Origin: Roseithermus sacchariphilus
GTDB lineage: Bacteria; Bacteroidota; Rhodothermia; Rhodothermales; MEBIC09517
Assembly (NCBI GenBank): GCA_003285105.1
Contig: CP030158.1
Location: forward strand, 4,078,449-4,142,448
Reading direction: 5' to 3'
Length of the DNA stretch: 64,000 nt
Positions 1 to 64,000 of the stretch are shown piece after piece. A program made the position numbers and the translations under genes. The notes under the pieces were generated by a model. The model did no database searches. It was given only the letters and a program-made list of their open reading frames with translations, and had not been told where the DNA came from. Within the stretch, counting starts at the first letter, position 1; each line of letters begins with the position of its first letter.

Positions 1-760
1 CCGACGGAGCCCACCACTACACCCTCCAACTCGCCACCTCCGCCGACTTCACCACCCTGACGGTCCAGCAAACCGTCTCGGGCACGTCGTCTACGATCGA
101 CGCGCTCGACCATGGCACGACGTACTTCTGGCGGGTGCGGGCCTCCGGCGACGGCGGCGACGGCGCCTGGTCCGCCACGCGCTCCTTCTCCACGCAGCCC
201 GCGCCTCCGGCCGCACCCCTCCCCGCCGCCCCGCGCAACGGCGCCTCCGGCCTCAACCCCTCCGTCTCCCTCCAGTGGAACCCCGTCCCCGGCGCCCGCT
301 CCTTCCGCGTCCAACTCGACCGCTCCCCCGCCTTCGACAACCCCCTGCTCGACCAGTCCACCTCCGCCACCTCCCTCACCACCCCCGCCCTCGACCTCGC
401 CGCCACCTTCTTCTGGCGCGTGCAGGCCTCCGGCGACGGCGGCGACGGCGCCTGGTCCGAAACCTGGTCCTTCTCCACACGGCCCGCGCCTCCGGCCGCC
501 CCCTCGCTCCGCGACCCGGCCGACGCCGCCACCGCCCTGCCCACCTCCGTCGCCTTCTCCTGGAACCCCTCCGACGGAGCCCATCACTACACCCTCCAAC
601 TCGCCACCTCCGCCGACTTCTCGGTCATCGCCGCGGGGCAGACGACCACCGACACCCACGCCACCGTGAGCGGCCTGACCTACGAAACGACCTATTTCTG
701 GCGCGTGCAGGCCTCCGGCGACGGCGGCGACGGCGCCTGGTCCGCCACGCGCTCCTTCAC
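1..760 (+). repeat. 570-bp intragenic direct repeat (two FnIII modules)
   Basis: Bases 1-50 match 571-620 with one difference, and bases 141-188 match 711-758 exactly. Both pairs are offset by 570 bp, which is 190 codons or two fibronectin-III modules. A third copy of the GDGGDGAWS-encoding stretch lies at 426. The pattern is that of recent tandem duplication within the gene. The array probably continues left of the window. Confidence 0.85.
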
Positions 761-3425
761 GACCGAGGCGGCTCCTCCGCCTCCGCTCCCCCCGCCGGCC
801 ACCCCCACGCTGACGGCGCCGTCCGACGGCGCCCGGGACATCCCGCTGAGCACCACGCTGACCTGGAACCACGTCAGCGGAGCAGACACGTACGACGTTC
901 AGGTAGCCACCACGCCCGGCTTCGACGTCCTGTGGATCGACGAGGTCCATGTGACGAACCCCGTTCTGGAGATCGACGGGCTCGATCATGCGACGACGTA
1001 CTACTGGCGCGTCCGAGCCCACGGCGAGGGCGGCTCCAGCGACTGGTCCGGCGCATGGCACTTCACCACCCGGCCCCCGCTACCGTCCCCCCCGGTGCCC
1101 ACCGCACCCACCGACGGCCTCACCGTCCTCGACAGCGAGGTATCGCTCGCCTGGACACCGGTGGACGGCGCGACCGCCTACGCCGTCGAGGTCGCCACGA
1201 CGGTGGATTTCACGACGCCGATGGTGCAGCAGGAACTCACGGAGACCACCCTGGTCGTGCGCGGCCTGGAGGCAGGCACCACGTATCGCTGGCGCGTCCG
1301 GGCGCGCAACAGCAGCGGCTGGAGTGCCTGGTCGCCCACGCAGCACTTCACGACGGCAGAAGAAGCCGCCAAGGCCCCGAAGCCCGGCAGGCCGCACCCG
1401 ATCCGCCCCCTCGACCGGAGCACGGGGCACGCCCCCGATGACACCCGGCTCGCCTGGTCGGCGACGGAAAACACGGCCGCCTACACGGTACAACTCGCCG
1501 AGGAGGCCACCTTCCTCGTCGTCGCGGAATACACCGTCACCGACACCACGCTGGCCGTCGAGGGGCTTGCCCACGAAACCACGTACTTCTGGCGGATCCA
1601 GGCACACGGGCCGGGCGGCAGCGGTGACTGGTCCGACCCCTGGACGTTCACCACGGCCCCGCCGCCCCCGCCGGACGCCCCCGTCCTCGAAAGCCCGACC
1701 GCCGGAGCCACCGATCAGCCGCTGACGCTCGTGCTGACGTGGCACGTCGTCGCGGGAGCCACGGCGTACGACGTGGAGATCGCCCCCGATGCGGCCTTCC
1801 GTTCCGTCACCGTGCGTCGCACCGCTCTCACGACGACGTCGCTCACGGTGTCGAATCTGGCCGAGGCCACGACCTACCACTGGCGCGTGCGGGCCTCCGG
1901 GCCTACGGGGACGGGCGACTGGTCCACCCCGGCGCGGTTCACCACCCGACGCCTGCCGCCGGCCGCACCCACCCTGGAGGCTCCCGACGATGCCGCCGTC
2001 GACCTGCCGCCACAGGTCACCCTGCGGTGGACGCCGGACGCCCGCGCCACCACCTACACGGTGCAGGTCGCCGCCACCCCGAGCTTCACGAGCCTTCGCT
2101 ACGAGCGTGAGGTGACGACCCCACACGCCGAGATCGACAGCCTGGACTTCGACGCCACCTACTACTGGCGGGTGCGGGCCACCGGACCGGGTGGCGCCAG
2201 CGACTGGTCGGCCATCCGGGTCTTCCGGACGGCCACGCTGGCCTCGCTCCTGCCCGAGGCGCCGATCCTGACGGACCCGGCCGATGACCGCACCGACGTC
2301 CCCACGTCGGTCGTGCTATCCTGGCAGGTCACCACCGGAGCCCAGACCTACACGGTCCAACTGGCCACGGACGACGCCTTCGAACAGATCGCCGTCCAGC
2401 GAACCGGCGTTTCGGGCAACACCCTGTCAGTGAGTGGCCTCGCCTACGGCACCACCTACTTCTGGCGCGTGCGCGGCCACCGGAGTGCCGCCGCCGGCCC
2501 CTGGTCGGAGGCGCGGCGGTTCACCACGGCACCGGCACCGCCGCCCACGCGGGCGCCGCGCCCGGCCTCGCCCACGCACGAAGCCCGCGAAACCCCCACC
2601 ATCCTGGAATTCTTCTGGTCCGCACTCGACGGGGCCGAAACCTACTCCTTCCAGCTCTCCCGCCACGCCGACTTCCGATCGGTCGTGGCGCAGCAGAGCA
2701 ACCTGGATCGCACCACGCTCATGATCCTCGGCCTCAACCACGCCACCACGTATTTCTGGCGGATCCGGGCCCACAACGCGAGTGGCACCGGGCCCTGGTC
2801 GGACGTGCAATCCTTCACGACGGTAGCGGCCTTCCAGTCCCCCCGTCCCACGGCGCCGGTGTTGCTGACGCCGGTGCATGAGGCCCGGGACGTGCCGGGG
2901 GCGATCACCCTCACCTGGCGATCCGTCTCGGGCGCGACGGCCTACCAGTTCGAGCTATCCACGGACTCGACCTTCCAGGCTCTGGCGGCGAAGCAGACCC
3001 ACCTGACCGCGCCGGCCGTCGAGGTGGCGGACCTGGAGAAAAGCACCCGGTACTACTGGCGGGTGCGCGCGAAGAGCCCGCAGGGGGACAGCCCCTGGTC
3101 GCTCATCTTCTCCTTCGTCACGTCCACCACCGTCGCCACCGAAGGCGGACCGGACCTGCCCGAGACGCTGGAATTGCTTCCGGCCTTCCCCAACCCGTTC
3201 GATCACGGCACCACCCTCATGCTGCGCCTGCCCGAACCGGGGCACGTCACGGCCCGGGTCTACGATGCGCTCGGGCGCGAAGTGGCTACGCTGGCGGATC
3301 GAGCGATGCCTGCCGGCATCCATCGCCTGCAATGGCTCGCGGCCGGGCAGGGCAGCGGGCTGTACTTCTGCCGCGTGCAGGTCGGCAACGTCGTGCTGAC
3401 GCGCCGCATGATGCGCCTGCGCTGA
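1..3425 (+). CDS. T9SS-sorted multi-fibronectin-III surface protein (5' end cut by window edge)
   Basis: The reading frame is open from base 3 to the TGA at 3423-3425, so the start lies left of the window. At least ten complete fibronectin type III-like modules of about 95 residues follow one partial module. Each carries a W..V..A..Y.(V/F)Q(L/V)A strand and a TTY(F/Y)WRV...G...WS...F(T/S)T signature, joined by proline-rich linkers. The last ~90 residues (from about base 3150) form a T9SS type A sorting domain: a PAFPNPFDHGTT start, V.DALGREVATL, and a final ...GLYF.RV......R.M.LR. Export and anchoring by the type IX system is therefore expected; no T9SS machinery gene is in the window. Function is probably adhesion or scaffolding, as no catalytic domain is visible. 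Modules at the left end are nearly identical in DNA sequence, which indicates recent internal duplication. Confidence 0.93.
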   Translation, partial: DGAHHYTLQLATSADFTTLTVQQTVSGTSSTIDALDHGTTYFWRVRASGDGGDGAWSATRSFSTQPAPPAAPLPAAPRNGASGLNPSVSLQWNPVPGARSFRVQLDRSPAFDNPLLDQSTSATSLTTPALDLAATFFWRVQASGDGGDGAWSETWSFSTRPAPPAAPSLRDPADAATALPTSVAFSWNPSDGAHHYTLQLATSADFSVIAAGQTTTDTHATVSGLTYETTYFWRVQASGDGGDGAWSATRSFTTEAAPPPPLPPPATPTLTAPSDGARDIPLSTTLTWNHVSGADTYDVQVATTPGFDVLWIDEVHVTNPVLEIDGLDHATTYYWRVRAHGEGGSSDWSGAWHFTTRPPLPSPPVPTAPTDGLTVLDSEVSLAWTPVDGATAYAVEVATTVDFTTPMVQQELTETTLVVRGLEAGTTYRWRVRARNSSGWSAWSPTQHFTTAEEAAKAPKPGRPHPIRPLDRSTGHAPDDTRLAWSATENTAAYTVQLAEEATFLVVAEYTVTDTTLAVEGLAHETTYFWRIQAHGPGGSGDWSDPWTFTTAPPPPPDAPVLESPTAGATDQPLTLVLTWHVVAGATAYDVEIAPDAAFRSVTVRRTALTTTSLTVSNLAEATTYHWRVRASGPTGTGDWSTPARFTTRRLPPAAPTLEAPDDAAVDLPPQVTLRWTPDARATTYTVQVAATPSFTSLRYEREVTTPHAEIDSLDFDATYYWRVRATGPGGASDWSAIRVFRTATLASLLPEAPILTDPADDRTDVPTSVVLSWQVTTGAQTYTVQLATDDAFEQIAVQRTGVSGNTLSVSGLAYGTTYFWRVRGHRSAAAGPWSEARRFTTAPAPPPTRAPRPASPTHEARETPTILEFFWSALDGAETYSFQLSRHADFRSVVAQQSNLDRTTLMILGLNHATTYFWRIRAHNASGTGPWSDVQSFTTVAAFQSPRPTAPVLLTPVHEARDVPGAITLTWRSVSGATAYQFELSTDSTFQALAAKQTHLTAPAVEVADLEKSTRYYWRVRAKSPQGDSPWSLIFSFVTSTTVATEGGPDLPETLELLPAFPNPFDHGTTLMLRLPEPGHVTARVYDALGREVATLADRAMPAGIHRLQWLAAGQGSGLYFCRVQVGNVVLTRRMMRLR

Positions 3426-3486
3426 ACCGCCGCTCCGAAGGCTTCGCCGGCATGACGGCCGCAGGCAGAGGCGCCCGGCGCCAGGC

Positions 3487-3765
3487 TTACGGGCCGTCGA
3501 CGCGTTGCACCAGCCCCTCGCTGCTGAGCTCCTCGAAAAAGCCCGCTACGTACTCGAGGGCATCATCCCGCTCGATGTCATAGACCTCCGTGAGGCGTTC
3601 GGCGATGTCCTCCACCGTCGCCCCCTGCTGGAAGGCATCCCAGATGAACGTGCCCGTCTCGTTCAGGGAATAGTACTGCTTGGTCTTCATGTGCAGCAGG
3701 ACCGATTCCGACTCGTCCAGGCTGGTGAACGACACGTCGGGGTGCGGGGTGTACTGAGCAGCCAT
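3487..3765 (-). CDS. PqqD-family small protein (orphan)
   Basis: This 92-residue protein has the PqqD/RiPP-recognition-element pattern: a first strand with SFTSLDESESVLLHMKTKQYYSLNETGTFIWDAF, here split as a VLLHMKTKQYYSLNETG core plus a FIWDAF helix, and a C-terminal winged helix (VEDIAERLTEVYDI, FFEELSSEGLVQ). PqqD domains bind leader peptides of ribosomally made, modified peptides; free-standing copies serve lasso-peptide and related systems as the B1 protein. The start at 3765 was chosen because GGGAGGAG lies just upstream; the longer frame to 3825 adds 20 unrelated residues. No B2 protease, cyclase or radical-SAM gene is adjacent. The nearest candidate substrate in the window is the small peptide gene at 8758-8874. 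Confidence 0.85.
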   Translation of the reverse strand: MAAQYTPHPDVSFTSLDESESVLLHMKTKQYYSLNETGTFIWDAFQQGATVEDIAERLTEVYDIERDDALEYVAGFFEELSSEGLVQRVDGP

Positions 3766-3908
3766 TGGCTCCTCCCTGTGATGGATGCAGAACGCGAGGG
3801 GACAAGGGGCACATCGGACCGGCACCGAGGCGACGATGCGGCCGGGTGTCCTACCACCGGACGCCCCATGCCCGGCGCAGGTTTCTGGACCGCACCGCCC
3901 ACACGCAA

Positions 3909-3950
3909 GCGGGCGCAGCCTCGATCTGCTCGATCGCCGGCTGCGCCCGC
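3909..3950 (-). terminator. Hairpin downstream of sat/cysC
   Basis: A perfect 12-bp stem (3909-3920 with 3939-3950) encloses a smaller CGATC/GATCG stem. It lies about 55 bp beyond the sat/cysC stop and upstream of the PqqD gene. There is no T-tract, so termination activity is an inference. Confidence 0.5.
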
Positions 3951-4004
3951 TCTGTTACCACGCCCCCACGATGGAGGGCCTTATCAAGGCTGACCGACCT
4001 GCGA

Positions 4005-5741
4005 TCAGGCTTCGTCCTCGATGCGGAGATACCCCATCTCGACGAGCGCGTCGAAGACCTGCTGCGCGCTCTCCTCGATGGTCTGCTCGGCCGTCTTCAC
4101 GACGATTTCCGGGTTTTCCGGCACCTCATAAGGGTCGTCGATCCCCGTGAAGCCTTTGATGATCCCCGCACGCGCCTTGGCATAGAGCCCCTTGACGTCG
4201 CGGGCCTCGCAGACCTCCAGCGGCGTGTCTACGAACACCTCGATGTAGCCGCCAACGTCCGAGATCCGCTGGCGGTTGGCCCGGCGGTCCGCCTCGTACG
4301 GAGCAATCGGCGCGCAGATGGCGATGCCGCCGTGCTTGGTGATCTCGCTGGCGACGAAGCCGATGCGCTGGACGTTGATCGAGCGATCCTCCCGGGAGAA
4401 ACCCAGCCCTTTGGACAGGTGCGTGCGCACGACGTCGCCGTCGAGCAGCGTCACCGGGCGCCCGCCCAGCTCCAGCAGCTTCACCATCAACGCATTCGCC
4501 ACGGTCGACTTGCCCGAGCCGGAGAGCCCGGTGAAGAACACCGTGAAGCCCTGCTTGTGCCGGGGCGGGTGTGTGCGGCGCAGCTCCGCCACGACGTCCT
4601 CGTAGGAGAACCACGAGGGGATCTCCGCGCCCTCGGCGAGCATCTGACGCAGCTGCGTGCCCGAGATCATCTTGAACTCGTCACCGCGCTGCTGCACCTC
4701 GTCGATCGGCTCGTAGGCGTCACGCTCGGGCACATAGACCATCAGGCGGAAGGGCACCATCTGAATGCCCAGCTCGTCCTGGTGTGCGATGACGAGTTCC
4801 TGCGCATCGTAGGGGCCGTAGAACGGCGTTCCGTCCGTGTCTTTGCCGGGGCCGGCGTGATCCCGCCCCACGATGAAGTGGGTGCAGCCGTAGTTTTTGC
4901 GGATGATCGCGTGCCAGACGGCCTCCCGCGGGCCGCCCATCCGCATGGCCAGCGGCAACAGGCTGATCGTCGCGCGTCCTTCGGGGTAATGGCGGAGCAG
5001 CTTTTTGTAGCACCGCACGCGCGTGAAGTAGTCCACGTCGCCCGGTTTGGTCATGCCCACGACCGGGTGGATCAGCAGATGGCCGCCCACCTCCTCGGCC
5101 GCCCGGTCCGTGAGCTCCTTGTGGGCCCGGTGCATCGGGTTGCGCGTCTGGAACGCGACGACCTTATCCCAGCCGTTGGCCTCGAACAGGGCCCGCATTT
5201 CCCGGGGCGTCCGCCGCAGGTCGTGGAAGTCGTAATGGATCGGCAACTGGATGCCTTCCAGCGTCCCGCCGACGTAGTGGGAGCCGGCCTCGTTCATCAG
5301 GTAGTGGACGGCCGGATGCCCCTGGCTGGTCGTGCCGAAGACCTTTTCGGCCTCGCGCTGCTTGTCCGGTTGCCACACGTCGCTGACGGTCAGCACGGCC
5401 AGCAGCAGCCCGGTGGGATCGCGCAGCGCCACCTTGTCGCCCTCGCTGAGCGACGTCGCCGTAGCTTCGTCGACGTCGAGCGTGATCGGCATCGGCCAGA
5501 GGTCCCCGCTGGTGAGGCGCATCTCCTCGACCACCCGGTCATAATCGGCCTGTCCGAGGAACCCGCGCAGGGGAGAGAAGCCGCCGTTGAGCAGCAGTTC
5601 GATGTCGCAGAGTTGCCGTTCCGTCAGCGTGATGGAGGGGTAGTGCAGGGCCGCCTCTCTGGCCGCCTCCAGCGCATCGCCGGTCAGCATCAGGTCGCAC
5701 AGTTCCCCGCCATGGGGTTTGATCAGTTCGGTTGAGGTCAT
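4005..5741 (-). CDS. sat/cysC: Bifunctional sulfate adenylyltransferase / adenylylsulfate kinase
   Basis: The 578-residue protein makes APS from sulfate and ATP and then phosphorylates APS to PAPS. The N-terminal part (about 1-390) is a homo-oligomeric ATP sulfurylase with QTRNPMHRAH at 198-207 and GRDHAG at 292-297. The C-terminal part (about 395-578) is an APS kinase with P-loop GLSGSGKST at 405-413, LLDGD at 432-436 and FSREDRS at 448-454. Fused Sat-CysC proteins occur in several thermophiles and Bacteroidota. No reductase (cysH, cysI) is adjacent. With the neighbouring UDP-sugar genes, PAPS could supply sulfotransferases for a sulfated polysaccharide, but general cysteine synthesis is equally possible. 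Confidence 0.97.
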   Translation of the reverse strand: MTSTELIKPHGGELCDLMLTGDALEAAREAALHYPSITLTERQLCDIELLLNGGFSPLRGFLGQADYDRVVEEMRLTSGDLWPMPITLDVDEATATSLSEGDKVALRDPTGLLLAVLTVSDVWQPDKQREAEKVFGTTSQGHPAVHYLMNEAGSHYVGGTLEGIQLPIHYDFHDLRRTPREMRALFEANGWDKVVAFQTRNPMHRAHKELTDRAAEEVGGHLLIHPVVGMTKPGDVDYFTRVRCYKKLLRHYPEGRATISLLPLAMRMGGPREAVWHAIIRKNYGCTHFIVGRDHAGPGKDTDGTPFYGPYDAQELVIAHQDELGIQMVPFRLMVYVPERDAYEPIDEVQQRGDEFKMISGTQLRQMLAEGAEIPSWFSYEDVVAELRRTHPPRHKQGFTVFFTGLSGSGKSTVANALMVKLLELGGRPVTLLDGDVVRTHLSKGLGFSREDRSINVQRIGFVASEITKHGGIAICAPIAPYEADRRANRQRISDVGGYIEVFVDTPLEVCEARDVKGLYAKARAGIIKGFTGIDDPYEVPENPEIVVKTAEQTIEESAQQVFDALVEMGYLRIEDEA

Positions 5742-5930
5742 GAACGTGAACGGTTCAGGGATTGATGAGAAGAAAAAGAGGTGTCTTCAGGGGCCAAGCC
5801 GCATCAGGGGGCGACAGCCCATCGGGGGCGAGCCCATCGCGGGCGGACCAACCTCGCGCGCCGCACGTCGCGCTGCCTGCCGGGGCCACTCAGGTTCCCA
5901 AGATACCCCATTTCGGGGGCCGACTCCGGC

Positions 5931-6917
5931 CTATTTCCCCAAAGATTCCTTGAAATAGGCGAGGGTACGGCGCAGGCCTTCCTGGCGGCTCACCGTCGGC
6001 GTCCACCCCAGCTTCTCCCGCGCCTTCGTGATGTCCGGCTGCCGCACCTTCGGATCGTCCGCCGGCAACGGCTTGTACACGATCCGGCTCCCGCTCCCCA
6101 CCAGCGACACCACCTCCTCCGCAAACGCCTTGATCGTCAGCTCCTCCGGGTTCCCGATGTTCACCGGCTCCACCTCCTCGCTCATGAGCAGCCGGTAGAT
6201 CCCTTCCACCAGATCGTCCACGTAGCAGAAACTCCGCGTCTGGCTCCCGTCCCCGAACACCGTCAGATCCTCCCCCCGCAGCGCCTGGCTCATGAACGTC
6301 GGCAGCGCACGCCCGTCGTCCAGCCGCATCCGCGGCCCGTACGTGTTGAAGATCCGCACGATGCGCGTCTCGACTCCGTGGTAGCGGTGGTAGGCCATCG
6401 TCATCGCCTCGGCGAACCGCTTCGCCTCGTCGTAGACCCCGCGCAGCCCCACCGGGTTGACGTTGCCCCAGTATGTCTCTCGCTGCGGGTGCTCCAGCGG
6501 ATCGCCGTAGACCTCGCTCGTCGAGGCCAGCAGAAAGCGCGCTCCCTTGGCCTTGGCCAGCCCCAGCGCCTTATGCGTCCCCAGCGCCCCCACCTTCAGC
6601 GTCTGGATGGGCAGCTTCAGGTAGTCGATCGGCGAGGCCGGGCTGGCGAAGTGCAGCACGTAGTCGAGCGGCCCCTCGACGTAGATGTAGTTCGTCACGT
6701 CGTGCTCGATCAGGCGGAAGCCCTCGCGCCCGATCAGGTGCGCCACGTTCTCCGGCGAGCCGGTGATGAAGTTGTCCATGCAGATGACCTCGTGGCCTTC
6801 GGCCAGGAAGCGCTCGCACAGGTGGCTGCCCAGAAAGCCGGCCCCGCCCGTGATGAGCGTGCGCGGCCGACGCGGCGTGGCGGAGGTCGTTCCCGTGGAT
6901 TCGGTGGAAGGAGACAT
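5931..6917 (-). CDS. uxs: UDP-glucuronate decarboxylase (UDP-xylose synthase), extended SDR
   Basis: This 328-residue extended short-chain dehydrogenase converts UDP-glucuronate to UDP-xylose with bound NAD. It shows the Rossmann motif GGAGFLGSH at 24-32, the S/T-E pair in STSEVYG at 132-138, and the catalytic YDEAK at 162-166. NTYGPRM and the [14 protein letters not shown] segment are characteristic of the UXS subgroup rather than GalE. It lies 87 bp downstream of ugd on the same strand, so the two probably form an operon making UDP-glucuronate and then UDP-xylose for surface polysaccharide. Confidence 0.93.
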
Positions 6918-7004
6918 GAATCGAAAGGAGGAATCGTGTAATGAACCGTTGCGAGAGAAACGACACGGGCCGCCGGCCGGAAGCCGACGGCCCGTCGTCG
7001 GTCG

Positions 7005-8405
7005 TCAGACCTGGAGGCCGAGGGTCACCTCGCGGACGGCCCCGTCCCCTTCGGGCGAGGGGGCCACGTGCGGGCGGCCGATGGAGTGATATTCGAAGCC
7101 GGCTTCGGCCATGCGCCAGGGGTCGTAGAGGTTACGCCCGTCGAAGATGACGGCGTCTCCCGAGGCCTCGCGGAGCAGACGGTGCATCCGGGCGAAATCG
7201 GGGCGGCGGAACTCGGCCCATTCCGTGCAGATGACCAGGGCGTCGGCGCCCTTGAGGGCCGAGTAGGCATCGGCCATGTAGGCGATGTCATCGCCCAGCA
7301 CGGCGCGGGTCGTCTCCATCGCTTCCGGGTCGAAGGCCGTGATCTCGGCGCCGGCGTCCAGCAGGCGGCGGATGACGACGTGGGCCGGGGCCTCGCGGAC
7401 GTCGTCGGTGTTCGGCTTGAAGGCCAGCCCCCACACGGCGATGCGCTTGCCGTCCAGCGAGCCGCCGAAGCGGGCCAGGATCCGGTCGGCCAGCACGGCG
7501 CGCTGGCGCGCGTTCACACCCAGCACGGACTCCAGGATCTCGAAGCGATAGCCGTATTCCTGTGCCGTGCGAGCCAGCGCGGACACATCCTTCGGGAAGC
7601 ACGACCCGCCAAAGCCGATGCCGGGGTAGAGGAACTGCTTGCCGATGCGGCTGTCCAGCCCGATCCCGATGCGGACGTGATCGACGTTGGCCCCGACGCG
7701 CTCGCACACGTTGGCGATCTCGTTCATGAACGTGATCTTCGTCGCCAGCATGGCATTGGCCGCATACTTCGTCATCTCGGCCGACGCTTCGTCCATCACC
7801 AGGATGGGGTTGCCCTGCCGCACGAAGGGCTCATAGAGCTGCGTCATGATCTCGGCGGCCTTCTCGCTGCCGGTGCCGATGACTACGCGCTCGGGCTTCA
7901 TGAAGTCGTCCACCGCCACCCCTTCCCGCAGGAATTCGGGGTTGGAGACGACGTCGAACCGCTCGCCGGCGACGAGCCCGTGGCCTTCCAGCACCGCCCG
8001 TACCCGGGCCGCCGTCCCGACCGGAACGGTGCTCTTGTTGACGACGACGCGGTAACCGATCCCCGGATCGGCGGCGAGCAGCGCACCGATGCGGTCGGCC
8101 ACGCCGAGGACGTACGACAGGTCGGCCGAGCCATCCTCGGCAGGCGGCGTGGGCAGAGCCAGGAACAGCACGTCACAGCCTTGCACCGCCTCGGCCAGTT
8201 CCGTGGTGAAGTGCAGGCGGTCCTCCCGCAGATTCCGGCGGAAGAAGACCTCCAGGCCCGGCTCGTAGATGGGCAACCCGCCGCTGCGCAGCTTCTGCAC
8301 CTTGCCCTCGTCGATGTCCACGCACGTGACGGTATTCCCCATTTCGGCAAAGCACGTGCCCGTCACAAGCCCGACGTATCCCGTCCCGATGATTCCGATG
8401 TTCAT
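7005..8405 (-). CDS. ugd: UDP-glucose 6-dehydrogenase
   Basis: This 466-residue protein oxidises UDP-glucose to UDP-glucuronate in two NAD-dependent steps. The NAD-binding GTGYVG is at residues 7-12, [15 protein letters not shown] at 86-99, the substrate-fold SNPEFLREG at 154-162, and the catalytic cysteine in [10 protein letters not shown] is C269. Length is normal for the family. It precedes uxs, so its product feeds the next enzyme directly. A leader of about 350 bp without genes separates it from the hairpin and small peptide gene upstream. Confidence 0.97.
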
Positions 8406-8590
8406 GTTCTCGCTGGTTGGTTGTCTCTAAACAGATGGTTGGTGGTCCCTCATAGAGCAGCCCCGGATCAACCCGGATGATAACCGGATCTGCCAGACGC
8501 CAGTAACTGTCCCGGGTGTGGTTCTCCTGAAATCTCGTTCAGCCCCTGCTCCGGCATCTCCCGGATCTTTACCGCCGTAACGACACGACA

Positions 8591-8643
8591 CAGGGATGGC
8601 GACCGCGTCTGTCGTCCGCCGGCAGACGCGGTCGCCATCCCTG
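8591..8643. repeat. Perfect 21-bp inverted repeat (stem-loop)
   Basis: The left arm 8591-8611 and right arm 8623-8643 are perfect reverse complements, separated by 11 bases. The hairpin lies between the minus-strand small peptide gene (stop at 8758) and ugd (start at 8405). No T-tract follows on either strand, so it could be a factor-dependent terminator, an RNA stabiliser or a binding site. The rest of 8406-8757 holds no gene that I can support. Confidence 0.9.
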
Positions 8644-8757
8644 CACGGTCGTGGCAAAACGGATGTCGTCACCCGGAGGTCATCCAGCAGCCTGCCAGGG
8701 GAGCCTCCCCCCGGTGGTGCCGTCCTACCTCATGCGACGCTCTAACTCCGAAGTCGA

Positions 8758-8874
8758 TCAGGGAGTCGGTGCCGGTAAGACACCGAATCCCGAGAATCCG
8801 GGTGTATTGGCCGTGATCCGATCCAGAGAACCCAGCGACTCGATGCGAGGGGCCAGGAAGGGTTTCTTTTTCAT
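8758..8874 (-). CDS. Small peptide with RiPP-type (lasso-like) leader; candidate precursor
   Basis: This ORF of 38 codons plus stop starts at ATG 8874-8872 and is preceded by GAGG seven bases upstream. Its N-terminus, FLAPRIESLGSLDRIT (residues 6-21), fits the leader pattern (Y/F)xxPx(L/I)xxxGxxxxxT recognised by PqqD-like B1 proteins: F6, P9, I11, G15 and T21 are at the expected spacings. The C-terminal half is Gly/Pro-rich (GFSGFGVLPAPTP, residues 26-38). It has no Asp or Glu that could close a lasso macrolactam and no Cys, so it is not a classical lasso core. It lies 51 bp downstream of the secreted NHL-type gene on the same strand. An orphan PqqD protein is encoded 5 kb away. Real expression and modification are inference. 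Confidence 0.55.
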   Translation of the reverse strand: MKKKPFLAPRIESLGSLDRITANTPGFSGFGVLPAPTP

Positions 8875-8925
8875 GATAGTGCCTCGTCTGTACATGCTCA
8901 GAGGGTGAAATCCACGGATAACGGC

Positions 8926-10413
8926 TTACTTGAGCAGCGTCACCGTGCGCGTGGCACGGAACGACTCGCCCCGGGCCTGGATGAGATAGGTCCCGCTCGT
9001 CAGGCCATCCCCCCGGAAGGCGAAGGTGTGCGCGGTGCCGGCCTCCAGCCAGCCGTCGTGCAGCGTGGCCACGGCCCGGCCCAGCACGTCGAACACGGTG
9101 ATCGTGACCGGCTCGCTCTGAGCCAGCGTCAGCGTGAACTGCGTCTGCGGGTTGAAGGGGTTGGGGTAGGCCGCCGAGAGCTGGTAGCGCTCCGCCACCT
9201 CGATGGTGACCTCCACCTCGGGGCTGTATTCATAGGCCCCGTCGAAGTCCACCTGCTTGAGGCGGAAGACGTGCCGGCCGGCCGGCAGATCGGCCAGCGC
9301 ATACTCGTAGCGCTGGGCCTCCGTGGTCGTGCCCCGCCCTTCGACGAAGGCCACCGGCTCGAACGAGGTTCCGGTACCGCGCTGCACTTCGAAGCCCGCG
9401 TTGTTCGTCTCGGACGCCGTGGTCCAGGTCAGCACCACCCGATCTCCGTCGGCCAGGGCCTCGAACGACACCAGCTCGACCGGCAGCACCGGGAACGCCG
9501 CGTTCGACTTGAGCACGGCGAAGGTGCTGTACGAAGATGACACCCCGAACATCATGCTGCCGAGCGCATCGAACGCGATCCCCGTGGGACGCGGGTTGCC
9601 GCTGAGCAGATAGGCATCGTTCACCGTACCGTCCGACTCCACGTACGTGATGTAGCGGTTCTGGTAGTCGGAGACGTAGAGCAACTGCGGATACCCGGAG
9701 TCATCGGCGGGGAAGAGCTGGTCGGCGTTGCTGTCGCCCAGGCGCACCGGGCCGAACGTCAGGAACCAGGGCTGGAAGCCACTACGGTGGGCACCCAGCA
9801 TGGCAAAGGAGGGCTGCGTGACGGTCGTACCCCCGCCCGCAATCATGCTGATCGTCGCACCCGACGTACCGGTCGTGTTGGCCACATACAGGTTGCCGGC
9901 CACGTCGAACGCCATCCCGCTGGGAGCGGTCAGGCCGGTGATAGTGCCCTGCGCGGTGCCGTCGGCCAGGCTGAACCGCTCGACCTCGCCGGCCGCCATC
10001 TCGGACACGTAGAGCAGCCCCCCGGAAATCGCGACGTCGAACGGCCCCGACAGGCCGGTCTGCCACGTGCTGTAGCTGGGCGCCGTCAACACGTCGGTCA
10101 CCTTGACGATGGTGCCATTGCCCTTGTTGGCGACGTACAGATCCCCCGTGGCCCGGTCCACGGCGAGGCCGTTGACCTCATCGAAAAGACCGGACTTCAG
10201 GGAGGTGACGATCGTACCGTCGGGCTGAACCACGAGCACAGAGTCCTTCTGTGCCATGTACAGATGATCGGTTGCATCGACATCCAAGTCGTACACGACC
10301 CCATAGCCGGGGCCGACGAAATAGTGAAAGTCGCTGAGGGTCTGCGCAACCGCCGGCGCACCGGCGGCCAGACTCCACAACACGGCGACAAAGAGGGCGG
10401 TGTAGCGTTTCAT
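8926..10413 (-). CDS. Secreted NHL/beta-propeller-like protein with T9SS sorting domain
   Basis: The 495-residue protein begins with a signal peptide (MKRYTALFVAVLWSLAAGAP, cleavage near AVA-QT). Residues about 30-320 contain repeated propeller-like blades with NGLAVDRATGDLYVANKG, SGMAFDVAGNLYVANT and PTGIAFDALGSMMFGV patterns, as in NHL/SMP-30/ScyD-type proteins. Residues about 325-410 form an Ig-like segment (LPVELVSFEAL..., WTTASETNNAGFEVQRG) often found before sorting domains in this phylum. The end (YPNPFNPQTQF, VFDVLGRAVATL, SGTYL) is a T9SS type A sorting domain. Ligand unknown. It may be cotranscribed with the small peptide gene at 8758-8874. Confidence 0.88.
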   Translation of the reverse strand: MKRYTALFVAVLWSLAAGAPAVAQTLSDFHYFVGPGYGVVYDLDVDATDHLYMAQKDSVLVVQPDGTIVTSLKSGLFDEVNGLAVDRATGDLYVANKGNGTIVKVTDVLTAPSYSTWQTGLSGPFDVAISGGLLYVSEMAAGEVERFSLADGTAQGTITGLTAPSGMAFDVAGNLYVANTTGTSGATISMIAGGGTTVTQPSFAMLGAHRSGFQPWFLTFGPVRLGDSNADQLFPADDSGYPQLLYVSDYQNRYITYVESDGTVNDAYLLSGNPRPTGIAFDALGSMMFGVSSSYSTFAVLKSNAAFPVLPVELVSFEALADGDRVVLTWTTASETNNAGFEVQRGTGTSFEPVAFVEGRGTTTEAQRYEYALADLPAGRHVFRLKQVDFDGAYEYSPEVEVTIEVAERYQLSAAYPNPFNPQTQFTLTLAQSEPVTITVFDVLGRAVATLHDGWLEAGTAHTFAFRGDGLTSGTYLIQARGESFRATRTVTLLK

Positions 10414-10757
10414 TGCCAGATCAAAAGGGTTGATGCCAAAGGGTGGGGACCTGCGTACTCGTTATCAAATTACCCGCTTTCGCAGGGGGACGGGCAGGGC
10501 CTTCGGTGAGCACGCAACCGACTTATGGCGCATATACCGAGGGAAGAATGGATGACCCCTCCTCTCACGAAAACACTTCATCCACAGGCTCTTTCGAGGG
10601 AGCCTTCCGGGCCGGCGAAGACCTGCCCCGAGCCGGCAACCGAGGGTGATACGCATCAGCCCTTCCCCACACCCAAGCTTCTCCACGGCTGGATTCCGAG
10701 GCCCCTCGTTTCTAAACTCCGGGTGGAACTGCTTTGCGTCCCACCACCTGGCTTGCC
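10414..10757. other. Divergent intergenic region, no supported gene
   Basis: These 344 bases separate the minus-strand propeller gene from plus-strand crcB and should hold both promoters. A minus-strand GGGTAATTTGATAACG near 10460 resembles, imperfectly, the Bacteroidota -7 box TAnnTTTG. A short hairpin GGGTGAT/ATCAGCCC lies near 10645-10663. I could not fit a fluoride riboswitch to the sequence before crcB. Confidence 0.4.
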
Positions 10758-11159
10758 GTGACGAAATTGTTGCTCATTGCCGCCGGAGGGGCCCTGGGGG
10801 CCTTGCTGCGCTACGCCGTCTCGGGGATGGCCTACCGGGTGCTGGGAGCGTCGTTTCCGTGGGGCACGCTGGCTGCCAACCTCCTGGGATGTTTCCTCAT
10901 CGGTCTGCTGTGGGCCCTCTCCGAACGAGCCCCGTTCTCGCCGCACAGCACGGCCTTCGTCTTCACGGGCATCCTCGGAGCCTTCACCACCTTTTCAACC
11001 TTTAGCCTGGAGACCGTCAACCTGTTGCGCGACGGGCAATGGCTGCTCGGGCTGGCCAACATCACCGCCAGCAACCTGCTCGGCCTGGGGTGTGTGCTGA
11101 TCGGCTTCGTGCTGGCCCGGGCGCTGGTTCTGCTCTCCAGCGGAGGGGCACCCCCATGA
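10758..11159 (+). CDS. crcB: Fluoride exporter CrcB/Fluc
   Basis: This four-helix membrane protein (133 residues from the GTG at 10758) forms a fluoride channel as an antiparallel dimer. It shows the family motifs GGALGALLRY, GTLAANLLGCFLIG and TGILGAFTTFSTFS. The TTG at 10734 is an alternative start adding eight residues. The GTG gives the usual N-terminus of a few residues before the first helix. The stop overlaps the start of the DUF190 gene by four bases (ATGA), which implies translational coupling. Confidence 0.93.
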   Translation: MTKLLLIAAGGALGALLRYAVSGMAYRVLGASFPWGTLAANLLGCFLIGLLWALSERAPFSPHSTAFVFTGILGAFTTFSTFSLETVNLLRDGQWLLGLANITASNLLGLGCVLIGFVLARALVLLSSGGAPP

Positions 11160-11497
11160 AGCTTCCCGATGAAGGCGTCCTGCTTCGCATCTTCCTGGGT
11201 GAATCGGACCGGGAAGGCGGCCACCCCCTCTACGAACGCATCGTAGAGGAAGCCCGGGCGCTGAACCTGGCCGGCGCCACGGTGCTGCGTGGGATCGCCG
11301 GCTTTGGCGCTTCCAGCCGGCTCCACACCGCCAAGCTCCTGCGGCTCTCGGAAGACCTGCCGATCGTGATCGAGATCGTCGACACGCCCGAACAGATCGA
11401 AAAGCTGCTGCCTTACCTGGACGCGCACGTCCGGGAAGGGCTGGTCACCATGGAACCGGTGCGCATCCTGCAGTACCGGCACCGCTCGACGCCCTGA
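11156..11497 (+). CDS. DUF190 protein (PII-like partner of CrcB)
   Basis: This 113-residue protein matches the DUF190 family: RIFLGESDR..G.PLYE.IVE.AR...LAGATVLRGI.GFG, then LSEDLPIVIEIVD and a C-terminal VREGLVTMEPVRIL. DUF190 proteins have a ferredoxin-like, PII-like fold and are often encoded next to crcB. Their biochemical role is not established; regulation or accessory function in fluoride export is inferred from context. Start at 11156 overlaps the crcB stop. Confidence 0.92.
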   Translation: MKLPDEGVLLRIFLGESDREGGHPLYERIVEEARALNLAGATVLRGIAGFGASSRLHTAKLLRLSEDLPIVIEIVDTPEQIEKLLPYLDAHVREGLVTMEPVRILQYRHRSTP

Positions 11498-11531
11498 TGC
11501 GCTACGAGGGCCGGGTTGCTCGCACACCGGG

Positions 11532-12185
11532 TCAGGGCCGCTCCACCTCCGTCCGGCGCACCGCACGCCACCATCGGCGGACCTGCTCCAGGGGTTCGGT
11601 GTACCGCTGCTCTTCCCACGGATCTCCGATGAGGTGATAGCCGCGCTCTTCCCAGAAGCCGGGCACCCAGTCCGTCTGAAACACAAGCCCGGACAGGTAT
11701 TTCGCGCTTTTCCAGGCATACAACTGCGGCACGACGAGGCGGAGCGGCGCTCCGTGCTCGGGCGAGAGGGGCTGGCCGTTGAGCCGGTAGGCCAGGAGCG
11801 TATCTGGTTCCAGCAGGTACGCCAGCGGCACGTTGGTCGTGTAGCCGTCCAGCCCGCGCGCCATGATCTGCACCACGCCCGCCTTCGGCCGGGCCCGCTC
11901 GACCAGGAGCCGGGTGGGGATCCCCTCCCATACCAGCCGCTCCTTCGACCATTTCGTCACACAGTGGAAGTGAGCTACGACCTCGACGGTGGGGAGCGCC
12001 TGCAAGGCCGGCCACGTCAGCGCGAAGGGCCGCTCCACCGCCCCCTGCACGATCAGCCGATACGTGTCCGGGTTGAACACGGGACGGGGGCTGACGATGT
12101 CGTAGATGGGAAACGTGTCGACGGGCGTCTGCCCCGGCGGCCAGGGGCGTTCGAGGTTCGGGCTGGCCATGCGATCCGCGCTCAT
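11532..12185 (-). CDS. Cytosolic sulfite-oxidase-like molybdopterin oxidoreductase
   Basis: The 217-residue protein is an oxidoreductase molybdopterin-binding domain of the SUOX/YedY fold. HFHCVTKWS carries the conserved cysteine expected to ligate molybdenum. SPEHGAPLRLVVPQLYAWKSAKYLSGL and DWVPGFWEERGYH are family signatures. There is no Tat signal, unlike MsrP, so it probably works in the cytoplasm. Start at 12185 (MSADRMASPN) was chosen because the longer frame overlaps the upstream gene; 12170 is also possible. Substrate unknown; no cytochrome or MsrQ partner is adjacent. Confidence 0.88.
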   Translation of the reverse strand: MSADRMASPNLERPWPPGQTPVDTFPIYDIVSPRPVFNPDTYRLIVQGAVERPFALTWPALQALPTVEVVAHFHCVTKWSKERLVWEGIPTRLLVERARPKAGVVQIMARGLDGYTTNVPLAYLLEPDTLLAYRLNGQPLSPEHGAPLRLVVPQLYAWKSAKYLSGLVFQTDWVPGFWEERGYHLIGDPWEEQRYTEPLEQVRRWWRAVRRTEVERP

Positions 12186-12249
12186 GGACTCGGGGCGGCG
12201 TGCGGGAGAAAAGCAAACAAACGGCAGAACGGGAGGCGAGCTACGGGGC

Positions 12250-12714
12250 TCAGCGATAGCCGACGCCCGCCACTTCGACGTCGATCTCCAGCCCCTGCTC
12301 AAACGCCGAACGCGGCAGATGGTCACGCAGCACCTGGAGGACGAGGTCTTCCAGTTGATCCGCCGTATCCTCGTGCTCGAGCTGGCTCACCACCTCATCC
12401 CGTTCCCGGTCCATGACGACCCATATCTCCAGCGTGAGGTGTTCATACGGCTCGTCCTCGTCGTCCTCCTCGTCATGCTGGATCGTCGCCTCGGCCCGAT
12501 AGCTCAGCGAGGCATCCTCCAGCAAGGCCTGCATGAACTGCACCCCCTGCTGTATGAGCATATCCTGGATGAGGGGGTGGAGTTCGTCGTCTCTCCAGAG
12601 CACATCATGGAGCGATTGCTGCTGCACCCGGCTGGCGTAGTGCAGGTCGGCAGTAAGCGTGAGCCCGACGAGAGACATACCATCGATCGGCGTATGTGAG
12701 AAAAACAGGAGCAT
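12250..12714 (-). CDS. Acidic protein of unknown function
   Basis: I do not recognise this protein of about 154 residues. It has an N-terminal segment MLLFFSHTPIDGMSL, an amphipathic central region, a very acidic loop (HDEEDDEDEPYEH) and a C-terminal helix rich in Leu and Glu. The start at 12714 is supported by GGAGG ten bases upstream; an ATG at 12678 is the alternative. It lies between tRNA-Arg and the molybdopterin oxidoreductase on the same strand. No membrane segment or signal peptide is evident. Confidence 0.65.
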   Translation of the reverse strand: MLLFFSHTPIDGMSLVGLTLTADLHYASRVQQQSLHDVLWRDDELHPLIQDMLIQQGVQFMQALLEDASLSYRAEATIQHDEEDDEDEPYEHLTLEIWVVMDRERDEVVSQLEHEDTADQLEDLVLQVLRDHLPRSAFEQGLEIDVEVAGVGYR

Positions 12715-12763
12715 GCGGCGGCCGCCTCCGGGCCGATGCCACAGAGGCCGAAGCCCCAATCCG

Positions 12764-12839
12764 TGGTGCCCTCGGCAGGAATCGAACCTGCGACCTGCGG
12801 TTTAGGAAACCGTTGCTCTATCCCCTGAGCTACGAGGGC
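12764..12839 (-). tRNA. tRNA-Arg (anticodon CCT), CCA encoded
   Basis: Read on the minus strand, the sequence folds as a cloverleaf. It has acceptor GCCCTCG paired with CGAGGGC, a D arm GCTC...GAGC, anticodon loop TTCCTAA in a CGGT/ACCG stem (pair 27-43 is mismatched), and a T arm with GGTTCGATTCC. Anticodon CCT reads AGG, so it charges arginine. The 3' CCA is encoded at 12764-12766. Confidence 0.95.
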
Positions 12840-13030
12840 CTGGCGGCGGGATCGGCCGAGATGCGAATCGCCCGGCAGCGACCCCACTCCACGCCGCAAA
12901 CCCGCGCCATGCTGCGGATCCGCGCCGGGATCGGAAAGTACGGCGTTTCGTAACGCGCTCGCAAAGCGACAGATCCATTCCATTCCGGGCTTCGTTAGAG
13001 AGAGCGCATTCCTCGCTGAAGGCTACCGAC

Positions 13031-14047
13031 ATGACTTCTTCTCCTTTATCGACGGACGAACCCTCCTCGAGCGGCTTCAGCAGCTCCCGGGCGCTCGTCA
13101 CCGGTTCGGTGGCGCTCGGTGCGGTGCTCACGGGGGCCGTGTTGCGCCGTATCCGCCGGCAACGGCGACCGGCACCGGAGGACCTGCCCCCTGCCCTGCA
13201 GGCCGAGGTCCGCACGTCCGAACTCATGGAAGGCCGGGTGCGCTATTACGCGCGGCCGGGGGGCGGCGTCCCGATCGTGCTGCTGCACAGCATCAACGCC
13301 GCCGGGTCGAGCTTCGAGATGAAGCCGATCTTCGATCATCTCGCCGCCGCGACGCACCGCCCTCTCTATGCCCTGGACTGGCTCGGGTTCGGGAGGTCGG
13401 ACCGCCCGCCGGTGGCCTACCGGCCGGAACTCTACCAGCGGCAGCTCCGGCGCTTCCTGAGCGAACACTTGCGAGAGCCGGCGGATCTGGTGGCCCTGTC
13501 GCTGGCCGCCGAGTATGCCGCGGCCGTCGCCTCGGACGCCCCGTTCCTCGTACGCAAGCTCGTACTGATCTCGCCGACGGGTCTGGATGCCGACCTGAGT
13601 CGCTCGGCCCTCGTCCGGCACCTCGTGGGGCTCTCGGACCGCGTCGGCGTCTTCGAGTTGGCCTTCGACCGCCTCACTCGCCCCGCGTCGCTGCGGCGCT
13701 TCTATGCCGAGCAGGTGTTCCTCGATGGCCGCCTGGTGCCGGATGAACTGGTGCACTACGCCCATGTCACCGCCGGAGCCCGGGGAGCCCACCACGCCCC
13801 GCGTCGCTTCGTCGCCGGCCAGCTGTTCATGGGCGAGGCAGCCTGGGAGGCCTACGTCCGGCTCGCGGTGCCCACGAAGATCTTCACGCCGCGCGACGCC
13901 GCCTCTACGGTCCAGCGCTTCGACCGCCTGCCGGATCTCGTCCATCGAAACGTCGACGTCCAAGCACGGACGATGCCGGCGGGGCTGCTCCCACACTGGG
14001 AGGCACCCGGTCTGCTCCTCCCGGCGCTGTCGGACTTCCTGACGTAG
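13031..14047 (+). CDS. Alpha/beta hydrolase-fold protein with atypical nucleophile elbow
   Basis: The 338-residue protein has a hydrophobic N-terminal segment (about 20-40, then RRIRRQRR), so it may be membrane-tethered. An alpha/beta hydrolase core follows: IVLLHSINAAGSSFEMKPI, LYALDWLGFGRSDRP, then the elbow region VALSLAAEYAAAVA. The nucleophile would be S157, but the canonical GxSxG reads ALSLA, and the oxyanion HG is replaced by HS. A histidine near the end (LLPHWEAP) could complete a triad. The substrate is unknown; esterase or epoxide-hydrolase-like activity is a guess. Confidence 0.85.
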   Translation: MTSSPLSTDEPSSSGFSSSRALVTGSVALGAVLTGAVLRRIRRQRRPAPEDLPPALQAEVRTSELMEGRVRYYARPGGGVPIVLLHSINAAGSSFEMKPIFDHLAAATHRPLYALDWLGFGRSDRPPVAYRPELYQRQLRRFLSEHLREPADLVALSLAAEYAAAVASDAPFLVRKLVLISPTGLDADLSRSALVRHLVGLSDRVGVFELAFDRLTRPASLRRFYAEQVFLDGRLVPDELVHYAHVTAGARGAHHAPRRFVAGQLFMGEAAWEAYVRLAVPTKIFTPRDAASTVQRFDRLPDLVHRNVDVQARTMPAGLLPHWEAPGLLLPALSDFLT

Positions 14048-14066
14048 TCTCGCACCACCCACCCAC

Positions 14067-14080
14067 CGGAAGCGCTTCCG
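14067..14080. promoter_or_regulatory. 14-bp perfect palindrome resembling a LacI-family operator
   Basis: CGGAAGCGCTTCCG is a perfect palindrome with the AAGCGCTT core common in LacI/GalR operators. It lies 20 bp after the hydrolase stop and about 200 bp before the PH-like gene. No LacI regulator is in the window, so this is a sequence resemblance only. Confidence 0.3.
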
Positions 14081-14281
14081 ACCCATCCCCCCTCCCGCTG
14101 GAAAAGGCCCGATTTTTGCTTTTGCATTCCGTGTCCACGTACGGGGCCGTCGGGTCGAACCCACAGCCATCTCTTTGCACCGCGCGGGCAACGGGTTACA
14201 GCGGTGCCGGGGGCGTGTCTGCTGGGTATTCCCCCGCACGTCGGTGTACCGTCTGTACCTTTCTTTCCGGGTAGGCGTCCC

Positions 14282-14668
14282 ATGACACGTCGAGCACATC
14301 ACCATCGCATCGTCCTGCTCTCGACGAGCTTCCGCATGCCAGGACGCCGGCTGCTGTTCACCCGGGCCCGGCTCTACCCGGACCGGATCGAACTGACCGG
14401 CTGGCACCCCGGCGAAGCGTACGAGGCCGTGATCCCGCTGGACCGCGTCCAGTCCATCGACTGGCGGGAAGGGCCGGACGGGAGCAACGTGGTCTTCTAC
14501 CAGGACGGCTCGGCCCCGATGGCGCTTCGGCTGTCCTCCCCGGCTCTCTGGCGGGAATTGCTGGAGGAACGGCTGTACTGGACCCCGCGGGATCGCCCCC
14601 CGGTGCCGCCTCGCCTTCGCGACATGCCGATGGACGAGCTCGTCGCGTACGTCGCCAGCATGAGCTAG
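14282..14668 (+). CDS. PH-domain-like protein of unknown function
   Basis: This protein of 128 residues is basic at the start (MTRRAHHHR). It then shows alternating strands, RLLFTRARLYPDRIELTGW, AVIPLDRVQSIDWREG and NVVFYQDGSAPMALRLS, followed by a helix LWRELLEERLYW. That pattern resembles bacterial PH-like domains. The tail ends MPMDELVAYVASMS. Start at 14282 gives a natural N-terminus; the frame is open upstream to 14204. It lies before the MFS gene on the same strand, 122 bp apart. Confidence 0.6.
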   Translation: MTRRAHHHRIVLLSTSFRMPGRRLLFTRARLYPDRIELTGWHPGEAYEAVIPLDRVQSIDWREGPDGSNVVFYQDGSAPMALRLSSPALWRELLEERLYWTPRDRPPVPPRLRDMPMDELVAYVASMS

Positions 14669-14790
14669 CACGCGCTTCGTCTCGCCCGGCCTCAGAAACC
14701 GATCGCCGGCGCGTGCAGATCCGGGCATGATGACGGCCTTTTTGCTAGATTCCGGCCGTCCCATCCGACCTGCCACCTCCCTCTCCTGCC

Positions 14791-16107
14791 GTGCCGGACT
14801 CTGCCAGGCCTCCGTACGACCGCCGGGCCGTCGTGTCCTGGGCGATGTACGATTTCGCCAACTCGGCCTTCACGACGCTCGTCGTCACGTTCATTTATGC
14901 GACCTATTTTGCGAGCGTCATCGCACCGGACAGCGTAAGCGGGCAGAGCCTGTGGGGCGTCGGGGTGACGGTGTCCTCGCTCGTGGTGGCGCTGCTCTCC
15001 CCTTACACCGGCGCCATCGCCGACCGGGGCGGCTACCGCAAGCGGTTTTTGTTCATCGCCACGGCGGTTTGCATCCTCGCCACGGTGGGTCTTTTTTTCC
15101 CCACCGAGGGCGAAATCACCTTCGCGCTGACCCTGTTCGTCGTGGCGAACGTCGCCTTCGAGCTGGGTATCGTGTTCAACAACGCGTTTCTTCCCGACCT
15201 CGCCCCGCCCCCGCTGATCGGGCGCATCTCGGGCTATGCCTGGGGGCTGGGCTACCTGGGTGGGCTGCTCTGCATGGCCGTGGCGCTGGTCGGCTTCGTC
15301 CTGCCGGAGAGCCCCTGGTTCGGGCTGCCCCGCGACGGGACCCATGTGCGGGCGACCAACCTGCTGGTGGCGTTCTGGTTCGCGCTGTTCAGCCTGCCCA
15401 TGTTCCTCTTCGTACCCGAACCTCCGGTGGTCGGGCCACGGCAGGGCTCCCTGATTCGACGGGCCAACCGGCAGTTCATCGACACGTTTCGTGAGATCCG
15501 GCGCTACCGGCAGATCATCCGCCTGCTCGTAGCGCGGCTGTTCTACAACGACGGACTCATCACCATCATCGCCTTCGGCGCCATCTTCGCCGACGGGGTG
15601 TTCGGCTTCGGCACGGAGAAAATTCTGTACTTCGGCATCCTGCTCAACGTGATGGCCGGGCTGGGCGCCTTCCTGTTCGGCTTTCTGGACGACCGGCTGG
15701 GCGGCAAACGCACGATCCTGGTCAGCGTCGCCGGGCTGTTTCTGGCGTCGCTGCTGGCCGTGCTCACCGAAAGCGAGCTCCTCTTCTGGATTGCCGGCTC
15801 CGTCGTGGGGCTCCTGATGGGACCCAACCAGTCGGCCAGCCGCTCCCTCATGGGCCGCTTCGTGCCGGATGACAAGGAAAGTGAGTTCTTCGGCTTTTAC
15901 GCGTTCTCCGGCAAGGCCACGGCCTTCATCGGGCCGTCGGTGCTGGCCTGGATGACCACGGCCTTCGACAGCCAGCGCATCGGCATCTCGGTCGTCCTGG
16001 TGCTGTTCGCCGTCGGCGGGCTGTTGCTGCTCCGGGTGGACGAGGAGGAGGGCATCCGCCTCTCCGGCCGCGCCCATTCCGGCGGGCATGCCTCTGCCGG
16101 GGGATGA
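14791..16107 (+). CDS. MFS transporter, UMF1/Atg22-like family
   Basis: The 438-residue protein has about 12 membrane segments. SWAMYDFANSAFTTLVVTF near the N-terminus is the signature of the UMF1 family. The cytoplasmic loop between helices 2 and 3 carries GAIADRGGYRKR, a variant of the MFS motif. MGPNQSASRSLMGRFVP in the second half is also family-typical. It starts with GTG at 14791. Bacterial UMF1 substrates are largely unknown. Confidence 0.9.
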   Translation: MPDSARPPYDRRAVVSWAMYDFANSAFTTLVVTFIYATYFASVIAPDSVSGQSLWGVGVTVSSLVVALLSPYTGAIADRGGYRKRFLFIATAVCILATVGLFFPTEGEITFALTLFVVANVAFELGIVFNNAFLPDLAPPPLIGRISGYAWGLGYLGGLLCMAVALVGFVLPESPWFGLPRDGTHVRATNLLVAFWFALFSLPMFLFVPEPPVVGPRQGSLIRRANRQFIDTFREIRRYRQIIRLLVARLFYNDGLITIIAFGAIFADGVFGFGTEKILYFGILLNVMAGLGAFLFGFLDDRLGGKRTILVSVAGLFLASLLAVLTESELLFWIAGSVVGLLMGPNQSASRSLMGRFVPDDKESEFFGFYAFSGKATAFIGPSVLAWMTTAFDSQRIGISVVLVLFAVGGLLLLRVDEEEGIRLSGRAHSGGHASAGG

Positions 16108-16186
16108 CCCCGCACCGGAACCAGAGCCCGGCTCGCGGATCCACCAACGGCAGGACCCGCTTCCTCTGTCCATACCGCACCCCACC

Positions 16187-17338
16187 ATGCCTACCATTGC
16201 CGACATCGCGCACGCCCTGGAGACGTGGGCGCCCCCCGGCTCCGCCCAATCGTACGACAACGTCGGCTTACAGGTCGGAGACGCCCGCCGGACGGTCGAC
16301 ATCGCGCTCATCGCCCTGGACCTCACCCCGGCCGTCATCGACGAAGCCGTCGAACGGGGCGCCACGCTCATCATCACCCACCACCCGCTGCTCTTCCGCC
16401 CGCTGCGGCGTCTCACGGCCGGCGACGGCCCCGGCAGCCTGGCGCTGCGTCTGGCCGAGGCCGGCATCGCCCTCTACGCCGCCCACACCAACCTCGACGC
16501 GGCACCCGCCGGGGTCTCCTTCGCCCTGGCCGAGACGCTCGGCCTGACGGAGGTGCGGTTCCTCGACCCGCTCCCGGAGCAGCTCTACAAGCTCGTCACG
16601 TTCGTCCCGGCCGACCACCTCGACGCCGTCCGCACCGCCCTGGCCGACGCCGGTGCCGGGCGGATCGGAGACTACGAGGCCTGCGCGTTCGCCCATCCGG
16701 GCACCGGCTACTTCCGTCCCGGTCCGGGTGCATCCCCGTTTACCCGCACCGCGCCCGGGGAACTGGCCGAAACCCCCGAGGTGCGGCTGGAAGTGGAGGT
16801 CTCCCGCTGGGACCTGGAGCGGGTGCGGCAGGCGCTGATGATGGCTCATCCCTACGAGGAAGTGGCATACGACGTCTACCCCGTGCTCCAACCCCACACG
16901 CGCGCCGGCCTCGGCGCCATCGGCACGCTGGCCGAAGCCGAACCCCTTGCGGCGTTTCTCCAGCGGGTCGCCGAGCGCCTGGAGGCGGGCAGCCTCCGCT
17001 ATGCCGGCGCCCCCGACGCCCTCATCCGCACCGTCGCCGTCTGCGGCGGGTCCGGCAGCGACCTGATCCGCCGTGCCCTCCAGGCCGGGGCCGATGCCTA
17101 CGTCACCGCCGACGTGACCTACCACCGGTTCTTCGAGGTGCTGGACCCGGACGGCCTCCCCCGCATGGCCCTGATCGACGCCGGGCACTACGAGACGGAA
17201 GCCGTCACCGAGCGCCTGTTGCTACACCACCTGCGCGAGCGGTTTCCCACCGTCCAATGGCACCGTACCACGACGCGCACCAGCCCGATGCGCACCTTCG
17301 TCCCGCCCCCGGCCGACACCGCCCACCACCCCGGCTGA
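16187..17338 (+). CDS. Nif3-like dinuclear metal center protein
   Basis: The 383-residue protein starts at ATG 16187; the frame is open further upstream but overlaps the MFS gene. The first Nif3 half has SYDNVGLQVG (22-31) and ITHHPLLF (63-70), with metal-binding histidines, and HTNLDAAPAG. A CutA/PII-like insertion lies in the middle (LYKLVTFVPADHLDAVRTAL ... HPYEEVAYDVYPV). The second half ends with the metal motif DAGHYETE. GTP cyclohydrolase I type 2 is the common database name, but that activity is not established for the family. It follows the MFS gene by 79 bp. Confidence 0.93.
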   Translation: MPTIADIAHALETWAPPGSAQSYDNVGLQVGDARRTVDIALIALDLTPAVIDEAVERGATLIITHHPLLFRPLRRLTAGDGPGSLALRLAEAGIALYAAHTNLDAAPAGVSFALAETLGLTEVRFLDPLPEQLYKLVTFVPADHLDAVRTALADAGAGRIGDYEACAFAHPGTGYFRPGPGASPFTRTAPGELAETPEVRLEVEVSRWDLERVRQALMMAHPYEEVAYDVYPVLQPHTRAGLGAIGTLAEAEPLAAFLQRVAERLEAGSLRYAGAPDALIRTVAVCGGSGSDLIRRALQAGADAYVTADVTYHRFFEVLDPDGLPRMALIDAGHYETEAVTERLLLHHLRERFPTVQWHRTTTRTSPMRTFVPPPADTAHHPG

Positions 17339-17467
17339 CCGACCGCCGGAACGAGATGGAGGCAACACGGCTTCGCACGAAATGCGATAAACTTTTTCGC
17401 ATCCGGCGTCGTTGTTATAAGCTTGACGTGAGACCGTGGCCCCTTCCCATCATTTTCTGATCAGCTT

Positions 17468-18235
17468 ATGCCGACCGTTCAGGACACCAGCATCGGAGAA
17501 CAGCTCAAAGCCCTGGTTCGCCTGCAGCATATCGACAGCCGGATCGACCAGATCGAAAAGCTGCGCGGCGATCTCCCCGAAGAGATTCGCGACCTGGAGG
17601 ACGAGAAAGCCGGCCTGGAGACGCGCATCGAGAATCTGAAGACCGAGCAGGCCGAAAACGAGGTTGCCCACCGCCGGGCGGAGCTCGACATCAAAGAAGC
17701 CGAGCAGCTCATCAAGAAGTACGAGGAGCAGCAGCTCCAGGTGCGTAACAACCGCGAGTACGACGCACTGACGAAGGAAATCGAGGCGCAGCGGCAGCGC
17801 ATCTCGGAAGCCCAGAACCGCATCCTGGAGATCGAAAACGCCCGGGTGGGCCACACGGCCGCCATCGCCGAGGCCGAAGAGCGGCTGAAAGAGCTGGAGG
17901 AGGTGCTGGAGACGAAGAACAAGGAGTTGAAGGAGGTCCTCGACGAGACGAAGCACGAGCAGGAGGAACTGGAGAAGCTACGCGAAGAAGCCAAAGCAGC
18001 CGTCGAACAGCGGTATGCCCGTGCCTATGAACGTCTTCGTGGGCGCATGCGCGATGGGCGGGCGGTGGTTCCGCTCCAGCGGGGTGCTGCCGCGGGCTTC
18101 GCCGTGCCTCCACAGCGTCAGGTCGAGATCCGGCAGCGCAACCGCATCGTCGTCTGCGAACACACCGGCCGCATCATCGTCGACGAAGAGCTCTACGAGG
18201 AAACCTTCAAGGAAATGAACCTCCAGGACTCGTAG
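17468..18235 (+). CDS. Coiled-coil hairpin protein with degenerate C4 zinc ribbon
   Basis: This 255-residue protein belongs to the CT398/zinc-ribbon coiled-coil family. Residues about 10-190 form a long charged antiparallel coiled coil (IDSRIDQIEKLRGDLPEEI, VRNNREYDALTKEIEAQ). The C-terminal domain keeps the family backbone (AVVPL.RG...F.VPPQRQVEIR, IVVCEHTGRIIVDEELYEE). Only one of the usual four zinc-ligand cysteines remains: the CxxC of the first knuckle reads AAAG, and CEHCG reads CEHTG. The role of the family is unclear. It sits just upstream of rnpB. Confidence 0.9.
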   Translation: MPTVQDTSIGEQLKALVRLQHIDSRIDQIEKLRGDLPEEIRDLEDEKAGLETRIENLKTEQAENEVAHRRAELDIKEAEQLIKKYEEQQLQVRNNREYDALTKEIEAQRQRISEAQNRILEIENARVGHTAAIAEAEERLKELEEVLETKNKELKEVLDETKHEQEELEKLREEAKAAVEQRYARAYERLRGRMRDGRAVVPLQRGAAAGFAVPPQRQVEIRQRNRIVVCEHTGRIIVDEELYEETFKEMNLQDS

Positions 18236-18313
18236 CCCCGGGAAGGCACGCGGGCTCCGGGGCACGAACGAGGGTAGAGACGAACGTTTGCTCACCTGGA
18301 TCGTTCAAGTGCA

Positions 18314-18723
<410 letters not shown>

Positions 18724-18741
18724 AGCCGCCGAACTCCGATG

Positions 18742-18775
18742 AACGGCTGTCTTCCTTCCGTGGAAGGCAGCCGTT
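18742..18775 (+). terminator. Hairpin after rnpB
   Basis: A 14-bp stem (18742-18755 with 18762-18775, one G-T pair) with a six-base loop starts 18 bp after the RNase P RNA. No T-tract follows, so its role as the rnpB terminator is inferred from position. Confidence 0.5.
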
Positions 18776-18891
18776 CGCTCGTCTGGCCCCTCCCGCCTAC
18801 GGGCCTCCCGCCTACTGACCGGGCAGGCGTCGCGGGATAAATCGCCACGTAACGGCCCGGCACAGGGCCGTGCGGAGGGCCACCAACGGCA

Positions 18892-18921
18892 AAGGCGGGG
18901 CACCTGGAGGCACCCCGCCTT
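18892..18921 (-). terminator. Terminator of secG
   Basis: Read on the minus strand, a 13-bp stem with two G-T pairs and a TCCA loop lies 32 bp after the secG stop and is followed by TTT. This is a reasonable intrinsic terminator. Confidence 0.65.
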
Positions 18922-18953
18922 CACACCACAGCGGAGGACGCGGTCTGGACCCG

Positions 18954-19307
18954 TCAGTTGCCGCCGTCGTCCGGCAGCGGCTGCGCCGGCGGCACGTCCT
19001 GGGCCGGCGGCGGCAGAGCCGGCGTCTGCTCTTCGAGCGGCACGCCGCGCTGCTGAATCACGCTCTCGGTCGGCCCACCCCGATCGATGGTAAAGTTCGT
19101 CAGGATACACAGGACGATGAACAACGTCGCCAGCACCCAGGTCGCCTTCTCCAGCACATCCGGAGCCTGGCGCGCACCGAGGATCTGGGTGGTGGCCCCG
19201 CCGGCGGCAATACCGGCCAGCCCCCCCCCTTTGCCGCTCTGCAACAGGACGACCAGCGTCAGGATGACGGCCAGAATCGCGATGAGAACAATCAGAAAGG
19301 TAAACAT
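18954..19307 (-). CDS. secG: Preprotein translocase subunit SecG
   Basis: The 117-residue protein has two membrane helices (FTFLIVLIAILAVILTLVVLL and TWVLATLFIVLCILT) flanking the SecG signature QSGKGGGLAGIAAGG. It is the accessory subunit of the SecYEG channel. The Pro-rich C-terminal tail (PALPPPAQDVPPAQPLPDD) is typical of Bacteroidota SecG. Start at 19307 is chosen; the frame extends 20 residues upstream but without hydrophobic character. Confidence 0.93.
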   Translation of the reverse strand: MFTFLIVLIAILAVILTLVVLLQSGKGGGLAGIAAGGATTQILGARQAPDVLEKATWVLATLFIVLCILTNFTIDRGGPTESVIQQRGVPLEEQTPALPPPAQDVPPAQPLPDDGGN

Positions 19308-19483
19308 GTGCCTGCTATCCGTTAGGATGTGGAGCCTGTGAATATACGTGCAGGCACATGCGCTCACAAGCCACTTGCTTCATTCTACGTCTATTCTTTA
19401 CGCCTCGATCCCCGGTCGATCCCGGCAGGTCCCGACACCGAGGCCCTTTGATTCCGGGCGTTGACCCCGGGCGACGCGGAGGC

Positions 19484-20062
19484 TCATCGCGCGGGGTCGT
19501 GACCGTTGGACGCGCGGCGAGCCTCCAGGTGGGCTTCGGCCAGCAACAGCGCCGTCACCGTCTTCATGTCCGCCAGCTCCCCGCGGCGCGCACGGGCCAC
19601 GGCGTCCCGGAACGGCATCCTCACCGGCTCCAGAAACTCGCCGTCACCGAGGTCTTGCCGCCCTCGGTCCATCGCTTCGGCGAGGAAGAAGTGGATGACC
19701 TCGTTGCTGTACCCGATGCAGGGATACAGCGAGGCCAGAGACGTCAGGTGCTGCGCCTTCCACCCGGTTTCCTCCTCCAGCTCCCGCATCGCCACCGTCA
19801 CGGGGTCTTCCCCCGGCGCATCCAGCTTGCCGGCCGGCACCTCCAGAAACTCCCGGCGGGCCGGATAGCGGAATTGCCGGACGAGCAGCGTGGTGCCGTC
19901 GTCGAACAGCGGCACCACAGCCGATGCGCCGGGATGGTCGATCCACTCGCGGATGGAGGTGGAACCGTCAGGCACCTGCACTTCGTCCCGATAGACCTGA
20001 AGCAGTTTACCGTCGAGGAGTCGGGTGGAAGTGAGGGGCGTTTCGGTAAGTGGTCGGGGCAT
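19484..20062 (-). CDS. Nudix hydrolase, ADP-ribose pyrophosphatase-like
   Basis: The 192-residue protein carries the Nudix box GKLDAPGEDPVTVAMRELEEETGW (split: G-x5-E, then RELEEETGW), which binds magnesium. VRQFRYPARREFLEVPAGKL and the later YSNEVIHFFLAEA are typical of the ADP-ribose pyrophosphatase subgroup. It hydrolyses a nucleoside diphosphate-linked substrate, probably ADP-ribose. It follows rsmE by 33 bp on the minus strand. Confidence 0.92.
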   Translation of the reverse strand: MPRPLTETPLTSTRLLDGKLLQVYRDEVQVPDGSTSIREWIDHPGASAVVPLFDDGTTLLVRQFRYPARREFLEVPAGKLDAPGEDPVTVAMRELEEETGWKAQHLTSLASLYPCIGYSNEVIHFFLAEAMDRGRQDLGDGEFLEPVRMPFRDAVARARRGELADMKTVTALLLAEAHLEARRASNGHDPAR

Positions 20063-20095
20063 GGATTCAGAAGGGGGTCGATGAATGAAGGGAGA

Positions 20096-20848
20096 TCATG
20101 TGGAGGCCGAGGCAGAAACCGATGTCGGGGCCGCCTCGGCCCAGAGCATCAGCGCCGACGCCGCCGCAAGGGCGGCGGTTTCTGCACGCAACCGGCGCGA
20201 CCCGAGCGAGACGACCCGGCCGCCGGCGGATCTCGCCCGGGTCACTTCCTCTTCGGTGAATCCGCCCTCGGGACCGATCATCAGCAGGACGTGCTCCGGG
20301 TACGCCGGTCCTGCCAGCACACGAACCAGCGACGAGGCCGGATCGGCCTGCTCGTGGGCGACGAGCTTGAGGTCGGCGTCCAGACGCAGCGCCGCGTCGA
20401 ACGTCACCGGCTCGGATAGATCCATCAGACGAGAGCGGCCGCTCTGTTTCATCGCGGCGATGAGGATGCTTTCGGCCCGGCTCCTCTTCAGCCCGCCTTT
20501 CTCCGTCCGGTCCGTCACCAGCGGCACGAACCGGCGCACGCCCAGTTCGACGGCCTTCTCCAGCGCCGTCTCGAACCGGTTGCGCTGCTTGAGCAGCGCC
20601 AGCGCCAGCGTGATCTCGAAGGGCGACTCGCCGACCTCGCGCAGCGTCCGGATCACCCGTGCGACGGCCCGGCTCTTGCCCGTTTCGACGAGTCCGGCCT
20701 CATGCCAGCCCCCGGCGCCGTCCACCACCACCAGCGCATCGCCCGGACGCATCCGCAGCACACGCACGGCATGGCGGGCCTCCTCCTCCGGGAGGTCGAT
20801 CATCCCGTCGCGTATCCGCTCCGGGGGGGCGTAGAAGGTGGTCGTCAT
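20096..20848 (-). CDS. rsmE: 16S rRNA (uracil1498-N3)-methyltransferase
   Basis: The 250-residue SPOUT methyltransferase has an N-terminal PUA-like domain (HAVRVLRMRPGDALVVVDG). The C-terminal knot has the SAM-binding motifs IGPEGGFTEEEV and SLGSRRLRAETA, both diagnostic for RsmE. It methylates U1498 of 16S rRNA. It lies 13 bp after the BamA/TamA-like gene and 33 bp before the Nudix gene, so an operon is likely. Confidence 0.95.
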   Translation of the reverse strand: MTTTFYAPPERIRDGMIDLPEEEARHAVRVLRMRPGDALVVVDGAGGWHEAGLVETGKSRAVARVIRTLREVGESPFEITLALALLKQRNRFETALEKAVELGVRRFVPLVTDRTEKGGLKRSRAESILIAAMKQSGRSRLMDLSEPVTFDAALRLDADLKLVAHEQADPASSLVRVLAGPAYPEHVLLMIGPEGGFTEEEVTRARSAGGRVVSLGSRRLRAETAALAAASALMLWAEAAPTSVSASAST

Positions 20849-20861
20849 CGCGAGGGGTTCG

Positions 20862-22646
20862 TCAGAGGCCGAGCGAGAGGCCGACGTGGACGCGCCCGTT
20901 GGCGGGGCCGTCGGCCGGGCTCATGGCGTAGCTGGCGTTGATGAGGCCGAGCGCGGTGCTGAACTGCATCCCGAGCCCGTAGCCGGGGTGGACGCCCCGG
21001 GCCTCGTCCAGATCGACCAGGGCCGGGGTCTCGACGTATCCGAGGTCGAAAAAGACGAAGGCATAGGAGCGTGGATCGAGCTGGTAGCGATACTCGGCCA
21101 GGGCGCGGGCGACGACGCGGCCGCGGAATCGCTCCTCGTCGTAGCCGCGCAGGGACGTCGCCCCGCCGAAGCGAAAGAGATCGCTCTGGTCGTAGGCGTT
21201 GCTGCGCAGCAGCGCGGCCTCGCCGCCCAGCGCCAGCACCTGCCGCGGGAACGTGGGCAGGAACAGACGACTCCGGACGCGGAGACGTTCCTGCCGGAGG
21301 CGGGTTCGCTCGAGCGTGGTGTCCGGCTCCGGCGTCACCACCCGCAGCGAGCGCGCCTTGCGTCCCTGCTCCAGGTGCGTTTCGACGACGAGCCCGCGAC
21401 GGGGGTTGACGGGCTGATCGACGCGCTCGTAGCGTACGCCCAGCCCGTAGAACCAGGCGTCGGCCCGTGGGACGCGCTGCCGTCCCTGCCGCAGGGCGAT
21501 GCCGCCCGGACCGGGCCGGGTCACCTCGCGGCTGAGGGTGCCGAGCAGCCGTAGCTCGCCGGCCAGGCGGTACCCGAACTCGGCCCGGTACCGCTGTTGG
21601 CCGTAGGTGGTGTCCTGCTGGAGTCCCTCGAAGCGGCCTTCCACGCTGAAGGGCAACCCGGCCACGAAGGGATCCGCCACGCGGGCGTCGACGCTGCTGA
21701 CACGTTCCGGCAGTCGGTTCAGCCGCAGCGACACCTCCCGCCCCCCGCCGAACAGATGCCGCAGGATGAGGTGGCCGTTGCCGACGAGCCGGCCCGGACC
21801 GCCCCCGGAGGGCGGCTGATACCCGAGCACGAGATCGAACGAGCCGGGCGGCTCTTCTTCGAGCGGAATGCGCAAGACGCCCCCCGCCCCCGGCTCCAGC
21901 AGCAACACCGGCTCGCCGACCTCGCGGAAGAAGGCCGTAGCCTGCAGGCGCCGGCGGATCGCGTCGGGGTCGTAGCCGGCCAGGGGTCGTCCCGGATGCA
22001 GCCCGGTGACGCGCGCCACGAACGTGGGCGTGGTCCGCTCCGCGCCGACCACCTCGATCCGCGCCAGCGGCACGGTCCCGCCTTCTTCGATCCGCAGCGT
22101 CAGCACCAGCGACGGCGGCGGGCCGTCGTGCAGATCCAGGGCCTCCACGGACACGCGAGCCAGCGGATAGCCGGCCTCTCCGTAGAGGGCCAGCAGGCTC
22201 GCCAGGTCCGCTTCGAGCCGGGCGGCATCCAGCACCCGCCCCGGCCGGGTGTACATCCGGCGGCGCAGGGCGGCCTCCGGGAGGGCGGTGGCCCCCAGGA
22301 GGCGCACCTCGCTCAGCTTCACCTGCGGCCCCCGCGTGGCGTACAGCCGCACGGCCGGCGGCCGGCGGGTCGTATCCACCCGGGCCGAATCGAGCCGGGC
22401 CAGGTAGTAGCCTTCCTCCTGGAGCGCCCGCAGCACCGCCCGAGCCGCCCCGTGCAGGCTGTCGGCCGGGTACCCCCCATCGAGCGGCCACGGCGCCAGG
22501 GCTCCGTCCACGACCAGCGTCCACACCGCCGGGGTAACCTCCCCGCCGGCGATCCCCCCGTCCGTGGCCCCCACCTGTGCCGAGGCGCTCGCCGCCAGCC
22601 CCATCGTCGCCATCAGCAGCCATACCCGCCCGACTCGTCGAACCAC
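20862..22646 (-). CDS. BamA/TamA-family outer membrane protein with POTRA domains
   Basis: The protein (594 residues from GTG 22646) has a signal peptide (RRVGRVWLLMATMGLAASASA). Two to three POTRA-like domains follow (LSEVRLLGATALPEAALRRRM, PLARIEVVGAERTTPTFVARVTGL). The C-terminal ~300 residues form an Omp85-type beta barrel with LFRFGGATSLRGYDEERFRG, the conserved barrel motif, and a terminal aromatic/hydrophobic strand (GRVHVGLSLGL). Start at 22646 is preferred because GAGG lies six bases upstream and the signal peptide then starts naturally; an in-frame ATG at 22706 is the longer alternative. Whether it inserts barrel proteins or has a narrower role is not clear. Confidence 0.88.
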   Translation of the reverse strand: MVRRVGRVWLLMATMGLAASASAQVGATDGGIAGGEVTPAVWTLVVDGALAPWPLDGGYPADSLHGAARAVLRALQEEGYYLARLDSARVDTTRRPPAVRLYATRGPQVKLSEVRLLGATALPEAALRRRMYTRPGRVLDAARLEADLASLLALYGEAGYPLARVSVEALDLHDGPPPSLVLTLRIEEGGTVPLARIEVVGAERTTPTFVARVTGLHPGRPLAGYDPDAIRRRLQATAFFREVGEPVLLLEPGAGGVLRIPLEEEPPGSFDLVLGYQPPSGGGPGRLVGNGHLILRHLFGGGREVSLRLNRLPERVSSVDARVADPFVAGLPFSVEGRFEGLQQDTTYGQQRYRAEFGYRLAGELRLLGTLSREVTRPGPGGIALRQGRQRVPRADAWFYGLGVRYERVDQPVNPRRGLVVETHLEQGRKARSLRVVTPEPDTTLERTRLRQERLRVRSRLFLPTFPRQVLALGGEAALLRSNAYDQSDLFRFGGATSLRGYDEERFRGRVVARALAEYRYQLDPRSYAFVFFDLGYVETPALVDLDEARGVHPGYGLGMQFSTALGLINASYAMSPADGPANGRVHVGLSLGL

Positions 22647-22787
22647 CGGAGGCCTCGTCTCCACGCCACATCGGGGATTGTGATATATTGGCAGGAACCA
22701 CATCATGACGGTCTGCCCGGACGCTGGTTCGGGACCTCGTATGAAGGAGGGCAGAGGCCGCCCCTCGATCCCATCACCACCTCCTGC

Positions 22788-23168
22788 ATGGCCATGCTAC
22801 GCCACGTGTCTGCGCTCTGTCTCCTTGCCGGCTGGCTACTGACGGGGCCGGCCGCGCCCCTGCCGTCAGCCGCGCCGCCTGAGCAAACGGCAGCCCCTCG
22901 GGTGCGTTCCTGGACGGCCCCGCCGGACACCCTGCGCCACCGTGTGGCAGCCGGCCAGACGTTGATCCTCAACCTCCCCGACAGCCTCGGCGGGCGCCCG
23001 GTCCGGGCCTACACCATCCTGCGGCCGCCCGCGCTGAGCCGGCTCGTCGAGCGCTCGTGGGTATGGCGCACCCGCCCCTCCGATGCCGGCCGCCACCGGA
23101 TCCTGGCCACGGCCACGTTCCGCAGCGAACCCCCGGACACGCTCGTCGTTGAGGTGGTCGTCGAGTAG
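22788..23168 (+). CDS. Small exported Ig-like protein, unknown function
   Basis: The 126-residue protein begins with a signal peptide (MAMLRHVSALCLLAGWLLTG). The mature part has a beta-rich pattern: RVAAGQTLILNLPDSLGGR, VRAYTILRPPALSRLVERSW, GRHRILATATF and DTLVVEVVVE, like a putative Ig domain of Bacteroidota surface proteins. The frame is open far upstream, but that part is antisense to the BamA/TamA-like gene. ATG 22794 is an alternative start. It is divergent from that gene and 27 bp upstream of mutY. Confidence 0.7.
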   Translation: MAMLRHVSALCLLAGWLLTGPAAPLPSAAPPEQTAAPRVRSWTAPPDTLRHRVAAGQTLILNLPDSLGGRPVRAYTILRPPALSRLVERSWVWRTRPSDAGRHRILATATFRSEPPDTLVVEVVVE

Positions 23169-23195
23169 CTCCTTCCGCCTACGCCGTCTCCGGCC

Positions 23196-24323
23196 GTGCC
23201 GTCCGCTCCCCCCCCTGCCCGCCCCACCGCCGACGATCTCCGCTTCTTCCGGCAGGCCCTGCCCGCCTGGTTCGACGCGGTCGCACGGGATCTGCCCTGG
23301 CGGCGCACGGATGACCCCTACCGCATCTGGATCTCGGAGATCATGCTCCAGCAGACCCGGGTCGACCAGGCGGTGCCGTACTACGAGCGCTTCCTCGCCG
23401 CCTTCCCGACGGTGCACGCCCTGGCCGACGCCGAGCTCGACGACGTGCTGCGGCGCTGGGAAGGGCTCGGCTACTACGCCCGCGCCCGCCACCTGCACCG
23501 CGCCGCCCGGACGATCGTCGAGCGGTTCGGCGGACGGGTGCCGGACACGTACGACGCCATCCGCACGCTGCCCGGCATCGGCCCGTACACGGCCGCGGCC
23601 GTGCTGTCGCTTGCCTATGGCCGCTCCCACGCCGTGCTCGACGGCAACGTGGCGCGCGTCCTGGCGCGCGTCTTCACCGTGGCCGACGACGTGAAGGCCA
23701 CCGCCACCCGGCGGCGCCTTCAGGCCCTCGCCGATGCGCTGATCGACCCGGAGCGGCCGGGACGCTTCAACGAGGCGATGATGGAGCTGGGCGCCACCGT
23801 CTGCACGCCCACGGCATCCCGGTGCCCGGCCTGCCCGCTGCGACCCGTCTGCGGCGCCCTCGCCGAGGGACGCCCCGAGGCCTACCCGGTCACGAAGAAA
23901 AAAGCGCCGGTGCCGCACCATGACATCGCCGTCGGCGTGCTGTTCAACGAGGCCGGGGAGGTGCTCATCCAGCGCCGGCCGGAGGACGCCATGCTGGGTG
24001 GGCTCTGGGAATTCCCGGGAGGCAAACGCGAGCCGGACGAGCCGCTGCGCGAGACGTGCCGCCGGGAGCTGCATGAAGAACTGGGCATCGAGGTGTCCGT
24101 GGGCGAGCGGCTCTGCCGGATCGATCATGCCTATTCCCACTTCAAGATCACGCTGCACGCGTTCCGGTGTGCCCTGCGCGCCGGCACGCCGACCTCCCGC
24201 ACGGGCCAGCCGCTCCGCTGGGTCGCCGTGGAAGCCCTCGGCGACTACGCCTTCCCCCGGGCCAACCGCCGCCTCATCGAGCACCTGCACAGCCATCCCC
24301 TCCAGCCCTCGCTGTTCGGCTGA
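23196..24323 (+). CDS. mutY: A/G-specific adenine glycosylase
   Basis: The 375-residue protein removes adenine mispaired with 8-oxoguanine. The helix-hairpin-helix glycosylase core shows SEIMLQQTRVDQAVPYYERF (with the catalytic Glu), LPGIGPYTAAAV and VLDGNVARVLARV (catalytic Asp). Four cysteines at 203, 210, 213 and 219 (C-x6-C-x2-C-x5-C) bind the [4Fe-4S] cluster. The C-terminal domain is a MutT/Nudix-like 8-oxoG sensor (GGLWEFPGGKREPDEPLRETCRRELHEELGI, split around the Nudix-like helix). It starts at GTG 23196. Confidence 0.96.
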   Translation: MPSAPPPARPTADDLRFFRQALPAWFDAVARDLPWRRTDDPYRIWISEIMLQQTRVDQAVPYYERFLAAFPTVHALADAELDDVLRRWEGLGYYARARHLHRAARTIVERFGGRVPDTYDAIRTLPGIGPYTAAAVLSLAYGRSHAVLDGNVARVLARVFTVADDVKATATRRRLQALADALIDPERPGRFNEAMMELGATVCTPTASRCPACPLRPVCGALAEGRPEAYPVTKKKAPVPHHDIAVGVLFNEAGEVLIQRRPEDAMLGGLWEFPGGKREPDEPLRETCRRELHEELGIEVSVGERLCRIDHAYSHFKITLHAFRCALRAGTPTSRTGQPLRWVAVEALGDYAFPRANRRLIEHLHSHPLQPSLFG

Positions 24324-24401
24324 ACGACGCCGTTCCGGCATCATTCTGGCACCGCCTCCTCGCTGTCCGGCCCCGCCTCCGTGTTCGCCGCTCACGCCCC
24401 C

Positions 24402-26744
24402 ATGAACCGCCTGCTGATCGGACTGACGGCCGCCGTCCTGTCCTGTCTCATCTACACCGGTGGGCACGCCCAGCCGTCCGTGGCGCTCCCAGACGGCACC
24501 GAGGACGCCTCCGAGGTGGTCCAGCGCCTGATCGAAGCCGAACACGCGTCCCGGCGGGCGGCGGTGGACTGGGCGCACCGCCATCGTCTGCCCCGCCGCA
24601 TCCCCCAGCCGGACGGCCGCCTCGTCGAACTCGCCGGCATGGACGGCTCCCGCCCGATCTACCTGACCACCTGGAACCGCACGGCGGCCCGCTTCACGGG
24701 CACCAGCACCCTCTACCCCGGCGGACCGCTCGGCCTGGCGCTCACCGGCCAGGGCCTCACGCTGGGCCTCTGGGACGATGGCCACCCGCTGCGCGACCAC
24801 CAGGAGTTCACCGGACGCATCACTCCCGGAGACGACGGAAGCGCACAGAACCATGCCACCCACGTGGCCGGCACCCTCATGGCCGCCGGCATCCGCCCCG
24901 AAGCCCGGGGCATGGCCTATGCCGCCGACCTCGTCGCCTACGACTGGGCCAACGACACGGTCGAGATGACCACCGAAGCGGCGCGGGGGCTGCTCGTGTC
25001 CAACCACTCCTACGGCATGGTGGCGGGCTGGCACTACGGCGATCTGGAAGGCACCGGCAGCGGCTGGTACTGGAATGGCGACCCGACGATCAGCACCACC
25101 GAGGACTACGCCTTCGGCTGGTATACCAGCGAAGCCGTGCAATTCGACCAGGTGGCCCACGCCTACCCGTACCTCCTGCCCGTCGTGGCCGCCGGCAACG
25201 ACCGGGCGGATGCCGGGCCACGTAGCGGCTCCTACCGCGCCTACACCACCGGCGGCGCGTGGGCGACCTTCTCCGTCGAGGACCGCCCTATTCCACCCGA
25301 CGGAGGCGCGCAGGGCTACGACACCATGGCCGGGGCCGCCGTGGCCAAGAACGTCCTGACGGTCGGCTCGGTCGGTGGCGACCCGACCGGCGGCGTTCGC
25401 GTGAGCCCCTTCAGCAGCTTCGGCCCCACTGACGACGGCCGCGTCAAGCCCGACCTCGTCGGCTACGGAGAAGAGGTCTTCTCCACCCTGGCCACGGGCA
25501 TCAACCGGTACGCGTTCTACAGCGGCACCTCCATGGCGACCCCGAACGTGGCCGGCACGCTGCTGCTGTTGCAGGAGCACATGGCGAACCTCCTCGGCAC
25601 CCCCCTGCGTGCCGCCAGCCTCAAAGGGCTCGTGCTGCACACCGCCCGTGACCTCGGCCCGCCCGGACCGGATTACCAGTACGGCTGGGGATTGCTCGAT
25701 GCCGAAGCCGCCGCACGCCACCTCTCCGCCGCGCTGTCCAACCCGCTCGCCCTGCTGGAAACGACCCTGCCCGACGGCGGAACGTTCACGCAGACCGCCA
25801 CGGTCGACTCCGCCGGCCCCCTCCGCATCACGCTGTCCTGGACCGACCCGCCCAGCGCCCGACGCCCCCTGCAAGGCCCGTCCTCGCTCGACGACCCCAC
25901 GCCGCACCTGAAACACGACCTCGACGTGCGCCTCATCCACGACGCCTCCGGGACGGTCTATCTCCCCTTTGTCCTCGACCCCGGAGCCCCCTCGGCACCG
26001 GCCGCCCCCGGCGACAACCGCGTCGACCCGATCGAGCAGATCTACCTGCCCGAGGCGCTGGCGGGCTCCTACACCATCCGCGTCTCGCACAAGGGATCGC
26101 TGACCGCCGGGCGGCCTCAACCCTTCACGCTGCTCGTCTCCGGCGCCGCCGACGTGGTCCGGCCCGTCGTCGTGGCCCGCTTCTCCGCACAGCCGGACCT
26201 CGACGGCGTCGCGCTGCGCTGGGAGACGGTCTTCGAGCGCAGCACCGGCCAGTTCGTCATCGAGCGCCTTCCCCTGACCGTCGGCGACGAGGGGCAGATC
26301 CTTCCCGGCCCCGTCACGCCCGTAGACGTCCTCCCCACCCTCGGCACCACGGAAACACCGCGGGTCTATACCTTCACCGATGCGCGGGTACCGACCGGCT
26401 ACTACCGCTACCGCATTCGCTACGAAGAGCCCGGGCGGCGCTACGTGGCCGCCGAGATCGAGGTGGTGGTGCCGGCCCCGGAGCGGGTGGCCATCCTGAG
26501 CAACTACCCGAACCCGTTCTCCCACCGGACCACCCTGGTGCTCGACCTCGTCGCCGAGACGCCCGTCCGGGTGGCGGTGTTCGATGCCCTCGGGCGGCGC
26601 GTGACCGTCCTGCGGGACGAGGTGCTTCCGGCCGGGCGGCATCACCTCCCGCTCGACGCGTCCGCGTGGGCACCGGGCCTGTACGTCGCCCGCGTCCAGA
26701 CCGAACGCGCCACCGTCTCGCATCCGCTGCTCCGCCTTCCCTGA
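24402..26744 (+). CDS. Secreted subtilisin-like (S8) protease with T9SS sorting domain
   Basis: The protein has 780 residues from ATG 24402. It begins with a signal peptide (MNRLLIGLTAAVLSCLIYTG). The S8 triad is D125 in GLWDDG, H154 in NHATHVAGT and S377 in YSGTSMATPNVAGT; the oxyanion Asn lies in VVAAGND. A beta-sandwich follows (about 440-610), like the C-terminal domain of other Bacteroidota subtilases, with DLDVRLIHD and DNRVDPIEQI. An Ig-like linker and a T9SS type A sorting domain (LSNYPNPFSHRTTL, VFDALGRRVTVL, APGLYVARV) end the protein. It is expected to be exported and cell-surface bound. An upstream in-frame GTG at 24381 is less likely. Confidence 0.95.
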   Translation: MNRLLIGLTAAVLSCLIYTGGHAQPSVALPDGTEDASEVVQRLIEAEHASRRAAVDWAHRHRLPRRIPQPDGRLVELAGMDGSRPIYLTTWNRTAARFTGTSTLYPGGPLGLALTGQGLTLGLWDDGHPLRDHQEFTGRITPGDDGSAQNHATHVAGTLMAAGIRPEARGMAYAADLVAYDWANDTVEMTTEAARGLLVSNHSYGMVAGWHYGDLEGTGSGWYWNGDPTISTTEDYAFGWYTSEAVQFDQVAHAYPYLLPVVAAGNDRADAGPRSGSYRAYTTGGAWATFSVEDRPIPPDGGAQGYDTMAGAAVAKNVLTVGSVGGDPTGGVRVSPFSSFGPTDDGRVKPDLVGYGEEVFSTLATGINRYAFYSGTSMATPNVAGTLLLLQEHMANLLGTPLRAASLKGLVLHTARDLGPPGPDYQYGWGLLDAEAAARHLSAALSNPLALLETTLPDGGTFTQTATVDSAGPLRITLSWTDPPSARRPLQGPSSLDDPTPHLKHDLDVRLIHDASGTVYLPFVLDPGAPSAPAAPGDNRVDPIEQIYLPEALAGSYTIRVSHKGSLTAGRPQPFTLLVSGAADVVRPVVVARFSAQPDLDGVALRWETVFERSTGQFVIERLPLTVGDEGQILPGPVTPVDVLPTLGTTETPRVYTFTDARVPTGYYRYRIRYEEPGRRYVAAEIEVVVPAPERVAILSNYPNPFSHRTTLVLDLVAETPVRVAVFDALGRRVTVLRDEVLPAGRHHLPLDASAWAPGLYVARVQTERATVSHPLLRLP

Positions 26745-26846
26745 CCCGCGCCGGGATCATCTGACGCGCCAGGGTGTGTTCAGGATGGCCCTCGTTGCAC
26801 GGGGCTCCATCCCATTCCGCGTTTCGTCCTTCATCGTTCTTCGCGC

Positions 26847-27440
26847 ATGGACTCCGAAGTCCTCCTCACCCTCATCGGTCTGGTCCTGTACTTCCTGTTC
26901 CAGGTCCTCGGCGCCCGGAAACGCGGCCGTCAGAACCAGCCGGCCCCCGAGGCACCACCGCCCGACGCAGAGCCGGCCTCCCTGCCGGACCTCACGCTGG
27001 AGGACGCCCTGCGCGAGATCCGGGAGGCGCTGGGCACCGCCATGGACCCGGAGGCCCGACGCCCCGAACCCGAGCCGTCTGCCGAGGAGCCCGTGCCGAT
27101 CCCCACGGCACCGGACTGGTCGCTGCGCACGGAACCGGCACGTCCGGCGCCCCCGGCCGAGCCTCCCCGTCGGCCGGAGATGCGCCCGGGGCCTGAATTC
27201 GTCCCCCTTGTCTCAGACCACCGGGAGGCCCATTTCCTCGACGAGATCGAGCCGACTCCGCCGTATGAACCCACCTCCACGGTTCTCGGGGAGGCAGACG
27301 ATCTGAACCGCCCCTCCACCTCGGGCCGCCGGGCAGACCTGCTCCGCCGCCTCCGCCGCCCCGACACGATCCGCGACGCCGTGCTGTTGAGCGAGGTCAT
27401 CCAACCCCCTCGCGCCCTGCGCACACAGCGTCGCCGATGA
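26847..27440 (+). CDS. Membrane-anchored Pro-rich protein of unknown function
   Basis: The 197-residue protein has one N-terminal membrane helix (VLLTLIGLVLYFLFQVLGA) followed by a basic stop and a long Pro/Glu-rich, probably disordered region. The C-terminus (LLRRLRRPDTIRDAVLLSEVIQPPRALR) looks conserved and ordered, so it may be a docking helix. I do not recognise the family. It converges with the membrane protein at 27459. Confidence 0.7.
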   Translation: MDSEVLLTLIGLVLYFLFQVLGARKRGRQNQPAPEAPPPDAEPASLPDLTLEDALREIREALGTAMDPEARRPEPEPSAEEPVPIPTAPDWSLRTEPARPAPPAEPPRRPEMRPGPEFVPLVSDHREAHFLDEIEPTPPYEPTSTVLGEADDLNRPSTSGRRADLLRRLRRPDTIRDAVLLSEVIQPPRALRTQRRR

Positions 27441-27458
27441 AGCCCCCGCAGACGCCCC

Positions 27459-27947
27459 TCAGAACGCTTCGGCCGCCGGCTCCTCGCCGCCCTTCTTGAA
27501 CACCGCGGCCCCGATCGCACCCCCGATCGCTCCGAAGATCGACGCGACCACCAGCGCGACGGCTCCGCCGAAGATCCGCTGCCCCCAGCTCTGCCCGGCC
27601 TCCATCTGCTCCCGGATCTGGTCGATCTGCTCCGGCGGCAGCGTCCCCTCGTAGAAGTCGAGGATCCACCGCTGGACGGCCTCCTCCGCATCCAGCCCGA
27701 TCAGGCTGAGCAGGTAGTTGAACGCGAACGAGATCACCACCCCGCCGAGGGCCGTCAGCAACCCCATCACGGCCCCCTGCCCCGAGGCCAGGGTCAACCG
27801 GTTCGTCTCGGTGTAGTGCCAGACGGCCACCATGGCGCCGGCAATGATCCCGGCGCAGCACAGCAGGTTGATGAAGCCGAGGTACGACGTGGACAGCACC
27901 CCCGTGACGAGGGCACCCAGCAGAATCGATTGCTTCTGATCGGGCAT
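27459..27947 (-). CDS. Small multi-pass membrane protein, unknown function
   Basis: The 162-residue protein has about four membrane segments: SILLGALVTGVLSTSYLGF-INLLCCAGIIAGAMVAVW, AVMGLLTALGGVVISFAFNYLL, and a Gly-rich end (FGGAVALVVASIFGAIGGAIGAAVF). A soluble helical stretch (EEAVQRWILDFYEGTLPPEQ) lies between. The arrangement resembles DUF4199-like Bacteroidota proteins but I cannot assign it. It lies 90 bp downstream of the DUF2085 gene, same strand. Confidence 0.75.
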   Translation of the reverse strand: MPDQKQSILLGALVTGVLSTSYLGFINLLCCAGIIAGAMVAVWHYTETNRLTLASGQGAVMGLLTALGGVVISFAFNYLLSLIGLDAEEAVQRWILDFYEGTLPPEQIDQIREQMEAGQSWGQRIFGGAVALVVASIFGAIGGAIGAAVFKKGGEEPAAEAF

Positions 27948-28037
27948 GGTATCGGAAGAGACGATGGCGAAAACGGGAAGCGGGCGACGACGCGCCTGCC
28001 CGATTATAGGAACCCGGCACCGAGAAAGGAAAGCGCA

Positions 28038-28586
28038 CTACGGCCCGTCGTCGACCAGCCGGGGGTTTCCGGCTGCCTCCCGTGGGCGCCACGCGGCACG
28101 GGCCACCGCCTGCATGAGGTAATGCCCGGCCGCCAGCCCGAACAGCCCGCCCGTGATCGTGCGACTGGCCGGCGTGTTGGCCCACCATCCCAGCACGTCG
28201 CCCAGCCAGTCGATGCTCAGCGGCAGCAACGACGCGGCCAGTACGCAGGGCGCATACCGATCCAGCACCGGCCGCCCGGCACCGAACCAGGCGAAGGCCA
28301 GCACGGCCACCGGCATCGCCGCGTAGATGCCCAGGCAGCGATGACAGACCGCCAGCGGCACGCCGTCGATCTGGAACGAGCGCGACGGCAACTGATGGCA
28401 CACCACGCGAAACCCGGCCATGACCCACCGCCGGACCTCCGGCGGCAGAAACGGGGGCGACACGATCACCCCGACCAGCACCAGCGTCGCGGCCAGCGTG
28501 CCGGCCCACGCCCACGAGAAGCCCGGCTTCGCGGCGCCCGGCGCAACGATCGGACGGGCTGGCCCTTCAGGTACGGAACGATTCAT
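28038..28586 (-). CDS. DUF2085 membrane protein
   Basis: The 182-residue protein shows the DUF2085 signature CHQLPSRSFQIDGVPLAVCHRCLGIY, given here as CHQLPSRSF and LAVCHRCLGIY, which includes conserved Cys and His residues that suggest metal or redox chemistry. About four membrane helices surround it. Start at 28586 (MNRSVPEG) is chosen; the longer frame runs into the groES control region. The function of the family is unknown. Confidence 0.88.
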   Translation of the reverse strand: MNRSVPEGPARPIVAPGAAKPGFSWAWAGTLAATLVLVGVIVSPPFLPPEVRRWVMAGFRVVCHQLPSRSFQIDGVPLAVCHRCLGIYAAMPVAVLAFAWFGAGRPVLDRYAPCVLAASLLPLSIDWLGDVLGWWANTPASRTITGGLFGLAAGHYLMQAVARAAWRPREAAGNPRLVDDGP

Positions 28587-28648
28587 CAAAAAGGGAAAAA
28601 GGCAGACGACGGCCCTGGAACAAGATGATTTTCGGCCCTGTTGAACGG

Positions 28649-28675
28649 CTGGCACTCACAAACGGAGAGTGCTAA
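28649..28675 (+). promoter_or_regulatory. CIRCE element (HrcA operator) before groES
   Basis: CTGGCACTC, nine bases, GAGTGCTAA reproduces the CIRCE consensus TTAGCACTC-N9-GAGTGCTAA with two changes in the left arm. It lies 91 bp before the groES start. HrcA is expected to repress groESL here and release it on heat stress. Confidence 0.93.
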
Positions 28676-28765
28676 CAATGACCATCAGGACCGGGGGAGC
28701 GGCGGGTGCCGTTCTCCCTTAACGACGCCCTTACCCACAAGTTTAACCTCAAGGAGGATCGAGAC

Positions 28766-29053
28766 ATGGCATCGATCAAACCGCTGGGCGACCGCGTGGT
28801 TGTCCGCCCCGAGCCGGCCGAGGAGAAGACCTCCAGCGGCCTCTACATCCCGGACACGGCCAAAGAGAAGCCCCAGCGCGGCACCATCGTCGCCGTCGGT
28901 CCCGGCCGCATCGAGAACGGCACCAAGATCGACATGACCGTCAAGGAAGGGGACACCGTGCTCTACGGCAAATACGCCGGCACCGAGATCACCCTGGGCG
29001 ACGAGGAAGTGCTGATCATGCGCGAGTCGGACATTCTGGGCATCGTGGAGTAA
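28766..29053 (+). CDS. groES: Co-chaperonin GroES
   Basis: The 95-residue protein shows the family landmarks: [27 protein letters not shown], the mobile loop region, [14 protein letters not shown] and [11 protein letters not shown]. It caps the GroEL chamber as a heptamer. ATG 28766 is preceded by a strong AAGGAGG. The frame is open upstream to 28706 but that part is untranslated leader. Confidence 0.98.
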
Positions 29054-29096
29054 TCCCGCCCGTCCGACCGCGCTTTTTTCGTTGTATCCATCCTGA

Positions 29097-30743
<1,647 letters not shown>

Positions 30744-30795
30744 TCCACCCGCCGGATCGCTGCGGAGCCCTCCACACGGGCGTAGCAGCTACACC

Positions 30796-30843
30796 ATGCA
30801 AAAAAGGCAGCGCGGCCCTCGGGCGGCGCTGCCTTTTTTGCAT
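30796..30843. terminator. Bidirectional terminator between groEL and the TerB-like gene
   Basis: Arms 30796-30813 and 30826-30843 are perfect 18-bp reverse complements. A six-base A run lies on one side and a six-base T run on the other, so the element has an intrinsic-terminator form on both strands. It serves groEL (plus) and the double-TerB gene (minus). Confidence 0.93.
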
Positions 30844-30881
30844 GGGCGGCCGTTCAGGATGGCGACCGGTCCGGCCGTCTC

Positions 30882-31694
30882 TCATCCCGTTTCTTCGTCG
30901 GAACCGGGTTCGGCGAACGCGGAGACGCCCCAGGCCTCGGTGAGGTAGTTGATGAGATCCTCCTCATCATCCAGGAAGACGCCGTCGGCATTGGCGATCT
31001 GCACGAGGTCGTCGAGCGCGGCCTGGCGCTGCGCCTCGGGCAGGCCGTCCCGCACCGCCGTGACGGCGGCCAGGATCCGCTCTTCGGACGGCCCCCGGGC
31101 ATACTGCTCCATGGCCGTGCTGAGGATCGCACGCACCTCCTCCTCGGCCAGATGCGGCTGCCGGGCACGCAACCGGGCCAGCATGACCCGGATCTCGTCC
31201 GGGCTGAGGGTATGGTCCGTGCCGTAGGCGAGCACGAGGTACAGATAAGCCAGGTGGTGGAGCACGCCCCAGTCGCCGCGTGAGCCTTCGGTCAGCAGGC
31301 GCGGCGGCATGTACTCGTCCAGGTTGATGTCCCAGTGCGAGGCCAGGCGCAGGAGCAGCGCCCGCTCGTCGTCGAGCACCAGGCCATCGGCGCGGGCGAT
31401 CTGGACCAGGTCCTCCAGCACGGCCCGTCGCTGCGCCGGTGTGAGGTGATCCCGCAGCGCGATGACGGCCTCCAGGGCGGGCCGGTGCGGTTCTTCCGCG
31501 TCGAGGTACGCGGCCAGCGCCTCGGTGACGACGTCCTGCACCTCGGCCGGGTCGAGGTCCGGGCGGCGCGCCCCGAGGCGCTCCACGATGACGTCGAGTT
31601 CGGCGCTGGTCAGGTAATCGTCGCTCCCATGGGCCATGACCAGGTAGAGGTAGGCCAGCTGGTGCAGCGGATCCGGGGTGTCGGGCTCAGCCAT
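30882..31694 (-). CDS. Tandem TerB-like domain protein
   Basis: The 270-residue soluble, acidic protein consists of two related helical domains (about 8-125 and 142-262). Each has LAYLYLV(M/L)A.G.D..L...E, a central (L/M)..RL.AR.P.L...EV, and ..AQR.A.L.DLVQIA.ADG..LDDE, which is the TerB/DjlA-N pattern with acidic residues that could bind metal. TerB-like proteins are linked to stress and surface sensing, but this one has no Ter neighbours. It is unknown in function. Confidence 0.8.
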   Translation of the reverse strand: MAEPDTPDPLHQLAYLYLVMAHGSDDYLTSAELDVIVERLGARRPDLDPAEVQDVVTEALAAYLDAEEPHRPALEAVIALRDHLTPAQRRAVLEDLVQIARADGLVLDDERALLLRLASHWDINLDEYMPPRLLTEGSRGDWGVLHHLAYLYLVLAYGTDHTLSPDEIRVMLARLRARQPHLAEEEVRAILSTAMEQYARGPSEERILAAVTAVRDGLPEAQRQAALDDLVQIANADGVFLDDEEDLINYLTEAWGVSAFAEPGSDEETG

Positions 31695-31763
31695 GACGAT
31701 GCCGGAGGGAAAGCGTGGAGGGGAAGGACAGGCAGGTACGCCGGGCTATGCCGAAACCTGAGG

Positions 31764-32918
31764 CTATGCTGAAACCTGCGCCCGCGCCTGGCGCGGCAGG
31801 CACAGGGTGAAGACGCTGCCGTGATCTTTGCCGCTGTCTACCTGGATCGAGCCGCCCATGAGATGCACGAGCCGTTCGCAGACGGCGAGGCCGAGCCCCG
31901 TACCCTGATGCGTACGCGCCAGCCCGGTACTTTCCTGAGCGAACTCTTTGAACATATGGGGAAAAAAGGCAGGACCGATCCCGATGCCGGTATCCTCGAC
32001 CCGAAGATACACCTGCCGGTCGTCTGCGTCCACGGAGAGCCGGACGGATCCGTGGTCGGTAAACTTGATGGCGTTATCGACCAGATGGGTCAGGGCCCGC
32101 GTCAGGGCCTCGTGATCGAGTTCGGCCGGCACGGGCGCCTCGCCCCCGGCCACGTCGAAGACCAGCCCTTTTTCCTCGGCACGGGGCCGCATCCCCTCCG
32201 CCACGGCGCGGACCACGTCGGACACGTTGACCACGGCCGGCTTCACCTGCAGGGTGCCGGCCTCCAGCTGCGCCAGATCCACGAGGGCATCCAGCATCCG
32301 CAGCAACCGGTGTCCGCTGCGCTCGATCACCTGCACGAACCGCCGGTGCTCCTCCTGCACGCCCTGGCTGAGCATCGACGTGAACCCGAGGATCACCGTG
32401 AGCGGCGTCCGGATTTCGTGGGTGAGGTTGGTTAGCAGGGACGACGTCAGCCACGCCACCGCCTCCGCCTCGTCGCGGGGGCGAGCGGGGCGATGCCGGC
32501 CTTCGCGGCGGTCGGTGACGTCCAGGCGCATTCCCATGAGCCCGGCGAAACGGCCGTCCGGGAGGTGCCGGGGTACGCCCTGATCGAGCACCCACCGGTA
32601 CCCGCCCTCCCGGACGCGATACCGGTACTCCAGGCGAAACGCCTCCTGACGGCACCGCGCCGCGCGGTAGGCCGCCAGCACGCGCTCGCGGTCGTCCGGG
32701 TGCACGCCCTCGGCCCAGTCGATCTCGGCGCCCGGCCCGGCGAATCGGTGCCAGGGCGCGTTGTCGAAAACGACGTGGCCCTGCTCGTCCGTCATCCAGA
32801 TGAAGAAGGGGGCCGCATCGGCCAGCGTGCGGAAGCGTGCTTCGCTCTCCTGTAGCGCCTGGCGCAGCGCGGCCACCTCGGCCAGCAGATCCTCACGCGA
32901 CGGGTCCGGGTCGGCCAT
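31764..32918 (-). CDS. Cytoplasmic PAS-domain sensor histidine kinase
   Basis: The 384-residue protein has an N-terminal coiled helix (LLAEVAALRQALQESEARF), one PAS/PAC domain (about 30-150; FIWMTDEQGHVVFDN, ending RLDVTDRR), a HisKA domain with phospho-acceptor H167 in NLTHEIRTPL, and an HATPase_c domain with LVDNAIKFTD, VEDTGIGIG and GTGLGLAV. There is no membrane segment. Start at 32918 was chosen because PAS begins soon after and the frame further upstream (to 33251) is Arg/Gly/Pro-rich non-coding sequence. No response regulator is adjacent, so it is an orphan kinase. Confidence 0.92.
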   Translation of the reverse strand: MADPDPSREDLLAEVAALRQALQESEARFRTLADAAPFFIWMTDEQGHVVFDNAPWHRFAGPGAEIDWAEGVHPDDRERVLAAYRAARCRQEAFRLEYRYRVREGGYRWVLDQGVPRHLPDGRFAGLMGMRLDVTDRREGRHRPARPRDEAEAVAWLTSSLLTNLTHEIRTPLTVILGFTSMLSQGVQEEHRRFVQVIERSGHRLLRMLDALVDLAQLEAGTLQVKPAVVNVSDVVRAVAEGMRPRAEEKGLVFDVAGGEAPVPAELDHEALTRALTHLVDNAIKFTDHGSVRLSVDADDRQVYLRVEDTGIGIGPAFFPHMFKEFAQESTGLARTHQGTGLGLAVCERLVHLMGGSIQVDSGKDHGSVFTLCLPRQARAQVSA

Positions 32919-33265
32919 GGATGCGAGCACTCCGAAATGGAAAAGACACGTCGAACGGGAGCAGCATGCCCCGGGTATCCCCGGGGCGCACCAGCGGTAT
33001 GGTAGTAACGGGGCCACACCGCCGGAAAACAATGCGGGAGCCGTTACGGTTCTGGAAGAATTCGGGACGGCGCCCGACCTTCGGCGCGGCCGTCTGCCGG
33101 CCGCGGTGAAATGGCCTCGAAAAGGCAAAGGCCGCCCACGGCCTGCCGGGCCGCCTCGCGAACAAGCCGTTGGAACGAACGTACGTGGAGGCGACGTCCC
33201 CCCCGTCCCGGCTCGACGTCCCCCCCGTCCCGGCTCGTCGCCTGACCACACAGCCCCCGCCGACC
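32919..33265. other. Divergent intergenic region between kinase and ptsN
   Basis: These 347 bases hold a perfect 8-bp stem with a TATC loop (32968-32987) in the kinase leader and a 22-bp tandem repeat nearer ptsN. Both genes should have promoters here; I cannot place them. I see no additional gene. Confidence 0.4.
33192..33235 (+). repeat. Two perfect 22-bp tandem repeats before ptsN
   Basis: The 22-bp unit at 33192-33213 is repeated exactly at 33214-33235, ending 30 bp before the ptsN start codon. It looks like a recent slippage or duplication event and could alter leader length or a binding site. Confidence 0.9.
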
Positions 33266-33745
33266 ATGCACACCACGGAGATTCACCAGTTGCTTTCGCC
33301 TCGGGCCATCTCCGTCGGGTTGCCCGGTGCGACCAAGACCGACGTGCTCAACAACCTGATCGACCTGCTGCAGGGCCACCCCCTGGTGCAGGATCTGGAG
33401 GCGGTCCGCGCGGCCGTCTTCGAGCGCGAGGAGATGATGTCCACCGGCGTCGGCAAGGGCCTTGCGCTGCCCCATGCCAAGACGGCCGCCGTGAGCGGCA
33501 CGGTGGCGGCCTTTGCCGTCACCGCAGCGCCCGTCCCGTTCGACGCCATCGACCACCTGCCGGTCCGGCTGCTGTTTCTGCTCGTCGGGACCGAAGCGGC
33601 CAAGTCGCAGCACATCAAGGTGCTCAGCCGGGTATCCCGTCTGATGAACCAGGAGGCCTTTCGCGAACGGCTCCTGCAGGCCGGCAGCGCCGAGGAAGTC
33701 CTCACCATCTTTACCGAGAGCGAGGCCGAGTTGCTCGAGTTCTGA
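33266..33745 (+). CDS. ptsN: PTS EIIA-Ntr-like protein (PtsN)
   Basis: The 159-residue protein is a mannitol/fructose-class EIIA domain. The phospho-acceptor is H70 in GKGLALPHAKT. MMSTGVGKG and PVRLLFLLVGTEAAKSQHIKVLSRVSRL (in parts) are typical of PtsN, as is the later segment FRERLLQAGSAEEVLTIF. No sugar permease is nearby, which supports a regulatory role. Start at 33266 was chosen over 33170, which would put the 22-bp repeats in frame as unrelated sequence. Confidence 0.9.
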   Translation: MHTTEIHQLLSPRAISVGLPGATKTDVLNNLIDLLQGHPLVQDLEAVRAAVFEREEMMSTGVGKGLALPHAKTAAVSGTVAAFAVTAAPVPFDAIDHLPVRLLFLLVGTEAAKSQHIKVLSRVSRLMNQEAFRERLLQAGSAEEVLTIFTESEAELLEF

Positions 33746-33812
33746 GGGCCGGGCGACCTCTGCCCCCCGCCTGCCGAGCGGCCTCGCGCTTCGCCCGCCA
33801 ACCCCCCCGCCC

Positions 33813-35123
33813 GTGAACGTCACCTACCAGAACATCAAAGGCACCTTCGACATCCTCCCGGACGCACAAGACGGGAGCGACGCGCCCATCCCGGGATCGC
33901 CGGCCTGGCAGTACGTCGAGTCCGTGATTCGCGACGTGATGGCCCGCTACAACATGCTGGAGATCCGCACGCCGATCCTGGAGCCGACGCCGCTCATCGC
34001 CCGCGGCATCGGGCAGTTGACGGACATCGTGGCCAAGGAGATGTTTGCCTTCGAGCGGGGGGACACCCAGTACGTGCTGCGCCCGGAGGTGACGGCGCCG
34101 GTCATGCGGGCCTACCTGCAGCACCGCCTCGACCAGCGCGGCGGTGTGCAGAAGCTGTTCTACATCGGGCCGTGCTTCCGCGCCGAAAGCCCGCAGAAAG
34201 GGCGCTATCGCCAGTTCCACCAGTTCGGCTGCGAGGTCATCGGCAGCCCCGACCCCCGGGCCGATGCCGAAACCATCGCGCTGATGATGGACGTCTACGC
34301 CGCCTTCGGCATCACCGACCTGCGCCTCCGCCTGAACACCCTGGGCGACGAGCAGAGCCGCCCGCGCTACAGGGAAGCCCTCCAGGCCTACCTGGCCCCC
34401 CACGCCGACCGGCTCAGCGAGACGAGCCGCCAGCGCCTGCGCACCAACCCCCTGCGCATCCTCGACACCAAGGACGAACGCGAGCGGGCGCTGCTCGCCG
34501 GAGCCCCCCGGCTCATCGACTTCGTGGACGACGAGAGCCGCGCCTTCTACGAGGAGGTCAAGGCCCTGCTGGACCTGCTGGACATCCCCTACGAAGAGGA
34601 TCCCTTCCTCGTACGTGGCCTGGATTACTACACGCACACGGCCTTCGAGGTCGAGAGCGATAACCTGGGCGCGCAGCGGGCGCTCGGCGGAGGAGGGCGC
34701 TACGACCTGCTCTCCCGCGAGATCGGCAGCAAGCAGGCTGTGCCGGCCGTCGGGTTTGCCGCCGGCATCGAGCGGCTGCTGCTCGAACTGACGGCGCGGG
34801 GCCTGCCGCTGCCCGGCATCCCGGCACCGGACGCCTTCCTCGTGGCCCTCGGCGACGAAGCCACCCGGTGGGTCTTTGCCACCGCCCGCACGCTGCGCCG
34901 GGCCGGGCTCCGCGTCGCGCTGGACCTCAAGGGCCGATCCATGAAGGCGCAGATGCGGGAAGCCAACCGGCAACGGGCTCGCTACACCGTGATCGTCGGC
35001 AAGGACGAACTCGCGGCCCGGCAGGCCCAGGTCAAGCACATGGAAAGCGGCGAGCAGGTGGCCGTCGCCTTCGACGCGCTGGCCGGCTTCCTGCTGGAGC
35101 ACCGCGCCGCCGTCGCCGCCTGA
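33813..35123 (+). CDS. hisS: Histidyl-tRNA synthetase
   Basis: The 436-residue class II synthetase starts at GTG 33813 (NVTYQNIKGTFDILPD). Motif 2 is FYIGPCFRAESPQKGRYRQFHQFG (in parts), and the histidine-specific signatures are LVRGLDYYTHTAFEV and ALGGGGRYDLL; motif 3 is VGFAAGIERLL. The C-terminal anticodon-binding domain spans about 335-436. It charges tRNA-His. It lies 67 bp after ptsN and 33 bp before lgt. Confidence 0.97.
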   Translation: MNVTYQNIKGTFDILPDAQDGSDAPIPGSPAWQYVESVIRDVMARYNMLEIRTPILEPTPLIARGIGQLTDIVAKEMFAFERGDTQYVLRPEVTAPVMRAYLQHRLDQRGGVQKLFYIGPCFRAESPQKGRYRQFHQFGCEVIGSPDPRADAETIALMMDVYAAFGITDLRLRLNTLGDEQSRPRYREALQAYLAPHADRLSETSRQRLRTNPLRILDTKDERERALLAGAPRLIDFVDDESRAFYEEVKALLDLLDIPYEEDPFLVRGLDYYTHTAFEVESDNLGAQRALGGGGRYDLLSREIGSKQAVPAVGFAAGIERLLLELTARGLPLPGIPAPDAFLVALGDEATRWVFATARTLRRAGLRVALDLKGRSMKAQMREANRQRARYTVIVGKDELAARQAQVKHMESGEQVAVAFDALAGFLLEHRAAVAA

Positions 35124-35156
35124 CCGCATCCCCTCCCGCCCCACCTCTGCCCGAGC

Positions 35157-36185
35157 ATGTACCCTCGACTGAGCGACGTCTTCCAGGACCTCTTCGGCAT
35201 CCACCTGCCGATCCCCATCTATTCCTTCGGGGCGATGGTGGCCCTGGCGATCCTGGCGGCGGCCTGGCTGGCCGGCAAGGAGATGGACCGGCTCTATGCC
35301 GAAGGGCGCCTGCCCGGCGTGCGCGTCCCGGCGCCGGCGGACAAGAAAGGCGGCAAGCGCAGCAGGACGTCGCTCACAAGCCCCTCGGCCCTCATCTGGC
35401 CAATGGCCACGCTGGCGGCGGTGATGGGCATCGTCGGCGCCAAGCTGTTCCACATCCTGGAAAACCTGGACGCGTTCCTGATGGACCCGGCCGGGATGCT
35501 CTTCTCCTCGGGCGGCCTCACCTTCTACGGCGGCCTCATCGCCGCGGGCCTGAGCATCGCCTACTACCTCCGCAAGAAAGGCCAGCCCGTGGCGCCCCAC
35601 GCCGACAGCATCGCGCCCGGCCTGATGCTCGCCTACGGCATCGGCCGGATCGGCTGCTACCTCGCCGGCGACGGCGACTGGGGCGTCTGCTCGGACCTGG
35701 CCGACAAGCCGGGCTGGATCCCGGCGTGGCTCTGGTCCGAGCGGTTCCCGAACAGCATCTTCGACCGCAACCCGGCCGACGCGATCCCCTTCGACGCCGC
35801 CGCCTACATGAACTGCCCTCCCGGCGCCGACGGGGTGTTCCCGACGATGCTCTACGAGTTTGCGATGGCGGCGGCCCTCTTCGGCGTGCTCTGGGCGCTG
35901 CGCAAACACCCCTTCCGGGCCGGCTGGCTCTTCTCGCTCTACCTCGTCTTCAACGGCATCGAGCGGTTCCTGATCGAGCAGATCCGCGTCAACAACACCT
36001 TCGACCTGCTCGGCCTGACGGTCACCCAGGCGGAGGTCATCGCGGTCCTCTCGCTGCTGCTCGGCCTGGTCGGGCTGGCGCTGACCTCGAAGAAGCGCCC
36101 TGCGCCCGACCCGGAGGCGACCAACCCGGTGGCGCCCGACCCGGAGGCGGCAGCTACGTCCACACCGACCGCCGGGCACCCCTGA
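35157..36185 (+). CDS. lgt: Prolipoprotein diacylglyceryl transferase
   Basis: The 342-residue membrane enzyme moves diacylglycerol from phosphatidylglycerol to the lipobox cysteine of prolipoproteins. IPIYSFGAMVALAIL and GGLTFYGGLIAAG match conserved segments. The Lgt signature region reads GIGRIGCYLAGDGDWG, the Bacteroidota variant of GRxGNFxNxE. FPTMLYEF and NGIERFLIEQIRVN complete the pattern. It is longer than the ~270-290 residues of enterobacterial Lgt because of a basic insertion (about 63-75) and a periplasmic insertion (about 195-225). Its stop is only nine bases from the convergent GlmU-like gene. Confidence 0.95.
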   Translation: MYPRLSDVFQDLFGIHLPIPIYSFGAMVALAILAAAWLAGKEMDRLYAEGRLPGVRVPAPADKKGGKRSRTSLTSPSALIWPMATLAAVMGIVGAKLFHILENLDAFLMDPAGMLFSSGGLTFYGGLIAAGLSIAYYLRKKGQPVAPHADSIAPGLMLAYGIGRIGCYLAGDGDWGVCSDLADKPGWIPAWLWSERFPNSIFDRNPADAIPFDAAAYMNCPPGADGVFPTMLYEFAMAAALFGVLWALRKHPFRAGWLFSLYLVFNGIERFLIEQIRVNNTFDLLGLTVTQAEVIAVLSLLLGLVGLALTSKKRPAPDPEATNPVAPDPEAAATSTPTAGHP

Positions 36186-36194
36186 CGCCGCCGG

Positions 36195-37478
36195 TCACTC
36201 CGCTACCATCGGGCTGCTGAGGTACTGCCGCTCGGCGGCCAGCGCCTGCCGCGTCACCGACAGAAAGGCGCGCTCCTCGGCCTCGGTCATCACCTTCTTA
36301 CGCCGCGCCATCACCTTCCGCGCGATGGCCAGCCCCCGCTGCTCGTCGTACCGCTCCACGGTCTTGTTCGTGATCCAGGTGAAGCTGGGGACGAACTTGG
36401 GGCTCTGCGGGGCGAAGATGCTGCTGCAGAAGCCGATGACGGCCCCGGTCGGGAAACTCACGTTGATGCCGGCCTTGCTGTGGTCGCCCATCAGCATCCC
36501 GACGAACATCTCGCCGGTGTCCACCTCGTAGCCGTTGAGCGGCACGCGGATCGTCCCGTAGGTGTTCTTCAGGTCGCTGTTGATGCAATCGGCCGCGATG
36601 TTGACCCACGAGCCGATGTAGCTGTGCCCCAGGAAGCCGTCGTGCTGTTTGTTGGAGTAGCCCTGGATGATGCTGGCTTCGATCTCCCCGCCCACCTTGC
36701 AGACAGGGCCGAGGTACGTACCCTCCTTCACCGCCGCACCGGCCTGCACGACGCAGCCGTCGCCGATGTAGGCCGGGCCCTGGATGTAGACGTGGGGGTA
36801 GATGGTGACGTTCTCGCCGATCCAGACCGGGCCGTCCTCGGCGTCGATGACCACGCACGGCTTGACGCGCGTACCGGCGCCGATGTGGATGGCGTCTTCG
36901 GAGAGGAGGTAGCTGCCGGCATCGACCCGTCCGAGGCGAACGGGTGCCGTGACCGTCTCGGCCCAGTCTTCCACGAAGGCGTGCTCGTGCGCGTGGATGA
37001 GTTCCCAGGGGTAGGCCAGCAGCCGCACGGCCGCGCCGACGTCGCGGCGAGGCACCCCGGCCAGCACGGCGCGCAGGCGGGCCTCGTCCAGCAGCGTCTC
37101 GGGCGTCAGGCGCGCGGCCAGCCCGGCATCGGCCGCGATGCAGGCGATCTCCCCGTGGGCACCGGCCACCCCCACCCAGGCGCCGTCCCCCGGCGCGACC
37201 TCCGGCAGGGCCGACCACAGGCCGCGGCCGTTGAGCAGCAGGGCCGGCTCCTGCACGAGCCGGTTGGCCGGCGCCCCCGTCTGCTCCGCCACGATGTCGG
37301 CAATGCCGGAGCGGCACCACACGTCGAGCGGCGTTCCGGCGGGCCGTCGCCGCCGGATGCGCCCGAGCAGGTCCCCCATGCCGCAGATGAGCTGGTAGAC
37401 GGCCCGCATGTAGACGAGCGGCAGGAGCCGCTGCCAGCCGCTATCCTCGAAGACGATGATGCGTGGGATGGAAGCCAT
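36195..37478 (-). CDS. GlmU-like sugar nucleotidyltransferase with left-handed beta-helix
   Basis: The 427-residue protein has a divergent nucleotidyltransferase-like N-terminal part (about 1-200: IIVFEDSGWQRLLPLVYMR, LLNGRGLW) that lacks the usual GxGTRM loop. A hexapeptide-repeat beta-helix follows (about 210-380: VWIGENVTIYPHVYIQGPAYIGDGCVVQAGAAVK in hexads, HSYIGSWVNIAADCINSDLKN). This is the family annotated as putative sugar nucleotidyltransferases in Bacteroidota and suspected to replace GlmU. It lies 73 bp after glmS, which supports a role in UDP-GlcNAc synthesis. Confidence 0.88.
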   Translation of the reverse strand: MASIPRIIVFEDSGWQRLLPLVYMRAVYQLICGMGDLLGRIRRRRPAGTPLDVWCRSGIADIVAEQTGAPANRLVQEPALLLNGRGLWSALPEVAPGDGAWVGVAGAHGEIACIAADAGLAARLTPETLLDEARLRAVLAGVPRRDVGAAVRLLAYPWELIHAHEHAFVEDWAETVTAPVRLGRVDAGSYLLSEDAIHIGAGTRVKPCVVIDAEDGPVWIGENVTIYPHVYIQGPAYIGDGCVVQAGAAVKEGTYLGPVCKVGGEIEASIIQGYSNKQHDGFLGHSYIGSWVNIAADCINSDLKNTYGTIRVPLNGYEVDTGEMFVGMLMGDHSKAGINVSFPTGAVIGFCSSIFAPQSPKFVPSFTWITNKTVERYDEQRGLAIARKVMARRKKVMTEAEERAFLSVTRQALAAERQYLSSPMVAE

Positions 37479-37551
37479 GGGTCCGGGTACCGGGTGTCGC
37501 GGCCACCGGGGCGGTGGCCGTCGTCAGGGCACGGTGGTCAGGGCACGAAGC

Positions 37552-39387
<1,836 letters not shown>

Positions 39388-39589
39388 GGTGGTTCTCTCT
39401 TGCTTGCTGATCCGATGGACGAGCCCCCGGCGGAAGCCGGACGCGACCTTTGCAAATAAGATACCGTTTGCCGACGTACGCCCCGGCAACCAATGGATCC
39501 CCGGCCGTGCGACGGATGGCGCACTTCACCTGATCTTCTTTCCGCTTCACCCACGGCCCATGACGACCGATTCGGGCAGCCCGCACCGC

Positions 39590-40357
39590 TCAGCGCGGGC
39601 CCATCCGCAGGGCCCCGTCGAGCCGGATGACCTCCCCGTTGAGCATCGGGTTTTCGATGATGTGAGCCACCAGCATGGCAAATTCCTCCGGCCGCCCGAG
39701 GCGCGGGGGAAAGGGAACCTGCTCGCCGAGCGAGGCCCGCGCCGCCTCGGGCAGCCCGGCCATCATCGGGGTATCGAACAGACCCGGCGCGATGGTCATT
39801 ACGCGGATGGCATCGCGGGCCAGATCCCGCGCAACCGGCAGCGTCAGGCCGGCCACGCCGGCCTTCGAAGCCGCATAGGCCGCCTGCCCGATCTGTCCGT
39901 CGAACGCAGCGATCGAGGCGGTGTTGACGATCACCCCCCGCTCCCCCGTTTCGGCCGGTGCGTTCCCGGCCATGATGGCAGCCGCCAGCCGGATCACGTT
40001 GAACGTCCCGACGAGGTTGACCTGCACGACGCGCGCGAAGGTCTCCAGATCATGCGGGCCCTGCTTGCCCAGCGTGCGCCGGGCCACCACGATGCCGGCA
40101 CAGTTCACCACCCCGTGTAGCCCCCCGAACCGCTCCACCGCGGCGCGGAGGGCCTGGGCCACGCCCTCCGCATCCGTCACGTCCGTCGCCCGAAAGTCGG
40201 CGGCCGAGCCGAGCCGGGCCGCGGTCGCCGTGCCCGCCTCCGCGTCGACGTCGGCCAGGAGCACCCGCCCGCCCCCGGCCACGAGCCGGGCGGCGGTGGC
40301 CGCTCCGAGCCCGGAGCCGCCGCCGGTGATGAGAAACACACGATCCCGAATATCCAT
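39590..40357 (-). CDS. SDR-family 3-hydroxyacyl-CoA dehydrogenase (type II-like)
   Basis: The 255-residue short-chain dehydrogenase has the NAD motif [12 protein letters not shown] (10-21), NCAG, the catalytic Ser in [15 protein letters not shown], and YAASK. The C-terminal segment [19 protein letters not shown] with [15 protein letters not shown] is characteristic of the HSD17B10 group, which oxidises 3-hydroxyacyl-CoA in fatty acid or isoleucine breakdown. No other beta-oxidation gene is adjacent. Confidence 0.92.
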
Positions 40358-40545
40358 GCACGCCGTGACGATGGGTGATGACCGGAGCCGACGCGTATGC
40401 GTCAGAAGAGGTCGTTAATCTGAGCATCCCCCGTTTCGTTTGCAACCCACCCGGCCACGCCCTTCCTACCATGCGCTTTAACTCCCCGGTTTACGGGCCG
40501 ATATCACCGGTCGAGACGTCCCGTTCCACCTCCCAGGGATCCGGC

Positions 40546-40734
40546 ATGAGAACCCGCTACCCGCTTCGCTTCACCCTTCCGGACGAGGACATGCCACCGG
40601 CGCTGCGGCGGTATCTGGAGAAGTTATATCTCGATGCGTGGAGTGCCTATGCCGATGCCGGCTGCCCCTTCGGTCTGGAAGACGAGGCCATGCTGATCTG
40701 GTTCGAGTTCAACCAGCAGACGCAGCCCAACTGA
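40546..40734 (+). CDS. Small hypothetical protein (62 aa)
   Basis: From ATG 40546, with AGGGA upstream, the frame encodes MRTRYPLRFTLPDEDMPPAL followed by a helix (RRYLEKLYLDAWSAYADAG) and an acidic aromatic end (EDEAMLIWFEFNQQT). The composition is that of a folded acidic protein, not of random sequence. ATG 40471 is a longer alternative. Family unknown. Confidence 0.55.
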   Translation: MRTRYPLRFTLPDEDMPPALRRYLEKLYLDAWSAYADAGCPFGLEDEAMLIWFEFNQQTQPN

Positions 40735-40962
40735 ACGCCGGGACGCCCTTTTTCGCATCGGAGATTATATTCGGGGTGGATGCCGCCCCCCCCGTCCGGG
40801 CGGCTCGTCCACACGATGCGTCAGCCGCGTCCCGATGCCGGGCCCCGCTTCCGCCCGGTGCCGGGACCGCCTCACCGACCCGATCCCACCCGCCCTACGA
40901 CCGGGTTCTTCGACTGCCCATTCCACCCCGTCACGCACGCCGCGTACGAAGCGTCCGTATCC

Positions 40963-43284
40963 ATGCCGCAGGATCTGCCTCTGCCCCCCCCGCTGCTCGG
41001 TGCCGTCGAGCCGCTGCGCGATGCCGTTCTGATCGCGGATCCGGACGGTACGGTCGTCTATCACAACCCGGCCTTCGTGGATCGCTACGGGTATGACCTC
41101 GCCACGCTGAATGCCGCCGGGGGGCTGCTGGCGCTCTTCCCCGAACCGGATGTCTCTGCCCGCATCCGGAGCGCCCTGCGCCACGACGCCACCTTCACGC
41201 AGGAAACCAACCTCTGCACGCACGACGGCCAGATCCTGCCGACGCGCGTCTCGACGCGGTTCCTGCCCGAGGACGATGCCCTCCCGCGGGGCGGCATCGT
41301 CTGCACCCTCGTCGACCTGTCCGACCAGCATCGCACGCGCGAGCAATTGCGCCTGCAGGCCCAGATCATCGCGCAGATCGAAGAAGCCGTTCTGGCCGTG
41401 GATACGCAGGGCCTCATCACCTTCTTCAACCGGGGCGCCGAAGCGCTCTACCAGGCCCACGCCGCCGAGATGCTGGGCCAGCCCGTCGACGTGCTGCTGG
41501 CGCAACGGCACGTGCACGACGGACCCCCTTCTTTCCTGGCGCAGGCGCTGGAGGCCGGGATCGCCGCCGAAGGGGAGGACCTCATCGTTCTCGACGACGG
41601 CCGGCGCTGCGAAGTGTCCATCAAGGTGAAACCGCTGCGCGAAAAGGGCATCCCCATCGGGACGCTGGCCATCCTGCGTGAGATCACCGAGAAGAAGCGC
41701 CAGGAAGCCCGCATCCGCCATCGCATCCAGGTGGAGACGGCCCTCGCCGAAGCGTCGCGGCTGCTCGTCTCCTCCGGCGAGGTCGACTTCGACCGCGTCC
41801 TCGGCGTGGTCGGGCACGCCGTGGGCGCCGAGAGTGTCTACCTCGTCACCATCCCGCCGGACCACCAGCCGCTCCTGGAGTCCAGCGCCACCGATCAGGG
41901 CATGAGCCTGACCGTCTGGCACCGGGACGGCCACACGACGGACGACTGGTGGCCGATCAGCCTGGACACGCGCGACCCGGAGGAATGGCTCCGCGAGCAC
42001 GCCCGCCTCCGGGGACACCGGCTCGACAGCCCCGAGCCCTCTGCCCTCGCCGTTCCGGTACTCTCGCACGAGGACATGCTCTACGGCTACCTCGGCTTCG
42101 AGTACGGAGACCGCCCCCGGGAAGAGTTGGACGAGGACATCCGGGTCCTGAACCTGCTCGGGGACCTGCTGGCCACCTATTTCGAGCGCAACTTCGCCGA
42201 GCAGGCCCTGCGGGAGAGCGAGGAACGCTATCGCACCTTCATCAGCACCACCACGGAAGCCGTCTGGCGCCTCGAACTGACTCGCCCTCTGGTTACGGAC
42301 CAGCCCCCGGAGCAACAGGCGGCGCATCTGTACGAGTACAGCATCTTCGGGGAATGCAACCAGGTCATGGCCCGGCTGCTCCAGGCCGATGATCCCGCCG
42401 ACGTGGTTCACCGGCCCCTGGCGCAGTTGCTACCCCGCCTGGACAGGGGTCTGATCGATGCCTTCATTCGGGAAGGCTACACCCTGCACAATCACGATTA
42501 CACGGCCGTCCACCCCGAGAGCTCGCCGAAGCATTACGTGATCAACGCCGTCGGCACGGTCCATCAGGGCCGGCTCATCCGCATCTGGGGCAGTTGTATC
42601 GAGGTCACGGAGCGCGTCGAACTGGAGCGGCGCATGGTGGCCGCGCTGGAAGACCAGCAGCAACGCATCGGCCGCGACCTGCACGATGGCGTCGGGCAGT
42701 TGCTGACCGGCATCCGGATGCTGAGCGCCAACCTGGCCGAGCGGCATTTCCGAGAGGGCGACGACGGCTACGAGCAGGCCCACAAGGTGTCCCGGTTCGC
42801 CAACGAGGCCTCACAGCGTGTACGTGAGATCTATCGCGGGCTGACGCCGGCCCAGCTCTACTACGAAGGGCTCTCGGCGGCTCTCGAAGAAATCGCCTAT
42901 AACACCAATGCGCTGCCCAACCTGTCGTGTGCGTTCGTGCACGACGGGAACACCGACGTGTGGGAACGAGAGGCCAAACTGCACCTGTACCGCATCGCCC
43001 AGGAAGCCGTCAACAACGCCCTCAAACATGCCAGAGCACAGTCCGTCGTCATCACCCTGCGCACCCAGAACGACCACGTCCTGCTCCAGATCGAAGACGA
43101 CGGCAGGGGCTTCGAGCAACAGGAACGCCGGGGCAAATCCCTCGGCCTGGACAGCATGCAGTACCGGGCCCGCGCCATTGGCGCCAACCTGACGATCCAC
43201 TCCAGCCCCGGAGAGGGCACCGTCATCCGCTGCCTCGTCCCGATCACCCCGGCCCTGACGACCCCCGATCAGCCCGGCCCCTGA
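40963..43284 (+). CDS. PAS/GAF multi-sensor histidine kinase (HisKA_3 type)
   Basis: The 773-residue soluble kinase has two N-terminal PAS domains (about 10-130 with VLIADPDGTVVYHNPAFVDRYGY in parts, and about 135-255 with AVDTQGLITFFNRGAEALY). A GAF-like domain follows (about 270-430), then a divergent third PAS (about 440-560). The HisKA_3 dimerisation domain has phospho-acceptor H574 in GRDLHDGVGQLLTGI. The ATPase domain shows QEAVNNALKHA, IEDDGRGF and SLGLDSMQYRA. This class pairs with NarL-type response regulators, and two lie directly downstream. Start at 40963 was chosen because the first PAS begins about ten residues later; an in-frame ATG at 40780 would add a Pro/Arg-rich stretch. 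Confidence 0.9.
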   Translation: MPQDLPLPPPLLGAVEPLRDAVLIADPDGTVVYHNPAFVDRYGYDLATLNAAGGLLALFPEPDVSARIRSALRHDATFTQETNLCTHDGQILPTRVSTRFLPEDDALPRGGIVCTLVDLSDQHRTREQLRLQAQIIAQIEEAVLAVDTQGLITFFNRGAEALYQAHAAEMLGQPVDVLLAQRHVHDGPPSFLAQALEAGIAAEGEDLIVLDDGRRCEVSIKVKPLREKGIPIGTLAILREITEKKRQEARIRHRIQVETALAEASRLLVSSGEVDFDRVLGVVGHAVGAESVYLVTIPPDHQPLLESSATDQGMSLTVWHRDGHTTDDWWPISLDTRDPEEWLREHARLRGHRLDSPEPSALAVPVLSHEDMLYGYLGFEYGDRPREELDEDIRVLNLLGDLLATYFERNFAEQALRESEERYRTFISTTTEAVWRLELTRPLVTDQPPEQQAAHLYEYSIFGECNQVMARLLQADDPADVVHRPLAQLLPRLDRGLIDAFIREGYTLHNHDYTAVHPESSPKHYVINAVGTVHQGRLIRIWGSCIEVTERVELERRMVAALEDQQQRIGRDLHDGVGQLLTGIRMLSANLAERHFREGDDGYEQAHKVSRFANEASQRVREIYRGLTPAQLYYEGLSAALEEIAYNTNALPNLSCAFVHDGNTDVWEREAKLHLYRIAQEAVNNALKHARAQSVVITLRTQNDHVLLQIEDDGRGFEQQERRGKSLGLDSMQYRARAIGANLTIHSSPGEGTVIRCLVPITPALTTPDQPGP

Positions 43285-43337
43285 CCACCTCTCCTTCCTC
43301 TACCTGGTTGCGTTTTTGCATCCCGAGGAGTACTATC

Positions 43338-43427
43338 GTGCGCCAGTGGATCATCCGGTTTTTCAACAGGATTCGGGCTGTTTGGGTATCGCAGACGAAG
43401 GATGTGTATCCTGCAGGAGCACCCTGA
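43338..43427 (+). CDS. Possible small peptide (29 aa) between kinase and regulator
   Basis: GTG 43338 is preceded by GAGGAG at a seven-base distance, one of the better ribosome sites in the window. It opens a 29-codon frame whose product starts MRQWIIRFFNRIRAVWV and is basic and amphipathic. It could be a leader peptide or small membrane-active protein. No homology is recognised, so it remains a candidate only. Confidence 0.35.
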   Translation: MRQWIIRFFNRIRAVWVSQTKDVYPAGAP

Positions 43428-43502
43428 CTCATCCTTTTGTAACACACCTTTTCGGTGTCCTTTCGGTGCCTCCCTACGCGACCATTTAAGCCGCGCCGGC
43501 AG

Positions 43503-44267
43503 ATGCCGATGCAGTCAGTGTCGCTACCGTCACCCAGCCCTACCGGTACCGTCATGCCCCTGACCGATCACCATCGCAACAACGCCGTGACCAAGTCCAC
43601 ACCCGCCCCCGGCGACCGCATCCGTGTCCTCGTCGTCGACGACCATCCGGCCATCCGGGACGCCCTGGCCGACACGATCAACAACAAGATGGACCTCCAA
43701 CTCGTCGGGCAGGCCAGTTCGGCCGACGAGGCGTTCCGACTGGTGGAAACCCTGAAGCCCAACGTGGTGACGGTGGACATCTCGCTCGAAGATGCCCACG
43801 GGCTGGATCTGGTCCAGAACATCCGGGCACAGTTCCCCGACGTGCACCTCGTCGTCTTCTCGATGTACGACGAAAACGTCTACGCCGAACGGGCCATCCG
43901 GGCCGGGGCCTCCGGTTATCTCATGAAGAGCGAGTCGACCCAGAGCGTCGTGGAAGCTATTCGCTGCGTCGTGCGTGGGGAAGTCTACCTGAGCCGCAAG
44001 ATGGCCTCCCGCATCCTCAGCAAAGTGGCCATGGGACGCTCCTCCAGCCCCAACTTCGCCATCGACGAACTGACCGACCGCGAAATGGCCGTCTTCCAGA
44101 TGCTCGGCCAGGGCTACAGCGTCCCGGAGATCACTGAACGGCTCAACCTGAGCCGCAAGACGGTGGAAACCTACCGCCGACGCGCCAAGGAAAAGCTGGG
44201 CTTCGACACCGTCGCCGAGTTGCTCCAGTACGCCGTGCAATGGACCTACGGCCAGGGTAGCGCCTGA
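43503..44267 (+). CDS. NarL/LuxR-family response regulator (copy 1)
   Basis: The protein has about 254 residues. Its receiver domain contains VLVVDDHPAIRDAL, phospho-acceptor Asp in VVTVDISLEDAHG, the Ser in VFSMYDE and the Lys in YLMKSES. The C-terminal LuxR-type helix-turn-helix has ELTDREMAVFQMLGQG and RLNLSRKTVETY. It is the likely partner of the HisKA_3 kinase just upstream. The start is uncertain: ATGs at 43503, 43509 and 43554 are all possible, as the first 50 residues are a variable Ser/Pro-rich extension. A strong terminator follows. Confidence 0.93.
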   Translation: MPMQSVSLPSPSPTGTVMPLTDHHRNNAVTKSTPAPGDRIRVLVVDDHPAIRDALADTINNKMDLQLVGQASSADEAFRLVETLKPNVVTVDISLEDAHGLDLVQNIRAQFPDVHLVVFSMYDENVYAERAIRAGASGYLMKSESTQSVVEAIRCVVRGEVYLSRKMASRILSKVAMGRSSSPNFAIDELTDREMAVFQMLGQGYSVPEITERLNLSRKTVETYRRRAKEKLGFDTVAELLQYAVQWTYGQGSA

Positions 44268-44422
44268 CGCATTCGACGCAATCCTGAAGCGCAAGCAATG
44301 AGCACTTTGTTTTCCGAGGGAGCACACCTGCAATGCAGATAAGGCTAACCCGGATGCGCTATACGTACATGTAAGCCCTCGCTAAACCTTGCGCCAATCC
44401 CGCCTGTAAGGCGGATAGATTA

Positions 44423-44455
44423 GGGCACCGTGCCGTGCGGTGCCCTTTTCTTTTT
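44423..44455 (+). terminator. Intrinsic terminator after response regulator 1
   Basis: GGGCACCG (44423-44430) pairs with CGGTGCCC (44438-44445) and is followed by TTTTCTTTTT. It splits the two response regulators into separate transcripts. The remaining intergenic bases from 44268 to 44585 show no gene that I can support. Confidence 0.92.
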
Positions 44456-44585
44456 GCCCGATGCGCGTGCGCCGGGCGCAACCCGGCGGCCCGTACGCCA
44501 TCGGGATCGTGCCGTTCAGGCGTGCGCGTCCGGCACCGGCCACGGATCATCCCCCTATCGCCCATCGACGCATCCAGCGGTCGCA

Positions 44586-45314
44586 ATGCTCTCTGCCCGC
44601 ATGAATCCCTCGCGTACGTTTCCCAATGGCACCGGAGCCCGGCCTCGCCCTGACAGCCAGGCCGTGATCCGGGTCATGGTGGTGGACGACCACCCGGCCG
44701 TTTGCGAAGCCCTGGCCGACACCATCGGCAATAAAACCGACATGACCCTCGCCGGCGAAACGCAGTCTGCCAGCGAAGCCATGGACCTGGTGAGCAAACT
44801 CCACCCCGACGTCGCCATCGTCGACATCTCGCTCGAAGATGCGCACGGGCTGGACCTGGTCCAGAACATCCGCGATCAGTACCCGGACGTGCAGGTGGTC
44901 GTGTTTTCCATGTATGACGAGGCGGCGTACGCCGAGCGAGCCATCCGCGCCGGGGCCCTGGGCTACGTGATGAAGAGCGAGCCCACCTACAGCGTCATTG
45001 AAGCCATCCGCACGGTCATGCGTGGAGAGGTCTACCTGAGCCGCCGCATGGCCTCCCGTATCCTCAGCAAGGTGGTCAAGGGCCGGAGCCAGCATCTCGG
45101 CTTCGCCATCGACGAACTGACCGACCGGGAGATGGCCGTCTTCCAGATGCTCGGCCAGGGGCACAACGTCGAGGACATCGCCGACCGGCTCAACCTGAGC
45201 CGCAAGACGGTGGAAACCTACCGCCGGCGTGCCAAGGAAAAGCTGGGCTTCGACACCGTCGCCGAATTGCTCCAGTACGCCGTGCAATGGACCTACGGCC
45301 AGGCCCGCTCCTGA
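44586..45314 (+). CDS. NarL/LuxR-family response regulator (copy 2)
   Basis: The protein (242 residues from ATG 44586; ATG 44601 is also possible) is a paralog of the preceding regulator. It keeps VMVVDDHPAVCEAL, AIVDISLEDAHG, VFSMYDE and YVMKSEP in the receiver. Its LuxR helix-turn-helix has a 39-residue C-terminal run identical to copy 1. The receivers differ at many more positions, which suggests distinct inputs acting on similar DNA sites. It is transcribed after the terminator at 44423, so it probably has its own promoter. Confidence 0.93.
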   Translation: MLSARMNPSRTFPNGTGARPRPDSQAVIRVMVVDDHPAVCEALADTIGNKTDMTLAGETQSASEAMDLVSKLHPDVAIVDISLEDAHGLDLVQNIRDQYPDVQVVVFSMYDEAAYAERAIRAGALGYVMKSEPTYSVIEAIRTVMRGEVYLSRRMASRILSKVVKGRSQHLGFAIDELTDREMAVFQMLGQGHNVEDIADRLNLSRKTVETYRRRAKEKLGFDTVAELLQYAVQWTYGQARS

Positions 45315-45333
45315 TCCTGCGCCCCCGGCGGCC

Positions 45334-48090
45334 TTACAGGGTTTTGACGGCCTTCACCATGGTGTCGGCCGGATCGTCGCTGCGGATCAGCTCGAAGCCG
45401 TGCTTCTTGCAGATGTGCTGCATCGCCCGGTTCTGCCAGAGGATGTCCGCATAAATCCGCTCCAGCCCCTCCCGGCGACCGATCTCGATGATGCGGCGCA
45501 GCAGTTCGGTCCCGATCCCCTGCCCCTGAAACGCATCCTGGATGAGCAGCGCGAACTCGGCTTCGTTCGTGCTGTAGCTCTTGGTCAGCCGGGCCACGGC
45601 GACGATCCGCGTCTCCTTCGTGTCGGGGTCGGCATACTCGGCCACCAGCGCCATCTCGCGGTCGTAGTCGATGAAGCAGAGCCGTGAGAGCCGTTCGTGC
45701 GCCACGCGCTGGTCGTAGTGCAACTGCCCGGCGTAGCGCATGTACACGCTCTCTTCGGAGAGCGCCTGATGGAAGGCCACTAGCAACGGCTCGTCCTCCG
45801 GCCGGATCGGGCGAATCGTCAGCGGAATGCCGTTCCGGGTCGTCCAGGTACCCACGTATTGCCGGGGATAGGGCCGGATCGCCGGACGAGGCAACTGCGC
45901 CTCGTCGAGGTCCGGCGGGTGCAGCACCACGCGCGCATCCAGAGCGATCAGATGCTCCGGCGAGGCCAGCAGCGGGTTGATGTCGATCTCTTTGATGAAC
46001 GGCTGCTCCACGACGAGCTGACTGAAGCGCACCATCAGCTCCTCCAGCGCGGCCAGGTCCACCGGATCTCGACCCCGGACCCCCTTCAGCGCCTCGTAGA
46101 TCTTCGTCTGCTCCATCATGCGGCGGGCCAGCGTGGTGCTCAGCGGCGGCAGCCCCAGCGCCCGATCCCTGTAGACCTCGACGAGCGAGCCGCCGGACCC
46201 GAAGAGCAGCACCGGACCGAACTGGGGATCGAGGCTGCTGCCCAGGATGATTTCGTAGCCGTCCAGCCGGACCATCGGCTGCACCGTCACCCCGTTGAAG
46301 GCGTCAGCCTGCTGGCGCTCGGCCAGCCCGGCCTGCATCTCCTGGAAGCATTGACGGACCCCCTCGGCGTTGCGGATGTTCAGCCGCACACCGCCGACGT
46401 CGGTCTTGTGCGTGATGGTGTAGGAATGCAGCTTGAGTACGACCGGATACCCGATCGCTTCGGCCTGCTCGACGGCTTCGTCGGCGGTCGTGGCAATGCG
46501 CGTCTCGACGGTCGGGATGCCGTAGGCGGCCAGCAGGTGCTTGGATTCGGCCTCGGTGAGCAGGGTCCGGCCAGCGGACCGCGCCCGCTCCAGGACGGTC
46601 TGGACCGCCTGCCGATCCGGGGTGTTTTCGAGGTCTTCGGGCAGCGTCGGCGTTTCGTAGATGCCGCGCAGGTTGTAGCTGAACCGCCACATGTAGTTGA
46701 ACACCCGGGCCGCGGTGTCCGGATAGCCGAACGTGGGGATCCCCGCCCGGTTCAGAATCGCCTCGCCGGCGGTGACCGTCGAGCCGCCCATCCAGCTGGC
46801 CAGCACCGGTTTCTGGCCGCTGCGGGCATAGGGGGTGAGCTTCTCGGCGATCTGTGTGGGCTCCGTCATGTCCTGCGGCGTGAGGATGACCAGCAGCCCG
46901 TCGCTGTTCTCATCCGAAGCCGCGATCTCCAGTGCGCGGGCGTAGCGCTCAGGGTCGGCGTCGCCGAGGATGTCGACCGGGTTGCCGTGACTCCACTGAG
47001 GCGGCAGGAAGGCGTTGAATTCCTGCATAGCCTCCTCCGAGATCGGCGTGAGCTCGCCGCCGCCCTGGATGAGGGTGTCGGTAGCCAGTACCCCCGGGCC
47101 GCCGGCATTGGTCAGGATGGTCAGGCGTGGGCCGCGTGGCCGGGGCTGCTTGGCGAGCGCCTCGGCCATGTAGAACAGATCGGCGATGCTGTCGACCCGG
47201 AGGACCCCCGTGCGGCGGAAGGCGGCGGTGAGCACCTCGTCGCTGCCGGCCAGCGTGCCGGTGTGGGAGGCCGCCGCCTGAGCGGCCTGCTGCGTACGCC
47301 CGGCTTTGATCACGATGATCGGCTTGCGTAGAGCCACCTCGCGCGCTGCCGACAGGAACGCCCGGGCGTCGCCGATGGACTCCATATAGAGCAGGATGCT
47401 CTCGGTGCGCGGATCCTCACCGAGGTAGTGGATCAGATCGCCCCAGCCGATGTCGAGCATCGACCCGATGGAGACGAACGCGCTGAAGCCCACGTTCTCG
47501 CGGAAGCTCCAGTCGAGGATTGCCGTCAGCAAGGCGCCGCTCTGGCTGATGAAGGCGACGTTGCCGGGCCGGGCCATGCTGCCGGCAAACGTGGCGTTGA
47601 GCCCGGTCGTGGGGCGCATCACCCCCAGGCAGTTCGGACCGATGATGCGCATGCCGCCCGCCCGGGCGATCTGAAGGATCTCCTGCTCCAGGCGCACCCC
47701 CTCTTCCCCGATCTCTTTGAATCCGGCCGAGATGATGATGGCGCCCTTCACGCCGGCCTCGACGCAGTCGCGGATGACACCCGGCACCGTCGGCGCCGGA
47801 GTGACCACCACCGCCAGATCCACCACCTCCGGCACGTCCTTGATCGACGGGTACGCCTTGATGCCCAGCACGCTGGAGCGCCTGGGGTTGACCGGGAAAA
47901 CCGTCCCGCCAAAAGGGTTGCTGATGAGGTTCCACAGCACCGTCCGGCCCACGCTGCCGGCGCGGTCGCTCGCCCCGATCACGGCCACCCGCTTCGGCGA
48001 AAAGAGGGCATCGAGCGGAGATCGGCGGGACAGCCAGAGGTTGGAGGGGGTGTCTGACGAGGCGGTGCGAGACTGGACGCGAGATTCCAT
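45334..48090 (-). CDS. ADP-forming acyl-CoA synthetase / GNAT acetyltransferase fusion (Pat-like)
   Basis: The 918-residue protein has a CoA-binding domain (about 20-120: [19 protein letters not shown]), succinyl-CoA-ligase-like domains (about 150-460: [30 protein letters not shown]), an ATP-grasp domain (about 500-700: [20 protein letters not shown] in part) and a C-terminal GNAT domain (about 755-915: [20 protein letters not shown]). The order matches Pat/PatZ lysine acetyltransferases. H276 in the SHTG motif corresponds, as I recall, to the phosphorylated His of active ADP-forming acetyl-CoA synthetases, so ligase activity may persist. Start at 48090 was chosen over 48243, where the extra sequence is Arg/Gly-rich. 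Confidence 0.92.
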
Positions 48091-48493
48091 GGCCGTCGTG
48101 GAGGAAGTGAATCGTCGGGCTGCGTACACAGGGCAGCGCCGCGAGGGGGACCGAGCCCGTCGCCCCCGGCCGCCGCCGAGGGTACGTACCACGCCGCCTG
48201 CGGATAGGTCCGTTTCGCACGGCCCGCGCGGCCCTGCCGCCACGCTCCGCCGACGGTCTTAACGAGATTATCATGCAGCAAAAAAAGAGCGGGGTCCCTC
48301 CCCTCAAAGAGACCCCGCCTGGCTGCGAGGGAATCACCGCTCCCCTCTTGGCCACTGGGCGAACCGCCTCGCCGAGCGGTTCACAATTTTCAATACAGCC
48401 TGAAAGTAACGGGGTCCCGGGGGGTCGTCAAGGTCGGGTCGGGCGTCTTGTCCAGAACCTTACAATCCCGCGGCAGGCCCGCCCGGCCGGGGA
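48091..48493. other. Intergenic region between Pat-like gene and glmM
   Basis: Both flanking genes are on the minus strand. The region holds the leader of the Pat-like gene and the terminator of glmM at 48280-48318. I see no further gene in these 403 bases. Confidence 0.5.
48280..48318 (-). terminator. Intrinsic terminator downstream of glmM
   Basis: On the minus strand GCGGGGTC pairs with GACCCCGC (48311-48318 with 48289-48296) and runs into seven T residues (complement of A at 48280-48286). It lies 175 bp beyond the glmM stop. Confidence 0.85.
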
Positions 48494-49888
48494 TCACCCG
48501 AGCTGCCCGACCTCCCGGAGAAGCTGCATGTAGCGCTGTGCCAGCGTCTCGGCAGCCTCCGGCGTGGACGCCTCGGCATAGATCCGCAGGATCGGCTCGG
48601 TGTTCGATTTGCGCAGATGTACCCAGCCCTCGTCCAGGTCGATCTTGACCCCGTCCACCGTCGAGATCCGCTGATCGCGGAGGTGTTTGGCCACGGCCTG
48701 GAGCAGGGCATCCGGGTCGGCCTGGCCGATGGGGAGTTTGTTCTTGGAGAGGGCATACTGCGGGAGCTGCGCGCGGAGGTCGGACAGGCGGATGCCCTCG
48801 TTGGCCAGGTGCTGCAACACCATGGCCGTGCCGACCAGCGCGTCGCGTCCGTAGTGGAGATCCGGCAGAATCACGCCGCCGTTGCCTTCCCCGCCGAGCA
48901 CGGCGCCCACCTCCTGCATCTTCTGCACCACGTTGATCTCCCCGACGGCCGAGCGGTGCACCGCCGCCCCGTAGCGCCGGGCGACGTCCTCGATCGCCCG
49001 CGAAGACGACAGGTTGGTCACGAACGGCCCGGTGCGGAACCGCCACAGGAAATCGGCGGCGATGACCTGCGTCAGTTCCTCGCTGACGTAGACGCCGCCG
49101 TCGGCGATGAGCGCGAGGCGGTCGGCATCGGGATCGACGACGAGCCCCAGGTCGGCCCCGGTGTCGGCCACGTGGCGGATCGTATCGGTGAGGTGCTCGG
49201 GCAGCGGCTCCGGGGTGTGCGCGAAGTGCCCCGTGGGCTCGCCGTTGAGGACGTGGATCCGCTCCGCCGCGACGCCGAGGCGGCGGAGCAACGCCGGCAA
49301 CGCCACGCCGCCCACGGAGTTGATGCCGTCCACGACGACCCGGAAGTTGCGCGCGCGGATCACGTCCGGGTCGATGAAGTCGAGGGCCACGATGCGATCG
49401 ATGTGGTAGGGCAGAAAGTCGCGGCGGTGCAGCTCCCCGAGCGCGTCGTAGGCGACCGTCTCGGCGGCATCGGCCTCGGCGAGGCGAAGCACCTCCGCCC
49501 CCTGCTCGGCCGTCAGAAACTCCCCCTTCTCATTGAGCAATTTCAGGGCGTTCCACTCGGCCGGGTTGTGCGAGGCGGACAGGATGATGCCGCCGGCGGC
49601 CTGCTCGGCCAGCACGGCCATCTCGACGGTCGGCGTCGTCGCCAGCCCGGCGTCGACGACGGTGCACCCGGTGCTACGCAGCGTCGCCGTGACGATCTGC
49701 GCGCAGAGCGGGCCCGTCACCCGGCCGTCGCGGCCGACCACGACCACCGGGTCCGTACCGGCCTCGGCGGCGCGCCGACGGATCCACGTGCCGTAGGCGC
49801 CGGCGAATCGGACGAGCACGGCGGGGTCGAGGCCACGGCCGAAGATGCCGCGAATACCGGAGATGGAGGCAATGAGGGTCTTTTCCAT
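48494..49888 (-). CDS. glmM: Phosphoglucosamine mutase-like phosphohexomutase
   Basis: The 464-residue protein interconverts hexosamine or hexose 6- and 1-phosphates. The phosphoserine loop is ASHNP, the magnesium site DPDADR, the sugar-binding loop GEGNGGV and the phosphate loop RKSNTEP. The start MEKTLIASISGIRGIFG fits the family. With glmS and the GlmU-like gene in the window, GlmM is the most economical assignment; phosphomannomutase cannot be excluded from motifs alone. It is divergent from ctaA. Confidence 0.92.
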   Translation of the reverse strand: MEKTLIASISGIRGIFGRGLDPAVLVRFAGAYGTWIRRRAAEAGTDPVVVVGRDGRVTGPLCAQIVTATLRSTGCTVVDAGLATTPTVEMAVLAEQAAGGIILSASHNPAEWNALKLLNEKGEFLTAEQGAEVLRLAEADAAETVAYDALGELHRRDFLPYHIDRIVALDFIDPDVIRARNFRVVVDGINSVGGVALPALLRRLGVAAERIHVLNGEPTGHFAHTPEPLPEHLTDTIRHVADTGADLGLVVDPDADRLALIADGGVYVSEELTQVIAADFLWRFRTGPFVTNLSSSRAIEDVARRYGAAVHRSAVGEINVVQKMQEVGAVLGGEGNGGVILPDLHYGRDALVGTAMVLQHLANEGIRLSDLRAQLPQYALSKNKLPIGQADPDALLQAVAKHLRDQRISTVDGVKIDLDEGWVHLRKSNTEPILRIYAEASTPEAAETLAQRYMQLLREVGQLG

Positions 49889-50154
49889 GGATGATGAAGC
49901 GTTAGAATCAAGCGTTCGATGCGACGTGGCGACCGGCCGCAGGATCCGTGCCGGTCCGAGGGGCGCCCGCAGTATACGGCATCGAGAGTACAGAAGCGGC
50001 CCGGCCCTGACGTCGGGGCGGCGCCGGGGCTTCAACCCTTTTTAGCGGAACGGGGCTTCCTCACCGCTCGTTACCGAAGCGATGTTGCGGGGGACCAGGA
50101 TAGCCTGCTGCCGACCCACCTGCTCCCGCTCCGCTCCGCGCTTTGCTCGACGCG

Positions 50155-51126
<972 letters not shown>

Positions 51127-51136
51127 CGCCCCGTTC

Positions 51137-52066
51137 ATGCAGCCCGTCCCCCGAAACCGCACGGCCACCCTGCCCGACGCACAGCGGATCACGCCGGCGG
51201 CCGACGTGCCGGCCTGGCGCGATTACCTCACGCTGACGAAGCCGGAGATCTCGTTTCTGGTGACGATCTCGGCGCTGGCCGGCTTCCTGCTCGGCTCCCC
51301 GGACGGCGTCGACGGCTGGCGGCTGGTCTTCACGCTGATCGGCACGTTGCTGACCTCGTGCGGCGTGAGCGTGCTGAACCACCTGTTCGAGGCGGATCTG
51401 GACGCGTCGATGCGCCGGACGATGAACCGCCCGCTGCCGGCCGGACGCCTCTCGCCGCAGGCCGCCCGCACCTTCGGCTTCGTGCTCGCCGGGGCCGGGA
51501 TCGGCATCCTGTGCCCGCTCGTGAACCCGCTGACCGCCGTGCTGGCCATCGCCACCGGGGTGCTCTACCTCTACGTCTACACCCCCCTGAAACGCACGAC
51601 GAAGTACAACACGCTCGTCGGCACGATCCCCGGGGCGCTGCCCGCACTCGGGGGCTGGACGGCCGCCACCAACTCCCTCGGAGCCGGCGGCTGGGCAATC
51701 TTCGGCATCCTGCTGGCCTGGCAGATGCCGCACTTCCTCTCGCTGGCCTGGATGTACCGGAAAGACTACGACCGGGGCGGCTACCGGATGCTTCCGGTCG
51801 TCGAGCCGGACGGGCACTCGACGGTGCGGCAGACGCTGGGCTTTACGGTGCTGTTGCTGGCCATCAGCCTGACGCCGGCGTGGCTGGGCTTGCTGAGCGG
51901 CGTCTATGCCGTCGGGGCCGCCCTGATCGGGCTGGCCTTCCTCAAACCGGCCATCGACTTCTACCGGACGCGCTCGGTGCAGGACGCCCGCCGGGTGCTC
52001 AAGGCGTCGATCTGGTACGTCCCCGCCCTCGTGTTGCTGATCGTGGTGGACCGGCTGCTCTTCTGA
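51137..52066 (+). CDS. ctaB: Protoheme IX farnesyltransferase (heme O synthase)
   Basis: The 309-residue membrane prenyltransferase adds a farnesyl group to heme B. The first Asp-rich motif reads NHLFEADLDASMRRTMNRPLP; the second is LAWMYRKDYDRGGYRMLPV. TLTKPEISFLVTISALAGF at the N-terminus is typical. It sits between ctaA and an ABC exporter, so the set makes heme A and probably supports oxidase assembly. Confidence 0.96.
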   Translation: MQPVPRNRTATLPDAQRITPAADVPAWRDYLTLTKPEISFLVTISALAGFLLGSPDGVDGWRLVFTLIGTLLTSCGVSVLNHLFEADLDASMRRTMNRPLPAGRLSPQAARTFGFVLAGAGIGILCPLVNPLTAVLAIATGVLYLYVYTPLKRTTKYNTLVGTIPGALPALGGWTAATNSLGAGGWAIFGILLAWQMPHFLSLAWMYRKDYDRGGYRMLPVVEPDGHSTVRQTLGFTVLLLAISLTPAWLGLLSGVYAVGAALIGLAFLKPAIDFYRTRSVQDARRVLKASIWYVPALVLLIVVDRLLF

Positions 52067-52103
52067 TCCCCCCTCCCACCCCGCCGACGTTCCCGCCCCT
52101 TCC

Positions 52104-53054
52104 ATGGCCGTTCCCGCCGTTGACATCCGCGACCTGACGCACCGATACGGCGCTCATGAGGCCCTCCACGCGGTCACGCTGACGGTTGCGCCGGGGCATC
52201 TCTACGGCCTGCTCGGCCCCAACGGCGGCGGCAAAACGACGCTGTTTCGCATTCTGTCGACGCTGCTGCGCCCGACCGGCGGCGTCGCACGCGTCTTCGG
52301 CCTGGACACCGTCGCTGAGCCGGACCGGGTGCGGCGACGCCTCGGGGTGGTCTTCCAGCAGCCCGCCCTCGACGACGAGCTGACGGTCACCGAAAACCTC
52401 CGGTTTCACGGGGCGCTCTACGGCCTCTCGGGCACCCGGCTGCGCGAGCGCATCGAGACGCTGCTGACCCTCTTCGGGCTGGCCGACCGCCGCCGGGACC
52501 GCATCAAGACCCTCTCGGGCGGCCTCCAGCGCCGCGTGGACCTCATCCGTAGCCTGCTCCACCAACCCGACCTGCTGCTGCTCGACGAGCCGACGACCGG
52601 ACTGGACCCGGTGGCCCGGCGGGCGTTCTGGCAGCTCCTGCATCGCATCCGGCGGCAGGAGGGCACGACCATGCTGCTGGCCACGCACCTGCTCGACGAA
52701 GCCGACCCGTGTGATGCCGTGGGCATCATCGACCGCGGACGGCTGGTAGCCCAGGGAGCCCCGGAGGCGCTCAAGGCTGCCCTGGGGGGCGAGACGCTGT
52801 GGATCGAGACGAGTGACCCGGCCGACCTGCGGGACCGCCTGCACGCCCAGTTCGGCCTGGAGGCCCGGATCATCGGTTCGGCCCTGCAACTCGCCTCGCC
52901 CGACGCGCCCGCGCTCCTCTCCCGCATCTACGAAGCCTTCGGGGACCGGATCGACCGCGCCATGATCCGCAAACCGACCCTGGAGGACGTCTTCATGACC
53001 CACACCGGCCACCGGCTCGACCCGGCTCCGGCCGATGCCATGCTGGAAGGATGA
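52104..53054 (+). CDS. ABC transporter ATP-binding protein (drug/daunorubicin-type)
   Basis: The 316-residue ATPase has Walker [11 protein letters not shown]-loop [17 protein letters not shown], signature LSGGLQRRV, Walker [14 protein letters not shown] and the switch His in [11 protein letters not shown]-terminal regulatory extension of about 80 residues follows. The partner permease starts 102 bp downstream. Position right after ctaAB suggests export linked to cytochrome oxidase biogenesis, but the substrate is unknown. Confidence 0.94.
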
Positions 53055-53156
53055 CACCCGGAGCGAACACCGACGCGCCCGAATCGCTCTTTTCGACCGC
53101 TCTCGGCCGCCCGACGGCCCCCTGAGTCCTTCCCGGCTTATCCCCGCAACCGCTCC

Positions 53157-53948
53157 ATGACCCTGTCCGCCCCCGCCGTCGCCGCCCTCTGGAAGCGCGA
53201 GATCATCAAGTTCGCGCGCGATCGCAGCCGGCTCATCGGGGCGCTCGCGCAGCCGCTGGGGTTCTGGCTGCTGCTCGGCCTCGGCTTCCAGCGCACGTTC
53301 CAGATGCCGGTGGCCACGGCGACGGAGGTCGGCTACATGGAGTTCCTCTTCCCCGGCATCATCGCGCTCATCCTCCTCTTCACCGCCATCTTCTCGACGA
53401 TCTCGACGGTCGAGGAGCGCAAATCCGGGTTTCTCCAGGCTGCGCTGGTGGCGCCGACGCCGCGCACGGCGCTGGTGCTGGGCAACACGCTCGGCGGCAC
53501 GACGCTGGCGGTGGTGCAGGCTGCGCTGTTTCTGTTGCTGCTGCCGCTGATCGGGCTGCCGTTCCACCTCGTCGGCCTGCTGCTCGTCCTGCTGACGAGC
53601 CTGCTCACAGGGCTGGCCTTCACGGCGCTGGGGGTGCTGATCGCCTGGCGGATGGAGACGACGCGCGGCTTCCACGCCATCATGAACCTCGTGCTGCTGC
53701 CGATGTGGTTCCTCTCCGGCTCGTTCTTCCCGGCCGAGGGGGCCGCCCCGCTGCTGCGCTGGGTGATGTACCTGAACCCCGTCACGTACGCCGTGAGCGC
53801 GCTGCGGCAGGCGCTCTACTGGCCGGCGGCAGCGCCGGTCGCCGCGGCGCCGCTGTGGGTCTGCCTGCTCGTCAGCGCCGCCTTCGCCGTCGTCATGCTG
53901 GCGCTGGCCGTAGCCACCGTGCGGCGGCCGCTGTTCGGGGCGCGGTAG
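53157..53948 (+). CDS. ABC-2 type permease
   Basis: The 263-residue protein has six membrane helices in the ABC-2 arrangement. It has an amphipathic N-terminal KREIIKFARDRSRLIGALAQPLGFWLLLG start (in parts), a FLFPGIIALILLFTAIFSTISTVEERKSGF segment (in parts), and PMWFLSGSFFPAEGAAPLLRW. The last is the conserved permease motif. It forms the membrane part of the exporter with the preceding ATPase. Confidence 0.92.
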   Translation: MTLSAPAVAALWKREIIKFARDRSRLIGALAQPLGFWLLLGLGFQRTFQMPVATATEVGYMEFLFPGIIALILLFTAIFSTISTVEERKSGFLQAALVAPTPRTALVLGNTLGGTTLAVVQAALFLLLLPLIGLPFHLVGLLLVLLTSLLTGLAFTALGVLIAWRMETTRGFHAIMNLVLLPMWFLSGSFFPAEGAAPLLRWVMYLNPVTYAVSALRQALYWPAAAPVAAAPLWVCLLVSAAFAVVMLALAVATVRRPLFGAR

Positions 53949-54031
53949 CATCCGGCCGACGCGGCAGCCGGGGTGGCGCAGGAAGCCGCCACGGCCTGAA
54001 ACGCGACCTGCCGCCGGGGCGTTGGACCGGC

Positions 54032-55144
54032 ATGATGCCTGACGCCCCGCTCCATACCGCCCCCGCCTCGACCGCCGCGACGGCTCCGGTCCGCCTCAAA
54101 ACGCTGGACCGGGCCGGCCTGGAGGCCTTCATGGAAGCCCTCGGCCAGCCGGCCTACCGGGGCCGCCAGCTCTTCAAGTGGCTCTACCAGAAAGGCGCCA
54201 CCGACTTCGCGGCGATGTCGGACCTGCCGAAAGCCCTCCGTGCCCGGCTGGAGCAGACCGCCACGCTCGACGCCATCCGGCTGGACCGCCTGCAGACGGC
54301 GTCGGACCAGACGGCGAAGGGGCTGTTCACGCTGCCCTCCGGCCGGCAGATCGAGGCCGTACTGATCCCGGATTTCGACGACGCCACGGGCGAGGTCCGG
54401 CGGCTGACGGTCTGCGTCTCCAGCCAGGTTGGCTGTGCGATGGGATGCACGTTCTGCGCCACGGGCCTGATGGGCTTCCGGCAGAACCTCACGGCCGGCG
54501 AGATCTTCGACCAGGTCTGGCAGATGAACCGGCTCGCCGAAGAACGCTTCGGCAAGCGCATCACCAACGTCGTCTACATGGGCATGGGCGAGCCGCTGCT
54601 GAACTACGAAAACGTCCTTCGCAGCCTCGACCTGCTCACCCACCCGGACGGCTTCGGCCTGGCGCCGCGCCGCATCACCGTCTCGACGGTCGGGCTGGCG
54701 CGGCGCATCAAGCAGCTCGCCCACGACGCCCCGCGGGTGAACCTCGCCGTGTCCCTGCACGCCCCCACCGACCCGAAGCGCAGCCGCATCATGCCCGTCA
54801 ACCGCTCGGAGGCCACCGACCTGACGGCGCTCCGGGAGGCCATCCGCTACTACACCGCCACCACCGGCACCGGGGTCACGTACGAGTATTGCATGTTCCA
54901 CGGGGTCAACGACACCGACGCCGACGCCCGCCACCTGGCCGAGGTCGTCCGCTGGGCGCCGAGCAAGGTGAACCTGATCATGTACAACCCGGTCGAGGGC
55001 CTGGGCTTCACCCGCAGCCACGAAGACCGGCTCAACCGCTTCATCCGCATCCTCGTCGAGGAAGGCGTGACGGTGACCGTGCGCCGGAGCCGGGGGCAGG
55101 ACATCGACGCCGCCTGCGGGCAACTCGCCGTGAAGGCATCATAG
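54032..55144 (+). CDS. rlmN: Dual-specificity 23S rRNA A2503 / tRNA A37 C2-methyltransferase
   Basis: The 370-residue radical SAM enzyme binds its [4Fe-4S] cluster through C135, C139 and C142 (CAMGCTFC). FKWLYQKGATDF, GMGEPLLNYENV and SRIMPVNRS are family motifs. The resolving cysteine lies near the end (DIDAACGQLA). ATG 54032 (MMPDAP) is used as the start since the upstream frame overlaps the permease gene. Confidence 0.96.
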   Translation: MMPDAPLHTAPASTAATAPVRLKTLDRAGLEAFMEALGQPAYRGRQLFKWLYQKGATDFAAMSDLPKALRARLEQTATLDAIRLDRLQTASDQTAKGLFTLPSGRQIEAVLIPDFDDATGEVRRLTVCVSSQVGCAMGCTFCATGLMGFRQNLTAGEIFDQVWQMNRLAEERFGKRITNVVYMGMGEPLLNYENVLRSLDLLTHPDGFGLAPRRITVSTVGLARRIKQLAHDAPRVNLAVSLHAPTDPKRSRIMPVNRSEATDLTALREAIRYYTATTGTGVTYEYCMFHGVNDTDADARHLAEVVRWAPSKVNLIMYNPVEGLGFTRSHEDRLNRFIRILVEEGVTVTVRRSRGQDIDAACGQLAVKAS

Positions 55145-55224
55145 AGCCGCCGACGGTTTCGATTGTCGCGGCTGCCTCGTAGCATGAACCCCGGTCCCGA
55201 CGCACTCGCCATCCCCTCTGCTCC

Positions 55225-55434
55225 ATGGAACCCCGCCTCGACCAGATTCGCAGCGGCCTCGCCCGGTGGCTGCTTGGCTTTTTCGGCACCGTCCTCGGCT
55301 TCCTCGTCCTGCCGAAGCTCTTCCGCTTCACCGCCCGCCGCTTCCTCTTCGGCTTCATCGCCGAGGTCGTCACCATCATGCTGGCCGGCCTGCTGACCGA
55401 GAAGGCCGTGGAGATGCTGGAGCGGAAGGAATGA
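55225..55434 (+). CDS. Small membrane protein (69 aa)
   Basis: The frame starts MEPRLDQIRSGLARWLLGFF and contains one or two hydrophobic segments (ARWLLGFFGTVLGFLVLPKL and FGFIAEVVTIMLAGLL), then a charged tail (EKAVEMLERKE). I do not recognise it. It lies between rlmN and the HerA-like gene, same strand. Confidence 0.55.
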   Translation: MEPRLDQIRSGLARWLLGFFGTVLGFLVLPKLFRFTARRFLFGFIAEVVTIMLAGLLTEKAVEMLERKE

Positions 55435-55560
55435 CGGGAAAGACGAAGGAGGAAGGTCGAGGGTCAGCCTCTGGATCCGTTCTCCCTGCCGCCCCTGGAC
55501 CTTCGTCCTTCACACGTCTCCCCCCTCCCCATTCTGCCCACCCGTCCGACCGCCCCGACC

Positions 55561-57246
55561 ATGGAGTTCCTCAACCCCAACGACCGCCCGGACAAGATCG
55601 GCGTCATCACGCACGGATCGCTGAACAAGGGGGTAGAGATGAAGCTGGATGCCGGGCGGACGATCGAAGACATCGTCGCCGGCACGTTCGTCGTGATCCA
55701 GGGCGAGCGCTACGATTTTTTCTCGATGATCACGGACGTAGCCATCGACGCGGCGAACGAGTCCATCCTGCTGCATCCGCCCGGCCCGGAGGACGACCTG
55801 CTGCGGCGGGTGATGCAGGGGATGGGGACGTATGCCGTGGTCTCGCTCAAGCCGATGCTGATGATGCCCAACGAGCGGCATCAGGAGCTGTCCGAGGAGC
55901 CGGCGCGGTCGGTCAAGACGATCCCGGCGCACTTCTCCGTCGTCGCCCGTGCCACGGACGAGGACGTCGCCCGCGTCTTCGGCAGCGAGGCCAACGACCC
56001 GCGCTTCTTCCACGTCGGCGAGCCGATCGGCATGGAGGGGATCCCCGTGTGCATCGACCTGGACCGGCTCGTGGAGCGCTCGAACGCCGTCTTCGGCAAG
56101 ACGGGTACGGGCAAGACGTTCCTGACGCGGCTGCTGCTCTGCGGCACGATCAAGACAGGCAAGGCCGTCAACCTGATCTTCGACATGCACTCGGAGTACG
56201 GCCTGAAGGCCCGGCAGGAAGGCAAGGAGGGCGACGCCGCCTTCGTCCGTGGCCTGCGCGACCTGTTTCCGAGCAAGGTGCAGATCTTCTCCCTGGACCC
56301 CGAGGGCACCCGCCGCCGCACGAACGTCTCCCCGGATCAACCGGTCTACCTCTACGCCGACCAGATCGACCCGGAGGACATCCTGCCGCTCCAGGACACG
56401 CTGAACCTGAACGCGACGGCGGCGGAGAGCAGCTACCTCGTCAAGAACAAATACGGCAGGGACTGGCTGCGCCGGCTGCTGGAGGTCGAGGGGGAGGAGA
56501 TCGCTGCGCTGGCCAACGAGGTGGGCGCACACGAGCAGTCGATCGCCGCGCTGAAGCGGAAGCTGGCCGCGTTCGAGGGGTACGACTTCTTCAAGACGAG
56601 CACCCCGGGCAAACGGACGGACGTGCTGGACGCACTGCTGGAAGCCATCGACGCCGGCAAGTCGGTGGTGCTGGAGTTCGGGCGGTACGACGACCTGAAG
56701 GTGTACCTGCTCGTCGCCAACGTCATCACCCGCCGGATCCGCGAGGCCTACGAGCGCAAGACGAGCCGCTACCTGCAAACGGGCCGTGAGGCCGACAAGC
56801 CGCGCCAGCTCATCATCACCATCGAGGAGGCGCACAAGTTCTTGACGCCCGGCATCGCACGGGAGACGCCCTTCGGCAAGATCGCCCGGGAGATGCGCAA
56901 GTACTTCGTCTCGCTGCTCGTGGTCGATCAGCGGCCGAGCGCCATCGACGAGGAAGTGCTGAGCCAGATCGGCACGAAGCTCGTCGCGCAGCTCAACGAC
57001 GAGAAGGACATCGGCGCCGCGCTCGTGGGCACGCGCGACGCCTCGGCGCTGCGCCAGGTGCTGGCCTCGCTCGACTCCAAGCAGCAGGCGCTGCTCCTGG
57101 GCCACGCCGTGCCGATGCCCATCGTCGTCAAAACCCGAACCTACGACGAGGCCTTCTACGACGCCATGCGCACCGACGCCCATGGCGTACCCGCACCGCG
57201 CTCGTTGGCCGAAGCGAAACAGCGGACGGACGACTTGTTCTATTAA
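55561..57246 (+). CDS. HerA/VirB4-like ATPase (DUF87)
   Basis: The 561-residue protein has an N-terminal HAS-barrel-like domain (about 5-110: DKIGVITHGSLNKGVEM, VVIQGERYDFFSMI). A RecA-like domain follows with Walker A GKTGTGKT at 179-186, Walker B LIITIEEAHKFL, and the sensor region VVDQRPSAIDEEVLSQIGTK. This is the HerA/DUF87 family of hexameric DNA-translocating ATPases used in end resection with NurA. No NurA nuclease is next to it. A heptamer repeat begins one base after its TAA. Confidence 0.9.
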   Translation: MEFLNPNDRPDKIGVITHGSLNKGVEMKLDAGRTIEDIVAGTFVVIQGERYDFFSMITDVAIDAANESILLHPPGPEDDLLRRVMQGMGTYAVVSLKPMLMMPNERHQELSEEPARSVKTIPAHFSVVARATDEDVARVFGSEANDPRFFHVGEPIGMEGIPVCIDLDRLVERSNAVFGKTGTGKTFLTRLLLCGTIKTGKAVNLIFDMHSEYGLKARQEGKEGDAAFVRGLRDLFPSKVQIFSLDPEGTRRRTNVSPDQPVYLYADQIDPEDILPLQDTLNLNATAAESSYLVKNKYGRDWLRRLLEVEGEEIAALANEVGAHEQSIAALKRKLAAFEGYDFFKTSTPGKRTDVLDALLEAIDAGKSVVLEFGRYDDLKVYLLVANVITRRIREAYERKTSRYLQTGREADKPRQLIITIEEAHKFLTPGIARETPFGKIAREMRKYFVSLLVVDQRPSAIDEEVLSQIGTKLVAQLNDEKDIGAALVGTRDASALRQVLASLDSKQQALLLGHAVPMPIVVKTRTYDEAFYDAMRTDAHGVPAPRSLAEAKQRTDDLFY

Positions 57247-57247
57247 C

Positions 57248-57366
57248 CGCTTCGGGCTGCTGGCTGACGGCTGCTGGCTGTGGGCGGCTGGCTGCTGGCT
57301 TCGGGCGGCTGGCTGACCGCTGACCGCTGACGGCTGACCGCTGACCGCTGACGGCTGACCGCTGAC
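57248..57366 (+). repeat. 17 uninterrupted heptanucleotide repeats
   Basis: From 57248 the sequence divides into 17 consecutive 7-bp units with no insertion. The last nine units are GGCTGAC or CGCTGAC. The first eight are variants such as GGCTGCT, GGCGGCT and GGCTTCG. The block fills most of the 179-bp gap between the HerA-like gene and the ferredoxin gene. It contains stop codons in the plus direction, so it is non-coding. Confidence 0.92.
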
Positions 57367-57425
57367 AGCCGCACAGGAGGAAGTCCCCGCAGGGGGCGGT
57401 TTCCTCGCCGGCGGCGACATTCCGG

Positions 57426-57827
57426 TCACGACCCCGCCGCCCCGTCCTCGCCCTGCCCGGCGCTCAGGGCCTCGATGGGATACCAGCGGGCTTCCGGCTG
57501 CACCTCCGGGTCGAGGGCCGGCCCCGGGTCGTCCCAGCCCATAGTCTCGACCCGCATGAGCGGTTCGACGTGCATGGTGCCGGCCGTCAGGATCTGGCAG
57601 GAGAGCCGCACCTCCCCGAGCAACTTTTGCGCGTTGAGCTTCTCATACTCGGCGCGGGTCATCGTGGAAGGCTCGCCCTCGAGGAAGCGGACGCGGCAGG
57701 TGGTACAGCGCGCACGGCCGCCGCATCGGTGCCCGATGTCGACGCCGCAGGCCTCGATGGCCGTCGTCAGTCGCTGGCCGTCGTCGACGGTGAAGGTGCC
57801 GGCACCGGCGATGGTGAGGGTTGCCAT
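57426..57827 (-). CDS. 2Fe-2S ferredoxin
   Basis: The 133-residue protein has a beta-grasp fold with cluster cysteines C35, C41, C44 and C77 (C-x5-C-x2-C ... C; HRCGGRARCTTCRVRF and RLSCQI). The N-terminal part is adrenodoxin/plant-type. A C-terminal extension of about 40 residues (MGWDDPGPALDPEVQPEARW) is unusual. Its redox partner is unknown. Confidence 0.9.
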   Translation of the reverse strand: MATLTIAGAGTFTVDDGQRLTTAIEACGVDIGHRCGGRARCTTCRVRFLEGEPSTMTRAEYEKLNAQKLLGEVRLSCQILTAGTMHVEPLMRVETMGWDDPGPALDPEVQPEARWYPIEALSAGQGEDGAAGS

Positions 57828-58050
57828 GAATCTCGTTCAAGCTAATGGAAACACGTCAGACGCGGGGGAGGATACGACGCCGGCCGCCCTTCCGGCAACC
57901 CCGGCCACTGGCCCTGTTCCGTTTGTAACAAATGCGCGGGCGGTGGAGTAGTATGCCCGATGTTCGGGGGAGCGCCCGGGTGAGAGCCCGTCTGCATCTC
58001 CGCGCTCGCCCGTGCCGCGCTCTCCACCGTGTGGATCCCATCGTTGCCGC

Positions 58051-60309
58051 ATGCCCGCCAAGCTGATCGCCCGCTCCTCTGAAGGCGCCCGCTTCCTGCT
58101 GTTGCAGACGCGGGGGCACTTCCTGTTCGTGCTGGCGCTCTGGGCGATGCTCTACCTCATCGGCCTCGGGTACCATCTGTTCGTCTGGAGCACCGGCGCG
58201 CTGACCAGCCCCCTGCTCGAGGTCGTCTACAATGCCATCGTGCTGTTCGACTATGCGCTGCTGTGGCTGCTGATCGCCTCGCTGGTCGAACGGCACCGCG
58301 CCGCTCCGACGAAGGCGTTCTGGCACACCGTGCTCATCGGGCTGTTGCTCCTGGGCGCCGGGCTGCTCATCGCGCGCGTGGGCCGCGTCACGAACATCGT
58401 CGACAACCCGACGATCGACCTGCTGGGCTTCGAGTACGAGACGGGCGTGCCGCTGACGCCGGTGACGGTGCTGAAGATGAACCTGCTGAGCCTGATGCAG
58501 GTGGGCTTCGCCTTTCTGCTGCTGGCCCGGTTCCGCCACCTCGTCCTGTTCAAACGCACCAGGCGCAGCCAGCGGAACTGGTATGCCATGCTCGCGCTGA
58601 TGATCGTGACGTCGCTGACGACGTTTACGATGACGGCGGCCGAAGAGGGCATCGGCGAGTGGCGGATTCCGACGGTGATCGTCCTCGTCCCGGCCGTCCT
58701 CCTGATGGTCGTCAACGCGTTCCGGCTGTCCTGGATCGTGTTTCTCTCGTTCCGGCAGAAGCTGGCGCTGATCGGGCTGACGCTGGTGCTGCTGGCGATG
58801 CTGGCGGGGGGACAGGTCCTCGGGCATGGCTTCTTCCTGATGGATGCGACGGACTACCTCTACCACTACAGCTATCCGCTGGCGGTCTTCACCGAGCAGG
58901 CCTTCGTCTTCAGCATCCTCTACGGCACCACCGCCCTCCTCTCGCTGCTGTTCCACCTTCCCACGACGGGCGACTTCCAGCAGAAGGTGGGCGAGATGGC
59001 CGCCATCCAGTCCCTCACCAACCTGGTCAGCAAGGTCTTCGACTCGGAGCAGCTCGTCTCGACGATCGTCGCCTCGCCGGTGGAGGCGGGCTCGGCCCAG
59101 ATGGCCTGGCTGGCGCTGACGGACCTGCAGAGCGGGTCGTTGCGGCCCCGGGTGGTGGCCACGCACGGCGTGGACCCTGCCCGCCTCGCCGCCCTGGTGG
59201 ACACGTGCGCCCTGTACGAAGACCTCGGCACCCGCTCCGGGCCGCTGGTGCTCGACGAAGCGCCGGCGGATCATCGCGTGGAGGCCCGGCCGGGCGAAGG
59301 GCTCGGCAGCCTCGTCGGGCTGCCGCTGGTGGCGCGGGACGAGATGCTCGGGGCGCTGTTCATCGCCAAGGAGGTGACGCACGGCTTCGAGCAGGACGAC
59401 CTGGGGGCGCTCACGGCCTTTGCCGCGCAGGCGGCCCTGGCGCTCGACAACGCACGGCTGTTCGAGGAGCAACTGGAGAAAGAGCGGCTCACGCGCGAGC
59501 TCGACATCGCCCGGGCGGTGCAACGCAAGCTGCTTCCGCAGCGGGTGCCCTCGATCGACGGCGTCACGCTGGCCGCGTCGAGCGTCTCGGCCCAGGAGGT
59601 CGGCGGGGACTACTACGACTTCGTCCGCCTCGACGAAGACCGCCTCGCGCTGATCGTAGCCGACGTCTCGGGCAAGGGCACCTCGGCGGCGTTTTACATG
59701 GCGGAGATGCAGGGCATCTTCCACTCAATCAGCCATCTGGCCCGCACCCCGCGCGAGTTCCTCACGCACGCGAACCGGGCGCTGGCCGCCTCGCTCGAAC
59801 GCAACGTCTTCATCTCCGTCATCTACGGCATCCTGGACGTGCGCCGGGAAGAGCTGGTGCTCGCCCGCGCCGGGCACTGCCCGGCCGCCGTGATCCACCT
59901 CGATGGCGAGGCCCGCTACCTGCGCACGCAGGGCCTCGGCCTCGGCCTCGACCGCAGCGACCTCTTCGCCCGCACCCTCGTCGAGGAACGCCTGACCCTC
60001 CAGCCCGGGGACGTCTTCGTCCTCTACACCGACGGCGTCGTCGAAAGCCGCAACGCCCGGGGCGAGGAGTACGGCTACAACCGCCTCCTGGAGGCGCTGC
60101 GCCGCCATCGCCACGAAGACGCGCCCGACCTGCACCGGGCGCTCCTGGCCGATCTGCACCGCTTCCTCGGACACGACGCCTACGACGACGACATGACGCT
60201 CATGGTCCTGAAATGGCACGGGATCCGCCTCGCCAGCGCGGCGTCGGCCCACCCTCAGCAGCCGGAAAAACCCGCGGACGAACCCGCAATGGTACCGGAA
60301 AAGCCGTAA
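58051..60309 (+). CDS. Membrane SpoIIE-type PP2C phosphatase with GAF domain
   Basis: The 752-residue protein has about seven or eight membrane helices (about 25-300). A GAF domain follows (about 320-470: LGSLVGLPLVARDEMLGALFI), then a linker helix and a PP2C/SpoIIE phosphatase domain (about 500-725). The phosphatase shows GGDYYDF, VADVSGKGTSAAFYMA, LARAGHCPA, LYTDGVVES and DDDMTLMVLK, which together provide the metal-binding Asp residues. It is expected to dephosphorylate the STAS antagonist encoded next, acting as signal input of a partner-switching pathway. Confidence 0.93.
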   Translation: MPAKLIARSSEGARFLLLQTRGHFLFVLALWAMLYLIGLGYHLFVWSTGALTSPLLEVVYNAIVLFDYALLWLLIASLVERHRAAPTKAFWHTVLIGLLLLGAGLLIARVGRVTNIVDNPTIDLLGFEYETGVPLTPVTVLKMNLLSLMQVGFAFLLLARFRHLVLFKRTRRSQRNWYAMLALMIVTSLTTFTMTAAEEGIGEWRIPTVIVLVPAVLLMVVNAFRLSWIVFLSFRQKLALIGLTLVLLAMLAGGQVLGHGFFLMDATDYLYHYSYPLAVFTEQAFVFSILYGTTALLSLLFHLPTTGDFQQKVGEMAAIQSLTNLVSKVFDSEQLVSTIVASPVEAGSAQMAWLALTDLQSGSLRPRVVATHGVDPARLAALVDTCALYEDLGTRSGPLVLDEAPADHRVEARPGEGLGSLVGLPLVARDEMLGALFIAKEVTHGFEQDDLGALTAFAAQAALALDNARLFEEQLEKERLTRELDIARAVQRKLLPQRVPSIDGVTLAASSVSAQEVGGDYYDFVRLDEDRLALIVADVSGKGTSAAFYMAEMQGIFHSISHLARTPREFLTHANRALAASLERNVFISVIYGILDVRREELVLARAGHCPAAVIHLDGEARYLRTQGLGLGLDRSDLFARTLVEERLTLQPGDVFVLYTDGVVESRNARGEEYGYNRLLEALRRHRHEDAPDLHRALLADLHRFLGHDAYDDDMTLMVLKWHGIRLASAASAHPQQPEKPADEPAMVPEKP

Positions 60310-60369
60310 CTTGCAGCCTTCGCGCCGGCCCCTCACGGGCCTCCCTTTCAGGATACATCGCGCCGCCTC

Positions 60370-60747
60370 ATGAGCAACTTTTCCGTTGGCTTTCGCTCCG
60401 TCGGCCCCGTGCAAGTACTCGACCTCAGAGGCGAACTCGACGCCCATACCGCGTCGGAGCTGGAAGCCGCCATCCAGAAAGCCCTGGAGGAGCAGAACAC
60501 CCGCATCGTCGTCTGCGGCGAGAACCTGCAGTACATCTCCAGCGCCGGGCTGGGGGTGTTCATGGCCTACATCGAGGAAGTCCGGGAGCGCGGCGGGGAC
60601 ATCAAGATCGCCGGGCTACAGTCGAAGGTGTACAACGTCTTCGACCTGCTGGGCTTTCCGATGCTCTTCGACATCGTCGAGACGGAGGAGCAGGCCATCG
60701 AGAAATTCCGGGAGGATGCCAACGGGGTGCCCCCCACCACCGCCTAG
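60370..60747 (+). CDS. STAS-domain anti-sigma factor antagonist
   Basis: The 125-residue protein has the SpoIIAA/RsbV pattern: VQVLDLRGELDAHTASELEAA and the switch segment NLQYISSAGLGVFMAYI, in which S58 is the likely phosphorylation site. When unphosphorylated it would bind the RsbW-like kinase. It lies 60 bp after the phosphatase and 29 bp before the kinase gene. Confidence 0.93.
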   Translation: MSNFSVGFRSVGPVQVLDLRGELDAHTASELEAAIQKALEEQNTRIVVCGENLQYISSAGLGVFMAYIEEVRERGGDIKIAGLQSKVYNVFDLLGFPMLFDIVETEEQAIEKFREDANGVPPTTA

Positions 60748-60776
60748 CCCGGACGCGCCGCCCTGCCTCCCCCACC

Positions 60777-61256
60777 GTGATTCCCGACGCCGTGGCCCGC
60801 TCCACCTACACGCTTCAAGTTCCGAGCTCGACGCGCCACCTGGAGCAGGTGCGTCAGTTCGTAGCGCGGCACGCGGCAGCAGCACAGTTCCCGGAGGAGG
60901 CCGTCGAGGCGTTCAAGATTGCCGTGGACGAAGCGTGCACCAACGTCATCAAGCACGCCTACAAGGGGAACGAGACGCACCTGATCGACATCGCCGTGAT
61001 CGTGGACCCGGATCGCTTCACCGTACGCATCCGGGACCAGGGGGAGGCGTTTCGCCCGGAGGAATACCAGACGCCGGACATCTTCAAGCTGGCCCGGAAA
61101 CGACGCGCCGGCGGCTTCGGCGTCCACATCATGCGCCGACTCATGGACCACGTGGAATACCGGACGCGCGGCCGGATCAACGAAGTCCGGCTGACCAAGT
61201 ATCGGACCGGGGACCGGGCCCGCAACGGGGCGCCGCCGGCCCCGTCTCCGTCGTAG
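60777..61256 (+). CDS. RsbW-like anti-sigma factor / serine kinase
   Basis: The protein has 159 residues from GTG 60777. It is a GHKL ATPase domain: N-box AFKIAVDEACTNVIKHAYKG, G1 box VRIRDQGEAF, and G2 box GGFGVHIMRRLMD. It would phosphorylate the STAS protein and sequester a target such as a sigma factor. No sigma factor gene is in the window. The much longer open frame upstream on the same strand is a shadow of the phosphatase gene. Confidence 0.9.
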   Translation: MIPDAVARSTYTLQVPSSTRHLEQVRQFVARHAAAAQFPEEAVEAFKIAVDEACTNVIKHAYKGNETHLIDIAVIVDPDRFTVRIRDQGEAFRPEEYQTPDIFKLARKRRAGGFGVHIMRRLMDHVEYRTRGRINEVRLTKYRTGDRARNGAPPAPSPS

Positions 61257-61265
61257 CGCGGCCGC

Positions 61266-62015
61266 TCAGACGCGCCCCTTGTAGAGCGAGACGATGCCGA
61301 AGGTCAGCGGGCGGGCGTGCAGGTCGTGGAAGCCGGCGGCCTCCAGTTCCGCCAGGAAGGCCGGCCCGTCGGGGAACGCCTCGACCGAGGCCGGCAGGTA
61401 CGCATACGCCCCGCTGTCCCGCGAGACGGCCTCGCCCACGCGCGGGAGCACGTAGCGCGTGTAGAGCCGGTAGAGTTGCTTGATCGGGAAGGCCCGCGGG
61501 CGGCTGAACTCCAGCACGACGATCGACCCGCCGGGCTTGAGCACCCGACGGATCTCCCGAAGCCCGCGCTGCAGATTCTCGAAGTTGCGCACGCCGAAGG
61601 CCACGAGCACGGCATCGAACTGGCGATCCGAGAACGGCAGCCGCTCGGCATCCCCGCGCTGCAACACGATGCGGTCGTCCAGCCCGAGGCGGGCCAGCTT
61701 CTCCCGCCCGAAGCGCAACATCTCCTCCGAGATGTCGATCCCGACGACCTTCTCCGGCTCCAGGTCCAGGGCCTGGATGGCGAGGTCGGCCGTGCCGGTG
61801 GCCACGTCGAGGATGCGACGCGGGTGCTCATCCCGCAGCAGCCGCACGGCCTGCTTGCGCCAGTACTGATCGATGCCCAGGCTCAGCAGGCGGTTGAGGA
61901 CGTCATAGCGCGGCGCGATGGCGTCGAACATCGACTCCACCTGCGGCTTCTTGCCTTCGACCTGTCCGATGGGAGGGTGGTTGTGCATGGGTACGTCCGG
62001 GCGCCGCCGGCTCAA
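61266..62015 (-). CDS. menG: Demethylmenaquinone methyltransferase
   Basis: The 249-residue SAM methyltransferase of the UbiE/MenG family makes menaquinone in the last step. Signatures are MFDAIAPRYDVLNRLLSLGID, the SAM motif LDVATGTADLA, VLVAFGVRNFENLQRGL and LEFSRP. The Bacteroidota are menaquinone users, so MenG is preferred over UbiE. ATG 62015 overlaps the pfkA stop by four bases (ATGA); ATG 61988 is a possible later start. Confidence 0.95.
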   Translation of the reverse strand: MSRRRPDVPMHNHPPIGQVEGKKPQVESMFDAIAPRYDVLNRLLSLGIDQYWRKQAVRLLRDEHPRRILDVATGTADLAIQALDLEPEKVVGIDISEEMLRFGREKLARLGLDDRIVLQRGDAERLPFSDRQFDAVLVAFGVRNFENLQRGLREIRRVLKPGGSIVVLEFSRPRAFPIKQLYRLYTRYVLPRVGEAVSRDSGAYAYLPASVEAFPDGPAFLAELEAAGFHDLHARPLTFGIVSLYKGRV

Positions 62016-62995
62016 CTCAGTAACTGCGTCAGCTTCAGGAGCTCGTAGTTGATGTTCTTTTTACGGCTCCACACGTTTCGCATGGAGGTCAGTTTCACCT
62101 CGTTGTTCACGATGCCCACCATCACCCCGGAGTGCCCTTCGAGCAGCGCCTCGACGGCGGCGGCGCCGAGCCGGCTGGCGAGCACCCGGTCCCGCGCCGT
62201 GGGCGAGCCGCCGCGCTGGGTGTGGCCGAGGATGCAGACGCGGATGTCGATGTGGGAGAACGCGCCGTCTTCGAGCAGGGCCTGCTCGATCCGTTGCGCC
62301 CCGCCGAGTTCCTCGCCCTCGGCGACGACGACGATCGAAGACCGCGTCTGCGCCGACATCAGCGAGTGGATACGCTCCTTGATCTCGTCCAGTTCGACGA
62401 GTGTTTCGGGGATCAGCACCAGCTCCGCCCCCCCGCCGATGGCGCAGTTGAGCGCGATGAAGCCGGCATCTCGCCCCATGACCTCGACGAGGAACAGCCG
62501 GTCGTGCGCATCGGCGGTATCTCGAATACGGTCGATGTTCTCCAGCGCCGTGTTGAGGGCCGTGTCGTACCCGATGGTTTCGTCCGTCCCGAACAGGTCG
62601 TTGTCGATGGTACCGGGGCAGCCGACGATGGGGATATGGTGTTCTTCGGTGAAGATGGACGCTCCGCGGAGCGTTCCGTCGCCGCCGATGGCGACGAGGC
62701 CCTGCACGCCGGCCTCGCGCAGATTGGCTGCCGCGCGGGCACGGCCTTCGGGCGTCTGAAAGCGTTTGGAGCGGGCACTTTTCAGGATGGTGCCGCCCTG
62801 CTGCACGATGTTCGAAACCGAACGGCCGTCGATCTCCACGAAATCCCCCTCGATCATCCCGGCATAGCCGCGCCGGATGCCGATGACCTCCAGATCGTGA
62901 GCGGCAGCGGTTCGCACGACGGCCCGCACACAGGCGTTCATGCCGGGCGCATCGCCGCCGCTGGTGTACACACCGATCCGTTTCAGGGTGTCCAT
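62012..62995 (-). CDS. pfkA: ATP-dependent 6-phosphofructokinase
   Basis: The 327-residue enzyme phosphorylates fructose 6-phosphate. It has YTSGGDAPGMNA (10-21), the ATP site GGDGT (104-108) with the Gly that marks ATP rather than pyrophosphate use, the catalytic PGTIDND (127-133), VMGRDAGFIA and LGHTQRGGSP. Length and motifs are standard. It is coupled to menG through the ATGA overlap. Confidence 0.97.
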   Translation of the reverse strand: MDTLKRIGVYTSGGDAPGMNACVRAVVRTAAAHDLEVIGIRRGYAGMIEGDFVEIDGRSVSNIVQQGGTILKSARSKRFQTPEGRARAAANLREAGVQGLVAIGGDGTLRGASIFTEEHHIPIVGCPGTIDNDLFGTDETIGYDTALNTALENIDRIRDTADAHDRLFLVEVMGRDAGFIALNCAIGGGAELVLIPETLVELDEIKERIHSLMSAQTRSSIVVVAEGEELGGAQRIEQALLEDGAFSHIDIRVCILGHTQRGGSPTARDRVLASRLGAAAVEALLEGHSGVMVGIVNNEVKLTSMRNVWSRKKNINYELLKLTQLLS

Positions 62996-63058
62996 ACGTG
63001 GTGGGGAGTTGATTGGGGGAAGAAAAGAAGCGCCCAGAAGCCGGATCTCCGGCCGCCG

Positions 63059-63080
63059 GGGCGGGCCCTCCGGGCCGCCC
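63059..63080 (-). terminator. GC-rich hairpin after the DUF1460 gene
   Basis: A GGGCGG(G)CCC stem with one bulge and a three-base loop lies about 36 bp beyond the DUF1460 stop. There is no adjacent T-tract, so it is a weak terminator call. Confidence 0.4.
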
Positions 63081-63115
63081 TCCCGTGCAGGCTATCCCTT
63101 CGTGCGGTCAGCAGC

Positions 63116-64000
63116 TCACCCACGCGGCGCCAGCGGGCGCGCTACCACAATGCCCACCTGGATCGTGTTGTTCTCCACGTAGGTTTGAAGATCCGGCGAA
63201 ACCTTGACGGCGCCCGAGGTGGAGGCATGCAGCAAACCGGTCCGTCCCCGGGCGTCCCGGTAGACCAGGCCGGTGTGTGTGACGTCCAGCCCCTCCAGGC
63301 TCGTCGCCAGCGCCACGATGTCGCCCGGCTCCAGGGCGGGATACACCTCGCGGATGCGGTCCTGGGGGATGTAGTAGAGCGCCAGGTCCGCCAGATCGGC
63401 TTCCATGGCCCGGATGCCCTGAAACAGCGAATCGTCGGCCGCAAAGCGGGGGTAGCTGTCTCGATGGCGGCTCATGAAGTTGAGCTGCTTCTCCAGCGGC
63501 TCACCGCCCAGTTCGGCGGTGATGTTTCGCACGATGCCCCGCGCCTCGTTGTCTGCGATCCACTCGGAGAAGTAATGCAGCCGGCTACAGTAGCCGTTCA
63601 TCCGGCCGTCGCGGTAGCGCTGCTCTTCGATGTGCCGGGCGAAGGTGTCGAAGCGATAGTCCTGCCGGGCAATGCCGCGAGCCATCGCCAGCACGGTTTC
63701 GACGAAGAGCACGCAGTCGAATCCGTCGAAGCGGAGCACCAGGCGCTCCTCGGGCGGCTCGTCCAGCAGGCCGGCCCGGTACGGCGTGCCCACGAACTGC
63801 TCGCCGACGCGTTGCATGATCTCGCCGATGGGGCGCTCGTGCAGCGCGTGCTCGCGGGCATACGCCATCACCCGCCGGAACGCCTCCCGGTCCGCGTCGG
63901 ACGCGACGGCCGCGGGCAGCGCCGCCGGGACGACGCGACCCGCCTCGCCGCCGGGGGCGGGCGTCTGCGGCCGGCACCCGACCAGCGCGACGAGGGAAAC
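63116..64000 (-). CDS. DUF1460 lipoprotein, amidase-like (5' end cut by window edge)
   Basis: The frame stays open to base 64000, so the start is beyond the window. The visible N-terminal part (SLVALVGCRPQ) carries a lipobox ending LVGC, so it is a lipoprotein processed by Lgt and signal peptidase II. The domain matches DUF1460: IGEIMQRVGEQFVGTPYRAG, FDGFDCVLFVETVLAMAR (with a likely nucleophile Cys), RYRDGRMNGYCSRLHYFSEWI and LEPGDIVALATSLEGLDVTHTG (in parts). The family is related to NlpC/P60-like cell-wall amidases. An internal GTG/ATG at 63871-63866 would remove the lipobox and is unlikely. Confidence 0.88.
   Translation of the reverse strand, partial: VSLVALVGCRPQTPAPGGEAGRVVPAALPAAVASDADREAFRRVMAYAREHALHERPIGEIMQRVGEQFVGTPYRAGLLDEPPEERLVLRFDGFDCVLFVETVLAMARGIARQDYRFDTFARHIEEQRYRDGRMNGYCSRLHYFSEWIADNEARGIVRNITAELGGEPLEKQLNFMSRHRDSYPRFAADDSLFQGIRAMEADLADLALYYIPQDRIREVYPALEPGDIVALATSLEGLDVTHTGLVYRDARGRTGLLHASTSGAVKVSPDLQTYVENNTIQVGIVVARPLAPRG

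Follow-up and report, generated by a model that had tools for sequence, protein, structure and literature searches.

A T9SS-adjacent leader-peptide family in Rhodothermales and a candidate precursor of a linear RiPP

The peptide gene and its neighbourhood

The window, the whole 64 kb stretch of DNA analysed here, lies within a single contig of 4.81 Mb. Its minus strand, read from 8874 to 8758, encodes the 38-residue peptide MKKKPFLAPRIESLGSLDRITANTPGFSGFGVLPAPTP followed by a stop codon, while the plus-strand frame across 8758-8874 is broken by a stop codon. A Shine-Dalgarno-like GAGG (8882-8885, minus strand, read from the sequence) lies seven nucleotides before the ATG, and residues F6, P9, I11, G15 and T21 stand at the spacings of the lasso-type leader motif. 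If cleavage is lasso-style, two residues past the Thr of the F6 to T21 motif, the peptide divides into a leader, KPFLAPRIESLGSLDRIT-A, and a predicted tail or core, NTPGFSGFGVLPAPTP. Residues 22-38 include no Asp, Glu or Cys, the last acidic residue lies no later than residue 18, and the C-terminus is …APTP, ending in Pro and not in Ser.

Upstream, an NHL beta-propeller protein with a T9SS type A sorting domain is encoded at 8926-10413 (minus strand; TIGR04183, 30.5 bits, cut-off 23), and 51 nt separate its end from the peptide ATG. No ortholog of this propeller was found among 245 genomes of the class. Between the peptide gene and the next gene lies a perfect 19-bp inverted repeat (8593-8641, not assigned to a strand) forming a strong hairpin (z = -6.4 for its region); it has no U-tract, and its role as a standard terminator is unsupported. 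A half-site of the repeat with three mismatches occurs at 55197-55215. Beyond the hairpin the minus strand carries, in order, a UDP-glucose 6-dehydrogenase-like gene (7005-8405), an NAD-dependent sugar-nucleotide epimerase/dehydratase (5931-6917), an ATP sulfurylase-APS kinase fusion (4005-5741) and a lasso-type PqqD (B1/RRE) gene (3487-3765), 5 kb from the peptide gene on the same strand. Convergent with the PqqD gene is a plus-strand gene for a fibronectin-III repeat protein with a T9SS-type C-terminal domain (135-3425). The sugar and sulfate genes are given as context, since their membership in the system has not been shown, and they may possibly be unrelated to it. Because 5 kb, these three genes and a strong hairpin intervene, the peptide and PqqD genes need not share an operon. 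No kinase, B2 peptidase, NTP transferase or macrolactam cyclase was found across the 64 kb window, so maturation enzymes would have to act from distant loci.

An earlier sequence-only reading had claimed the position of the 38-residue ORF, its Shine-Dalgarno site, the motif spacings, the tail without Asp, Glu or Cys, the T9SS-secreted propeller gene upstream and the perfect hairpin downstream. All of these claims held, the strand being minus, and the PqqD gene at 3487-3765 had been missed.

Conventional searches gave little for so short a product. The peptide has no NCBIfam or Pfam match and is not detected by NF033521 (lasso_leader_L3). A similarity search with the 38-mer in 114 genomes of the same order returned only noise scores (best E 0.036) and no close ortholog, because just some 20 residues are conserved; two of its weak matches (loci L025 and L028) turned out later to belong to the family. 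A strict motif scan of 363,605 bases yielded five ORFs: besides the window ORF, four that lie close to other PqqD genes. When the window peptide was left out of a 15-sequence leader HMM, the model still recovered it at 21 bits (E=1.5e-4) from a pool of 10,898 small ORFs, in which the best non-family ORF had E=0.06. The existence of the gene is part of the genetic evidence regarded as shown, and the ORF is very likely to be genuine and not a product of chance.

A leader-peptide family behind T9SS genes

With leader profiles, about 30 relatives (31 in the tallies given here) come to light across Rhodothermales, and matches are restricted to this order among 395 genomes of the phylum. The precursors escaped a relaxed motif scan of PqqD loci and emerged only through the gap between tandem T9SS genes of RRE loci, where the first short leader peptides were spotted, and by profile. 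A seven-sequence profile gave nine more peptides in the loci examined, and a 16-sequence profile run over 245 genomes of the class recovered the remaining members. The start codons of the relatives were picked by eye. Two further copies lie in the genome of the window, at C1:530 kb (L047) and C1:213 kb (L145), and both keep a terminal Ser. Leader-bearing relatives with variable tails, which had been proposed as a check on the ORF, thus exist. Conservation of F6, P9, G15 and T21 had also been expected; P9 never varies, and conservation reaches at least 90% of the family for each of F6 and T21, but G15 is not conserved.

The position of the gene is characteristic of the family, and both the family and its T9SS-adjacent position are shown. 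Almost all members start 15-112 nt behind a gene for a protein with a T9SS C-terminal domain, and for 27 of 31 such a gene lies no further than 200 nt away on the upstream side. The training sequences of the profiles came in part from loci chosen for their closeness to RREs or T9SS genes, so that only counts from profile-only peptides are free of this bias; here the upstream T9SS gene is present in 16 of 17, compared with 3.2% of control ORFs from the same loci. This count leaves out L220, for which no start codon was chosen, and L209 and L214, which lie at contig edges. The binomial p (2e-23) overstates independence because many of these 17 peptides come from a few genera and are orthologous to one another. 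The check proposed earlier, whether the peptide stays downstream of the propeller gene, has a mixed outcome: the family stays behind a T9SS C-terminal-domain gene, not behind this propeller.

Peptide and RRE also occur together, which is likewise shown. The peptide is present in 16 of 19 RRE-positive genomes and in 4 of 95 RRE-negative ones; outside the training genomes the corresponding figures are 6 of 9 and 3 of 94 (p=5e-6, made optimistic by kinship). For the five closest orthologs, all from one other genus and with the window copy excluded, dN/dS is 0.06-0.24 over leader plus tail where only unsaturated dS is used, so that in these relatives the two together are under purifying selection. 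A terminal Ser is found in 21 of 31 family peptides, against 13% of control ORFs, and the recurring tail pattern in the relatives is [FYW]x[FW]S-COOH. The predicted core is only six residues long in many of them (e.g. GSFNFS). The window peptide meets all three family criteria, namely a match to the leader profile, a position at most 200 nt behind a T9SS gene and a window-type RRE in the genome.

Several members depart from the common form. Ring-capable cores are present in 4 of 31. Cores of this kind, as at L204, L168 and L220 (e.g. GPGLGTEDAVIF..., GPGMTGTQDAVIF...), leave no sharp line between the family and genuine lasso precursors; an asparagine-synthetase-like gene adjoins the L220 peptide. 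In L205 and L219, which we take to be R. marinus-like, a cyclase-like gene, an ABC transporter and a second PqqD lie a few kb from a C-terminal-Ser peptide that ends in …TGGSFNFS and has too short a core for a lasso. In many loci the peptide has a second conserved T9SS protein after or before it (L047 9612-11468; L145 7572-9221; and homologs); homologs occur in 34 of 245 genomes of the class, and its predicted fold (pLDDT 70) matched only multidomain beta-sandwich proteins and was uninformative.

The RRE and candidate maturation enzymes

The window RRE is a 92-residue protein that starts MAAQYTPHPDV after ggagg. It scores 71 bits against PF05402 and 57 bits against NF033536 (lasso_PqqD_Bac), below the cut-off of 80 for the latter. 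Its model (pLDDT 90) matches TbiB1-leader complex structures at TM 0.81-0.92, and the RRE fold is regarded as shown. Only two PqqD proteins of the genome exceed the Pfam cut-off, this one and that of a lasso-type cluster; the sole window-type RRE lies beside the window peptide and not the other two copies. In LppB, D70 forms a hydrogen bond with the Tyr of the leader, and N33 keeps the Pro kink in place (PMC13381572); these residues align with Tyr72 and Asn35 of the window RRE. Each of the four cyclase-linked RREs has Asp at the D70 position and all 15 window-type RREs have Tyr, Gln, His or Ser there, while the Asn of the Pro-kink contact is kept in all RREs compared, cyclase-linked and window-type. 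This co-variation of the pocket is shown, and loss of the Tyr-binding Asp is expected because the leaders carry Phe. The change in the pocket alongside the change from Tyr to Phe in the leader allows the published recognition rule to be tested on a second natural case.

Orthologs of the window RRE occur in 18 other genomes of the same order (31-52% identity). An HprK-like kinase is present in 14 of 20 RRE loci examined, and an NTP_transf_5 protein, a Transglut_core3/B2 peptidase and T9SS C-terminal-domain proteins recur in the ortholog loci; the B2 protein of L104 passes NF033537 (73.7 bits, cut-off 33). At least seven of these loci have a family peptide within 5 kb, and window-type RRE loci are without a lasso cyclase. 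In the genome of the window the kinase, B2 and NTP transferase lie outside the window at distant loci. The kinase gene is intact at C1:1509157-1510140 and a B2-like gene lies at C1:3726713 (55.9 bits, cut-off 26); that both are intact is shown. The catalytic H, K, D and D of HprK are invariant in all complete sequences, including the copy in this genome, and His-Lys-Asp-Asp residues have been reported for PadeK-type kinases (PMC9266682).

A lasso-type cluster is present elsewhere in the same genome (L048, C1:1998000-2015000). It contains a PqqD with the Tyr-binding Asp, a lasso cyclase (NF033535, 583.6 bits, cut-off 525), the peptide MKQYDTPRLIEYGEVHSLT..., an HprK-like protein, an ABC transporter and an NTP transferase; Transglut_core3 was not found there. 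A PqqD search of genome contigs returned mostly distant Elusimicrobia and Clostridia. In Elusimicrobia a conserved peptide of about 34 residues (KKYQKPRVKSHGKISEVASAFKP) directly follows the PqqD gene (L082 7555-7877; L084 770-1092; L085 9647-9969), and these peptides apparently form another leader-only family.

Interpretation and relation to known systems

By analogy, the evidence leans modestly towards the window peptide serving as precursor for a linear and probably phosphorylated RiPP within a T9SS-linked, cyclase-less family of Rhodothermales. The leader FxxPx[LI]...T would dock on the PqqD/B1-type RRE of 3487-3765, which would hand the precursor to the HprK-like kinase and the B2 leader peptidase, as in the systems of paeninodin and of linear polyphosphorylated peptides (LPPs). 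For PadeB1, leader binding at about 5 nM and presentation of the leader to B2 have been described (PMC5067487); the site that PadeK phosphorylates is the precursor's C-terminal Ser (PMC9266682); and LPP systems phosphorylate without a cyclase (PMC13381572). Cutting by B2 two residues past the motif Thr would release a short linear peptide, to which the NTP transferase may add further decoration. In most relatives the C-terminal Ser would be the kinase target. By contrast, the window copy is unusual in having no such Ser and in having its other enzymes in trans; since the Ser is missing, Thr24, Ser28 or Thr37 may be modified instead, or the peptide may stay unphosphorylated. Binding, cleavage, phosphorylation, the linear nature of the product and its link to T9SS cargo are all inferred, and there are no transcript, binding or mass data. 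A bolder reading, which is doubtful, is that of a distinct linear RiPP class of Rhodothermales functionally coupled to type IX secretion, in which each peptide would be made with one T9SS cargo and modified by a shared RRE, HprK-like kinase, NTP transferase and B2, the product being attached to or travelling with the cargo or a surface polysaccharide anchor.

The sequence-only reading left open an unusual RiPP substrate or a reused leader. Of the two, the RiPP substrate has the better support, and reuse is not excluded. If the leader were reused without maturation, the product would be a regulatory, chaperone or competitor peptide that binds the RRE and acts on T9SS cargo expression or on the RRE. 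The very short cores of many relatives, the presence of an RRE without any maturation enzyme at the window locus and the tighter pairing of the peptide with T9SS genes than with enzymes speak for this. The conserved tail of the relatives, the recurrence of kinase and B2 genes in RRE loci and the retention of intact copies of both in this genome speak against it, and reuse appears unlikely. It is also improbable that the peptide is a decayed relic of a C-terminal-Ser precursor. Its tail is atypical and lacks the terminal Ser that the two other genome copies retain, and the RRE is the only system enzyme nearby; however, the leader, start codon, ribosome site and 51-nt spacing are all intact, the only window-type RRE of the genome adjoins this copy, and other intact family members also lack the Ser.

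Two further explanations carry very little weight. A chance ORF with a chance motif would be consistent with a length of only 38 codons and with the absence of a close ortholog or a family-model match, but it is rejected because the leave-one-out profile recovers the peptide, which also lies in the family-typical place behind a T9SS gene with an RRE gene 5 kb away. An ordinary lasso precursor would be suggested by the lasso-type leader motif and B1, the ring-capable cores of a few family members and the genuine lasso cluster elsewhere in the genome. The B1-binding leader (Y/F/W)xxPx(L/I)...T is indeed present, but the Asp or Glu required at core position 7-9 is absent. There is no macrolactam acceptor, since no Asp or Glu follows residue 18, so that the sequence already contradicts a lasso, and the 64 kb window has no macrolactam cyclase.

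Several described systems come close to the preferred reading, a cyclase-less linear RiPP. The systems for phosphorylated lasso peptides of paeninodin type (PadeA/B1/B2/C/K; PMC5067487, PMC9266682) have in common a B1 RRE that binds the leader and presents it to B2, an HprK-like kinase with His-Lys-Asp-Asp and a precursor with a C-terminal Ser, a substrate criterion that the window peptide does not meet. Window-type loci differ in having no cyclase, no ring acceptor in most cores, a leader Phe instead of Trp or Tyr, and a T9SS linkage. HPr-rel-A systems (TIGR04352/TIGR04353) also pair an HprK-related kinase with a PqqD-family chaperone, but the kinases reach 44-47 bits where the cut-off is 200, and the PqqD proteins 20-32 where it is 35. 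The leader logic of NF033521 and NF033536 is shared; the sister peptide at C1:530003 scores 19.0 with NF033521, exactly the cut-off, whereas the window peptide escapes it. Because the current family models tested miss these genes, the family is invisible to routine annotation. The literature searched, with most subscription journals outside its scope, gave no paper covering both type IX secretion and PqqD.

The closest counterpart is the LPP class (Popov et al. 2026, PMC13381572), which has been described as occurring only in Bacillota. Both have a discrete RRE, an HprK-like kinase, an NTP transferase, a leader of FxxP/YxxP type, no macrolactam cyclase and frequently a polysaccharide-gene neighbourhood. 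An SpI-like leader peptidase, an MsbA-like exporter, the leader YxxPxVLxHQxIxFETxxS and an internal core Ser are features of the LPPs, while the Rhodothermales family has a B2 peptidase, an FxxP leader, mostly a C-terminal Ser and a T9SS gene directly upstream. The LPP leader is not matched, as the family has FxxPx[LI] and no HQxIxFET. A discrete RRE and a matching leader are both present, without binding data, and the HprK-like kinase and NTP transferase stand beside orthologous RREs and, in this genome, at distant loci. It is likely that the peptide family was previously unrecognised and that its system is analogous to the LPPs of Bacillota. If so, the fixed position behind T9SS cargo genes would be the first hint of a partner, and the cyclase-less set of Rhodothermales would extend the LPP-type class to another phylum.
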